This document shows positions 1 through 64,000 of a DNA stretch of 64,000 nt, one piece after another. The stretch is from Protula sp. h YS-2021 (taxonomy: Eukaryota > Annelida > Polychaeta > Sabellida > Serpulidae): the NCBI GenBank assembly GCA_949752745.1, contig OX457034.1, forward strand, positions 4,353,646-4,417,645, in the 5' to 3' direction. Within the stretch, counting starts at the first letter, position 1. Each line of letters starts with the position of its first letter. Below the pieces are notes generated by a model, which saw only the letters and a program-made list of their open reading frames with translations, searched no databases and was not told the origin of the DNA. Both the position numbers and the translations under genes were made by a program.

Positions 1-273
1 GATAAGAGCATTTTGAAAATCAGACACCAAAATGAAAAAAATGCCCCCCACCCATTTAGTCAATTTTGGACGGATTGCCAAGACAATTAATTTTTCAAGA
101 GAGTCCTATGCTAGTAACATTTCTGCAAAATTTAAAAAAAAATCTTATCAAAATTGTGGAAGAAGAAGCATTTTGAAAATTGGCCGATTTTTGGTTGATT
201 GTCAGTAAAAGTAATTTTTCAACAGAGGCCTACCTAGAGAATATTTGCACAACATTCAAAGTTAATCTGATCA

Positions 274-276
<3 letters not shown>
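1..276. other. AT-rich flank with a diverged repeat
   Basis: No gene seen. Two diverged copies of a motif occur: GCATTTTGAAAAT at 8 and again at 168, and TAATTTTTCAA near 88 and 212. This looks like an old partial duplication. The sequence is the left flank of the first LINE copy, whose TGAT tail starts at 277. Confidence 0.4.
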
Positions 277-307
<31 letters not shown>

Positions 308-3300
308 CTTAACGACACCAGCAACCCGTTAGGGTCATCTTGTGTCAGTTCTGTTGCTATTGGAAAACTCAATTGAAACTGATTCGAGCTCTATGCATAA
401 CCGTTGTGTTGCGAACATTGCCAAAAGCTAGTTGCTTTTGTCCAACTGTTGGTTGGATTTGTAACAGTTTGTTATTTCTTTGTTCGTTCCACTTTTGTTG
501 CCAAAGGTTTTTTACATAGCTTGAGATATGGGATTTAAAGTCCGAGTATGGTATGAGAAGGTCGGATATGTTGTAGTTTAGCGCCTCTTTTGCTGCCTGG
601 TCCGCAGCTTCATTACCCGATATGCCGACGTGGCTTGGCACCCAGCAAAACACTACTGATTTACCTTGTTTGATTGCCCTTTCGTAACGTTCTATTAGGT
701 CTAAAATCATCGTGTACGACACCTGCAGATTTTCTAGTGATTGTAGGACCGATAAGGAATCGACACAGATAAGGAACTTTTTGTACCTACTAATCTTGAC
801 GATTTCCATGGCTAGTTGGAGTGCCCGAACCTCCGCGGAAAAGATGGAGGAGCGGTTTGGTAATCTTGTTTTCAGGATATTTGATTTTGTAACTAGTGAG
901 GCAGCAACTTTGTTATCGAGTTTAGATCCATCCGTGTACATGAAATGTTGGTGAAGGGAAGTTTCCTTTATCTCAGCAAACCTAACTTTGAACTCTTCAG
1001 CATTTGTTGTTTCTTTGGAAAAGTTTGTCAGAGTTTTGTTTATGGTTGGCCTTTGTATTCTCCATGTTGGGTATTTTGAAACTTTTAGGTTTGCAATTTG
1101 CTCGACTTTGATTCCAGCATTATTAAGGTGGTCACGGAATTTAGTGCAAAAGGATACGATAATTGCATATTGCATATTGCATTGAAAGTTTGATTCGTTG
1201 GATATCTAATGGTTGTTCATTTGATTCAATCTGAAGGCTTGCCGCAGGTAACTTTCTGAAAGCGTTAAGGCAGAGGCGAAGGCTTTGGTTTTGTATTGGG
1301 TTCAGCATCTTCAAGTACGAAGGCCTTGCTGATCCGTAGACAATGCTACCATAATCTATTCTAGATCTTATTAATGATCTATACAGTTTTAATTTAGTAT
1401 TGGTATCTGCTCCCCAGTCTTGGGCGGAGACGACTCGTAGTAGGTTGAGTGCCTTTTGACATTTTCTCTTCACGTCTTTTATGTGGGGAATAAAATTTAG
1501 CTTCGAGTCCAGAATTATACCAAGGAATTTGTTTTCCTTTACTACAGGTATCTGAGTGTTTGATAAGTATGAAACAGGGTCGTCGTGTGGCTTTCGCTTG
1601 TTGCAAAAGTGCATGCAGACTGTTTTGGTTTGCGAGAACTTGAAACCATTTTGGTCAGCCCATTTTTGAAGAGAGTTTATACTTTGGTGGCGGCAACGCT
1701 CGATAAGATTCATATTCTTACCGTTGGCAGACATCGCAAAGTCGCCTACAAAGAGTGAGCTGTCTATTCCGTTTCGTTGCCGATTTGATACTATTGATTT
1801 TGATTAGAAACAATAGATTGATAAAATGCATCCTTGAGGGTAGCCCTCTTCTTGATCAAAACAGTCCGAGAAAATAGAACCGAGACGGACTTTAAACCGC
1901 CTGTCATTTAAAAACGCTTCAATGCATTCAGGAAGGCGACCTCGTACACCAAGGTCGTAGAGGTCTTGCATGACCCCGTGTTTCCAAGCCGTGTCGTAGG
2001 CTTTTTCTAAATCGAAGAAAACAGTGACGACATGTTCGTTATTGATAAAACCTTCTCTAATAAATGATTCGAGTCTAACAAGGTAATCTATGGTACTTCT
2101 TTCTTTTCTGAAGCCACTTTGGATGTCAGTAGGCAGATGATTTTTCTCTAAATACCAAATTAGTCTTGCGGCTATCATTCGCTCTAATGTTTTGCACAAT
2201 GAACTTGTCAGGGATATTGGGCGGCAATTTTGGGGATTAGTAGAATCCTTATTGGGTTTTGGGATTGGTATGATAGTGGCTTCTTTCCATATTTCAGGAA
2301 AGTGTCCTGTAGTCCAAACCTGGTTCAGTAGTTCTAGGAGGACTTCAAGGGTTTCCTCAGGTAGGTGTTTTAAAACCTGGTAGTGCAGGTCGTCTGGTCC
2401 GGCAGCTGAGTCATGTGGGTTATGTATAGCGTCTTTCAACTCAGGCGGAGTAAAGGTGCTATTGTACTCTTCCAAATTATTTGAGGTAAAATCTATTGGT
2501 ATTTGTTCTTTAATTTCTTTTATTTGACGGAACGCAAGAGAGTAATTTTCAGATGAAGAGTTGAACTGAAAGGTTCTACCAAAGGTATTTGCCATTTCAT
2601 CGGGTTTTGTGATAGTTTGGTTGTTTGTAGTGAGGTGGTTTATGGGTTTTGAGATGTTTTTACCATATATTTTTCAAATTATCTCCCATACTGTTTTGGT
2701 TGAATTGTTTTTGTTCAATTTGGAGATATATTCCGCCCAGGTTTGCTTTTTGCTTGCTTTAATGGTTCTGCGTGCTTCGGCACGTAGCCTTTTGTATTCA
2801 AGTTTGGTAATATTGTCCGGGCTGACGTAAAATTGGTACAGATCTGTTTTTCGCATGGCTATTGCTTTTTTGCAATCGTGTTAAACCAAGGTTTTTGTTG
2901 TTTTTTAGGATTTCCGGAAGTTTTAGGTATGGTTTTTTCCATGATTGCGTGGATTAGAGCCGTAAAAAATAAAATCGGGTCGTCGTCGTGTGTATGGCCT
3001 TTTTGCAGAGTTCCTGGAACAGTGACCAGTCTGCTTTGTGGAATTTCTACTTTCGTATTCCGTTTTGTTGCTGTGGATCTAGTGGTTTTAATAAAATGGG
3101 GAAGTGGTCGCTGCCATAAGTGTCGTCCAAGACTTCCCATTCAAAATCTAAAAACAAATTACTAGATGCCATTGCAAGGTCGATAGAGGTTTTTGAACCA
3201 GTGCCAGGATGTAGGTATGTAGGAGATTTATCATTGTAAAGTGAGAGATTTTGGAAATTTAGTAGGTTTTCAATTTGTTTACCTTTGTGGTCGGTGCTTG

Positions 3301-3586
3301 TATTACCCCATAGGTCGCTATGTGCATTGAAGTCGCCTAAAAACAGAATAGGTTTTGGTATTTGGCAAATCAAGCCGTTGAGTTCTTCCGGTTGAGGTTT
3401 GGAAGGTGGTTGTAGGTATATGTTACACCATGGAAAAAGTTTTCTTCATTGCAACACGAACTGCTGCTGCTTGCAGGTTTGTGTTTAATTTGAGTTCACT
3501 TTGAATAACGTTGTTTCGGATTAAGGTAGTGATTCCGCCCGAGGCGCGGTTGTTATTGGCGTTTTTGTAATAGGAAGTGTAACCGA
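277..3586 (-). mobile_element. LINE family A, copy 1, 5'-truncated
   Basis: Non-LTR retrotransposon copy read on the minus strand. The 3' tail is the TGAT repeat (plus strand) from 277, followed by the 3' hairpin (314-346), then ORF2 running leftward-to-rightward as RNase H, RT and endonuclease. The copy stops at 3586 in the N-terminal half of the endonuclease, where the TTAG tail of the next element begins. Identity to the A copy at 8640-13212 is high throughout. I infer either 5' truncation or interruption by the next insertion. Confidence 0.88.
369..3560 (-). pseudogene. LINE A1 ORF2 (EN-RT-RNase H), broken
   Basis: Encoded an endonuclease/reverse transcriptase/RNase H polyprotein for target-primed reverse transcription. 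Readable pieces are RNase H (369-1175, motifs YTDGSK, SAEVRALQLA, CVDSLSVL, PSHVGISGNEAAD), RT thumb (1141-1734), RT fingers and palm (1804-2595: [28 protein letters not shown]) and endonuclease (2859-3373: GDFNAHSDLWG, GSDHFPI). The C-terminal Cys/His motif is deleted: 3'UTR sequence near 380 joins directly to the codons before it. A second deletion lies near 1160-1180. The RT motif C reads FVGDF instead of FVDDF, so the first catalytic aspartate is lost. Several frameshifts add to this; the copy is dead. Confidence 0.88.
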
Positions 3587-3621
3587 GTTAGTTAGTTAAT
3601 TAGTTAAATGATTTGTTTAAC

Positions 3622-3655
3622 GACACGACCGACCCTTAGTGGGTTACATTGTGTC
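3622..3655 (-). other. LINE 3' hairpin, family B type
   Basis: GACAC..ACCC.TTAGT.GGGT..GTGTC: outer 5-bp and inner 4-bp stems, then GTTTAAC and the tail. The same in the copy at 23131-23164. Confidence 0.8.
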
Positions 3656-3754
3656 AGAACATGTCAGTAATCTGTGACTAGAAGACAATGCTACAAGTTA
3701 AAATCAAAGTAAGCTAAAACCATGCATATTCTAAAATCATAAAGTAAACAACGA

Positions 3755-6420
3755 CTAGAAATACTGATACAGGTTGATTTCTTTTAAAAATTGTATAAAT
3801 GTGCTAGGTTCTACTTCATCAAAGAGCTGCCTCAAGGAGTCAGCTCTGAAATGACGCGAGCGGGCGTCTTGGAAATCGCTACAGTCTATTAAGATATGTT
3901 TAACGGTGTAAGGTTCCTGACAGCCGACACAGTCGGGTGCCGGCTCGCCTCTTAACAGATATTTGTGGGTGATATATGTATGTCCTTTTCTGGCTCTATG
4001 ATAAACCATTTCATCTCGCACACTGTTAAGTGGCGGGGGGTTTGTTTGATACAGTTTGTTGTTTGTTTGTTTGTTCCATATTTGTGATGTGATATTTAAA
4101 ATCGGAGGCTGGTATGAGCATATCGATACAATTATCATTAAGAGCCTCTTTTGCGGCTTTGTCGGCTATCTCGTTTCCTCAGATACCCACGTGACTTGAA
4201 ACCCAGCAGAATATGTTTATACCAGCTTTGGTGGCCTCGTCATACCTTTCTAGAAGGTCAAGGATAAGTGGATTTGATATTTGTAGGTTTTCAATTGATT
4301 GCAGGACGGACATAGAGTCCACGCATAACATAAACTTTTTGTATCGACTGATCTTCACTATCTGGATAGCGAGATGTAGAGCTTTAATTTCGGCTGAGAA
4401 AATAGAGGAACCATCTGGAAGTCTTGTTTTTAAGGTATTTTCAGTTACAACGGAAGCAGCCGATTTGTTGTCGAGCATTGAGCCGTCCGTGTAGACGAAA
4501 TGGTAGTCTTTAAATTCTTCTTTGAGCTTAAAATCTTAAAGCTTAAAACCTTAAAATCAAGATATAAATTAGCAGATGCTATGGAAAGGTCAACAGAGGT
4601 TTTTGAGCCAGTACCAGGGTGAAGATAGGTTTATGAGCGGGCGTCTTGGAAATCGGTACAGTCTATTAAGATATGTTTAACGGTGTAAGGTTCCTGGCAG
4701 CCGACACAGAAAGGCTTTAATAAATTGAATAGTTTAAGAGGTCTTGTAGTACACCATGTTTCCATGCTGTGTCATAGGCCTTTTCCAAGTCAAAGAAAAC
4801 CGAAACGACATGTTCGTTATTGATAAAGGCTTCTCTTATAAACGTTTCTAGTCTTACAAGGTGATCCAGGGTATTTCTTTGTTTTCTAAAACCGCTCTGT
4901 ATATCGGCAAACAAATTATTGCTTTCTAGATACCACGTGTGTCTGTCAGCTATCATGCGTTCAAATGTTTTACACAGTGAACTTGTTAGGGAGATTGGTC
5001 TGTAATTTTGTGGGCTTGTGGGGTCTTTGTTTGGTTTTGGTACTGGTATGATAGTAGCTTCTCTCCATATTTCTGGGAAGTTGCCAGACTTCCAGGCTTT
5101 GTTAAATAGGCCCAACAGTATTTCCAAATTTTCATTTGGCAAGTATTTAAGGGTTTGGTAGTGTATGTCATCTGAGCCAGCAGCGGAATTGTGAGATTTG
5201 TTTAAAGCCTGTCGGAGTTCACTCAGTGAGAAATCGCAGTTGTAGGATTCAATATTGTCCGAGTAAAAGTTTATGTTGTTTCGTTCTTTAAGTGCCTTAT
5301 ACCGTCTAAAGTCTTCGTTATAGTGATTAGAGGATGAGTTATGTTCAAATGTTTCTCCCAGGGCGTCAGATATTTCCCTTCTTCCCGTTACGGTGGCATT
5401 GTTAGTTTGTAAATGGCTCACAGGGCCTAGAGAGCCTTTGTCGGATATCTTTCTAACCATATCCCACGTTTTCTTTAGTGAAGTTTTCCCGTTTAGCTTG
5501 GAAACAAACTCCTCCCATGAGCATTTCTTACTTTATTTTACAGTCTTGCGGGCGATTGCATTGAGTCTTTTATATTCCATTCTTCTAATGGTGTCCGGAT
5601 GGTTGATGAACTGTTTTAACGCTTGTTTTCGAGCAGCTACTGATCGTTTGCATTCATCGTTGAACCAGATTTTGTGTAGTCTTTTGCGAGATCCGGATAT
5701 TTTCGGAATAGTCTTTTCCATTATTGATTGTATCAAAGCGGTGAATAAAAGAATAGGGTCATTATCACTTTCAAGGTGTTCTCGTGTAATTGACTGATGG
5801 CATAATTCTTGGAATTGTAGCCAATCTGCTTTGTTAAAATTACACTTGTCTACTCTTTCTTGTGGTTGTGGAATGGTTTGTTTGATAAAATTGGAAAATG
5901 ATCGCTTCCATGCAGATCGTCTATAACTTTCCAGCTAAAATCCAGGTACAAGTTAGCAGAGGCTATGCAGAGGTTGATAGAGGTTTTTGAACCAGTGCCC
6001 ATATGAAAATATGTAGGTGTTTTGTCATTGAGTAGAGACAGGCTGTGATGGTGTAGTAGGTTTTCTATGATCTTTCCTTTTTGGTCTGTTGTGTGGTTGC
6101 CCCACATTGTACTATGAGCGTTGAAATCACCGACCAATAGTATGGGTTTTGGCAGTTGGTTTATGAGATCTGAAAATTCGTGTGGTTGTGGTTTTGAAGG
6201 TGGTGGCAGGTAGATGTTGCACACAGTGATTGTTTTGTTCAAGGTAGCCCTGACGGCATGGGCCGACAAGCGTAACCGATTAAATTTGGTGGGTAGATAT
6301 CAGTACCGTATGTTTCTTGGAGGCAAAAGACAGACGGTTTATATTGTTGGCTCAGAGTTAAAAGCTGTATCTGGTTGGTCCAAAAACCTCTTATGTTCCA
6401 GGGAACTATTGCCATTTTAC
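3755..6420 (-). pseudogene. LINE B/A chimera ORF2, rearranged
   Basis: Pieces in order from the C-terminus: Cys/His motif (3755-4138, [17 protein letters not shown]), RNase H (4179-4478), a short piece of C-type endonuclease (about 4551-4633), a second copy of the B Cys/His region (4633-4708), RT fingers and palm (4717-5460, [15 protein letters not shown]), linker (5533-5736) and endonuclease C-terminal half (5850-6269, [18 protein letters not shown]). RT after motif A is missing, so motifs B and C are absent. Near 6265 about 120 bases of endonuclease are deleted at the B/A junction. Non-functional; the same 6265 junction recurs at 26633. Confidence 0.85.
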
Positions 6421-7918
6421 TTACTATAGGTCCGGGGCCTTTGTATTGTTACTTTAGGTGGTCTTAATTGTTGTTTTACTGCCGCTTTGTCTTGCTCTGC
6501 CTCTGCTACCTTTTTTTTTTGGGGGGGGGGGGGAGGGGTGGATGGTTGTTTTTCTGGGGTTTTGGCTAGGTTACCCCCTTCGTCCGCATCCTCAAGTACC
6601 GAGTACCGGTTTTCCACAAATTCCAAATTGAGTGGGAAATTTGGGTGACTCTTGTACTTCTCCCTTGCTTGGCGAACCCGTGAAGGTTTCGGTTCCAGCG
6701 GCAATGTCTGTACAGACGACTTTCTCTCATCGGTAGTAACTTCCTTCGATGGAGGTTGTGGCGGTGAGCAGCCTCCAACCGCGTCGTCCGTTTCCATAAG
6801 CGCAGCGTATTTGACTTCTTTTAAAGTCTGTTGTATCCTTTTCTTGACCTTGTCTGCCTTGTCTTTGAGCCTCTTCCTCGTTCCGTTATCCAGTGGGAGG
6901 AAGGGCTTGTGTAAGTTTTCGGTCTTGTGCTCGGCGATGGAGTTTTCGGCGAGCTTCCTGTGCAGGTTTGTGTCGCAATTGTTGGTTTTGTCGGTTTTGA
7001 TTGCGGTGTTGTCGGTTTTTTGGCCTGCGGTAAAGTGCGCTGCAGGTCTCCGACCCAGGAGATGGCGGCTTGGCAGCCCGTACTCACTGTTGTTACTTTA
7101 GTTTTGACAGCAGCGGCGTAATTTCGCGAACCATCTCCCTCAGCGATTTTGCGGGCCTCGGTGTATGTTACACCCCTCTCTGCTTTTATTTGCTGGACTT
7201 TCTTCTCTTTTGTCCACTTTGGGCAGTTTCTAGATGAGGCCGCATGGGCATCTTGGCAGTTGGAATATTTTTCAACAGATGATTTACAGCTGTTTGTCGA
7301 GTGGCCTATTTCGGCACATTACAAACAACAAGTAGCTTGTTGTTTGCAAATAGTGCTGCTGTGCCAATATTGCTGCCAATATTGCCGGGTTTGGGATGTA
7401 TGGTTTCACTTCCAGACTCAGGTGACCAACTTTTATTTTTGGTGGCAGCGAGGACCTTTGAAAGGTGAGCATATAGGTATCTCTTTTCCCCATAGCTCTG
7501 GCTGCAACAACACCTTGGTCTGCTAGTCCCTCTTCCATTTCTTCCTCTGAACAGTATATCAGTTCTGCGTCTGCCACTACGCCCTTCGAAACGTTAAGGC
7601 TTTTGTGTGGTGCGCATTTTACTGTGTGACCGACAAATTGGTTGACATTGCAGAGGCTATTGCTCTGTTTAGCGGTTGCAACCCAAACCAAAAAGTCCCA
7701 AGATTGCATTCGTTTTACTGTGTACTTTGAACCAATGATGGCCGTAAGCTGTTTTCCTCGATCGCGAAAGGCGAGAGTTTCAAAGGGCCGTTTATTCCAG
7801 ATACAATGACAAACTCCGGAAAAGTCATCGGAGGCGATTCAATTTGTATATGGGGCCGTTTTTGCGGCGTTTTCGTGTCATAAGTCATTTCCATATTGTA
7901 TAAATAAATTTTCGTCAA
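6417..7918 (-). pseudogene. LINE ORF1 (gag-like), frameshifted
   Basis: ORF1 of this group makes an RNA-binding protein. Reading pieces are N-terminal 7715-7918 (TPQKRP, LKSPFAIEE-like segment), middle 7284-7709 (..KVGHLSLEVKPYIPNP, just before where the zinc knuckles should begin), 6821-7087 and C-terminal 6417-6797 (basic, proline-rich, ends ..RTYSK). The C-terminal part is nearly identical to that at 12467-12829. Frameshifts at about 7710, 7290 and 6810 break it, and the CCHC knuckles expected after YIPNP are deleted. Its last codons meet the ORF2 start near 6420. Recognition rests on alignment by eye to the intact ORF1 at 39996-41243. Confidence 0.8.
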
Positions 7919-8616
7919 GTCTGCCGGCCCCCGGCCTTATTTCGACCGACCTTTTGGCAGCGGGAATTCCGCATGGGGCTAGGTCACCTGATATACTCGA
8001 CTAGGCGCGGCAGTATTCCCCATCCAACGCCGTTTGATTAGCCCATTAGCCGCAGTTTGGTTAACCTGAACGACCAGCCGTTAATGATCGTGACGGGCCA
8101 ACACGATCGCCCTTCTTGGGTTGAAGAGTCGGGCCAAAGCCGCGTATTGGCAACCAGACACTGTATTGCCTAGAGCCTGGTAACCTCAACTGCCAGGTCA
8201 CCGGTCTCCCTCCCGTTAGGGGTGCAATCTACGGCAAAATGCGTTTTTGGGGGCAGGGGCACATTCAACGAAGAAGACACCTGCTACTGTAGTCCACCTC
8301 CAGAAAAAACTGGAGTACTTACATTTGAGAAAACCCCAGGGGTTGGAAAATGAAACAGAAAGGTAAGGAATGATTTAAGATGGTAACAAGTGTTTCTTTG
8401 TGACCAGAAAAGTAATTATTTGAGTATTGGTTACAGGTTTATATTACTGAGAGGGTATATATTATAGATAAAGGTAAGGTAAGGTAAGGTGGGGGGCGAG
8501 ATACCAGTAGAACTGAGGTAAACTCAGTAGGACTGGTACCCCGAGGGGGGTCGGAGTATGGAAACTCCGGCCCTCCGTAGGGTCAAGGGGCTCCTTTAAT
8601 ATTTAAAGGGCGGACC
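7919..8616 (-). promoter_or_regulatory. LINE 5'UTR (probable internal promoter)
   Basis: GC-rich untranslated leader of the full-length chimera. It matches the leader of the C element at 41244-42154, with the same blocks such as ACCAGTAGAACTGAG and GTACCCCGAGGGGGGTCGG. Short self-complementary blocks (CCTTTAAATATTAAAGG, CCAGT..ACTGG) suggest structure. An internal promoter is expected for this class of element but is not shown by sequence alone. A TAAGG microrepeat is at 8471-8491. Confidence 0.6.
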
Positions 8617-8796
8617 CGTGATAGGCAGTTTAACGTCATTGATTGATTAATTGATTGATTGATTGGTTTAACGACAACAGCAACCCGTTAGGGTCATATT
8701 GTGTCGGTTCTGTTGCTATTGGAAAACTCAGTTGAAACTAAGATCAATTAAAATAGACCAAAAAGTAGTGTATAATCTAAAACATACTAAAACAAT

Positions 8797-11700
8797 TTAA
8801 AACTTGCTGTACAGGTGTATTTCTTTCAGTAAAGAGATAATTTTGCTTGGTGTTACCTTTGTAAAAAGGTCTTCCATGGAGTTCACACTGTAGTAGCGTG
8901 AACGAATGTTCTGAAAATCTACGCAATTGAGTAGAATATGTTTTACAGTCAAACGTTCTTGACAACCAATACATTCTGGCGGGGTATGGCCTCTCATCAG
9001 ATATCTGTGGGTGATGTATGTATGCCCGATTCGAGCTCTATGCATTACCGTTGTGTCGCGAATATTGCCAAAAGCTAGCTGCTTTTGTCCAACTGTTGGT
9101 TGGATTTGAAACAGTTTGTTATTTCTTTGTTCGTTCCACTTTTGTTGCCAAAGTTTTTTTACATAGCTTGAGATATGGGGCTTAAAGTCGGAGTATGGTA
9201 TGAGAAGGTCGGATATGTTGTAGTTTAGCGCCTCTTTTGCTGCCTGGTCCGCAGCTTCATTACCCGATATGCCGACGTGGCTTGGCACCCAGCAAAACAC
9301 TACGGATTTACCTTGTTTGATTGCCCTTTCAAAACGTTCTATTAGGTCTAAAATCATCGTGTTCGACACTTGTAGATTTTCTAGTGATTGTAACACCGAT
9401 AGCGAATCGACACAGATAAGGAACTTTTAATACCTACTAATCTTGACGATTTCCATGGCTAGTTGGAGTGTCCGAACCTCCGCGGAAAAGATGGAGGAGC
9501 GGTTTGGTAATCTTGTTTTCAGGGTATTTGATTTTGTAACTATCGAGGCAGCAATTTTGTTATCGAGTTTAGATCCGTCCGTGTATATGAGTATGGGGGG
9601 GGTAGGTTTCTTTTATATCAGCAAACCTAACTTTGAACTCTTCAGCATTTGTTGTGTCTTTGGGAAAGTTTGTCATAGTTTTGTTTATGGTTGGCCTTTG
9701 TATTTTCCATGTTGGGTATTTTTGAAACTTTTAAGTTTGCAATTTGCTCGACTTTGATTCCAGCATTATTAAGGTGGTTACGGATTCTAGCGCCAAAGGG
9801 TACGATAACCCTGGATCGTGCGTTTAAGATTTCTGAATGGTCTTTTTCAAACACTGCCTTATGGGTGGGGTTTTCTTTATTTGCGTATGGCTTAATTGCA
9901 TATTGCATTGAAAGTTTGATTCGTTGGATATCTAATGGTTGTTCATTTGATTCAACCTGAAGGCTTTCCGCAGGTGACGTTCTGAAAGCGTTTAGGCAGA
10001 GGAGAAGGCTTTGGTTTTGTATTGGGTTCAACATCTTTAAGTACGAAGGCCTTGCTGATCCGTAGACAATGCTACCATAATCTATTCTAGATCTTATTAA
10101 TGATCTATACAGTTTTAATTTGGTACTTGTATCTGCTCCCCAGTCCTGGGCGGAGACGACTCGTAGCAGGTTGAGTGCCTTTTGACATTTCCTCTTCACT
10201 TCTTTTATGTGGGGAATAAAATTTAGCTTCGAGTCCAGAGTGAGACCAAGGAATTTGTTTTCCTTTACTACAGGTATTTGAGTGTTTGATAAGTATAAAA
10301 CAGGGTCGTCGTGTGGCTTTCGCTTGTTGCAAAAGTGCATGCAGACTGTTTTGGTTTGCGAGAACTTGAAACCATTTTGGTCAGCCCATTTTTGAAGAGA
10401 GTTTATATTTTGTGGGAGGCGACGCTCGATCAGATTCATATTCTTACCCCTGGCAGACATAGCAAAGTCGTCTACAAAGAGTGAGCTCTCTATTCCCTGT
10501 TTAGTTGCGCCTTTGATACTATTGATTTTGATTAGAAACAATAGAATTGATAGAATACAGCCTTTAGGATAGCCCTCTTCTTGCCCAAAATAATCCGAGA
10601 AAATGGAACCGAGACGGACTTTAAACCGCCTGTCATTTAAAAACGCTTGAATGAATTCAGGAAGGCGACCTCGTACACCAAGGTCGTAGAGATCTTGCAT
10701 GACCCCGTGTTTCCAAGCCGTGTCGTAGGCTTTTTCTAAATCGAAGAAAACAGTGACGACATGTTCGTTATTGATAAAACCTTCTCTTATAAATGATTCG
10801 AGTCTAACCAGGTGATCTATGGTACTTCTTTCTTTTCTAAATCCGCTTTGGATGCCAGTAAGCAGATGGTTTTTCTCTAAATACCAAATTAGTCTTGCGG
10901 CTATCATTCGCTCTAATGTTTTGCACAATGAACTTGTCAGGGATATTGGGCGGTAATTTTGGGGATTAGTAGAATCCTTATTGGGTTTTGGGATTGGTAT
11001 GATAGTGGCTTCTTTCCATATTTCAGGAAAGTGTCCTGTGGTCCAGACTTGGTTGAGTAGTTCTAAGAGGACTTCAAGAGTTTCCTCAGGTAGGTGTTTT
11101 AGAACCTGGTAGTGCAGGTCGTCAGGTCCGGCAGCTGTGTCATGTGAGTTATGTATAGCGTCTTTTAAATCCGCTGGGGTAAAGGTGCTATTATACTGTT
11201 CCAAATTATTTGAGGTGAAGTCTATTGGTGTTTGTTCTTTAATTTCTTTTATTTGAAGGAACGCAAGAGAGTACTTTTCAGATGAGGAATTGAACTGAAA
11301 GGTTCTACCAAAGGTATTTGCCATTTCATCGGGTTTTGTGATAGTTTGGTTGTTTGTAATGAGGTTGTTTATGGGTTTTGAGATGTTTTTACCAGATATT
11401 TTTCGAAACATCTCTCATACTTTTTTGGTTGAATTGTTTTTGTTCAATTTGGAGATATATTCCGCCCAGGTTTGCTTTTTGCTTGCTTTGATGGTTCTGC
11501 GTGCTTCGGCACGTAGCCTTTTGTATTCAAGTTTGGTACTATTGTCCGGGCTGATGTAGAAATGGCGCAGAGCTGTTTTCCGCATGGCTATTGCTTTTTT
11601 GCAATCGTCGTTAAACCAAGGTTTTGGTTGTTTTTTAGGATTTCTGGAAGTTTTAGGTATGGTTTTTTCCATGACTGCCTGGATTAGAGCCGTAAAAATA

Positions 11701-12466
11701 AAATCGGGTCGTCGTCGTGTGTAAACTGGTTGATTTTAATGGCCTTTTTGCAGAGTTCCTCGAACAGTGAATAGTCTGCTTTGTGGAATTTCCACTTTGG
11801 TATTGCTTTTTGTTGCTGTGGATCTAGTGGTTTTAATAAAATGGGGATGTGGTCGCTGCCATAAGTGTCCCCCAAGACTTCCCATTCAAAATCTAAAAAC
11901 AAATTACTAGATGCCATTGCAAGGTCGAGAGAGGTTTTTGAACCAGTGCCAGGATGTAGGTATGTAGGAGATTTATCATTGTAAAGTGAGAGATTGTGGA
12001 AGTTTAGTAGGTTTTCAATTAGTTTACCTTTGTGGTCGGTGCTTGCATTACCCCATAGGTCGCTATGTGCATTGAAGTCGCCTAAAAACAGAATAGGTTT
12101 TGGTATTTGGCAAATCAAGCCGTTGAGTTCTTCTGGTTGAGGTTTGGAAGGTGGTGGTAGGTATATGTTACAAATGGAAAAAGTTTTCTTCATTGTAACA
12201 CGAACTGCTGTTGCTTGCAGGTTTGTGTTTAATTTGAGTTCACTTTGAATAACGTTGTTTCGGATTAAGGTAGTGATTCCGCCCGAGGCGCGGTTGTTAT
12301 TGGCGTTTTTGTTATAGGAAGTGTAGCCGATTAAATTTGGTGGGTAGATATCAGTACCGCATGTTTCTTGGAGGCAAAAGACAGACGGGTTATATTGTTG
12401 GCTCAGAGTTAAAAGATCTATCTGGTTGGTCCAAAAACCTCTTATGTTCCAGTGGACTATTGCCAT
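8797..12466 (-). pseudogene. LINE A2 ORF2, nearly complete but with stops
   Basis: Best-preserved family A ORF2. It starts with ATG at 12464-12466 (MAIVHWNIRGFW) directly after the ORF1 stop. Endonuclease motifs: FCLQET, CNIYLPPPSKPQ, GDFNAHSDLWG, GSDHIPI (11684-12466). The RT block is a 589-residue open stretch (9642-11411) with [31 protein letters not shown], a changed motif B (YPKGCILS for PQG) and FVDDF. RNase H and the Cys/His motif (CIGCQERLTVKHILLNC) end at 8797. Breaks: TGG to TGA stop near 11414, frameshifts near 11690 and 9600, and an AAA to TAA stop near 9427. Few lesions, so the copy is relatively young. Confidence 0.9.
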
Positions 12467-13212
12467 TTACTTACTATAGGTCTGGGGCCTTTGAATTGTT
12501 ACTTTAGGCGGTCTTAATTGTTGTTTTACTGCCGCTTTGTCTTGCTCTGCCTCTGCTACCTTTTTTGGGGGAGTGGATGGTTTTTCTGGGGTTTTGGCTA
12601 GGTTATCCCCTTCGTCCGCATCCTCAAGTACCGAGTACCGGTTTCCCACAAATTCCAAATTTAGTGGGAAATTTGGGTGACTCTGGTACTTCTCCCTTGC
12701 TTGGCGAGCCCGTGAAGGTTTCGGTTGCAGCGGCAATGTTTGCAGAGACGACTTTCTCTCATCGGTAGTAACTTTCTTCGATGGAGGTTGTGGCAGTGAG
12801 CAGCCTTCAACCGCGTCGTCCGTTTCCATAAGCGCATCGTGTTTGACTTCTTTTAAAATCTGTTGTATCCTTTTTTTTTTACCTTGTCTGCCTTGTCTTT
12901 GAGCCTCTTCCTCGTTCCGTTATCCAGAGGGGAGGAAGGGCTTGTGTAAGTTTTCGGTCTTGTGCTCGGCGATGGAGTTTTCGGCGAGCTTCCTGTGCAA
13001 GTTTGTGTCGTAATTGTTGGTTTTGTCGGTTTTGATTGCGGTGTTGTCGGTTTTTTGGCCTGTGGTAGAGTGCGCTGCAGGTCTCCGACCCAGGAGATGG
13101 TGGTTTGGCAGCCCGTACTCACTGTTGTTAGTTTAGTTTTAACAGCAGCGGCGTAGTTTCGTGAGCCATCTCCCTCAGCGATTTTGCGGGCATCGGTGTA
13201 TGTTACACCCCT
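12467..13212 (-). pseudogene. LINE A2 ORF1, C-terminal part
   Basis: The C-terminal half of the gag-like ORF1, cut by 5' truncation at 13212. Two frames are used: 12467-12829 (start-like METDDAVEG, end RPQTYSK) and 12853-13122. They are joined by a frameshift in the run of T at about 12871-12880. The protein is proline- and basic-rich. The stop codon TAA (12467-12469) is followed at once by the ORF2 ATG (TAAATG), which fits reinitiation after termination. Confidence 0.8.
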
Positions 13213-13446
13213 AGTTTAACGTCATGCCCGGGACGTAATTGTCTGATCATAATTGTGAGAGAAAGTTGAGAAAGGTCTAAAAAGTTGTTTAAATTCAATT
13301 TGATGCTGCATACAAACTGCAAATAAAAATTGAAAATATATATATATATATATATTCCCAATTTTGTGAACAGCAATGTTCACATTAATTGTAAATTGGT
13401 TTATTTCACTTCACTTCAAACAGCACAAACAACAACGGTAAATCGA
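13213..13446. other. Spacer with TA microsatellite
   Basis: AT-rich sequence between two LINE A copies. A TA repeat lies at about 13338-13361. It ends in CGGTAAATCGA (13436-13446), the left target duplication of the next element. No gene seen. Confidence 0.6.
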
Positions 13447-15280
13447 TTGATTGATTGATTGATTGATTGGTTTAACGACACCAGCAACCCGTTAGGGCCA
13501 TATTGTGTCAGTTCTGTTGCTATAGGAAGACTCAGTTGAAACTAAAATCAATTAAAATAGACAAAACAAGCAGTGTACACATCTAAAACCGACTAAATTC
13601 AATTTAAAACTTACTGTACAAGTGTATTTCTTTCAGAAAAGAAATAATTTTGCTTGGTGCTACCTTTGTAAAAAGGTCTTTCATGGAATTCACACTGTAG
13701 TAGCGTGAACGAATGTTCTGAAAATCTACGCAATTGAGTAGAATATGTTTTACAGTCAAACGTTCTTGACAACCAATACATTGTGGAGGCGCATCGCCTC
13801 TCAAAAGATATCCGTGGGTGATGTATGTATGCCCGATTCGAACTCTATGCATAACCCTTGAATCGCGAATATTGCCAAAAGCTAGCTGCTTTTGTCCAAC
13901 TGTTGGTTGGATTTGAAACAGTTTGTTATTTCTTTGTTCGTTTCACTTTTGTTGCCAAAGGTTTTTTACATAACTTGAGATATGTGGTTTAAAGTCGGAG
14001 TACGGTATGAGAAGGTCGGATATGTTGTAGTTTAGCGCCTCTTTTGCTGCCTGGTCCGCAGCTTCATTACCCGATATGCCGACGTGGCTTGGCACCCAGC
14101 AAAACACTAAGGATTTGCCTTGTTTGACTGCTCTTTCATGTCGTTCTATTAGGTCTAAAATCATCGGGTTCGACACTTGCAGATTTTCTAGTGATTGTAG
14201 GACCGATAAGGAATCGACACAGATAAGGAACTTTTTGTACCTACAAATCTTGACGATTTCCATAGCTAGTTGGAGTGTCCGAACCTCCGCGGAAAAGATG
14301 GAGGAGCCGTTTGGTAATCTTGTTTTCAGGGTATTCGATTTTGTAACTATTGAGGCAGCAACTTTGTTATCGAGCTTAGATCCATCCGTGTATGTGAAAT
14401 GATGGTGAGGGTAGGTTTTCTTTATCTCAGCAAACCTAACTTTGAACTCTTCAGCATTTATTGCGTCTTTGGAAAAGTTTGTCAGAGTTTTGTTCATGGT
14501 TGGCCTTTGTATTTTCCATGTTGGGTATTTCGAAACTTTTAAATTTGCAATTTGCTCGACTTTGATTCCAGCATTATTAAGGTGGTTATGGATTCTAGTG
14601 CCAAAGGGTGCGATAACCCTAGGGCGTGTGCTTAAGATTTCTGAATGGTCTTTTTCGAACACTGCCTTATGGGTGGGGTTTTCTTTATTTGCATATAGTT
14701 TAACTACATATTGCATTGAGAGTTTGATTCGCTGGATATCTAGTGGATGTTCATTTCATTCAACCTGAAGGCTTTCCGCAGGTGACGTTCTGAAAGCGTT
14801 AAGGCAGAGGCGAAGGCCTTGGTTTTGTATTGGGTTAAGCATCTTTAAGTAGGAGGGCCTTGTCGATCCGTAGATGATGCTACCATAATCTATTCTAGAT
14901 CTTATTAATGATCTATACAGTTTTAATTTAGTACTGGTATCTGCTCCCCAGTCTTGGGCGGAGACGACTCGTAGCAGGTTGAGTGCCTTTTGACATTTCC
15001 TCTTCACGTCTTTTATGTGGGGGATAAAATTTAGCTTCGAGTCCAGAATTAGACCAAGGAATTTGTTTTCCTTTACTACAGGTATCTGAGTGTTTGATAA
15101 GTATAAAATAGGATCATCGTGTGGCTTTCGTTTGTTGCAAAAGTGCATGCAGACTGTTTTGGTTTGCGAGAACTTGAAACCATTTTGGTCAGCCCATTTT
15201 TGAAGGGAGTTTATATTATGCTGGAGGCGACGCTCGATATGATTCATATTCTTACCACTGGCAAACATAGCAAAATCGTC
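13447..15280 (-). mobile_element. LINE family A, copy 3, 5'-truncated, with TSD
   Basis: TGAT tail from 13447, hairpin 13477-13509, ORF2 C-terminal half, truncation inside the RT palm. Target-site duplication GGTAAATCGA (10 bp, 11 if the preceding C is counted) at 13437-13446 and 15281-15290. Contains the ORF2 pieces 13604-13852 (Cys/His motif), 13943-14716 (RNase [32 protein letters not shown]) and 14756-15268 (RT thumb). A TGG to TGA stop separates the first two; a frameshift near 14750 separates the others. Confidence 0.92.
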
Positions 15281-15290
15281 GGTAAATCGA

Positions 15291-15899
15291 AAACATCGGC
15301 ATAACTTTTTTCACTGAAACGTTCGTCACCACATGTAGACAAAAGGCGGATGGTAATGTGACCTTTGATCTAAAAAAAGTTTTACAGTACAGGTCACGAT
15401 GTAACATTTAATGTAAAGACATTCATGGGATGGATACCATGAGTTGACAAATACACTGGTAATACAAGATTTGATAAAGACAGTCAAGGTCAAAATTCAG
15501 ATCATGAAGATTACAGTTATTTTTAATGCGTATACCTTGCGTCTATAAAGGTTTTTACGTTGCGCGGCTTGGCGTTGCAGTCAGACATTTTTTGTCTCAC
15601 AAATGCGACTTATATCCTGCTAGTTTCGTCCAATATTGAAACAGAAAATGAAAATTTTCTTTTTATTTCAGGCTGAAATCTAACCAACCTTGTTGACACA
15701 TGTCGCTAAGCACGTGCGGATTTCAGAAAAGAAGGTGTATAGCTGGCAATACCGCAAAAAATCCAAACAGATTAGATGCATAGTGTGCAAGTGCTTAACA
15801 AAATAAATACAAAGCACTATGCCCAGTCATCAGTCACGTTTCGCAGCTGCAGCATTCATAGCGCCTTTTGAAACGTGGAGGCTGAACAAGTCCAGCTAA
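15291..15899. other. Spacer, nothing recognised
   Basis: About 600 bases of AT-rich sequence between LINE insertions without a convincing coding frame, repeat or RNA gene. It is probably the older local sequence into which the flanking elements inserted. Confidence 0.5.
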
Positions 15900-17971
15900 C
15901 CGATCCACAATTGGTTGGTTGGTTATTTGATTGGTTTAACGACACCTCCAACCTGTTGCAGGTCATATTGTGTCATTCTTGGTAAATTTGTCGAATTTAT
16001 ACTTTATTGATTAAAAATGATTATAAAATAACATCTTAATATACTAAAAAATATACTAAAAATAGACTTAATGGTGGTCTACACATAGGAATACATGTTA
16101 ATCTCTTTTAAAAATTCTAGGACCTTGTTGGAATTTACCTTCTCAAAGAGCTCTCTCATGGAATCAACTCTATAGTAACGGGGACGAATGTGTTTGAAGT
16201 CTATACAATCTATCAAGATGTATTTTACTGTATACCGTTCCTGACAACTTATACATTCGGGTTGTGGTTCACCTCTTAAGAGGTGTTTGTGAGTAGTGTA
16301 AGAATGTCCTATTCTTAATCTGTGAATTACCATGTCGTCGCGAAGGCCATTTAGGGAGGGCAATTTGCGCCCTACCACAGGGTTAATTTGGTATAGCTTA
16401 TTGTTGGTTTGTTCATCCCAATATTGTTGCCATAGATTTTTGACATATCTAGAAATATGGCACTTAAAATGTGATGACGGTATAAGGAAATCTGAGAGCC
16501 TTGGTTTAACGCTTCTTTGGCGCCTTTGTCGGCTGCCTCGTTGCCCGGGATTTCAACGTGGCTCGGTACCCAACAAAATATCATCTCTTTGCCAGCTTTT
16601 ACCACTTCGTCCTGTTTTGCTATCAAGTCCGTATTTATTGGGTTGGATACCTGTAAGTTTTATAGTGACTCAAGCACTGACATGGAGTCCACGCACAATA
16701 TGAATTTTTTGTAGCGGCTTGTAGCGGCTAATCTTGACAATTTGCATAGCTAGCTGCAGGGCTCTAACTTCTGCAGAGAAAATAGAAGACCCATCAGGGA
16801 GCCTGGTTCTGAACGTATTATTTTCTGTGACAATAGCTGCTGCAGCCTTGTCCTCAAGTTTGGAACCAACGGTATATATGAAATGGTAGTCATTATAATT
16901 ATCCTTTAATTCTGCAAATTTTGACTGAAATACACACGGGTTAGTTCGTTCTTTTGTGGACTCAGAAAGAGTCTTCAAGACCACAGGTTTCGTTAACTTC
17001 CAAGGGGGTTGGTTAGGTATTTTGTAATTTGCAACAGATTCAACGATTATACCTGCTTCTTGCAGGTGTGGTATAATCCTAGTTCCAAAGGGGGGGATAG
17101 CATTGGTACCTCTATTCGCATAATGTGATCCGAAAACAATCTGATGAGTAGGGTTATTTCTATTGGCGTAAAGTTTTATACAATACTGCATGGCAAGTTT
17201 TAACCACCGTATATTGAGAGGTTGTTCATTTGCCTCAACGTGTAAAATGTCGGCTGGGGATGTTCTAAAGGCATTTAAACATATTCTTAAGCCTTGATTC
17301 TGTATCGGTTCTAGCATCTTGAGATATGATGGTCTAGTTGAGCCATAAACTATACTGCCATAGTCCACTCGCGATCTGATTAGAGCTCTATACAACATGA
17401 GTTTAGTATCACGATCTGCTCCCCAATCGTGGGAGGAGATGACTCTCAGTAAATTTAAGGCCTTCTGACACTTTCTTCGGAGGTGTTTGATATGTGGGAT
17501 AAAACTAAGTTGGTTATCAAAAATTAAACCTAAAAATTTGTTTTCCTTGACAACAGGGATTTGCACGTTAGAGATGTGTAAAACTGGATCGTCGTGTTGT
17601 TTTCGTTTTTTACAAAAGTGTATACAAACCGTTTTGGTTTGTGAGAATTTAAAACCATTCGTATTCGCCCAAACTTGGAGAGAATAAATACTCTGCTGAA
17701 GACGACGCTGTATTAAATTCATACTTTTGCCTCTACACGACATGGCAAAATCATCCACGAAGAGTGAGCTATCTATCCCCTGTCTCAGTGTATCTTTTAT
17801 ATTGTTGATTTTTATCAGGAAGAGTAGAATTGAAAGGATGCATCCTTGGGGAAAGCCTTCCTCTTGTTCAAAGTATTCTGAGAATATTGTACCAAGGCGA
17901 ACCCTGAATCGACGGTCGTCCAGGAATCCTTTTATAAACTGGGGCAGACGGCCTCGGAGGCCGAAATCAAA

Positions 17972-18370
17972 GTTAATTAGTTAGTTATTTGATTGGTTTA
18001 ACGACACCGCCAACCTGTTGCAGGTCATATTGTGTCATTCCTGGTAAATTTGTCTAATTTATACTTTATTGATTAAAAATGATTATAAAATAAAGTCTTA
18101 ATATACCAAAAAATATACTAAAAGTTGGCCTTAATGGTGGTCTACACATAGGAATACATGTTAATCTCTTTTAAAAATTCTAGGACCTTGTTGGGATTTA
18201 CCTTCTCAAAGAGCTCTCTCATGGAATCAACTCTATAATAACGGGGACGAATGTGATTGAAGTCTATGCAATCTATCAAGATGTGTTTTACTGTATACCG
18301 TTCCTGACAAGTTATACATTCGGGTTGTGGTTCACCTCTTAAGAGGTGTTTGTAAGTAGTGTAAGAGTGT
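17972..18370 (-). mobile_element. LINE family C 3' fragment nested in C1
   Basis: A 399-bp 5'-truncated copy inside the RT of C1. Target duplication GAAATCAAA (9 bp, up to 11 with CC) at 17961-17971 and 18371-18381. It carries the tail, hairpin (18003-18036) and the Cys/His C-terminal codons (18142-18370). Its insertion makes an accidental fused frame in which RT motif A ([10 protein letters not shown]) runs into the C-terminal domain. It postdates C1. Confidence 0.93.
18003..18036 (-). other. LINE 3' hairpin, family C type
   Basis: Outer GACAC/GTGTC unchanged; inner stem ACCT (18013-18016) with AGGT (18022-18025), a paired change from ACCC/GGGT of families A, B and D. Confidence 0.8.
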
Positions 18371-20045
18371 CCGAAATCAAAAAGATCCTTTAGTACTCCG
18401 TGTTTCCATGCTGTGTCATAAGCTTTTTCCAAGTCGAAGAAAACGGTAACAACATGTTAATCTTTTATCTACCATTTGCTCAAATGTTTTGCACAGGGCA
18501 CTTGTCAAGGAAATTGGTCTGTAATTCTGAGGATTTCGTGGATCTTTGTTTGGCTTTGGTATTGGTATTATTGTTGCTTCCTTCCATATTTCTGGAAAAG
18601 TGTCGGAATTCCAGGTATGATTTAACAATTCTAAAAGGATCTTTAGGGTATGGTCTGGCAAATGTCTAAGCATCTGATAATGTATGTCATCTGGTCCTGC
18701 TGCTGAATCATGGGAACTATCTATGGCCTTTCTCAATTCATTAAGAGAAAAGTGCTCATTATACGCTTCGCTGTTGTCAGAAAAGAAGTTAAGAGGATTA
18801 GTTTCTTCTGTTTCTTTATACGTCTAAACTCGTGGTTATAATTTTCGGAAGAAGGAATCTGTTCAATTGTTTCGCCTAAATTATCTAAAATGTCCTTACG
18901 GTCGGTGATCATATTATTAACTTCTAGATGGCTTACTGTGTTAAAAGTGTTCTTGCCAGATATTTTTCTAACCATGTCCCAGGTCTTTTTTAGAGAATTA
19001 TTTGTGTTGAGTTGAGAAACATATTCATGCCAGGACTCTTGTTTGCTTTTTTGACTGTTTTACGCGCAACTGCCTTGGCCCTTTGATATTCTATTTTTCT
19101 TGTAATGTCTGGGTAGTCTGAAAAATTTTTGAGAGCTTGTTTACGAAGCGCTATGGATTCTTTACAAGCGTCATTAAACCACGGTTTGTGTGGTTTCTTG
19201 CGGGATCCTGATGTCCTTGGGATAGATTTTCACACACTCCATGGAGAAGAAAGGTAAATAATGAGATATGTTCGTCTTCATCATCAGTAAAATGTTTCCT
19301 TTTGATACTCTGATGACATAATTCTTGGAATTCTGACCAGTCTGCTTTCTGAAACTTCCATTTTGGGGATCTTTTTTCGTGGTATGGTTTAGACTCAGAC
19401 AATAAAATAGGAAAGTGGTCACTGCCGTGGAGATCACCCAGCACTTTCCAATTAAAATCAAGATATGAATTAGCAGATGCTATAGAAAGGTCAATAGAGG
19501 TTTTTGAACCAGTACCAGGGTGAAGATATATGTATGATTGTTGAAAATGGTTAAATTATGATGGTTAAGGAGATTTTCTACCAGTTGTCCCTTCAAATCT
19601 ACGTAACTATTGCCCCACAATGTACTGTGAGCATTAAAGTCGCCCACGAATAGGACTGGCTTAGGTAACTGATTTATTAGGTCATTCAACTCTACTGGTT
19701 GAGGTCTCAAATGTGGTGGCAAATAAATATTACAAATTGTGAAAGTTTTGCCAAGCGTGATACGAATCGCCTGGGTCTGGAAAGGCGTATTTAGTTTAAT
19801 TTCGCTTTGTAAGAGATCACTTCGAACAAACATAGCGATTCCACCCGTCGCTCTGTCATCCGATGAGGGTTTGTTGTATGACGTATATCCTCTAAGTTTT
19901 GGTGGATTGTCGTTTTTGCCGAATGTTTCCTGAAGACAGAATACTGCCGGATCACTTAAGTGCATAAGTGTTAACAATTCATGGTAGTTGGTTCAAAAAC
20001 CTCCGATCCACAATTTTGGAAAAGTTAGTTATATGATTTTTTAAC

Positions 20046-20079
20046 GACACGGCCAACCCTTTGCGGGTCATAGTGTGTC
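20046..20079 (-). other. LINE 3' hairpin, family D type
   Basis: GACAC..ACCC.TTTGC.GGGT..GTGTC, preceded by TTTTTTAAC and the tail. Confidence 0.8.
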
Positions 20080-20185
20080 TTCATAGGTTCAGAGCGGATA
20101 AAACGTTAAAAATGTGCGTTAGATATTAAAAACAGTGTACGATCTAAAAGCATGTCTATACAATAGAAGTAAGTAGTATAAATAC

Positions 20186-21076
20186 TTAAAAATACTGAAA
20201 CAGGTTTGTTTCTTTTAGAAACTCTATTATTTTACACGGTTGCATTTTATCGAAAAACTCTGTCGTGGAATTGACATTAAGATATCGGGAACGAATGTCT
20301 TGCAAGTCTATACAATTTATCAAAATATGTTTCACTGTATACCTCTCTTTGCAACCTGGACATTCGGGCGGCGGTTCGTCTCGAAGCAGGTTTTTATGTG
20401 TGGTGTAGGTATGCCCTATTCTGGCTCTACGTATTACCATGTCATCCCGAACATTGTTTAAGCATATTAATTTACGTCCCACAACCGGGTTAATTTGATG
20501 CAGTTTATTGTTGATCTGTTCATTCCAATGCTGTTGCCATTTGCCCTTTACATATCTAGAAATATGCAGTTTGTAATCTGACGATGGAAGAAGAAATTCA
20601 GAGTTTTTAATGTCTAAAGCCTCTTTAAAAGCTTTATCAGCTGCCTCCTTGCCTGGGATTCCTACGTGGCTTGGAGCCCAACAGAACCGTATTGCCTTTC
20701 CCGCCCTTACAGCTTCATGTTTTTCTACTAGGTCCAAGATTATAGGATTTGATAGTTTCAAGTTTTCTATTGACTCTAGTATTGACATGGAGTCAACGCA
20801 AAACATAAAATTTTGGTAACGCCTAATTTTGACACTTTGCATGCTTAGCTGGAGAGCTCTGACTTCGGAAGTGAAAACTGAAGACCCATCTGGGAGTCTG
20901 GTTTTCAAAATATTGTTTCCTGTGACAATTGATGCCGCAGCTTTGTCATCAAGTTTAGAACCATCAGTATACATAAAGTGGTAGTCTTGGTAAACTTCCT
21001 TGAGTTCTGCGAACTTCGATCGGAACACACAGGGGTGAGTTTGTTCCTTTGGGAATTCGGATAGCGTTTTCAACAC
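20186..21076 (-). pseudogene. LINE D ORF2 C-terminal 296 residues (RNase H and Cys/His)
   Basis: An open stretch with RNase H motifs [10 protein letters not shown] (Asp), SEVRALQLS (Glu), CVDSMSILES (Asp) and APSHVGIPGKEAADKA (His, Asp), then the Cys/His motif [17 protein letters not shown]. The usual WVPSH is APSH. Length and order match the C-terminal third of I-group ORF2. It is the end of a truncated protein, not a gene by itself; the internal methionine is not a true start. Confidence 0.85.
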
Positions 21077-21475
21077 TGAGGGCTTAACTTATTTCCATTT
21101 AGGGTATTTCGATAATCTGTAATTGGCAATGAACTCAACGATGATACCTGCTTCTTGCAGGTGTGGTAATACTCCAAATGGAAGGATGGCCCCACTCCCA
21201 CAAAGAAATCCGAACCAAAAACTTGATGGGTGGGGTTTTGTCTGTTAGCGTACGGTTTTACAGGGTATTGCAGAGCTAGTTTCAGTCGACGAATGTTAAC
21301 GGGTTGTTCATTTGCTTCAACGTGCAAACTGTCAGCCGGGGAGGTTCTAAAAGCGTTTAAGCATAGTCTGAGACTCTGGTTTTGTATTGGGTCAAGCAGC
21401 TTCAGATATGATGGTCTAGCTGAGCTACCATAGATTATGCTACCATAATCCAACCTCGATCTGATAATCCAACAT

Positions 21476-21825
21476 CGATCTGATTAATTATAATATAATA
21501 ATTGTGGGTTTTTAAATAGCGACTTTCCAGTTGAAACAACTGCTCAAACCGCTTTACATCAGGTTTCGGACATACATTATAGTCATATTTATTTTAACCC
21601 AAGATTACTATTAATTCGACGTGCTCATACAGTGTTTCTTATAGTCCCTATCTGATGCAGCCAAGTTGGCGCTTTACAATATTTCTAAGTAGAAAGGCAG
21701 AAAACTATATAAGCACATTGATATCCCTAGGGGTGTAACTAATGTTCCTAGTCCATGAGCGGGATCCGAACATACAACCTACAGCACCACAACGTTTGGC
21801 TGTGACAGCGGCTTTATCCAGATTC
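21476..21825. other. Spacer with a possible tRNA-like B box
   Basis: AT-rich to mixed sequence between two LINEs. On the minus strand near 21757-21775 the motif GTTCGGATCCCGC resembles a pol III B box, but no convincing A box or cloverleaf could be folded. No coding frame seen. Confidence 0.3.
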
Positions 21826-23100
21826 TTGATTGATTGGTTTAACGACACTAGCAACCCGTTAGGGTCATATTGTGTCAGTTCTGTTGCTGTTGCAAAACTC
21901 AGTTGAAACTAAGATCAATTAAAATAGACAAAAAAGTAGTGTATAATCTAAAACCAACTAAGTTGAATTTGAAACTTGCTGCACAGGTGTATTTCTTTCA
22001 GAAAAGAAATAATTTTGCTTGGTTTTACCTTTGTAAAAAGGTCTTTCATGGAATTCGCACTGAAGTAGCGTGAACGAATGTTCTGAAAATCTGCACAATT
22101 GAGTAGAATATGTTTTACAGTCAAACGTTCTTGACAACCAATACATTCTGGCGGCGCATCGCCTCTCAAAAGATATCCGTGGGTGATGTATGTATGCCCG
22201 ATTCGGGCTCTATGCATAACCGTTGTGTCGCGAATACTGCCAAAAGCTAGCTGCTTTTGTCCAACTGTTGGTTGGATTTGAAACAGTTTGTTATTTCTTT
22301 GTTCGTTCCACTTTTGTTGCCAAAGGTTTTTTTTACATATGTTGTAGTTTAGCGCCTCTTTTGCTGCCTGGTCCGCAGCTTCATTACCCGATATGCCGAT
22401 GTGGCTTGGATCCCAGCAAAACACTAAGGATTTGCCTTGTTTGACTGCTCTTTCATGTCGTTCTATTAGGTCTAAAATCATCGGGTTCGACACTTGCAGA
22501 TTTTCTAGTGATTGTAGGACCGATCTTTGGGATACTTTGTCAGAGTTTTGTCTATGGCGGGTCTTTGTATTTTCCATGTTGGGTATTTCAAAACTTTTGA
22601 CTTTGCAATTTGTTCGACTTTGATTCCAGCATTATTAAGGTGGTTATGGATACTAGTGCCAAAGGGTACGATAACCCTAGGGCGTGTGCTTAAGATTTCT
22701 GAATGGTCTTTTTCGAACACTGCCTTATGGGTGGGGTTTTCTTTATTTGCGTATAGTTTAATTGCATTGAGAGTTTGATTCGTTGGATATCTTCAAATGG
22801 TTGTTCATTTGATTGAACCTGAAGGCTTTCCGCAGGTGACGTTCTGAAAGCGTTAAGGCAGAGGCGAAGGCCTTGGTTTTGTATTGGGTTCAACATATTC
22901 AAGTACGAAGGCCTGGCTGATCCGTAGACGATGCTACCATAATCTATTCTAGATCTTATTTATGATCTATACAGTTTTAATTTAGTACTGGTATCTGCTC
23001 CCCAGTCTTGAGCGGAGACGACTCGTAGCAGGTTGAGTGCCTTTTGACATTTTCTCTTCACGTCTTTTATGTGGGGAATAAAATTTAGCTTCGAGTCCAG
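21826..23100 (-). mobile_element. LINE family A, copy 4, internally deleted
   Basis: Short TGAT tail at 21826-21837, hairpin 21844-21876, Cys/His and RNase H region (21948-22577) and RT thumb. Two internal deletions are clear by comparison with other A copies: about 50 bases at 22337 and about 300 bases of RNase H at 22525. It ends at 23100, where the TTAG tail of the next element starts. Confidence 0.87.
21844..21876 (-). other. LINE 3' hairpin, family A type
   Basis: Outer stem GACAC (21844-21848) with GTGTC (21872-21876), inner stem ACCC (21854-21857) with GGGT (21862-21865). The same arrangement is in A copies at 314, 13477, 26974 and 45252. Confidence 0.8.
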
Positions 23101-26100
23101 TTAGTTAGTTAGTTAAATGGTTTGTTTAACGACACGATCGACCCTTAGCGGGTTACATTGTGTCAGAACATGTCAGTATTCAGTGACTAGAAGACAATGC
23201 TACAAGTTAAAATCAAGATAAACTAAAACCATGTATATTCTAAAATCATAAGGTAAAAAAAAGGCTAGAAATACTGGCACAGGTTGATTTCTTTTAAAAA
23301 TTGTATAAGTTTGCTAGGTTCTACTTCATCAAACAGCTGCTTCAAGGAGTCAGCTCTGAAATGACGTGAGCGGGCGTCTTGGAAATCGGTACAGTCTATT
23401 AGGATATGTTTAACGGTGTAAGGTTCCTGACACCCGACACAGTCGGGTGCCGGCTCGCCTCTTAAAAGATGTTTGTGGGTGACATATGTATGTCCTATTC
23501 TGGCTCTATGGTGAACCATTTCATCTTGCACACTGTTAAGTGGCGGGGGCTTTTGTCCGACTACCGGCTTTGTTTGATACAGCTTGTTGTTTCTTTGTTT
23601 GTTCCATCTTTCTTGCCACAATCTTTTTGTGTATCTTGTGATTTGATATTTAAAATCGGAGGCTGGTATGAGCATATCGATACAATTATCACTTAGAGCC
23701 TCTTTTGCAGATGTCTTTGCCAGCTTTGGTGGCCTCGTCATACCTTTCCAGAAGGTCAAGGATAAGTGGGTTTGATATTTGTAGGTTTTCAATTGATTGC
23801 AGTACGGACATAGAGTCCACGCATAACATAAACTTTTTGTATCGGCTAATTTTCACTATCTGGATAGCGAGATGTAGAGCTTTAATTTCGGCCGAGAAAA
23901 ATAGAGGAACCATTTGGAAGTCTTGTTTTCAAGGTGTTATTTTCAGTTACAACGGAAGCAGCCGATTTGTTGTCGAGGTTTGAGCCGTCCGTGTAGACGA
24001 AATGGTAGTCGTTAAATTCTTCCTTGAGCTCTGCAAAGTTTGATCGAAATAGAAAGGGGCTAGTTGTTTCCTTTGCATAGACCGAAAGGTTCTTTAGTAC
24101 CACAGGTTTGGTGAGTTTCCATTGTGGTAGTTTTGGTACTCTGTATTTTGCGATTGACTCTATGGTGATGTCAGCGTTATCAAGGTGAGGCTGAACCCTG
24201 GTTCCAAATGGAGGCATTACGGTAGGACCTCTTTCATGGAAGCGAGAAAAATCTGATCCAAAGACTGAGTTGTAGGTGGGATTCTTCTTGTTTGCATAAA
24301 GCTTTGTTGAGTACTGCACAGCGAGTTTATCTCGACGAATGTTAAGAGGCTGCTCATTTGCCTCCACATGGAGGCTTTCTGCTGGTGATGTTCTAAAAGC
24401 GTTTAGACACAGTCGTAAACCTTGATTTTGTATCGGGTCTAGGATTTATAGGTATGAAGGTCTTGCTGATCCATAGACAATGCTGCCATAGTCTAATCTA
24501 GACCGTATCAAGGCTCGGTAAAGCAACGGTTTTGTATCCCGATCAGCGCCCCAGTCATGGGCCGATATTACTCTTAGGAGATTGAGTGCTTTTTGACATT
24601 TTCGTTTCAGTTCTTTGATGTGTGGGATAAAGCTTAGCTTGGAGTCGAAAAGTAAACCCAGAAATTTGTTTTCTTTAACAACAGGTATTTGAATGCCAGA
24701 AATGTATAGAACGGGGTCGTCGTGTTGTTTGCGTTTATTGCAGAAATGCATGCAGACTGTTTTAGTTTGAGAAAATTTAAAACCGTTTTGGTTAGCCCAT
24801 GTTTGCAGTGAGTGTATGTTCTGCTGTAAGCGTCGCTGTATTAGATTCATATTCTTGCCTCTGCAAGATATTGCGAAGTCGTCTACAAAGAGTGAGCTGT
24901 CTATCCCCTGTTTTATGTTATGTCGGATGCTATTTATTTTTATCAGGAACAGAAGAACGGAAAGGATGGATCCCTGAGGAAAACCTTCCTCTTGTTCGAA
25001 GTAGTCTGAGAACACGGCCCCAAGGCGGACCCGAAAACGTCGGTCTTCTAGAAAGGCTTTAATAAATTCAGGTAGGCGGCCTCGCAGCCCCAAGTCAAAG
25101 AGGTCTTGTGGTACTCCATGTTTCCATGCTGTGTCATAGGCCTTTTCCAAGTCAAAGAAAACCGAAACGACATGTTCGTTATTGATAAAGGCTTCTCTTA
25201 TAAACGTTTCTAGTCTTACAAGGTGATCCAGGGTATTTCTTTGTTTTCTAAAACCGCTCTGTATATCGGCAAACAAATTATTGCTTTCTAGATACCAGGT
25301 GAGTCTGTCAGCTATCATGCGTTCAAATGTTTTACACAGTGAACTTGTTAAGGAGATTGGTCTGTAATTTTGTGGGCTTGTGGGGTCTTTGTTTGGTTTT
25401 GGTACTGGTATGATAGTAGCTTCTCTCCATATTTCTGGGAAGTTGCCAGACTTCCAGGCTTTGTTAAATAGGCCCAACAGTATTTCCAAATTTTCATTTG
25501 GCAAGTGTTTAAGGGTTTGGTAGTGTATGTCATCTGAGCCAGCAGCGGAATTGTGAGATTTGTTTAAAGCCTGTCGGAGTTCACTCAGTGAGAAATCGCA
25601 GTTGTAGGATTCAATATTGTCCGAGTAAAAGTTTATGTTGTTTCGTTCTTTAAGTGCCTTATACCGTCTAAAGTCTTCGTTATAGTGATTAGAGGATGAG
25701 TTATGTTCAAATGTTTCTCCCAGGGCGTCAGATATTTTCCTTCTTCCCGTTACGGTGGCATTGTTAGTTTGTAAATGGCTCACAGGGCCTAGAGAGCCTT
25801 TGTCGGATATCTTTCTTACCATATCCCACGTTTTCTTTAGTGAAGTTTTCCCGTTTAGCTTGGAAACAAACTCCTCCCATGAGCGTTTCTTACTTTGTTT
25901 TACAGTCTTGCGGGCGATTGCATTGAGTCTTTTATATTCCATTCTTCTAGTGGTGTCCGGATGGTTGATGAACTGTTTTAACGCTTGTTTTCGAGCAGCT
26001 ACTGATCGTTTGCATTCATCGTTGAACCAGATTTTGTGTAGTCTTTTGCGAGATCCGGATATTTTCGGAATAGTCTTTTCCACTATTGATTGTATCAAAG

Positions 26101-26814
26101 CGGTGAATAAAAGAATAGGGTCATTATCACTTTCAAGGTGTTCTCGTGTAATTGACTGATGGCATAATTCTTGGAATTGTAGCCAATCTGCTTTGTTAAA
26201 ATTACACTTGTTTACTCTTTCTTGTGGTTGTGGAATGGTTTGTTTGATAAAATTGGAAAATGATCGCTTCCATGCAGATCGTCTATAACTTTCCAGCTAA
26301 AATCCAGGTACAAGTTAGCAGAGGCTATGCAGAGGTTGATAGAGGTTTTTGAACCAGTGCCCATATGAAAATATGTAGGTGTTTTGTCATTGAGTAGAGA
26401 CAGGCTGTGATGGTGTAGTAGGTTTTCTATGATCTTTCCTTTTTGGTCTGTTGTGTGGTTGCCCCACATTGTACTATGAGCGTTGAAATCACCGACCAAT
26501 AGTATGGGTTTTGGCAGTTGGTTTATGAGATCTGAAAATTCGTGTGGTTGTGGTTTTGAAGGTGGTGGCAGGCAGATGTTGCACACAGTGATTGTTTTGT
26601 TCAAGGTAGCCCTGACGGCATGGGCCGACAAGTGTAACCGATTAAATTTGGTGGGTAGATATCAGTACCGTATGTTTCTTGGAGGCAAAAGACAGACGGT
26701 TTATATTGTTGGCTCAGAGTTAAAAGCTGTATCTGGTTGGTCCAAAAACCTCTTATGTTCCAGGGAACTATTGCCATTTTACTTACTATAGGTCCGGGGC
26801 CTTTGTATTGTTAC
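23101..26814 (-). mobile_element. Chimeric LINE B/A, second copy, 5'-truncated
   Basis: TTAG tail from 23101, hairpin 23131-23164, B-type ORF2, then at about 26633 the same switch to A-type endonuclease sequence seen at 6265, with the same internal deletion. About a dozen differences by eye over 1.7 kb separate it from 4717-6440. It ends just after the A-type ORF1/ORF2 junction (26814), consistent with 5' truncation. No target duplication was recognised. Confidence 0.88.
23265..26770 (-). pseudogene. LINE B/A ORF2, second copy
   Basis: C-terminal Cys/His motif (23265-23792, [17 protein letters not shown]), RNase H (23689-24367, CVDSMSVL), RT (a 550-residue open stretch 24446-26098 with [43 protein letters not shown]) and endonuclease (26212-26631, [18 protein letters not shown]). 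The RT block is intact including both catalytic aspartates, unlike the first chimera copy. RNase H is cut by a deletion near 23708 and a frameshift near 23900. The endonuclease lacks about 120 bases at the chimeric junction. Confidence 0.88.
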
Positions 26815-26947
26815 TTGATCTATTCTAGATCTTATTAATGATCTATACAGTTTTAATTTAGTATTGGTATCTGCTCCCCAGTCTTGGGCGGAGACGACTC
26901 GTAGTAGGTTGAGTGCCTTTTGGCATTTTCTCTTCACGTCTTTTATG
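26815..26947 (-). mobile_element. Isolated LINE A RT fragment
   Basis: 133 bases of family A RT thumb, with neither 3' tail nor 5' end, lying directly between the chimera 5' end and the tail of the next A copy. Sequence is closest to copy 1 (1377-1500). It is not the continuation of the A copy at 21826-23100 because it overlaps that segment. Template switching at the end of cDNA synthesis is one explanation. Confidence 0.75.
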
Positions 26948-29043
26948 TTGATTGATTGATTGATTGGTTTAACGACACTAGCAACCCGTTAGGGTCATAT
27001 TGTGTCAGTTCTGTTGCTATAGGAAGACTCGGTTGAAATTAAAATCAATTGAAATAGACAAAACAAGTAATGTATACATCTAAAATCAACTAAATTTAAT
27101 TTAAATCTTGCTGTACAAGTGTATTTCTTTCAGAAAAGAAATAATTTTGCTTGGTGCTACCTTTGTAAAAAGGTCTTTCATGGAATTCACACTGTAGTAG
27201 CGTGAACGAATGTTCTGAAAATCTACGCAGTTGAGTAGAATATGTTTTGCAGTCAAACGTTCTTGACAACCAATACATTGTGGAGGAGCATCGCCTCTCA
27301 AAAGATATCCGTGGGTGATGTATGTGTGCCCGATTCGAACTCTATGCATAACCGTTGTGTCGCGAATACTGCCAAGAGCTAGGTGTTTTTGTCCAACTGT
27401 TGGTTGGATTTGAAAGAGTTTGTTATTTCTTTGTTCGTTCCATTTTTGTTGCCAAAGGTTTTTTACATAACTTGTAACATGGGGTTTAAAATCGGAGTAT
27501 GGTATGAGAGGGTCGGATATGTTGTAGTTCAGCGCCTCTTTTGCTGCCTGGTCCGCAGCTTCATTACCCGGTATGCCCACGTGGCTTGGCACCCAGCAAA
27601 ATACTAGGGATTTGTCTTGTTTGACTGCCCTTTCGTAACGTTCTATTAGGTCTAGAATCATTGTGTTCGACACTTGCAGATTTTCTAGTGACTGTAAGAC
27701 CGATAAGGAATCGACACAGATAACGAATTTTTTGTACCTACTAATCTTGATAATTTCCATGGCTAGTTGGAGTGCCCGAACCTCCGCGGAAAAGATGGAG
27801 GAGCCGTTTGGTAATCTTGTTTTAAGGGTATTTGATTTTGTAACTATTGAGGCAGCAACTTGGTTATCGAGCTTAGATCCGTCTGTGTATATGAAATAAT
27901 GGTGAGGGTAGGTTTCTTTTATCTCAGCAAACCTAACTTTGAATTCTTCAGCATTTGTTGTGTCTTTGGAAAAGTTTGTCAGAGTTTTGTTTATGGTTGG
28001 CCTTTGTATTTTCCATGTTGGGTATTTTGAAACTTTCAAGTTTGCAATTTGCTCAACTTTGATTCCAGCATTATTAAGGTGGTTCCGGATTCTAGTGCCA
28101 AAGGGTACGATAACCCTAGGGCGTGTGCTTAAGATTTCTGAATGGTCTTTTTCGAACACTGCCTTATGGGTCGGGTTTTCTTTGTTTGCGTATAGTTTAA
28201 CTGCGTATTGCACTGACAGTTTGATTCGCTGGATATCAAGTGGTTGTTCATTTGATTCCACCTGAAGGCTTTCCGCAGGTGACGTTCTGAAGGCGTTAAG
28301 GCAGAGGCGAAGGCCTTGATTTTGTATTGGGTTCAACATCTTCAAGTACGAAGGCCTGGCTGATCCGTAGACGATGCTACCATAATCTATTCTAGATCTT
28401 ATTAATGATATATATATAGTTTTAATTTAGTACTGGTATCTGCTCCCCAGTCTTGAGCGGAGACGACTCGCAGCAGATTGAGTGCCTTTGGACATTTCCT
28501 CTTCACGTCTTTTATGTGGGGAATAAAATTTAGCTTCGAGTCCAGAATTATACCAAGGAATTTGTTTTACTTTACTACAGGTATCTGAGTCTTTGATTAG
28601 TATAAAATGGGATCGTCGTGTGGCTTTCGCTTGTTGCAAAAGTGCATACAAACTGTTTTGGTTTGCGAAAACTTGAAACCATTTTGGTCAGCCCATTTTT
28701 GAAGCGAGTTTATATTTTGCTGGAGGCGACGCTCGATAAGATTCATATTCTTGCCTCTGGCAGACATTGCAAAGTCGTCTACAAAGAGTGAGCTGTCTAT
28801 TCCCTGTTTAGTTGCGCCTTTGATACTATTGATTTTGATTAGAAATAACAGAATTGATAGAATACAGCCTTGAGGATAGCCCTCTTCTTGCTCAAAATAG
28901 TCTGAGAAAATGGAACCGAGACGGACTTTAAACCGCCTATCATTTAAAAACGCTTCAATGAACACAGGAAGGCGACCTCGTACACCAAGATCGTAGAGGT
29001 CTTGCATGACCCCGTGTTTCCAAGCCGTGTCGTAGGCTTTTTG
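26948..29043 (-). mobile_element. LINE family A, copy 5, 5'-truncated
   Basis: TGAT tail from 26948, hairpin 26974-27006, ORF2 from the C-terminus to RT motif A. It joins family E sequence at 29043-29045 inside matching T runs. No target duplication was found at either side, so the A/E joint may come from template switching rather than insertion. Confidence 0.85.
27101..28345 (-). pseudogene. LINE A5 ORF2 C-terminal 414 residues
   Basis: Long open stretch with RT thumb end, complete RNase H ([47 protein letters not shown]) and the Cys/His motif CIGCQERLTAKHILLNC, ending at KEIHLYSK. All RNase H catalytic residues are present. It is separated from the RT by a TA-repeat expansion at about 28408-28418 and a frameshift at about 28490-28600. 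Confidence 0.88.
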
Positions 29044-29700
29044 TAAGAATTTGATTTCTTTGACTACTGGTATTTCAGTGTCAGAAATATATAAAACCGG
29101 CTCGTCATGCTGTTTACGATTCTTGCAAAGATGCGCACAGGCCGTTTTTTGAGAAAATTTCGAAATGTTTTTATTCGCCCAGACTTGAAGGGAGTTGATG
29201 TTTTGTTGAAGGCGACGTTGTATTAGATTCATACTTTTGCCTCTGCAAGAGATGGCGAAATCATCCACAAAGAGTGAACTATCTACCCCCTGTTTTACGG
29301 TATCCCTTATACTATTAACTTTAATCAGAAATAGCAGAATTGACAAGATACATCCTTGTGGGAAACCTTCTTCATGTTCAAAGTAGTCTGAGAATATTGT
29401 ACCAAGACGTACTCTAAAACGACGATCATCTAAAAAACTCTTTATAAATTTGGGTAGCCTGCCCCGGAGCCCCAAATTAAAAAGGTCTTTGAGTACTCCG
29501 TACTTCCACGCTGTATCATATTCTTTTTCCATGTCGAAAAAGACCGTGACAACGTGCTCGTTATTAATAAAAGCTTCTCTTGCGAAAGATTCTAGTCTTA
29601 CGATATGGTCTAAGGTACTCCTTTGTTTTCTAAATCCGCTTTGCACATCAGCAAGCAAATGGTCGCTTTCTAAACACCAAATCAATCTATCTGCTATCAT
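28597..29700 (-). pseudogene. In-frame RT-RT fusion of two LINE families
   Basis: A 367-residue uninterrupted frame with two RT palms in series. The first is family E: QSGFRKQRST, FFDMEKEYDTAWKYG, PQGCILS, FVDDF. After ..EIKFLQ it passes straight into family A at [10 protein letters not shown], then PQGCILS and a second FVDDF. The joint is at 29043-29045. Both YXDD-type boxes keep both aspartates. The frame has no known expression signal; I treat it as a chance in-frame chimera. Confidence 0.85.
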
Positions 29701-30520
29701 TTGTTCAAATGTTTTGCAGAGAGCTTGTTAGAGAGATCGGTCTATAATTATAGGCGTTTGTTTGATCTTTGTTTAGTTTTGGTATTGGTATGGTTGTAGC
29801 TTCTTTCCATATTTCAGGAAAGCTGCCTTTATTCCATATATGGTTTAACTGTTCGAGTAGGATTTCCAGAACGGATTCTGGGAAGTGCTTAAGAACCTGA
29901 TAATGAATGTCATCTGGTCCTGCGGCTGAGTTATGAGAGCTATTTATAGCGTCTTTTAACTCATTTACTGAAAATTCAGTGTTGTAGGTTTCAGCATTGT
30001 CGGATGAGAAGTTTAAAGGGTTTCTTTCTTCTGCTTTTTTGTGGTATCTAAATTCGAAGCTATAATTTTGTGGTGATGAATTATACTTGAAGGCTTTACC
30101 AAGGGTGTTTGATATATCCTCCAAGTTGATGACATAACTGTTAGTAATTCTGAGATGGCTTGACGGACTGAGTTTTTCCCAAATATTATACGGACCATGT
30201 CCCAGGTTTTTTTTAAGAGATGTGTTTCTAATCAGTTTGGATACGTATTCTTGCCATGAGGCTTTCTTGCTTTGTTTTATGGTTTTATGTGATATGGCTT
30301 GTGCTCTTTTATATTCTAGCTTGCTGATAAGATCTGGGTGGTTTGAAAAGTGTTTTAAGCTTCTTTGCGAAGAGCTATAGCGTGCTTACATTCGTCATTG
30401 AACCACGGCGTGTGTGGTTTTTTTTACGGGCTCTTGATGTCTTTGGGATAGATTTTTCAGCTATGCTCTGGATAAGAGCAGTGAAAAGTAGAATTGGATC
30501 GTCGTCGTCAGTGAACTGTT
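29044..30520 (-). mobile_element. LINE family E fragment (RT to endonuclease end)
   Basis: RT and linker of a fifth family, without any 3' end. Pieces: RT palm and fingers (29044-29700 and 29705-30124: [20 protein letters not shown]), N-terminal linker (30013-30198) and the end of the endonuclease domain (30375-30520). It resembles families C and B but differs in many residues. Frameshifts at about 29700, 30060 and 30370. The right border near 30520-30540 fades into unrelated sequence. Confidence 0.8.
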
Positions 30521-30539
30521 CTGGAAAAGTAATGTGTTT

Positions 30540-31473
30540 AACATGCATTAGTGAATATTGCCCCCAACCCTTCAGGTTTGGAGTAATATGAAGCAATTTA
30601 TTACACTATTTCTATGACGATGAAGCACGCCTAAGCCGGAATTCAATAGGGTAGTCACATAAATGAACGATCAATCACACCGAATACTCTTGTAGAAATC
30701 TACTTAACAGTACACAGCAGGAAAGATTAGCGGCCCAAACCGTAGCAGGAAGCCTTGAGGATTACGTGATATAATTCTGTAAGGACCGCAGTAAAATACT
30801 TTCGATTTTTATAAATATTATTTATTTACATAATCTTCCACAATTGAGAAATTATATCAATACAATCTAGGTTGCCCTCTTGAGACACACTATTACATTA
30901 AAACTGTATATTGCAAAAATCAAAAATGTTTCACAGTATAAACTATGTTAGGGACAGAGGTGAAGGGCACTCTTCGCTCAAAATGTTTGTCTTGGCAACA
31001 TGACGGTACAATGCACATTCTCGCTTTGTTTTCAGCAAAGGAAGCAGAAGTCAGAGGTATACGAGCTCATTTCCTTGTGTGCAAGTTCACTCGATATCAC
31101 CCGTGAATTTCTGCATGACAAAACACACACAAACACATTAACACCCCGTTATCACTGCCATATTTTTACGTTAATTACTAAATCCACTTAAGGTAACTAA
31201 GAAATTAAGAAAATAAAGTAATCCCTATTATCACTAATAAATGCAAAACATATATTTCGTGAAGAAAACAAATATAAATTGAAATAGCGTGCAAACTTAA
31301 CTATTTACCCACTTTTTAATCTTATTGTCTTATGTTTATTATTATCATATCTTATTATTATCAACGTTATTATGCGCGGGTCGGTTTTCGCTTTCCTCGC
31401 CAGCTGTCGGAGTATCGGTATTTTTGCATTATTATTAATTATATTTAAATGCAGCCAGGAGAGTCGAGTCACG
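30540..31473. other. AT-rich spacer, nothing recognised
   Basis: About 930 bases with no convincing coding frame, repeat or RNA gene. It lies between the LINE field and the minisatellite. Confidence 0.5.
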
Positions 31474-32974
31474 GTGACATCCGCCAAACCCATGAATAGG
31501 CCTAACACCATGGTGCTGCCTGGACAACTGTCACCCAGACGACTGCCACACTGTGACATCCGCCAGACCCATAAATAGGCATAACACCATGGTGCTGCCT
31601 GGACAACTGTCACCCAGACGAACGCCACACTGTGACATCCGCCAAACCCATGAATAGGCATAACACTATGGCGCTGCCTGGACAACTGTCACCCAGACGA
31701 CTGCCACACTATGACATCCGCCAAACCCATGAATAGGCATAACACTATGGTGCTGCCTGGACAACTGTCACCCAGATGACTGCCACACTGTGACATCCGC
31801 CAGATCCATGAATAGGCCTAATACTATGGTGCTGCCTGGACAACTGTCACCTAGATGACTGCCACACTGTGACATCCGCCAGATCCATGAATAGGCATAA
31901 CACTATGGTGCTGCCTGGACAATTGTCACCTAGATGACTGCCACACTGTGACATCCGCCAAACCCATGAATAGGCATAACACTATGGTGCTGCCTGGACA
32001 ATTGTCACCTAGATGACTGCCACACTGTGACAACCGCCAGATCCATGAATAGGCATAACACTATGGCGCTGCCTGGACAACTGTCACCCAGACGACTGCC
32101 ACACTATGACATCCGCCAGATCCATGAATAGGCATAACACCATGGTGCTGCCTGGACAACTGTCACCCAGACGACCGCCACACTGTGACATCCGCCAGAT
32201 CCATGAATAGGCCTAATACTATGGTGCTGCCTGGACAACTGTCACCCAGACGACTGCCACACAGTGACATCCGCCAGATCCATGAATAGGCATAACACCA
32301 TGGTGCTGCCTGGACAACTGTCACCCAGACGACCGCCACACTGTGACATCCGCCAGATCCATGAATAGGCCTAATACTATGGTGCTGCCTGGACAACTGT
32401 CACCCAGACGACTGCCACACTATGACATCCGCCAGATCCATGAATAGGCCTAATACTATGGTGCTGCCTGGACAACTGTCACCCAGACGACCGCCACACT
32501 GTGACATCCGCCAGATCCATGAATAGGCCTAATACTATGGTGCTGCCTGGACAACTGTCACCCAGACGACCGCCACACTGTGACATCCGCCAGATCCATG
32601 AATAGGCATAACACTATGGCGCTGCCTGGACAACTGTCACCCAGACGAACGCCACACTGTGACATCTGCCAGATCCATGAATAGGCCTAATACTATGGTG
32701 CTGCCTGGACAACTGTCACCCAGACGACCGCCACACTGTGACATCCGCCAGATCCATGAATAGGCATAACACCATGGTGCTGCCTGGACAACTGTCATCC
32801 AGATGACCGCCACACTGTGACATCCGCCAGATCCATGAATAGGCCTAACACTATGGCGCTGCCTGGACAACTGTCACCCAGACGACCGCCACACTGTGAC
32901 ATCCGCCAGATCCATGAATAGGCCTAATACTATGGCGCTGCCTGGACAACTGTCACCTAGACGACTACCACACT
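31474..32974. repeat. Minisatellite, 19 units of 79 bp
   Basis: The start GTGACATCCGCC recurs every 79 bp; from 31474 to 32975 is 1501 bases, exactly 19 units without a length change. Variation is confined to a few sites (AACCC or GATCC, CATAACAC or CCTAATAC, CCCAGACG or CCTAGATG). Each unit junction contains an inverted repeat, TGTCAC..GTGACA with an 18-nt loop. Because 79 is not a multiple of three, open frames here run through three units and stop; they are not genes. Confidence 0.96.
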
Positions 32975-33999
32975 GTGACAACCACTGTCATGTTCATTGG
33001 GTAAATTCTTACTTTCACAAATCGCCTTGTGGTAATAATTACTGATTCTCTCGAGATTCAGACATTCCTTTTCACATGTGTCTATTACAGGAGTAATTGT
33101 TGTGATATTACCACATTCTGTTTATACTTTGGCACGCCGAAACAACCGCGGACACATTACAGACTCGTGACCGGGTCGCACTTGAAGCGGTTTTCCTCCG
33201 CACCGCAGCCGACGTTATTTTCCAGCACCGTAGTCCCGTGAGTTGACGTTTGCGTCCGCATGTCCATCGCTGGCTGTTACTCTCACCCTGATAATCGTGT
33301 TCATATTGTAATTGACATATGGAAGGCCTACCACAGTGGGTAGATGCACGTTATATTTAGTCTGACCTTAACCCAAGGTCACATTGACGGGTATCTTGGA
33401 TTCCGGCTGGGGGGCTGTGCTATCTAGTATCTACGATGGCTTGTTTTTAGTTGTTTGTAAATTTTCTAAATGTATTTGCTTTAACTTTTGACAGCAGTTG
33501 TACAGGCGACAGTTCGCTTTTAATATATATAATGTATAACAATTGCCCTTGCAAATATACGAATGGGCTTACATTTCATGCGCAATTGGCTGTTTGGCTT
33601 GTGAACAAGACTGGATTTTAAGGGATGCAGCTTAACCATGATCTGTTACTTGTGTTAATAAGTTGGCATTTAAGCCTTCAAGTTATTTATTTTTGTTTTG
33701 TTTTTTTATTATTTGTTTTTTTTTTTTTGTTTTTTTTTTTTTGTGTTATTTTTTATTTTTTATTCGAATTTCGAATTTCAAGGGAAACCATGAATTTCAA
33801 TCAAATTCTCAGGCAGATTACGACGTCGATAAACAATGATGTGACACCAGCACTCGGACGGCAAGTTCCCGACACACGCATTTCGTCGCTCTGGTCTCCT
33901 TTTTGGGTTTATAAAAATGTTAACTGATAATAATAGTCACAAATTCATGACTTGAAAATACTTCTTACGAGCATATATTCACTTGTTTGAAAGAATTCT
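32975..33999. other. Spacer with poly-T tract
   Basis: Mixed sequence with no recognised gene. A T-rich tract lies at about 33690-33770. An open frame across it (33625-33927) is mostly phenylalanine from the T run and is not supported as a gene. Confidence 0.5.
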
Positions 34000-34199
34000 G
34001 ATTTGTTTTACAAAGGGATGGTCGAAAAACTTAATAGGCGATAATGTTGATTTTCGTGACGGGTGGTCTGACACACTGCATTCCCCTAGCTGAGGCACAA
34101 GGACTTAGTCAATCCTCTGCTTACCATCCCTTTCCAGATTCGAACCATCGACCTTGTGGTTAGTGGACCAACGCTCTAACCCACTGAGCAACCGACACC
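34000..34199 (-). mobile_element. tRNA-derived SINE-like element
   Basis: On the minus strand 34199 to about 34131 reads like a tRNA: D-arm with A box GCTCAGTGGGTTAGAGC, then ACAAGGTCGATGGTTCGAAT with a good B box (GGTTCGAATC). Spacing fits an internal pol III promoter. The acceptor and T stems do not close well, so it is a SINE head, not a working tRNA gene. Body and tail toward 34000 are uncertain. Confidence 0.6.
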
Positions 34200-35154
34200 C
34201 TCAAGAATTCGGAATTTTTTTATTGAGGCATATCCAAATTTGACTGCCGCATTTGTTCAAACAAATGATTTTGCTCTAAGTAAGCACAAACATAATTTTT
34301 TTCTAAATGAAATATAACTGATCAGTTCAAATTCTGTTGATCCGACATTTCATGAAATACTCTCATTCAAGTGCTGCGAATCACTCTCACCCACTCGCTC
34401 CTTTCTAGGCAGCTGTTCTTGCAAACGCTTCATCCACCCCACCCCTCAACCCTCCCCCTTTACCCCCCCCCCCCCACCACCACCCCTCCACCCTCCACCC
34501 GCTCACTGATCTTAAATGACAACGTTTAATTAACCTATAAAATTATTTCATTAATCCAACTGTGTGTTTTTTTTTCAGCGCAACACTAACAACATAACAG
34601 ACAAAAAACACTCACTCTGAGTGCCAAAATGCAAGTCAAAATGTGCTCTGCGTGAGCCATGTGAGGCGACTCCGTAACGGTGCAGCGCGGCTCTTACACC
34701 CTCACAGCTTTACACTTGGCGATCTGAACGGTTACAGGGACGGCAACCGCTGCAGCTCCGGACACATGTGATGTGGATCCGGGGCACCGACCCGCGATCC
34801 CCTCCCGGGTTTACATGGTAACCATCATTTGGTGCGACTTGACAACATGATGTTACTGCCCTTTTACTCACAGTTGTTCTGTCCTTATACATGTAAGGCA
34901 CTTCTATTTTTTTTAATCGACACAATTTATTCACAACCGCGCACTTTCGGATCTTTTATATAAATTTAAAAATAAAAAAATAACAGGATAGTAAAACATC
35001 AAAGTACAGCATTTCCAGTTGTCACCCACGCTAATTATTATCAAGGTTTTAGAATGAAACGAAAGAAAACAAAACGTTCGATTCATGTTCCTTCTGCGAA
35101 AGTCTCTGGAAATGGCTGATCACTTCAAACCGTGAAGCATCTCCGCTATAAAAA
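34200..35154. other. Spacer with C-rich tract
   Basis: No recognised gene. Polypyrimidine C-rich tract at about 34437-34502. A candidate polyadenylation signal AATAAA on the minus strand lies at 34926-34931, about 1.1 kb after the IWS1 stop; whether it is used is unknown. Confidence 0.4.
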
Positions 35155-35745
35155 CCCTGGTGTCAGACAAAACCCTCAGCGACACATCAGTGACGCCGCA
35201 CAAACAAGACCACACACCTGTCAATCAACCGACACCTGACCACTCTGGTCTCAGACAAAACGCTCAGCGACACATCAGTGACGCCGCAAAAACAAGACCA
35301 CACACCTGTCATTCAACCGACACCTGACCACTCTGGTCTCAGACAAAACGCTCAGCGACACATCAGTGACGCCGCACAAACAAGACCACACACCTGTCAA
35401 TCAACTGACACGTGACCACTCTGGTCTCAGACACAACGCTCAGCGACACATCAGTGACGCCGCACAAACAAGACCACACATCTGTCAAATCAACCGACAC
35501 CTGACCACTCTGGTCTCAGACAAAACGTTCAGGGACAGAACAGTGACGCCGCACAAACAAGATCACACACCTGTCAATCAACCGACACGTGACCACTCTG
35601 GTCTCAGACAAAACGTTCAGGGACAGAACAGTGACGCCGCACAAACAAGACCACACACCTGTCAATCAACCGACACGTGACCACTCTGGTCTCAGACACA
35701 AGCCCAGCTCTTCAAGCCCATCAGCCAACACGTGACCACACCAAT
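35155..35745. repeat. Tandem repeat, 88-bp unit, about six copies
   Basis: TGACGCCGC recurs at 35191, 35279, 35367, 35455, 35544 and 35632, a spacing of 88 (once 89). Units differ at a few sites (CACCTGACC or CACGTGACC; GCTCAGCGACACATCAG or GTTCAGGGACAGAACAG). Partial units lie at both ends. The open frame across it reflects the repeat. Confidence 0.93.
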
Positions 35746-35818
35746 CTCCGACCCCGTAGCCTGATCTGCCAGCACGACGACGCCACAATAACTACGCGTC
35801 CATCCCGGGGCAGCGGGG

Positions 35819-36111
35819 GAGGGGGGGGGGGCAGAGTCCGCTACAAGGCCATGTGCCGACCCTCGATGCTGATAGTCACTGCGCGCTGGGGGGGGGGGGG
35901 GGGGGGCAGAGTCCGCTACAAGGCCATGTGCCGACCCTCGATGCTGATAGTCACTGCGCGCTGGGGGGGGGGGGGGGGTCAGAGTCCGCTACAAGGCCAT
36001 GTGCCGACCCTCGATGCTGATAGTCACTGCGCGCTGGGGGGGGGGGGGGGGGTCAGAGTCCGCTACAAGGCCATGTGCCGACCCTCGATGCTGATAGTCA
36101 CTGCGCGCTGG
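35819..36111. repeat. Poly-G-spaced repeat of the IWS1 C-terminal coding segment
   Basis: A block of about 57 bp (G/C/T CAGAGTCCGC to CTGCGCGCTGG) occurs four times, starting at 35831, 35906, 35978 and 36052. G runs of 11 to about 18 bases separate the copies. On the minus strand the block is the last 15 codons of IWS1, its stop codon and about ten bases of 3'UTR. Only the copy at 36052-36111 is in the gene frame; the other three are downstream. The runs could form G-quadruplexes on the plus strand. Confidence 0.93.
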
Positions 36112-36188
36112 GCTTTGCCCGATAGCTTCTTCTCTTTCATTTCTCGCTGCTTCTTTTCGTAGCGAGTCAGCTGTTTCTTACTGCCTCC
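36063..36188 (-). CDS. IWS1: IWS1 last exon, coding part
   Basis: 126 bp, 42 codons including TAG. Acceptor TTTTGTTGGTAG with a T-rich tract. It encodes [15 protein letters not shown].. and ends [11 protein letters not shown] later acceptor choice (GGCAG) would put TAA at once in frame, which supports the chosen border. The last 15 codons are tandemly repeated downstream. Confidence 0.93.
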   Translation of the reverse strand, partial: GGSKKQLTRYEKKQREMKEKKLSGKAQRAVTISIEGRHMAL

Positions 36189-39100
36189 CTACCAACAAAA
36201 CAAAGTCGATTTTATTCATTATGGTACTGCTTTGTAGCTTCTATTTCCCGCGAATTTTTTTTTATTGGTCTAAGAAGCAACTGTAATTGTTGCATTGCAG
36301 CAGCCGTGAAGAGAAACGAAAGCGAAACTAACCCTGGGCTTTTCTTCGACGCTCCACTTGGGCCGCACCACGTAGTCTTTATTCGACGGCCTGGGCACAC
36401 GCGCCCGCGCCACCCAGCCCTTCTCACCCGGCCTCAACGCCCTGCAACAGTCACACACACACACTCATCATTTGTGTTCGCAAAGCTGTAACAGTTCTAC
36501 ATCAATTATCTAAATGATCATTTACTTCGAAATTCGTTCCAGGTGTATCATAACTTCGGGTGTACAAGTTTGTTTATTTGGTGTTTAAGGTCCCGTTCAC
36601 CAACTATGATGAGTGTACTGAGACGCACTTGCTAAAGGAACAAGTGGGAGAAAAAGAAGGAACAATGAAGAAATAGTAAACGAGGAGTCGGAAAAAAGAA
36701 GACAATTCCGATAAGTCGCCTCTTACGCCATGCACGGAACAGAACGCAGTGGTCGTACTCTCAAGATTACTCCAACCCACAGGAGGATGGGTGTACAAGT
36801 CGATCCCTGTATAAGTCGCGGTTGCTTTAAAATGACCAAAACTAGAAATAAAATAACTTCGTCGTGTTTTTCTATCAAGTCCAAAATTATTGGGTTGGAT
36901 ACCTGTAAGTTTTCTAGTGACTCAAGCACTGACATGGAGTCCACGCACAATATGAATTTTTTGTAACGGCTAATCTTGACAATTTGCATAGCTAGCTGCA
37001 GGGCTCTAATTTCTGCAGAGAAAATAGAAGACCCATCAGGGAGCCTGGTTCTGAATGTATTATTTTCTGTGACAATAGCTGCTGCAGCCTTGTCCTCAAG
37101 TTTGGAACCATCGGTATATATGAAATGGTAGTCATTATAATTATCCTTTAATTCTGCAAATTTTGACTGAAATAAACACGGGTTAGTTCGTTCTTTTGTG
37201 GACTCAGAAAGAGTCTTCAAGACCACAGGTTTCGTTAACTTCCAAGGGGGTTGGTTAGGTATTTTGTAATTTGCAACAGATTCAACGATTATACCTGCTT
37301 CTTGCAGGTGTGGTATAATCCTAGTTCCAAAGGGGGGATAGCATTGGTACCTCTATCCGCATAATGTGATCCGAAAACAATCTGATGAGTAGGGTTATTT
37401 CTATTGGCGTAAAGTTTTATACAATACTGCATGGCAAGTTTTAACCGCCGTATATTGAGAGGTTGTTCATTTGCCTCAACGTGTAAAATGTCGGCTGGGG
37501 ATGTTCTAAAGGCATTTAAACATATTCTTAAGCCTTGATTCTGTATCGGTTCTAGCATCTTGAGATATGATGGTCTAGTTGAGCCATAAACTATACTGCC
37601 ATAGTCCAGTCGCGATCTAATTAGAGCTCTATACAACATGAGTTTAGTATCACGATCTGCTCCCCAATCGTGGGAGGAGATGACTCTCAGTAAATTTAAG
37701 GCCTTCTGACACTTTCTTCGGAGGTGTTTGATATGTGGGATAAAACTAAGTTGGCTATCAAAAATTAAACCTAAAAATTTGTTTTCCTTGACAACAGGGA
37801 TTTGCACGTTAGAGATGTGTAAAACTGGATCGTCGTGCTGTTTTCGTTTTTTACAAAAGTGTATACAAACCGTTTTGGTTTGTGAGAATTTAAAACCATT
37901 CTTATTCGCCCAAACTTGGAGAGAATAAATACTCTGCTGAAGACGACGCTGTATTAAATTCATACTTTTGCCTCTACACGACATGGCAAAATCATCCACG
38001 AAGAGTGAGCTATCTATCCCCTGTCTCAGTGTATCTTTTATATTGTTGATTTTTATCAGGAAAAGTAGAATTGAAAGGATGCATCCTTGGGGGAAGCCTT
38101 CCTCTTGTTCAAAGTATTCTGAGAATATTGTACCAAGGCGAACCCTGAATCGACGGTCGTCCAGGAATCCTTTTATGAACTGGGGCAGACGGCCTCGGAG
38201 GCCGAAATCAAAAAGATCCTTTAGTACTCCGTGTTTCCATGCTGTGTCATAAGCTTTTTCCAAGTCGAAGAAAACGGTAACAACATGTTCCTTGTTATTG
38301 AAAGCTTCTTTCACAAAAGATTCTAGTCTTACAAGATGGTCCAGAGTGCTCCTTTGTTTCCCAAAGCCACTCTGTATGTCGGCAAGCAAGTTGTTTCTTT
38401 CCAGGTACCATTTTAATCTTTCAGCTACCATACGATCAAATGTTTTGCACAGGGCACTTGTCAAGGAAATTGGTCGTAATTCTGAGCATTTCGTGGATCT
38501 TTGTTTGGCTTTGGTATTGGTATTATTGTGGCTTCCTTCCATATTTCTGGAAAAGTGTTGGAATTCCAGGTATGATTTAACAATTCTAAAAGGATCTTTA
38601 GGGTATGGTCTGGCAAATGTCTAAGCATCTGATAATGTATGTCATCTGGTCCTGCTGCTGAATCATGGGAACTATCTATGGCCTTTCTCAATTCATTAAG
38701 AGAAAAGTGCTCATTATACGCTTCGCTGTTGTCAGAATAGAAGTTAAGAGGATTAGTTTCTTCTGTTTCTTTATAGCGTCTAAACTCGTGGCTATAATTT
38801 TCGGAAGATGAGTTATGTTCAAATGTTTCGCCTAGGGTATCTAAAATGTCCTTTGGGTCGGTGATCATATTATTGTTAGCTTCTAGATGGCTTACTGTGC
38901 TAAAAGTGTTCTTGCCAGATATTTTTCTAACCATGTCCCAGGTCTTTTTTAGGGAATTATTTGTGTTGAGTTGAGAAACATATTCATGCCAGGACTCTTG
39001 TTTGCTTTTTTTGACTGTTTTACGCGCAACTGCCTTGGCCCTTTGATATTCTATTTTTCTTGTAATGTCTGGGTAGTCTGAAAAGTTTTTGAGAGCTTGT

Positions 39101-42100
39101 TTACGAAGCGCTATGGATTCTTTACAAGCGTCATTAAACCACGGTTTGTGTGGTTTCTTGCGGGATCCTGATGTCCTTGGGATAGATTTTTAACACACTC
39201 CATGGAGAAGAAAGGTAAATAATGAGATATGTTCGTCTTCATCATCAGTAAAATGTTTCCTTTTGATACTCTGATAACATAATTCTTGGAATTCTGACCA
39301 GTCTGCTTTCTGAAACTTCCATTTTGGGGATCTTTTTTCGTGGTATGCTTTAGACTCAGACAATAAAATATGAAAGTGGTCACTGCCGTGGAGATCACCC
39401 AACACTTTCCAATTAAAATCAAGATATAAATTAGCAGATGCTATAGAAAGGTCAATAGAGGTTTTTGAACCAGTACCAGGGTGAAGATATGTGTATGACT
39501 TGTCGTTGAAAATGGTTAAATTATGATGGTTAAGGAGATTTTCTACCAATTTTCCCTTCAAATCTACGTAACTATTGCCCCACAATGTACTGTGAGCATT
39601 AAAGTCGCCCACGAATAGGACTGGCTTAGGTAACTGATTTATTAGGTCATTCAACTCTTCTAGTTGAGGTCTCAAATGTGGTGGCAAATAAATATTACAA
39701 ATTGTGAAAGTTTTGCCAAGCGTGATACGAATCGCCTGGGTCTGGAAAGGCGTATTTAGTTTAACTTCGCTTTGTAAGAGATCACTTCGAACAAACATAG
39801 CGATTCCACCCGTCGCTCTGTCATCCGATGAGGGTTTGTTGAATGACGTATATCCTCTAAGTTTTGGTGGATTGTCGTTTTTGCTGAATGTTTCCTGAAG
39901 ACAAAATACTGCCGGATCATTTAAGTGCATAAGTGTTAACAATTCATGGTAGTTGTTCCAAAAACCTCTCATATTCCAATGAATTATTGTCATCGTTACT
40001 TGCTAAGAGCTCGATTTCTGTTAATCGTTACTTTTGGAGGCTTTTCATTTGAGCGGGGTGGCTTAGGGGAGGTTCTGCCTGCAGGTCTCCCATCGCCAGC
40101 ATCCATAAGAGGGGAGTATCTATTCCCACTCATTTCCTCCGTAAGGTTTGTGCGCAACCTCTGTTTGGCAAGTTGAGCTCTTTGTTTGAGTCTTGCCTTT
40201 GTTTCGTGGCCCAGCTGAGAGGATTGGGGGCTTGGAGTACAAGACCCGTCTCTCTTCCCTGACAGCTCAGGAGGTGTGCTTGGTAAAGACTCACAAAGAC
40301 TGAAGTCTGTTTCAGTTTTAGTTTCTTTTGTTTTTCTAGAAGGCCGTTGTTGCTTTGGTGGCGAAAAAATCTTTTGTTCCGTAATCCACGTGATGTCAGT
40401 TTGACAGGAAGAATCCTGAAACTTGGGTCTTACTGAGCTAGCATATGTTTTCGCATTTGATGGGAGGAGGGTAGCAGCCAGTTTTCGGGCTTCGGGATAA
40501 GACACCGATTTTTCAAATTTTATCTGTTGCACTTTCTTTTCAGCATGCCACCGCGGACAATCCTTGGATGAAGCCGGGTGGCTGCCCATGCAGTTTATGC
40601 ATTTGGGGTTGTGAGAGGTACATGAACTATATTCATGCCCTTCCTCCCCGCATTTTGCGCAGGTGGGTTTTTGATTTCTGCATTTGTCTTTGTTATGCCC
40701 GTATTTCTGGCAGTGGAAACAACGAATAGGGTTCGGAATATATATTTTCACTGGTAGGCTTAAATATCCAACTTTTATATTGCCTGGCAAAGTAGGCTTG
40801 CAGAAGGTAAGGACAAATGTTCCTCGTTGGCCCAAAGGTCGCGCTGCTGTCACACCCTGGTCCTGTAGTTCGTCGACTAATTCTTTATCTGAGCAAAATC
40901 TTAGTTCAGGGTGGGTAATCACTCCCCTGCAAAAATTTAAGGTTCGGTGGGCAGAGCACTTAGCTGGGGTGTTTACGAAAGATGTTATTTTCAGGAGGTT
41001 TTTACATTGTTGTAAAGTGGCTATTTGGACTAGAATGTCCCCCGAGCGGAGCCTTTTGATGTTAAATTGATTTCCCACTATCGATGCCACCCCCTTCTGG
41101 ATAGCGAAGGGGGATAGTTTGAACGTGCCCTCTATAGGTGTGATAATCAGGTATTGTGGAAATGAAGCAGGGGGAGACCCCACCTCAATCCTTGGTCTTT
41201 TGGGTGTCGGTGATGTATTCTGTTTTTCTTTTGTCTTATCCATTAAGTGTTTTTTTGAAAATTTTCTTCCAGGTCTGCCGGCCCCGGCCTTACTATGACC
41301 ACCTATTTCGGCAACGGGGGTTACCCGCCTAGGGCTAGGACACCTGGAATACTCTACTAGACGCGGCGGTATTCTCCATCCAACGCCGTTCGATTGACCC
41401 TAGAGCCGCAGTATGGTTAAACTGAACGACCAGCCGTTATTGATCGTGACGGGCCAGTTCACGAACGCCCTTCTTGGGCCGAAGAGAAGGACCAAAGGCA
41501 TGTATTGGCAAACAAGTCCCTCAGCAGAATGTGTATTTGAAAGGCCTGCCTAAGAGACAAGAAGCCTCAATACCCAGGTAACCGCTTTCCTTCCACTACG
41601 GGATGCAACCCACGGCAAAGTGCGTTCTTATGACTGGTATTATCACCAGCTACTGTAAGACATCTTGGTGGACGCACAACAGGTTGCCACGCTTTTATGC
41701 GGTTTGCGTGGGAACGGTGTAACGCAGGTTTTTGTTGGCTGCTAGTAGTCGTTGCCAAGGGTGTGACAGAGCTAATACCGTATCTGGAGTACTACAATTA
41801 AGTAGACCCCAGATGATAATACAAAAAATGGATTGAATGTGAAACAATTAGGTAAGGAAAGATTTCTTTATTGCGATTAACGACATCATATTTATCAAAA
41901 AAGGGATATTATTAGGTGGAAAGACATTGTTGTTAATTTTTTTTTTTTTGGTATGTGTGTTTTTGGGAAGGTTTTATAGTTCCTATGAAAATGGAAATGA
42001 TGGTGAGATGATGAAATGGTGGGAGGGTATGGTTGGGAGGGGGGCGAGATACCAGTAGAACTGAGATATACCCAGTAAGACTGGTACCCCGAGGGGGGTC

Positions 42101-43871
42101 GGAATATCAACTCCGGCCTCCCTTTGGGTCAAGGGGCTCCTTTAAAAATAAAGGGTCGGACCCAAACTACAAGTTAAAATCAAAGTAAGCTAAAACCCTA
42201 TATATTCTAAAGTCATAAAGTAAACAACGACTAGAAATACTGATACAGGTTGATTTCTTTTAAAAATTGTTTAAATTTGCTATGTTCTACTTCAGCAAAC
42301 AGCTGCCTCAGACAGTCAGCTCTGAAATGACGTGAGCGGGCGTCTTGGAAATCGGTACAGTCTATTAAGATATGTTTAACGGTATAAGGTTCCAGACATC
42401 CGACACAGTCGGGTTCCGGCTCGCCTCTTAAAAGATGTTTGTGGGTGATATATGTATGTCCTATTCTGGCTCTATGGTAAACCATTTCATCTAGCACACT
42501 GTTAAGTGGCGGGGGCTTTTGTCCGACTAACGGGTTTGTTTGATACAGCTTGTTGTTTCTTTGTTTGTTTCATCTTTCTTGCCACAGTCTTTTTGTGTAT
42601 CTTGTGATGTGATATTTAAAATCGGAGGCTGGTATGAGCATATCGATATAACTATCATTTAGAGCCTCTTTTGCAGCTTTGTCGGCTATCTCGCTTCCTC
42701 GGATACCCACGTGACTTGGAACCCAGCAGAACACTATGTCTTTGCCAGCTTTGGTGGCCGCGTCATACCTTTCCAGAAGGTCAAGGATAAGTGGATTTGA
42801 TATTTGTAGGTTTTCAATGGATTGCAGTACGGATATAGAGTCCACGCATAACATAAACTTTTTGTATCGACTGATCTTCACTATCTGGATAGCGAGATGT
42901 AGAGCTTCAATTTCGGCTGAGAAAATAGAGGAACCATCTGGAAGTCTTGTTTTCAAGGTATTATTTTCAGTTACAACGGAAGCAGCCGATTTGTTGTCGA
43001 GCTTTGAGCCGTCCGTGTAGACGAAATGGTAGTCTTTAAATTCTTTCTTGAGCTTAAAATCTTAAAGCTTAAAACCTTAAAATCAAGATATAAATTAGCA
43101 GATGCTATGGAAAGGTCAACAGAGGTTTTTGAGCCAGTACCAGGGTGAAGATAGGTGTATGACTTGTCGTTGAAAATGGTTAGATTATGATGGTTAAGGA
43201 GATTTTCTACCAATTTTCCCTTCACATCTACGTAAGTATTGCCCCACAATGTACTGTGAGCATTAAAGTCGCCCACGAATAGGACTGGTTTAGGTTACTG
43301 ATTTATTAGGTCATTCAACTCTTCTGGTTGAGTTCCAAATGTGGTGGCAAATCAATATTACAAATTGTGAAAGTTTTGCCAAGCGTGATACGAACCGCCT
43401 GGGGCTGGAAAGGCGTATTTAGTTTAACTTCGCTTTGTAAAAGATCACTTCGAACAAACATAGCGATTCCACCCGTCGCTCTGTCATCCGATGAAGGTTT
43501 GTTGTATGAAGTGTATCCTCTAAGTTTTGGTGGTTTGTCGTTTTTGCTGAATGTTTCCTGAAGACAAAATACTGCCGGATCATTCAAGTGCATAAGTGTT
43601 AGCAATTCATGGTAGTTGTTCCAAAAACCTCTCATATTCCAATGAATTATTGTCATCATTACTTGCTAAGTGCTCGATTTCTGTTAATCGTTACTTTTGG
43701 AGGCTTTTTATTAGGGCGGGGTGGCTTAGGGGAGGTTCTGCCTGCAGGTCTCCCATCTCCAGCATCCATAAGAGGGGAGTATCTATTCCCACTCATTTCC
43801 TCCGTAAGGTTCGTGCGCAACCTCTGTTTGGCAAAAACATTCCCCTACCCACTATTATAGTTCATCTGTAT

Positions 43872-43904
<33 letters not shown>

Positions 43905-44182
43905 AGCAGGAAATAAGTTATCACGGCGAGTAACTGCCGGCGAATGATAGTCCCCTGTTGGGAATAAAGCCCCAGATGGGGGCTAAAACAAGACGTAAAA
44001 GAAAATTAGGTACTTTTCTCCTTCCTGTAGCACCTTCTCGATGCCGTGCCTGGGAGTCTGGCCTCCTTCGAGGCTGATGCGCCGCTTCTTGGGTAAATGC
44101 TCATAGTCTCTCTCCTCCCTCTCTTCTTTTGACATTGACGAGTAGTTCGAAGTCAGTTGGAATATCGGCCGCGACCACTCGT
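36063..44182 (-). CDS. IWS1: IWS1/Spn1 transcription elongation factor, C-terminal three exons
   Basis: Host gene. IWS1 is a nuclear partner of Spt6 that acts with elongating RNA polymerase II. Three exons join in frame: 44014-44182, 36333-36441 and 36063-36188 (stop TAG at 36063-36065). Introns are 36442-44013 and 36189-36332, each GT..AG on the minus strand. Codon phases agree: exon one ends with two bases of a codon, exon two begins with one base and ends on a full codon, and exon three starts a codon. The product reads [61 protein letters not shown] and ends [13 protein letters not shown] recognise this as the conserved C-terminus of animal IWS1, beyond the TFIIS N-domain. Upstream exons with that domain were not found in the window. 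Confidence 0.94.
36333..36441 (-). CDS. IWS1: IWS1 exon (second from last)
   Basis: 109 bp: one base completing a lysine codon, then 36 codons ([16 protein letters not shown]). Acceptor CTGTTGCAG and donor GTTAGT. Separated from the last exon by a 144-bp intron. Confidence 0.94.
36569..36788 (-). mobile_element. SINE-like family S1, full copy in IWS1 intron
   Basis: About 219 bp between target duplications GGGTGTACAAG (36558-36568 and 36789-36799). It matches the copy at 51275-51493 end to end. The 3' end (left) is TTTGGTGTTTAAGGTCCCG, the counterpart of the LINE 3' end. No reading frame. The 5' head is not clearly tRNA-, 5S- or 7SL-like. Confidence 0.88.
36856..39993 (-). pseudogene. LINE C ORF2, start intact, later frameshifted
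   Basis: ATG at 39991-39993 ([12 protein letters not shown]). Endonuclease 39190-39993 has [41 protein letters not shown] and GSDHFHILL (usual SDHFP changed). The linker to RT N-terminus covers 38935-39190. RT is in two frames, 38461-38934 and 37289-38542, with [16 protein letters not shown] (FRK changed to FGK), [22 protein letters not shown] and FVDDF. RNase H is 36856-37226 ([30 protein letters not shown]). Frameshifts at about 39190, 38480 and 37330. The end is lost. Confidence 0.9.
39996..41243 (-). CDS. LINE C ORF1, gag-like protein with CCHC knuckles, intact
   Basis: 415 residues without interruption, the only complete ORF1 here. Residues 1-20 are basic (MDKTKEKQ.., TPKRPR). A conserved central region ends [17 protein letters not shown]. 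Three zinc knuckles follow at about residues 190-240: [28 protein letters not shown] and [15 protein letters not shown]. The C-terminal third is basic and Pro/Ser-rich and ends RNRALSK. Such proteins bind the element RNA to form the retrotransposition particle. The stop TAA (39996-39998) is two bases before the ORF2 ATG (TAACGATG), which suggests coupled reinitiation. A start at 41243 fits the homologous start of the copy at 7918. Confidence 0.92.
   Translation of the reverse strand: MDKTKEKQNTSPTPKRPRIEVGSPPASFPQYLIITPIEGTFKLSPFAIQKGVASIVGNQFNIKRLRSGDILVQIATLQQCKNLLKITSFVNTPAKCSAHRTLNFCRGVITHPELRFCSDKELVDELQDQGVTAARPLGQRGTFVLTFCKPTLPGNIKVGYLSLPVKIYIPNPIRCFHCQKYGHNKDKCRNQKPTCAKCGEEGHEYSSCTSHNPKCINCMGSHPASSKDCPRWHAEKKVQQIKFEKSVSYPEARKLAATLLPSNAKTYASSVRPKFQDSSCQTDITWITEQKIFSPPKQQRPSRKTKETKTETDFSLCESLPSTPPELSGKRDGSCTPSPQSSQLGHETKARLKQRAQLAKQRLRTNLTEEMSGNRYSPLMDAGDGRPAGRTSPKPPRSNEKPPKVTINRNRALSK
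41244..42154 (-). promoter_or_regulatory. LINE C 5'UTR
   Basis: About 910 bases of leader without a long frame. It is homologous to 7919-8616: both carry a GC-rich block after ORF1 start (CCGGCCTTA.., ACGACCAGCCGTTA) and the same 125-bp terminal block ending GGGTCCG. A T run is at 41938-41949. The terminal block holds small inverted repeats. A downstream-type internal promoter is likely but not shown. Confidence 0.6.
42155..43834 (-). mobile_element. RT-less chimeric LINE (B 3' part joined to C endonuclease/ORF1)
   Basis: Left part is family B: 3'UTR remnant (no hairpin or tail), Cys/His motif (42231-42497) and RNase H (42570-43020). At about 43050-43084 it passes through a TTAAAA-rich filler into family C endonuclease (43085-43659) and the end of ORF1 (to 43834). 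The whole RT is absent. The same B/C joint and filler are present at 4530-4560. It is 5'-truncated in ORF1 at 43834. Confidence 0.87.
42231..43659 (-). pseudogene. Chimeric ORF2 without RT
   Basis: Reads [15 protein letters not shown] (43315-43659, FCLQETF), [16 protein letters not shown] (42971-43276, [11 protein letters not shown]), then after the filler B-type RNase H (42570-42956: [30 protein letters not shown]) and Cys/His (42231-42497). Frameshifts near 43300 and a TGG-type stop near 42560. It cannot encode reverse transcriptase, so any movement needed help in trans. Confidence 0.85.
43872..43902 (+). repeat. Poly-A tract of about 30
   Basis: A near-pure A run on the plus strand, between the truncated 5' end of the chimera and the IWS1 exon. 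It is not the tail of a LINE copy here, since those use tetranucleotide tails on the other strand. Confidence 0.8.
44014..44182 (-). CDS. IWS1: IWS1 exon (third from last)
   Basis: 169 bp. Acceptor ATTTTCAG|ACGAG at 44183-44184 and donor AAAA|GTACCT at 44012-44013. It encodes [17 protein letters not shown] (55 full codons plus split codons at both ends). It is GC-richer than its surroundings. Confidence 0.93.
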
Positions 44183-44327
44183 CTGAAAATACAGAAAAAA
44201 ACCCTCTATGCACATGTTGTTCGTGACATCATGCAGAGGTCGTATAGGAAGTGTAAGCCGCGGCAACCATGAAAAAAACCTACACACATGTTTTTCGTGA
44301 CATCATGCATCATGTGATTTTGTTTCT

Positions 44328-44556
44328 TTGTGTGTTTGTTTGGTGTTTAACGTCCAGTTCACCAACTATGATGAGTATATTCGGGTGCATTTGCTAAAGG
44401 AACAAGTGGAAAAAAGAAGGAAGACTGAAGAAATAGTAGAAATAATGTTAGAGTTAGAGTTAGAAATAAAGAAATTCCGATAAGTCGCCTCTTACGCCAT
44501 GCGCGGAACAGAAAGCAGTGGCGTATTCTCAAAATTTCCCAAAACCCACACGGGGA
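44328..44556 (-). mobile_element. SINE-like family S1 copy
   Basis: Matches the two full S1 copies (GTGTTTAACGTCCAG, CAAGTGG, CGCCTCTTACGCCATGC, then CACACGGGGA at the far end). It lies just upstream of the IWS1 exon at 44014-44182. Target duplication not clear. A nearby 25-bp direct repeat (CACATGTT..GACATCATGCA at about 44212 and 44286) is separate. Confidence 0.8.
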
Positions 44557-44713
44557 TAATATAAAGACCATATGTACTACTGTACATTGGCTGTAAATGT
44601 CTTTCGGTATTATTGGGAGAACTAATTGATAGTGAACGTTGCGTGGGGTATTTTTTACAAAATAGACAAGATTCATGAGTGTGTTACATCACATTTGGTA
44701 ATAACAGACATAC

Positions 44714-45233
44714 AGTTAGTTATATGATTTGTTTAACGATACGACGACCCTTAAAGGGTTGCGTTGCGTCAAAACAATAATCAGTGACTAGAAGACAATA
44801 CTACAAGTTAAAATCCAAGTAAGCTAAAACCGTGTATATTCTAAAATCATAAAATAAACAGCGACTAGAAATACCGATACAGGCTGATTTCTTTTAAAAA
44901 TTGCATAATTTTGCTACGTTCTACTTCTTCAAAGAGCTGCCTCAATGACCTAAGCGGACGTCTTGAAAACCGGTACAGTCTATTAAAATATGTTTCACTG
45001 TACGGTTCCTAAAAGATACTTGTGGATGATATATAGATATGTCCTATTCTGGTTCTATGGTAAACCATTTCATCTCGTAGACTGTTTAGTGGCGGATATT
45101 TTTGTTCAACTAAGGGGTTAGTTTGATACAGCTTGTTGTTTCTTTGCTTCATCTTTCTTGCCACAACCTTTTTATGTATCTTCTGATGTAGTACTTAAAA
45201 TAGGAGGCTGGTATGAGTATGTCAATACATTGA
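44714..45233 (-). mobile_element. LINE family B 3' fragment, decayed
   Basis: TTAG-type tail, hairpin with outer-stem changes (GATAC..GCGTC near 44738-44770), B 3'UTR and damaged Cys/His coding. It is more diverged than other B copies and carries several small deletions, so it is older. Confidence 0.75.
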
Positions 45234-45369
45234 TTGACTGATTTGTTTAACGACACCGGCAACCCGTTAGGGTCATATTGTGTCAGTTCTGTTGCTATAG
45301 GAAGACTCAGTTGAAACTAAGATCAATTAAAATAGGCAAAAAAAGTAGTGTATAATCTAAAATCAACTA
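45234..45369 (-). mobile_element. LINE family A 3' end, cut by a DNA transposon
   Basis: TGAT-like tail, hairpin 45252-45284 and the first part of the A 3'UTR. It stops at TA (45368-45369), where the pogo-like element begins with CAGTTTTACCC. It is therefore older than that transposon. Confidence 0.82.
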
Positions 45370-46019
45370 CAGTTTTACCCGCTTATCTCGTACCCGCTTA
45401 TCTCGTCAATCGGCTACCTCGTCATTTTTTCGAATCCCCACCCCCATTGGCTATAAAATACATTACAAACTAACCGGTTATCTCGTCAACGCCTATCTCG
45501 TCACAAAATCTAGGTACGGACCTGATGTCCACATTGTGAAACTGATCGGTTATCTCGTCGCTACCAAAATAAAAAAAAATGATGCTTATAAAAACATGGG
45601 TCGTGTGATATCAGAGGGTGCCTTTCATATATACACAAGAAAACCGCTGTTTCCTACCTTTTATTCTCAGTTTCTTACAACAAAAGTGGTCATTTATAAA
45701 CAAAACCGGATCTTATTTTGCTGCCTTTTAACTCCCTTTCTCTTTTGTAATATGATCCATCATTAAAACATTACAAGGAACAAATCGCGGCATGACATAA
45801 GAGGGGTTCCTTGTAAATACCTATGAATAAATGCCGTTTTCTGTTTGCATCTTATCTAATGATCCAGGATGTGATTAACATACCAAGGCGTCCAACGTCA
45901 CTTCAGGCCATGTGCTTATTTCACTGTTTAAAGTTTTAAAAATCAAATCATTCGACTATATCAAATGGCATCAAGTGGGACTAAAAAAAACTTGTCTGCC
46001 AAACTTTGGAAATAAAATA

Positions 46020-47632
46020 TAAAGCTTTAATGGCTTTAGACGGTCGAAAATCAAAGAAAGATATTGAAAAAGAGTTCAATGTTAATCGAAACACCCTGAA
46101 TAGTTGGATTAAAAACTCTGATAAAATAAAAGAATAGTTCGAAAAGGGTGAATTTGATCATAAAACCAAAAAAAGAAGACTTGTAGAAAATCCTAAAGTT
46201 GAAAAAGCCCTGTTTACATGGTTCAGTGACAATGTAAAAAAAAGATTCGGGTATTGCAATCAATAAGGATGACATTGTTGAAAAGACAAAAAACTTTGCT
46301 GGAATGTTAAACGTGGATACATTTAATCCAACAAATGGTTGGTTTTCTCGATTAAAAAAAACGGCATAACCTTGCTCATAAACGCTTGTGTGGGGAGGGT
46401 TCGTCTGCCGATCTTTCACGGCAAGAAAACTGGGATGAAAGACTGCAAGACATCTTACAATCCTACCAGCCCGTGGATATATTTAATGATGATGAAAAAG
46501 CTTTGTTTTTCAAATGCACACCGGATAAAACCTACCGTGTTAAAGGGCAAGCTGCGACCGGGGGGGGGGGGGGAAAGCCTAAAGACCGCTTATCATTGCT
46601 AGTGGCTGCAAATATGGATGGATCTCAAAATTGATTGATTGATTGGTTTAACACCAGCAACCCGTTACGGTCATATTGTGTCAGTTCTGTTGCTATTGAA
46701 AAACTCAGTTGAAACTAAGATCAATTAAAATAGACAAAAAAGTAGTGTATAATCTAAAACCATCTAAGTTCAATTTAAAACTTGCTGTACAGGTGTATTT
46801 CTTTCAGAAAAGAAATAATTTTGCTTGGTGTTACCTTTGTAAAAAGGTCTTTCACGGAATTCACACTGAAGTAGCGTGAACGAATGTTCTGAAAATCTGC
46901 ACAATTGAGTAGAATATGTTTTACAGTCAAACGTTCTTGACAACCAATACATTCTGGCGGCGCATCGCCTCTCAAAAGATATCTGTGGGTAATGTATGTA
47001 TGCCCGATTCGGGCTCTATGCATAACCGTTGTGTCGCGAATACTGCCAACAGCTAGCTGCTTCTGTCCAACTGCTGGTTGGATTTGTAACAGTTTGTTAT
47101 TTCTTTGCTCGTTCCACTTTTATTGCCAAAGGTTTTTTACATAGCTTGAGATAAGGGGTTTAAAGTCGGAGTATGGTATGAGAAGGTCGAATATGTTGTA
47201 GTTTAGCGCCTCTTTTGCTGCCTGGTCCGCAGCTTCATTACCTGATATGCCGACGTAGCTTGGCAACCAGCAAAACACTACGGATTTGCCTTGTTTGATC
47301 TCAAAAACTGGACTTACTATTAATAGGCAAGTTCAAAAAACCGCGGTGCCTAAAAAATGTGCAGCACATACCAGTTCCATATGAGGCTCACGCAAAAGCG
47401 TGGATGACGTCAGCCGTTTTCACACAATGGGTGCAAAAGCTCGACCAAAAAATGCACACAGAAAAAAGAAAGATCGCGCTTATAATCGACAATTGCTCTG
47501 CTCATCCGGATATTCAAGGTCTAGAAGCTGTCAAGTTGATATTTCTCCAGCCAAACACAACTTTAATCACCCAGCCGATGGACCAGGGAATTATCCACAA
47601 TTTGAAGTACATCTACAGAAAGTTAATTGCGC
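46020..47632 (+). pseudogene. pogo/Tigger-like transposase, interrupted
   Basis: Transposase of the pogo group: N-terminal helix-turn-helix (ALDGRKSKKDIEKEF.., NTLNSWIKN), a CENP-B-type second domain (FNPTNGWFSRLKK), then the DDE domain. The first catalytic Asp region is DIFNDDEKALFFKC; the second is ALIIDNCSAHP; QPMDQGII precedes the third. Defects: a stop near 46136, frameshifts in A runs near 46240 and 46360, a poly-G insertion at 46560-46573 and a LINE A inserted at 46631-47296 between ..MDGSQ and ..KLDLLLIGK. It is also cut at 47632 by a LINE C. Dead copy. Confidence 0.85.
46631..47296 (-). mobile_element. LINE family A, 5'-truncated, inside the pogo transposase
   Basis: Target duplication GATCTCAAAA (8-10 bp, partly ambiguous with element sequence) at 46621-46630 and 47297-47306. 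TGAT tail, hairpin with the 5' outer stem damaged (GTTTAACACC), Cys/His motif (46775-47023, CIGCQERLTVKHILLNC) and part of RNase H. Removing it restores the transposase reading across the site. Confidence 0.92.
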
Positions 47633-49194
47633 AGAGTTAGTTAGTTAGTTAGTCATTTGATTGGTTTAACGACACCGCCAACCTGTTGCAGGTCATATTG
47701 TTTCATTCCTGGTAACTTTGTCGAATTTATACTTTATTGCTTCAAAAGCGTTATAAAATAAAATCTTAAATACACTAAAAACCAGACTTAATGGTGGTCT
47801 ACACATAGGAATACATGTTAATCCCTTTTAAAAATTCTAGGACCTTGTTGGAATTTACTTTTTCAAACAGCTTTCTCATGGAATCAACTCTATAATAACG
47901 GGGACGAATGTGATTGAAGTCTACACAATCTATCAAGATGTGTTTCACTGTATACCGTTCCTGACAACTTATACATTCGGGTTATGGTTCACCTCTTAAG
48001 AGGTGTTTGTGAGTAGTGTAAGAATGTCCTATATTAATCTGTGAATTACCATATCGTCGCAAAGACCATTTAGGGAGGGCAATTTGCGCCCTACCACAGG
48101 GTTAATTTGGTATAGCTTATTGTTGGTTTGTTCATCCCAATGTTGCTGCCATAGATTTTTGATATATCTAGAAATATGGCACTTAAAATCTGATGACGGT
48201 ATAAGGAAATCTGAGCAATCTTGGTTTTACGCTTCTTTGGAGCCTTTGTCCGCTGCCTCGTTGCCCGGGATTCCAACGTGGCTCGGTACCCAACAAAATA
48301 TTATCTCTTTGCCAGCTTTTACCACTTCGTCGTGTTTTTCTATCAAGTCTAGAATCAACGGGTTGGATACTTGTAGGTTTTCTAGTGATTCAAGCACTGA
48401 CATGCAGTCCACGCACAATATGAATTTTTTGTAACGGCTAATCTTGACAATTTGCATAGCTAGCTGCAGGGCTCTAACTTCTGCAGAGAAAATAGAAGAC
48501 CCATCAGGGAGCCTGGTTTTCAATGTATTATTTTCTGTGATAATAGATGCTGTAGCCTTGTCCTCAAGTTTGGAGCCATCGGTATATATGAAATGGTAGT
48601 CATTATAATTATCCTTTAATTCTGCAAATTTTGACTGAAATACACACGGGTTAGTTCGTTCTTTTGTGGACTCAGAAAGAGTCTTCAAGACCACAGGTTT
48701 CGTTAACTTCCAAGGGGGTGGGTTGGGTATTCTGTAATTTGTAATAGATTCAACGATTATACCTGCTTCTTGCAGGTGTGGTATAATCCTAGTTCCAAAG
48801 GGGGGAGGGATAGCATTGGTACCTCTATCCGCATAATGTGATCCGAAAACAATTTGATGAGTAGGGTTATTTCTATTGGCGTAAAGTTTTATACAATACT
48901 GCATGGCAAGTTTTAACCACCGTATAATGCCAGGTTGTTCATTTGCCTCAACGTGTAAACTGTCGATTGGGGATGTTCTAAAGGCATTTAAACATATTCT
49001 TAAGCCTTGATTCTGTATCGGTTCTAGCATCTTGAGATACGATGGTCTAGCTGAACCATAAACTATACTGCCATAGTCCAGTCGCGATCTAATTAGAGCT
49101 CTATACAACATGAGTTTAGAATCGTGGGAGGAGATGAATATCAGTAAATTTAAAGCCTTCTGACACTTTCTTCGGAGGTGTTTGATATGTGGGT

Positions 49195-50212
49195 TAGTTA
49201 TTTGATTGGTTTAACGACACCGCCAACCTGTTGCAGGTCATATTGTGTCATTCCTGGTAACTTTGTCGAATTTATACTTTATTGATTAAAAATGATTATA
49301 AAATAAAGTCTCAAATATACTAAAAAATATACTAAAAATAGACTTAATGGTGGTCTACACATAGGAATACATATTAATCTCTTTTAAAAATTCTAGGACC
49401 TTGTTGGAATTTACCTTCTCAAAGAGCTCTCTCATGGAATCAACTCTATAATAACGGGGACGAATGTGATTGAAGTCTATACAATCTATCAAGATGTGTT
49501 TTACTGTATACCGTTCCTGACAACTTACACATTCGGGTTGTGGTTCACCTCTTAAGAGGTGTTTGTGAGTAGTGTAAGAATGTCCTATATTAATCTGTGA
49601 ATTACCATATCGTCGCAAAGACCATTTAGGGAGGGCAATTTGCGCCCTACCACAGGGTTAATTTGGTATAGCTTATTGTTGGTTTGTTCATCCCAATGTT
49701 GCTGCCATAGATTTTTGACATATCTAGAAATATGGCACTTAAAATCTGATGACGGTATAAGGAAATCTGAGCAGTCTTGGTTTAACGCTTCTTTGGCGCC
49801 TTTGTCGGCTGCCTCGTTGCCCGGGATTCCAACGTGGCTCGGTACCCAACAAAATATTATCTCTTTGCCAGCTTTTACCACTTCGTCATATTTTTCTATC
49901 AAGTCCAAAATTATTGGGTTGGATACCTGTAAGTTTTCTAGTGACTCAAGCACTGACATGGAGTCCACGCACAATATGAATTTTTTGTAACGACTAATCT
50001 TGACAATTTGCATAGCTAGCTGCAGGGCTCTAACTTCTGCAGAGAAAATAGAAGACCCATCAGGGAGCCTGGTTCTAAATGTATTATTTTCTGTGACAAT
50101 AGCTGCTGCAGCCTTGTCCTCAAGTTTGGAGCCATCGGTATATATGAAATGGTAGTCATTATAATTATCCTTTAATTCTGCAAATTTTGACTGAAATACA
50201 CACGGGTTAGTG
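49195..50212 (-). mobile_element. LINE family C, copy Y, nested in copy X
   Basis: A 5'-truncated copy with tail, hairpin, Cys/His motif (49355-49618, [17 protein letters not shown]) and RNase H (49585-50210: [30 protein letters not shown]). Host sequence GATATGTGGG at 49185-49194 resumes as GGGATAAAACTAAG at 50214, with only GTGGG duplicated. Its RNase H is close to the copy at 36856. Confidence 0.87.
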
Positions 50213-50822
50213 GGATAAAACTAAGTTGGTTATCAACAATTAAACCTAAAAATTTGTTCTCCTTGACAACAGGGATTTGCACGTTAGAGATGTGTGAAAC
50301 TGGATCGTCGTGTTGTTTTCGTTTTTTACAAAAGTGCATACAAACCGTTTTGCTTTGTGAAAATTTAAAACCATTCTTATTCGCCCAAACTTGGAGAGAA
50401 TAAATACTCTGCTGAAGACGACGCTGTATTAAATTCATACTTTTGCCTCTACACGACATGGTAAAATCATCCACGAAGAGTGAGCTATCTATCCCCTGTC
50501 TCAGTGTATCTTTTATATTGATTTTTATCACGAAAGGTAAAATTGAAAGGATGCATCCTTGGGGGAAACCTTCCTCTTGTTCAAAGTATTCTGAGAATAT
50601 TGTACCAAGACGAACACTGAATCGACGGTCATCCAGGAATCCTTTTATAAACTGGGGCAGACGGCCTCGGAGGTCAAAATCAAAAAGATCCTTTAGTACT
50701 CCGTGTTTCCATGCTGTGTCATAAGCTTTTTCCAAGTCGAAGATAACGGTAACAACATGTTCCTTGTTATTGAAAGATTCTTTCACAAAAGATTCTCGTC
50801 TTACAAGATGGTCCACAGTGCT

Positions 50823-51208
50823 CCTTTGTTTCCCAAAGCCACTCTGTATGTCGGCCAGCAAGTTGTTTCTTCCCAGGTACCAGTTTAACCTTTCAGCTAC
50901 CATTCGCTCAAATGTTTTGCACAGGGCACTTGTCAAGGAAATTGGTCTGTAATTTTGAGGATTTCGTGGATCTTTGTTTGGCTTTGGTATTGGTATTATT
51001 GTGGCTTCCTTCCATATCTTTGTTTCCTAAAACCACTCTGTATGTCGGCAAGCAAGTTGTTTCTTTCCAGGTACCATTTTAACCTTTCAGCTACCATTCG
51101 CTCAAATTTTTTGCACAGGGCACTTGTCAAGGAAATTGGTCTGTAATTTTGAGGATTTCGTGGATCTTTGTTTGGCTTTGGTATTGGTATTATTGTGGCT
51201 TCCTTCCA
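50823..51208 (-). repeat. Tandem duplication of an RT fingers segment
   Basis: The segment from CTTTGTTTCC to TTCCTTCCATAT, about 195 bp, occurs at 50823-51018 and again at 51019-51212. The two copies differ at roughly eight positions. It encodes the region around RPISLTS and QSGF. The divergence suggests either age or joining of two different templates. Confidence 0.85.
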
Positions 51209-51274
51209 TATTTCTGGAAAAGTGTCGGAATTCCAGGTATGGTTTAACAATTCAAAAAGGATCTTTAGGGTATG

Positions 51275-51493
51275 TTGGTTTGTTGATTTGGTGTTTAACG
51301 TCCCGTTAAGCGACTATGATGGGTATATTGGGACGCACTTGCTAAAGGAACAAGTGGGGAAAAAAAGAGGGAAGAATGAAAAAATATTTAAAGAGTTAGA
51401 AAGAAAGAAATTCCGATTAACCGCCTCTTACGCCATGCATGGAACAGAACGCAGTGGGTGTATTCTTAAGATTCCCCCCACCCCACAGGGGGA
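51275..51493 (-). mobile_element. SINE-like family S1, full copy with TSD
   Basis: 219 bp between perfect 12-bp target duplications CTTTAGGGTATG (51263-51274 and 51494-51505), inserted in LINE C copy X. It defines the S1 ends: minus-strand 5' GTCCCCCTGTGGGG and 3' GGGACGTTAAACACCAAATC. The 3' hairpin is at 51300-51334. Possible weak pol III A box TGGCGTAAGAGG, no B box seen in the right place. Confidence 0.93.
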
Positions 51494-51872
51494 CTTTAGG
51501 GTATGGTCTGGCAAGTGTCTAAGCATCTGATAATGTATGTCATCTGGCCCTGCTGCTAAATCATGGGAACTATCTATGGCCTTTCTTAATTCATTAAGAG
51601 AAAAGTGCCCATTATATCCTTCGCTGTTGTCAGAATAGAAGAGAATTAGTTTCTTGTGTTTCGTTATAGCGTCTGAACTCATGGCTATAATTTTCGGAAG
51701 ATGAATTATGTTAAAATGTTTCGCCTAGGGTATCTAAAATGCCCTTGGGGTCGGTGATCATATTATTGTTAACTTCTAGATGGCTTACTGTGTTAAAAGT
51801 GTTCTTTCCGGATATTTTTCTAATCATGTCCCAGGTCTTTTTTTTAGAGAATTATTTGTGTTGAGTTGAGAA

Positions 51873-52424
51873 AGAGTTGGAGACACCCGAAAGCAGACAC
51901 TCATTGCTAAATGTAACGATAGTAAAGGTATTTAAAAAAAATTTGGCGCCTTCTACCGTTCTTGTATCAAAAAGGGAGCGAAAGCTTCTAGGGCGGCGAA
52001 ACGCTGGCCAATCACAAGTGTGTAAATTCGGGTTACGTGATCCGCGATGTAGTTTGGCTCCTTTCCAGTTTGGATTTTTTTTTCAACTTGAAGTATAAGG
52101 CTGCATTTAAAATGAATGTCATATCATTGTGCGAAACACTATTTTAGGCCAGTGTTGTGTTCAACCTCGTTTCAGCTTATACGCGCGTCTGTAAAGTAGA
52201 TTTTTGCTTCACTTTTTTCTGTTTTTCGGTAGTACCTTGTTTAATGTTAAATCAAATAACTCTATTTTACACATGTCACATGTTCAGTTTTAAGTTGTTT
52301 TAATATCAAACGGTGTTATTTGCAAGTTTAATGTCGGTTCAGTGTGTTTTCTACGACCCTTGTTACAAAGTAGCAGCGAAAGGTTTTCATGGCAGCAAAA
52401 TGTCAGCCAATCAGAATCGCGGAA
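51873..52424. other. Possible pogo transposase continuation, then spacer
   Basis: Directly after LINE C copy X a plus-strand frame (51877-51930, TPESRHSLLNVTIVKV) could continue the interrupted transposase, but similarity is weak. The rest (to 52424) shows no gene; two CCAAT motifs lie at 52009-52013 and 52408-52412. Confidence 0.35.
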
Positions 52425-52436
52425 ATCACGTCAGGT

Positions 52437-53182
52437 TTGTTTGTTTGTTTGATGTTTAACGTTTGTTTAGTGTTTGATGTTCATCAACTAAGATGGATAA
52501 TTAGGACGCACTTGCCAAAGAAACAAGTGGAAAAAAAGGAAAGAAGAATAAAAAAAAGTTTGTTTGATGTTTAACGTCCCGTTCACCAACTAGGATGGGT
52601 GAAGAAATAGTAAAACAAGAGTTAGAATTGATTGATTGGTTGGTATAACGACACCAGCAACCCATTAGGGTCATTGTGTCGGTTCTGTACTAGTGAGACT
52701 CAGTTGGAATTAAAATCAATTGAAATAGACAAAACAGTGATGCATAAAGCTAAAATTCAACTGAATTCAATTAAAACTTACTGTACAGCTGTATTTCTTT
52801 AAGGAAAGAAATAATTTTGCTTCGTGTTACCCTCCCAAAAAGGTCTTTCAAAGAATTCACACTGTAGTAACGTAATCGGATGTTTAGGAAATCTACACAA
52901 TTGAGTAGAATATGTTTCAGTCAAACGTTCTTGACAACCGATACAGTCTGGAGGGGGTCGCCTCTCAAAAGATAACTATGGGTGATGTATACGTGTCAAA
53001 GTCGGGCTCTGTGCATAACTTTTGTATTGTTGAGAGCTAGAGGCTTTTGTCCAACTATTGGCTGGATTTGTTTATTTCTTTGTTCGTTCCACTTTGGTTG
53101 CCAAAGATTTTAAGAGTTAGAATGAAAGAAATTCCGATCAGTCGCCACGCACGGAACAGAACGCAGCTGGTGTATTCTTAAT
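52437..53182 (-). mobile_element. SINE-like family S1, split by a LINE A
   Basis: Target duplication ATCACGTCAGGT (12 bp) at 52425-52436 and 53183-53194. The S1 sequence is interrupted by a LINE A at 52629-53111. A second, 45-bp S1 3' end (GATGTTTAACGTCCCGTTC..) sits inside at about 52558-52603, itself a very short insertion. Three insertion events are therefore readable within 750 bases. Confidence 0.88.
52629..53111 (-). mobile_element. LINE family A, 5'-truncated, inside S1
   Basis: Target duplication AAGAGTTAGAAT (12 bp) at 52617-52628 and 53112-53123. TGAT/TTGG-like tail, hairpin with some decay, 3'UTR and Cys/His coding region. More diverged from the other A copies, so older or from a side branch. 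Confidence 0.9.
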
Positions 53183-53194
53183 ATCACGTCAGGT

Positions 53195-54183
53195 GATCTC
53201 TGGCGCGTTAAATTGGTGTAAAATACTCACTAAAACTTGAGTAGTAGCACACATCTCATCAAAGCCTTGAAGGGTCAGAAAACTAGTACGACAGCGTTTA
53301 AGCAGATTACTGAAGAGAAAAAAGCAGTGCGAGCATAGTTTTGGTGTGTTTAGAAGATTACCAGAAGACCAGAATTTGTGGACTTTCATGTATGTATAAA
53401 CTTTAATACATATCTTCAATGTATAAATAGTGGATACACACAATTTCATTGCTGTCAGATTTTACTGCTTTATGCAATATGTGTCAGAAGTAAAACCCAC
53501 ACCATGTGAGTTAGTTGTGACGATTGTCCCAGCTCCACGTGGAACTCCACTTTGAATTTTCAATATAATCCTTAATGCAAACATCATTTTTGAATGTCAT
53601 CGTATTTATCTCTATTGAACCTTTGCATATTTGAAAGTTTCAAGAAGTTTCACTGGAATTTAGCGATCTTTGTCCTTTGTTTAAATGAACGATAAGAAAT
53701 CGCATTATTTATCAAAATAGGAAAATAAAAATCGATAACAATGACAAGACCTAACCCTAAGATTGACGTAGGCGTATACATTAAATCGAATAACCTTAAA
53801 TAATTACAATAATCAATAAATATAAATTTTAAAATTAACAGTTATTTAAATACCCAGTAGCAACGTGCCAAGTCGTCTCGGAGGCTTATCCCAAATTACT
53901 TTGGTTTACTTTTAGTGTTTCTAACTCATTGTAAATCTTACTTTCAAATTATTTTAGCTTACTTTTAACACTTTCTACTTTATGTTGTAGATACTGAACG
54001 TGAAGCTCTGATGCACAGTGACTTTTTCTGCACCTACCCAGCTAGTGGACAAAGCTTCATGGTGGTCAGGGGACATTAAACTCAGTTGATCCTGAGATTA
54101 ATGTTGTTCGAACTAAAACACCTTAACTTTAAGGTGGTCAGAGGACATTATGCTCAGCTGATTCTGAGATAATACTAGAATAG
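53195..54183. other. Spacer with 72-bp direct duplication
   Basis: AT-rich, no gene supported. GGTGGTCAG..GGACATTA..CTCAG..GAT..CTGAGAT occurs at 54061 and again at 54133. A minus-strand frame at 53189-53449 has no recognisable features. Confidence 0.5.
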
Positions 54184-54334
54184 TTTGGTTTGGTTTATTG
54201 GTGTTTTAAGTCCCTTTCAGCGATCTCAGCGCTATATCAGGACTACCCTGCCACATTATACTGAAATGGGCCATTCCAGTTTGAATCCCTAGGGGGATCA
54301 TAATTGAGTGCACAGCTAATAGGCACGAGCAGGA
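54184..54334 (-). mobile_element. SINE-like family S2, full copy with TSD
   Basis: 151 bp between TAGAATAG (54176-54183 and 54335-54342). Minus-strand 5' TCCTGCTCGTGCC, a weak B box GGATTCAAACTGG and possible A box TAGCTGTGC upstream, 3' end GGGACTTAAAACACCAATAA. The 3' hairpin is 54209-54244. A second, shorter copy is at 57755-57868. Confidence 0.82.
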
Positions 54335-54342
54335 TAGAATAG

Positions 54343-55740
54343 AACAAAATTATAAACTACTACGGAGCTCATGGACTTTACATATATTATGCACGCGCTT
54401 AAACGGTGTTCGTTTTAATCTATCCTGTATGTATTTGCATTGGTGTGATCCTTATTAATTTTTACATTTATTTTAACTCTACACGTGCTCTTATCTAATA
54501 ATTTCCTTTATGTGTGTATCTTTTATGTGTGTATCTGATAAATAAACTGCATGTGCACACATGCTTATTATTTATTGGTGTTAGCTATATTTTTAGCTTA
54601 TTTTTAATTTAGCTCAAACTTCTTTCTGAGAAATCCTCAGCCTTCTATCTAGCACTGATTCGATCCCTGGATAAGCCCAGGTCTAATTTTTAATAAAAAT
54701 TTTTATCGCGCACCCTTTTAGAGCATAATTCTAGAATCCACCCTGAGAAATCCTCAGCGTTTAATCTAATACTGGTCCGGTTCTTGAATAAACCCAGGCC
54801 TAATTTTTTTTAATCAAAAATTTCATCATGCACCCTTTAAGGCCATAACTCTAAAATATATTCTTTAACTTCAAGCAAGCTTTAACCATCCACAGAGTTC
54901 ATACAGTTGAACTGTCCAATGTCCAAAAACATTACTACTAATTTGTTATTTAAATTTCTACCTTTCAAAACTTCTTAAATTAAAACTTCCCATCTAATTT
55001 AAGTTAGAAGCACTACTCCAGCCTGTACCTGAAGCAGTCCGTTGCTAACACTCACACAAGAATCGCACACATAAAATAGCCTAAACGAACCGACAGACGA
55101 CATACTACAGCAGTGTATGTCCCTTGAATGAAAACGAGGCTTGCTCAATATGGCGGACGTAATTAAAATGCTTAAATAATAAAGGATGACTTAGAGATTT
55201 TTGAAATACCACTGTATTACGAAATGAAAGGAATAATGCATGATATGATACATCCACGCAACGTTGACAATTAAGCCCTAACTAATAATAAAAATCACAA
55301 AAAAATGTCCACTGTTGATGAGAAGTTGCCTGGGACGAAGGTAGAGATGGTAAAATCCTTGTACCGCCGGTCATCCTGAGGTCACTTGAAGGTCACAGGT
55401 GAATGACTGGGTAGTCGTAAAAACCGATTCGAGCACTGCTTTACGGCAAGTCCCAAACAAAAAAACGCGGGTACTGTAGATGAAATAGATAAAAAAAAAT
55501 CATTTATATAATTTGTATCCTGAAGCATGAAAACTTGGTTTAATTTTCAATCAGGATTCGTCCCATTCTGAAGGGAGAATTGGCGAAAGGGAGCGACATG
55601 ATTGCATTCGAAAGATATCCCCGATTCGCTTTTCGACGAGACAAGTAGAATCTAGTTAAGATTGTAAGGGACGAACAGGCGAAACGAAGCGACAGTACTG
55701 CGAGCGAAGGACATCGCCATTCGCTTCTCCTAGGAACAAA
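54343..55740. other. Spacer with 117-bp tandem duplication
   Basis: No gene seen. Two diverged copies of a 117-bp block (CTGAGAAATCCTCAG.., CACCCTTT..) lie at about 54626-54742 and 54743-54858. The rest is AT-rich. Confidence 0.5.
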
Positions 55741-55744
55741 AAAA

Positions 55745-56940
55745 ATCTAGCAAAGATTCTTAGAGCTTCTCGACAGTCTGAAGACTCGCCAAAAGATTCT
55801 CCAGAAAAACTCGCAGTGAAGCCTTGGGAAATTTCGGAGGAAGGAATAACTGCACAACGGGAAGTTCATCAAGGTCTTATGGGACACGTTAACGAGCTTG
55901 TCACCTGCGTGAAAGCACTCGAGGAGGATGGCTATCTCTCGAATATTCCGGCACGAGAGGTGAGTGAAAGAACTGACATTCACTCAGCACAACAGCCGAA
56001 GCCACAGAGGGGGAAGAGATCGGCACGCAGACGAGCAGTTCATAAAGACGACGGCTAACAAGACTCCGGAGTGGATGTCCCAGAGAAAGGGTTGCACCTG
56101 TGGTCTTCTTCAGAGCCAAGGATATTCGATATTGTGAGCGTCCTGAGGGGAGAGTGATAGTGTTCGAGCGAAGCCGGCCAGGGTCGCCAGAAAGCTACAC
56201 GCGGCAAGAAATAGCAGCGCAAATCTTCAGAGTACCTGACGTTCGGTGTCGTGATGAGCACCGGAAGGAACCGACACGTAGCATAAGCGACCGTCCTAGA
56301 GGATCCCGAGAGGCGAAGGTACCACAGACGGCGCGAAAAATTAATGTTCCTGGCTGGAAGCCCTCAAAGAGTTCCAAGAACAGATGGGTCCAGAGACACC
56401 TCAGTCATTGAGCCACGGTTGCCAGTTAGCCGAAGAGCTCAACAACCTGCAGCGTCCTCATGTGAGAAAAGACCAAGGGTAACAACATATAGAGATTTGT
56501 TCCCAAGAGCACCTGAGACTAATACCTCTAGAAGCGTATCCGTTTCTGAGAGAGAGAGAGACTTAATGCAAAATACAGGAGTTCAACACAAGATGTGCCT
56601 GAACCTTATTGGAACTCTCCGGTTACTGAAAGGGAAGTCAAGACAACTGCTGGCGGAAACTTGTCTGTTACCCGAAGAAACTGGGATGCACCAAGTAAGG
56701 GGAACAAAGAAGTTGAACTGGAGAAACGATGTCGATTTCCGGAATACGCTAAAGTTTTTAGTTGCAATAAGAACCGCAAGCGACACAACATCCGGAATCA
56801 TATGCCGTGGTTTGCAGGGATCCACTTGAACAAAGCAGACGGTATGCAGACGGGAAGTGGTCCAATCTTTCGCCGAAGTCAAGCCACAGTCGGTCGTTCG
56901 AACCCGAATAGTGCGACGCCGCCAAGAAGAGGTTAGAACG
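55745..56940 (+). pseudogene. Degraded coding-like region, possibly retroelement gag
   Basis: Unlike its AT-rich surroundings, this stretch is GC-richer and reads as protein in shifting plus-strand frames. 55760-56058 gives an acidic-basic segment (PWEISEEGITAQREVHQ, LVTCVKALEEDGYLSNIP); 56344-56829 and 56595-56936 overlap in two frames, the latter with a finger-like FSCNKNRKRHNIRNHMPWF. No family is certain. A BEL/Pao integrase remnant lies 5 kb further on the same strand, so an old LTR element is possible; a host pseudogene is the alternative. Confidence 0.35.
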
Positions 56941-57446
56941 AGCAAACCCGCGAGTAGAGTAAGTCCTGGTTACAACGTCCAAGTGCAGATGTCAACCAGA
57001 AGATGATGGTGGACAGTCACTGCCATTCTGACCGTATGCTACATAACCCCAATTGGCATGCGGGAAGTGATCGGCAAGGATCCATCACCTGGAACGTTGC
57101 CGTACGTTGTGGCGTCCTTTTGCGATCCTGAACCGTGCCAAACTCGTGATCAACTGGGAAGTCTAGGGACGGATTCTAGAGTGATGTTCACCTTTGGGGT
57201 AATTATAATCAGCTGATCGCCATCAATAACCAGTAAGGGTCAAACGCCAGTTCTGTTACAAGATTACGTCACACTCTTGCACCCACACAGAAACAATACA
57301 AAGGCAAGATTTTAAACTAGGGCGTTGTATTTTCGTTTAATAGACAAAGTCAAAACATTAAACGGCCTGTCATATTACTCGAAACCTAGCCGGGTTTCTC
57401 TTACTTTGGCTTTTTTCTTTGTATTTATGTTTTGGTGTGTTATACA
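56941..57446. other. Spacer, nothing recognised
   Basis: No coding frame, repeat or RNA gene that I can support. It ends at the TA that flanks the pogo-like element. Confidence 0.5.
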
Positions 57447-57754
57447 TAGAGTAAATCGGGTCAAAACGGCCATGGGGCGTACTCTTATAATGTTTTGTTT
57501 CGGAAGAGTGCATTGATCGGGTACTCCAACTATACTATCCTAGGAGGCAAAGTTGCCGCTTTTCGTGTGAGTAGAGCATTTTATTCCTTTTTTGGTATGA
57601 AAATTATAAGAAACCTCTTTTTTTAATGGCCATGACTTTCTTGACAGTAACTGGCAACCTATAAATGTTTCTCTGCTTATTCTTTGCTTGATAATATACA
57701 TCATCTTTGGTGAGCGATAATAGATTCTTTTCTAGCAACGGGTTTGTCTGCTCG

Positions 57755-57868
57755 TTTATTGGTGTTTTAAGTCCCTTTCAGCGATCAAAGCGCTATATCA
57801 GACTGCCCTGCCACATTGTACTGAAATGGGCCATTCCAGTTTGAATCCATCGGGGGATCATGATGATT
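57755..57868 (-). mobile_element. SINE-like family S2, partial copy
   Basis: Matches the S2 copy at 54184-54334 (GTTTTAAGTCCCTTTCAGCG, CCACATT, TGGGCCATTCCAGTTTGAAT). The inner stem AGCG/CGCT is kept and one outer-stem base pair is lost. It sits inside the left part of the pogo-like element. Confidence 0.8.
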
Positions 57869-57954
57869 TTATGTCAATATACCTCTGGGGCAAAACGGCC
57901 ACCAGAGGGGAAGGTTTCTAAGCCCGGAATGGTGACATAGGAACACTATGTACA

Positions 57955-59426
57955 CTCCCTTCCACCACGTATCGAAGAAGTTATACGTGAACAAATAAAA
58001 TATATACGGAAAAAATCATGCATGGCCTCTCCAAACAGGACGTTCGAAAAATAGCCTTTGGCGTCGCAGAAGACAGTAAAATTGATCACAGTTTTAGCAA
58101 AGAAAAACGGAATGGCCGGCAATGACCGGCTGGAAGGCTTTTTAAGCCGCAATGATTTAAGCCTCCGTCCACCTACAGCAACAAGTTTACCTCGCGCTTT
58201 AGGTTTCAATAAAGAAAGAACAGTTTATTTCAGATTTATAATGAGCCACTCTCTCTCTGCATGATTTTGCAAAAATCATAACAGCAAAAGGAGTGCGCTC
58301 CGTTGCCAGGATGACTAGTGGTGAACGAGAAAAAATGTAACAATCATATGTGCTTTGAACAGTGCTGGTAGTTACCCCCTCCCCCTACATTCATTTTCCC
58401 TAGAAAGCGAATGGCCCATGCCCTAATGAACGGCTCACTCTCAAGTTCGACTGCGTTTGCTAATCCTTGTGGATGGGTAGACGCTGAGCTCTTTATTAAA
58501 TGGCTAGAACATCTTGCCACGTCCACCAATGCATCTAAGGAATCCCTACAAAGGTTAATATTTGATGAGCAACACAGCCACAAATCGCTAGGGGCAATAG
58601 AATTTGCAAGAGCAAGGGGAATTCACACGATTACACTTCCGCGCCACTGCACCCACAAGATGCAGCCTCTCGACAAGGCGTTTTTGGCCCTTTGAAGAAA
58701 GTATACTACGCGGCGGCAGATTACGGGATGACGTTTAATCCAGCTCGAGCGCTCACGATGTTTCAGCTTGGGAAAGCGTACACCAGAATTTTCAACAGTT
58801 GAAAAAGCAGTTTCTGGCTTCCGCACTTGTTGCTTATGACCATACGACCCTTAGGTTTTTCTCAGGACGACTCCTACAGGAGAAATTAACCAAACAACTG
58901 ATTCCCCACGTAACATTTTATTTAATTTTATGCCGTATAATCCTAATAATCAAACAAAAACGTAGTGATATATCGGCAGAAATAATTCATCGAATCTATT
59001 ATTTTTAATATTTACTTGTTTATTGGTTAAATAAAAATGTCTAGATCAGCTTGCATTCCAACGTCCCAGCAATAACCCCCCCCCCCCCCTCCGCCAAAAG
59101 AACACGGTATATTGCACGATACGGCTATAATAAATCTGTTTAGAGCTCTCGACTTTCAATGGTGATAGAGGCGAGGCGCAATCTACTTCCAGAGGTGTAA
59201 GCGGCAATGATGCACCTACACAAATCCAGTAACTACCAAACCCAAGCCCCGAGTACGCAAGCCTGAAGTTGTAGCTAATCTGACATCGTCGCCATACAAA
59301 TATCTTGTCGATAGGCAAAAGCCAAGCGAAAACATGGAAAAGGGAAAAAGAAAGGTTAAAGGAAAGGAATTGGCAAAGGGAAGAGAAAAGAAAAGGAAAA
59401 CGATAATGCGACAGACTCCACTTTAA
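57955..59426 (+). pseudogene. pogo-like transposase, multiply frameshifted
   Basis: Order of recognisable pieces: LPPRIEEVIREQI, HGLSKQDVRKIAFGVAED, SFSKEKR and LEGFLSRNDLSLRP..TSLPRALGFN (CENP-B-type DNA-binding region, 57960-58220); AKIITAKGVRSVARMTSGER and CALNSAG (58270-58370); NPCGWVDAELFIKWLEHL, RLIFDEQHSHKS (second catalytic Asp), LPRHCTHKMQPLDKAF (58411-58695); KKVYYAAADYGMTFNPARA and FQLGKAY (58696-58800); AVSGF-like then the Lys-rich tail SSPYKYLVDRQK..MRQTPL with stop TAA at 59424-59426. At least five frameshifts or stops, plus an AT-rich insert at about 58900-59250. Confidence 0.87.
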
Positions 59427-59906
59427 CAAGAGAACTATAGTGACATGCCATTCTTGGAGCCAATGACAGTCTGACGTAATTGCAGCGAAACGTTTTCAAG
59501 AACTTCGTATTATGAAACATTGAATATATGCATATTTTGTTTTAATAAACTAGTTTACGAAACTTTGTTTTATTTTATTTTGTGGTGTTAATAATATTAT
59601 TCATTTTTGTGTAATTTTGTGGTGTTAATATTTGCGGTGTTAATTTAATTCAGCACGGTCGCTGCATTTAAGACATGAAAAAAAAGCCATGGCCGTTTTG
59701 CCCCAAGCATGGGGCCGAACGGCCCCTTACGAACAAAAAAAATAATTTAGATTTTCTTCATGTTACTTGAAAATATTTATCATCCTAAAGGCCCATATAA
59801 TAGAACAATGTAGCATCATCATTGTTTAAAAAATTCACGGACAGGTTTGCATTTCTAAGATTTACCAAAAGTCGCTTAGCGTGGCCGTTTTGCCCGTTTT
59901 ACTCTA

Positions 59907-60470
59907 TTAATATAGCTTGGCTTCTTTGTATTTATATTCTGGCATGTTTCAACAAACAGTGGCTTCAGTCAACTCTCAACTGATCGCTGAGTATTGTTAC
60001 GTATGTTTATTGTTGAACTGTTTCAGGAGTTAGATCAATATGACAAAGTATTACTGACATTGTGAAAAATACGCACGATTACAAGACGCATGGAAAGACG
60101 ACTTTTAATGAAAGACAGCTTGTTAAAGCTCTGAGTATCGGTGATTGCACTCTCCACTTCAAAATAAACACAAAATGGGATACCACAAAAATAAACACCC
60201 ATAAGCATGTCTATTAAATTATGTCAGTATTGGCCCACTTAATTCACTTGCTTTCGAAAGTTATTGTGGCTTTTTAAGCGAAGACACGATTTAGTGTTTG
60301 AAGGTTTTGTACTCAATGCACACCTTTTTAGGTCGACTTGTCCTGTATATGCGCCATTTTATTCATTACATTGTACTGAAGTTTCACAGGTGGCACAGAT
60401 ATTTTCATATTGCGTTTCATTTTATGTCTTACCCCATTGCCTGGTTGCATGAAAAGCACAGATGGTAGTT
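59907..60470. other. Spacer, nothing recognised
   Basis: Mixed to AT-rich sequence without supported features. Confidence 0.5.
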
Positions 60471-61070
60471 AGTTATATGATTTGTTTAATGACATGACAA
60501 AGATGCATATGGCGCACGACACTGATGCAGGTAAACTCAATCTGCCGGCCTGTTGCCTAAGAAGAGTGAAAGGCGATATCGGAAGGGTAAGTTAGTTCTC
60601 AAACAAGAGCTTTGAAATGACGCTAGCGGGCAGCTTAGAGATAAATTGCTTCCCTTTGTGACGTTCCTGTCACCCTTGTGTTCTTTTTATCATTGCTTAT
60701 TGACGGTCCTGTTGGTACTGATGGTTAGTTTATGTGGTTTAGATCGTCGGGGCTTAGGAGACGTCTTGGGCGGATCTGTTTCACTGTGCATATTCATTAA
60801 CGGAAAAAACGGTTATCGCTTGCTTCCTCTTGGAATGTGGTACAGTCTCTGTTTTGCCTGTCGAACTCGATCTTTCAGTCCAGCCCTTCTTTCAATATGC
60901 AGTCCTGTTGATGAAAGGCTCGGTGATTTTGCCTCTTTTAGGCTCTTCAGATGGCTTACTAGGCGATGGAGTACATGAGCGACCGGACGCCAACTGCGTC
61001 TCATGGGAAGGGTTGCTCACTGTAGTATTACAACCAGTCGAGCCAGATTCAGAAGGGATGTAACTGGTAT
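60471..61070 (-). mobile_element. Degenerate LINE copy with ORF1 trace
   Basis: TTAG-like tail (AGTTAGTTATATGATTTG), a lost hairpin, a trace of the B-type Cys/His coding (TTTGAAATGACGCTAGCGGG, compare 3847) and, after deletions, an ORF1-like stretch on the minus strand (60813-61004, RVRQAKQRL resembling AQLAKQRL of the intact ORF1). Old and badly decayed. Confidence 0.5.
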
Positions 61071-61071
61071 T

Positions 61072-61700
61072 TGGTTAGTTATACAGTTTAACGAGACGGT
61101 CGACTCTCTGTCAGTACATGTTAGTGAAAATATAATATCACAGTTGAGATCCAGCGTTAGCTAAAATCGTGTATATTCTAAAACGGACTAATAAACATAG
61201 ATTATAAAGGTATCTTATATCTGTTAGTTTCTTAATTGTCAATTAAAATATTTTTCACGTATACCGTTCCTGAAACCCTGGGCATTCGCCTGCAGGTTCG
61301 CTTCTTAAAAGACCTTTGCGACTGTAGCTGCATAATTAAAGCGTTTAATGTTTGTGGGTTCATATTTGATTGTAGCAGAGTTGAGATCCGGCGTTAGCTA
61401 AAATCGTGTATATTCTAAAACGGAATAATGAACAGATTATAAAGGTATCTTATATCTGTTGGTTTCTTCATAGTTCCTGAAACCCTGGGCATTTGCCTGC
61501 AGGTTAGCTTCTTAAAAGATGTTTGCGTCTGTAGCTGTATAGTTAATTGGTTATTTAACTGGTTTAACGACACCGCCAACCTATTGCAAGTCATATTGCG
61601 TCATTCCTGTAGCTGTATAATTAAAGCGTTTAATATTTTAGGTTCATAATTGATTGTAGTATAGATAAACTCCATACAAATCATGAATTTCATGGCGGCT
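61072..61700 (-). mobile_element. Decayed LINE 3' region with internal duplication
   Basis: Begins GTTAGTTATACAGTTTAACGAG, a B/D-type 3' end. The block GAGATCC.GCGTTAGCTAAAATC to ..GTAGCTG.ATA occurs twice (about 61147-61340 and 61382-61540), offset about 235. The tiny LINE C insertion at 61542-61606 lies in the second copy. Coding is barely traceable. Confidence 0.55.
61542..61606 (-). mobile_element. 65-bp LINE C micro-insertion (tail and hairpin only)
   Basis: Bounded by a perfect 13-bp target duplication CTGTAGCTGTATA (61529-61541 and 61607-61619). The insert is only TTAATTGGTTATTTAACTGG, GTTTAACGACACC and the C-type hairpin to GCGTCATTC. It is the shortest LINE insertion here. Confidence 0.92.
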
Positions 61701-61977
61701 AATCTTGATCTGAACGGCTAGCAAAGATATCAGACACAGAACAAAAGAACAAAGTAGAAATAGAAAATAAAAAAAAAAGTCCAAAGAGTCGGATGATATT
61801 GATGCTAAAGTAGTAGCAGGTCAACTCGCAAATTTTCAAGCAAACTGGCAAGCAAATGGTAAAAAGTGGTTCTATTATTGCAAAAAGTCTAGGGCAACCA
61901 GGACAAACTGATAATAAGAGATAGCAGTAATTTACCAGTTGTTGGCATGTGCCCGTAACATTCAAGGCTACAGATGT

Positions 61978-62060
61978 TGTTTGTTTGTTTCGTGTTTAAC
62001 GTCCCGTTCACCAACTAGGATGGGTATATTACGACGCACTTGCAAAAGAAAGGGGGGGGG
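61978..62060 (-). mobile_element. SINE-like family S1, 5'-truncated
   Basis: GTTTGTTTCGTGTTTAACGTCCCG..CACTTGCAAAAGAAAG followed by a run of G. It covers only the 3' third of S1. Confidence 0.75.
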
Positions 62061-62137
62061 GGTGCTATCGGTCCCAGGGACAATTCGCAGAGTCGAGAAT
62101 AATATCTCGTACAAAGGCACTAATTTGCTGACGAAAT

Positions 62138-63124
62138 GAGGCGTCTTGAAGGTGGAAAGCCGGTAGAGAAATCCAACTCGCCAAACTTGACGTTTTCATC
62201 GACAACGACGGTCTTATAAGGGCCGGCGGACGGAGCAGGAGATCAAACCTCGGCACAGCAATACAGCGCCCTGTTCTGCTACTGAACAAAGGTAATTTTA
62301 CTGAATTCCTAATTCAACATTACCATTCCATCGTGAGACACTCTGGACGAAGAATTACAATGAATGAAATTCGCTCGTCTGGTTTTTGGATCCTCTGTAG
62401 TCTCAAAGCTAATCTACAGTTGCATCCTTTGTCGAAGGCTTCGCGTCTTCACACCAAGGTAGAAAACAGCCGATTTGCCACCAGACCGCGTTGAAAATTC
62501 AGCACCATTCACGGACGTAGGTATCGATTTGTCCGTCCCTTCATAGTTAAGGAAGGCAGAAAAGATGTCAAACGACATGGCGTGCTGTTTACGTGCCTGG
62601 TTTCTCGTGCCGTACACATCGAGTTCAGGAATGGATTAACTACACGTGCCTTCATTAACTCTTTGAGACGATTTATTGGCCGATTGCTCTTCGCTCAGAC
62701 CGTGGTACCAATTACGTCGGCGCCAAGAGCTTTAGTCACAACGGACAAAAACAATGTCAGAGACTTTTTGCTACAAAACGGCTGTCGCTTCGTGTTTGAG
62801 TTCAACCCACCGAGCTCAAGTGACTTTGGTGGAGTACGGGAACGCTTAATACGATGTGTTCGTTCTATCTTAAATGGCATTATGGCTCAACCTCTGTCTC
62901 AGCTCGATGACGGCTCATTGCGCATATACATGTGCGAAGTCACCGCAATTCTCAATAGTCGCCCTCTCAGTCTTGAGAACGTAAAATATACGGATTTCTC
63001 CGATCTTCTGATACCGAATCATCTTTTGACGATGAAATCGCATGTCACGGGAAATTATGCGTTGGCTAATTTTGGGAGCCATGTTAAGAACGTTAATAAG
63101 GTTACAATATTAATCAACCTTTAA
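62138..63124 (+). pseudogene. BEL/Pao retrotransposon integrase remnant
   Basis: Plus-strand pieces match the C-terminal pol of BEL/Pao LTR elements: LEGGKPV, LAKLDVFIDNDGLIRAGGR (62138-62250), HYHSIVRHSGRRITMNEIRS (zinc-binding start of integrase, about 62310-62370), LPPDRV and FTDVGIDLSV (first catalytic Asp, near 62520), LFTCLVSRAVHIEF (62582 on), TTDKNNVRDFL (second Asp region, usual SDNGTNF changed), FGGVRERLIRCVRS (usual GGVWER, W to R), LNSRPLS and NHLLTMKS. Frameshifts at about 62150, 62380 and 62560. No LTR found in the remaining 900 bases. Confidence 0.85.
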
Positions 63125-64000
63125 TCAATATGTTAATGATTTTTTTCAAGTTTTCAAGGTTCCGCACTGCAGTGAACTTTACATCCCCAACAACCACTCC
63201 CCTTTTGATAATCCTTTGCTCATTTGTCTTGTTCAAATATATCCGTTAATCTGTCAAATGTGTTTGGTTTTCTTAACTGCAGTTCCTGGTTATGACAACC
63301 CGTTAGCGAATCATCATTTCCTTGTAATTTTTCAACGAAACTTTAAAATTCTTGATTTTTCCGGAGATTTGTTCCAATTAAATCCCGTTTTACATTGTTC
63401 CCACGGGGGGTGGGGGCGGTTTTCCGCGTGGTCTTCGACTGCGTGGTTCATTCTCAATCAAGTGCGCTTCCGCGCAAGACGAAAAATTGTTATTTTTTGG
63501 ATAACTGAACGCCTCAGATCACTATTAAATTAAAAAAAGAAAGGCTCATAAGGCAGGCGTACGACTCTGCCTACTGTGTTCTATACCGTGTTTATTTCAA
63601 CCCAACGAATCGTACAAATTTATTGCGCGATTAAACTGAGAAAATAAATACACGTAAACGAGTCCACAGTGTGTTCTTGTGAGCCTTCTACACTATCATT
63701 TGAATTTAAGTTTGGGTTAAGGCCACACCACGCGTAGAGCAATGATTTATTAAACAGTAAAACTGACAAGCACCAGTTGAAGCTTTGAATATTGGTGATT
63801 GCGCTCTCCAATTCAAGTTACTATTCCTTGGATTTCAATTACGAATTTGCACATTTGTCTACAACTATCTTTTGTTAATTTTCGTCTGGTATTTATTTGG
63901 TAATTGGCACTGTTCTAAAAGGGCATTACACTTGCAAATCATGGTCTATCATTTATTGTTCTTCACAGCTGTTTTTGAGTATTTTAACATGGCAATGCAG
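63125..64000. other. Right edge, nothing further recognised
   Basis: AT-rich with a short GC-rich patch near 63400-63480. Open frames here are short and featureless. An LTR of the BEL/Pao element could lie here but cannot be shown from one copy. Confidence 0.4.

Follow-up and report, generated by a model that had tools for sequence, protein, structure and literature searches.

A SINE copy with a LINE-like 3′ hairpin

Which LINE mobilizes a SINE whose 3′ hairpin resembles the tails of neighboring LINEs in its architecture but not in its base pairs? This question is raised by one copy of the SINE family S1 in the 64,000-nucleotide stretch of Protula DNA analyzed here (hereafter the window; positions 4353646 to 4417645 of sequence C11). 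The copy occupies positions 51278 to 51492 on the minus strand, with its 3′ end at the low coordinate, and is a full-length member of subfamily S1a that matches the S1 consensus over query positions 1 to 216 at 90% by blastn and departs from the S1a consensus by 2.8%. It lies between the two copies of a 12-bp target duplication, CTTTAGGGTATG, at 51263 to 51274 and 51494 to 51505. A LINE reverse transcriptase stretch is present twice, close together, at 50838 to 51217, just before the insertion.

On the forward strand, the 3′ end of the copy reads GTTTAAC (51293 to 51299), GTCCC (51300 to 51304) and GGGAC (51330 to 51334), which delimits a hairpin of 35 nt at 51300 to 51334. The original prediction had contrasted these arms with the GACAC/GTGTC arms of the resident LINEs, and both its letters and its coordinates proved correct, although it quoted the elements as their reverse complement. 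They are in fact encoded on the minus strand, where the hairpin forms the 3′ end; there, GTCCC AATATACCCATCATAGTCGCTTAAC GGGAC GTTAAAC precedes a short AAC-rich repeat. As originally stated, two of the five outer-stem pairs differ between S1 and the resident LINEs and are changed on both sides, whereas the AATAT linker, the GTTAAAC flank directly 3′ of the hairpin (51293 to 51299) and approximate length (35 nt against 33 to 34 nt) are held in common. Sequence and predicted fold agree that this copy keeps the outer stem of the LINE hairpin but not its inner helix.

A search pattern representing this tail, GTTTAACGTCCC, occurs in the window three times exactly and six times with at most one mismatch, compared to an expectation of 0.23. 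The genome (863 Mb) contains 942 occurrences, and the reversed pattern gives 425.

S1 is a retroposed family with two main subfamilies

S1 has the short length and high copy number characteristic of SINEs, with a consensus of 216 nt and 3495 candidate places in the genome, of which 40 were scored and 30 were fetched. Target duplications of at least 10 bp flank 21 of the 39 near-complete copies examined, one tandem array accounting for six, compared to 9 of 1418 mismatched flank pairs used as a control. These numbers bear out the earlier proposal that S1 copies are retroposons. The window carries further examples, all on the minus strand: a full-length copy with a mutated tail and a 12-bp duplication, ACTTGTACACCC (36568 to 36786); a diverged full-length copy, also with a mutated tail, for which we looked for a target duplication and found none (44330 to 44555); a 3′ fragment with a mutated hairpin (61979 to 62051); and rearranged fragments adjoining a GACAC LINE tail (52461 to 52600). 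The 3′ repeat of S1 is AAAC-like. V, MESC and Snail are SINE superfamilies for which a shared central domain serves as the criterion. With regard to a tRNA-like head with pol III boxes, ARAGORN was run on the window and on seven loci and reported no tRNA.

Two main subfamilies can be distinguished. S1a, to which the flagged copy belongs, has GTCCC and the loop CATCATAGTCGCTTAAC, while S1b has GTCCT and the loop CATCCTAGTTGGTGAAC, such that the fifth outer pair (GTCCT/GGGAC) becomes U·G. The GTCCC arm noted originally is therefore present in S1a but is not universal within S1. S1a is the least diverged subfamily and has lost the inner helix; its median divergence is 1.9% among 13 copies, at least five of them from one array, and that of S1b is 5.6% among 37 copies, in a sample that leans to consensus-like copies. 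Differences between the two subfamilies fall at 5 of 35 hairpin positions versus 4 of 181 positions elsewhere (Fisher p = 0.0066), but we do not use this excess as evidence, since hairpin letters served to separate the groups in the first place. We also observed S1a copies in tandem arrays on sequences C5 (26.312 to 26.350 Mb) and C2 (57.196 to 57.260 Mb) of the assembly (G000), recurring every ~1.7 kb and ~2 kb. Another candidate locus, L042, was set aside as an S1-related SINE with a broken stem.

A second SINE-like family, S3, shares this type of tail. Its minus-strand copy at 54183 to 54299 carries the outer stem GTCCT/GGGAC and the inner stem TAGC/GCTG, and a second copy, whose tail has a deletion, is located at 57754 to 57859 on the same strand. 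Exact S3 tails number 149 genome-wide, with none for the control pattern. The body of S3 differs from that of S1, yet its stems are nearly the same as those of a variant S1 type represented by locus L115, apart from one U·G pair. One S3 copy (L060) has stretches that resemble tRNA promoter boxes by eye only, and ARAGORN found no tRNA in it.

Resident LINEs carry GACAC/GTGTC tails

The window is rich in LINE copies, and the best protein relatives include a Lucinoma symbiont record and another named from a spider. Separate minus-strand reading frames from several copies encode an endonuclease (11684 to 12466; Pfam Exo_endo_phos_2, 8e-22), a reverse transcriptase of 616 amino acids (24446 to 26296; RVT_1, 1.2e-33) and an RNase H (27101 to 28426; RNase_H, 3.2e-12), which is the combination of domains expected for the I superfamily. 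Vingi elements belong with the I group. Among molluscs, the reported I clades are Ingi and Nimb, apart from one unknown (PMC10294476).

The window repeatedly shows tails of 33 to 34 nt that combine GACAC/GTGTC, AATAT and GTTAAAC; they fall into three types, exemplified on the minus strand by T1 (26974 to 27006; 33 nt), T2 (49216 to 49249; 34 nt) and T3 (23131 to 23164). These assignments rest on sequence together with predicted folds, computed for T2, T3 and a T1 tail. The 3′ repeat of these LINEs is CAATC or AACT. Across the genome, the exact pattern AATAT..GTGTC followed by the CCAAT start of the repeat occurs 1275 times, whereas the corresponding pattern with the S1 arm, AATAT..GGGAC(A/G)TTAAACCAAT, occurs 0 times, and the controls for both give 0. 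Stem and repeat therefore travel together by family.

Two further features of the LINE tails deserve mention. On C1 of the assembly between 24.17 and 24.26 Mb, GTGTC tails lie on one strand at near-regular spacings of ~1.4 or 2.8 kb in parts. A decayed LINE tail is repeated within a duplicated stretch at L043, L044 and C1:9207778; in L043 and L044 it reads GACAC...GAGAC, and we rejected these degenerate tails as a new stem type for this reason.

Folding and covariation of the hairpin

The predicted folds of the T1 and T2 tails consist of an outer stem of 5 bp, an AAUA bulge, an inner helix closed by a U·G pair, a spacer of 3 nt, the opposite arm of the outer stem and GUUAAAC; that of T3 is slightly different. 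The same plan is found in L115-type S1 copies, S1b and S3, whereas S1a forms the outer stem only. Relative to shuffled sequences, the LINE tails are unusually stable (z = −3.78 for T2, −3.07 for T1 and −2.47 for T3). The S1 tails are no more stable than their shuffles, with S1a at −6.9 kcal/mol (z = −1.38) and S1b at −8.9 kcal/mol (z = −0.82). No match was obtained from Rfam at gathering scores. Repeats in abalone may resemble the S1 and LINE tails.

The outer stem is well preserved among S1 copies, as the original prediction required: each of its pairs forms in 25 to 27 of 29 distinct tails. These tails were selected for similarity to an S1 consensus with the arms in it, which makes the count less than a clean test. 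Departures in the 29 tails, drawn from loci L009 to L038 and the window, are mostly single changes. Exact GTCCC/AATAT/GGGAC tails number 195 in the genome and 0 for the reversed control, a comparison in which the pattern itself selects for the arms.

A covariation signal was evident at one position of the inner helix. Among 76 distinct S1 tails (from 92 found), inner pair 3 is C-G in 38, G-C in 7, C-C in 13 and G-G in 1, and it is formed in 47 of the 76, compared to a mean of 38.5 in shuffles that carry no correction for relatedness; only 72 of 20,000 shuffles reached this number. The pair is formed in none of 17 S1a-like tails. When these are removed, it is formed in 47 of 59 tails (mean 37.0; 1 of 20,000), although this value is flattered, as S1a is partly defined by the letters under test. 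At the remaining three inner pairs, the counts in the same 76 tails do not rise above those in shuffles (61 versus 61.3, 73 versus 73.0 and 70 versus 70.4). S1 shows a G-C/C-G double change at one inner pair and no such signal at these three. Keeping the S1a-like tails in the test weakens the case for covariation but does not affect the comparison with the LINE L039 described below. This double change suggests that the fold matters, and it is only suggestive because relatedness is uncorrected. We consider constraint on the pairing to be partly demonstrated.

A LINE with the GTCCC/GGGAC stem

A LINE whose 3′ end has exactly the S1 outer stem would offer a simpler origin for the S1 tail than imitation of the resident LINEs by shape. 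A LINE-alignment scan of public bacterial assemblies returned 79 stretches and three animal-type LINE loci, two of which come from Solemya symbionts. One of these loci, L039 (NZ_JRAA01000003.1, 516604 to 528364), lies in a scaffold from a gill symbiont of Solemya velum and includes an open stretch of 1238 residues. By the scan and then by direct reading, its 3′ end is GTCCC AATATAGCCTTTCTGTGCTGAC GGGAC ATTAAAC, followed by CATTC repeats, and this tail folds with z = −3.05. The other two loci were uninformative as sources of a 3′ end: L040 ends at its ORF, and the match to L041 reaches the contig end inside the reverse transcriptase.

An animal-type LINE in a bacterial symbiont scaffold could reflect host contamination, a chimeric assembly or a true insertion. 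We infer that L039, a single LINE from a bacterial scaffold, is host DNA. Two S1 tail patterns gave 0 and 0 matches in viral contigs, where the LINE alignment returned nine stretches, none a relative; an S1 tail pattern gave 0 matches in bacterial genome contigs, and plasmids and phages yielded no match to the RNase H part of L039.

At the nine paired positions compared (stem letters entered by hand), L039 is identical to the variant S1 copy L115, and it equals S3 apart from one U·G. Over the entire hairpin, S1 matches L039 at 23 of 33 positions, versus 17 to 20 of 34 to 35 for four resident LINE tails, whose stems differ from that of S1. The loop and the CATTC repeat of L039 differ from those of S1. 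The original prediction had named as its undoing a different LINE of identical 3′ sequence, and L039 comes near to this, since its stem is exact but its loop and repeat are not.

All stretches of the window that match the L039 protein lie on the minus strand. In the genome, its RNase H part retrieved 4784 candidates, of which 120 were scored, at 42 to 45% identity. Among the 30 LINE loci nearest to L039, 29 end in GACAC/GTGTC, one ends in CACAC/GTGTC and none is of the GTCCC type. Approaching from the tails, we listed 100 of the 195 exact GTCCC...GGGAC tails. Twelve were retrieved for their odd loops or flanks; blastn matches all of them to S1, and tblastn matches none to six LINE proteins. 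Another 10 S1a-like tails were inspected by eye, and all 10 are preceded by S1 sequence, in one case only beside the hairpin. A LINE with exactly the arms that were to be sought is present in a symbiont scaffold, but limited searches of this genome, by one I-type protein query and by these tails, turned up no LINE of the GTCCC type.

Origin of the S1 tail

We propose that the hairpin is the tail by which a SINE is recognized at its 3′ end. At the end of the S1 RNA, an outer stem of 5 bp is combined with a 4-nt bulge (AAUA), a U·G-closed inner helix, a spacer of 3 nt, the other outer arm, and UUAAAC with short repeats, an architecture that also characterizes the 3′ ends of I-superfamily-like LINEs with endonuclease, reverse transcriptase and RNase H. 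A LINE protein would grip the tail and start target-primed reverse transcription. The stem letters would be those of a LINE lineage with GTCCC/GGGAC and UAGC/GCUG, acquired together with the tail. The inner helix of S1 would then have changed from G-C to C-G at one pair and have been lost in S1a, presumably in that order. With moderate confidence, we favor the view that the S1 tail was taken from a GTCCC-type lineage like that of L039 and was not re-evolved from a resident GACAC tail.

The original prediction held instead that S1 copies the LINE by shape. The preserved outer stem and the inner-pair double change accord with this idea, but the existence of L039, to which S1 is nearer, does not. 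In its present form, the idea is that resident GACAC/GTGTC LINEs move S1 now and that their protein recognizes the shape of the stem but the sequence of the AAUAU linker and of the GUUAAAC flank. Such use of the resident LINEs is possible given that our limited searches of this genome uncovered no GTCCC-type LINE, and these LINEs are abundant, have long open frames, and share the linker, the U·G closing pair and the flank with S1. Moreover, S1a is so little diverged that something must have mobilized it fairly recently. However, the inner helix and loop of S1 differ from those of the resident LINEs, and the loop is decisive in L2-clade LINEs (PMC4176376). Furthermore, the 3′ repeats differ, and S1a lacks the inner helix altogether. 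We therefore regard current mobilization by resident LINEs as unlikely, if still a serious contender. It is rather unlikely that a resident GACAC LINE needs nothing more than shape, linker and flank, and can thus be used in trans by SINEs with differing stems, even by S1a with its outer helix only. If this were true, recognition would depend little on the sequence of stem and loop, and S1a would represent a minimal tail.

A different partner might be a LINE of this genome that belongs to another clade and has an S1-like tail, in which case the I-type likeness would reflect old shared ancestry or convergence. Our search in this genome covered I-type LINEs with one protein query, and so leaves room for such an element. 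Yet among 48 sampled GTTTAACGTCCC places, 39 loosely match the context of S1, one other has an S1 body and eight are unclassified, and we consider this explanation improbable. Finally, that two short complementary arms lie near a common flank by functionless coincidence would fit the unremarkable stability of the S1 folds and the three inner pairs without covariation, but this is very improbable in view of the 195 exact tails against none for the reversed control, even with a pattern that selects for arms, and of the architecture that two SINE families have in common with L039 and with three types of resident LINE tail.

Comparison with known SINE/LINE pairs

The preferred reading, in which the S1 tail derives from a lineage of the GTCCC type, can be compared to SINE/LINE pairs described previously. 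Stringent pairs, namely eel UnaSINE/UnaL2 and the 58 SINEs listed by Ohshima (PMC3747384), are like S1 in having a LINE-like 3′ hairpin, a flank, tail repeats and target duplications. These known pairs share 3′ sequence and in some cases also the repeat (PMC3747384), whereas S1 and the resident LINEs have only architecture, linker and flank in common. Neither the 3′ end sequence nor the 3′ repeat (AAAC-like versus CAATC or AACT) is the same, and the hairpin architecture is shared in full by L115-type S1, S1b and S3 and in the outer stem only by S1a.

Direct precedent for a re-paired stem is provided by monocot L1-clade LINEs and SINE2 elements, in which stem letters vary in compensation between LINE and SINE while the CGAG flank and the UCU loop are conserved (PMC3747384). 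That system differs from ours in involving a plant L1 clade, whereas here the LINE is I-superfamily-like, the hairpin has two helices and the loops differ too. For the L2-clade LINEs ZfL2-1 and ZfL2-2, the stem can be swapped but not broken and is recognized generally, while the loop must match and is recognized specifically (PMC4176376). Given the swappable L2 stem and the compensatory changes in monocots, a re-paired SINE stem is unsurprising. What is unusual in S1 is that the loop differs as well and that the inner helix is lost in S1a. Partners from the I group have counterparts in the Gecko SINE with Aedes I-clade LINEs and in SINE2-1_Acar with Vingi, which occur in other animals (PMC3747384).

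We place S1 in this known class of SINE/LINE pairs with shared tails, most likely with a partner lineage of the GTCCC type. The shared 3′ tail rule would then extend to a set of SINEs and an I-superfamily-like LINE. Its natural stem swaps, inner-pair switch and little-diverged subfamily with half a hairpin would provide variants for asking what part of a tail the LINE protein reads.
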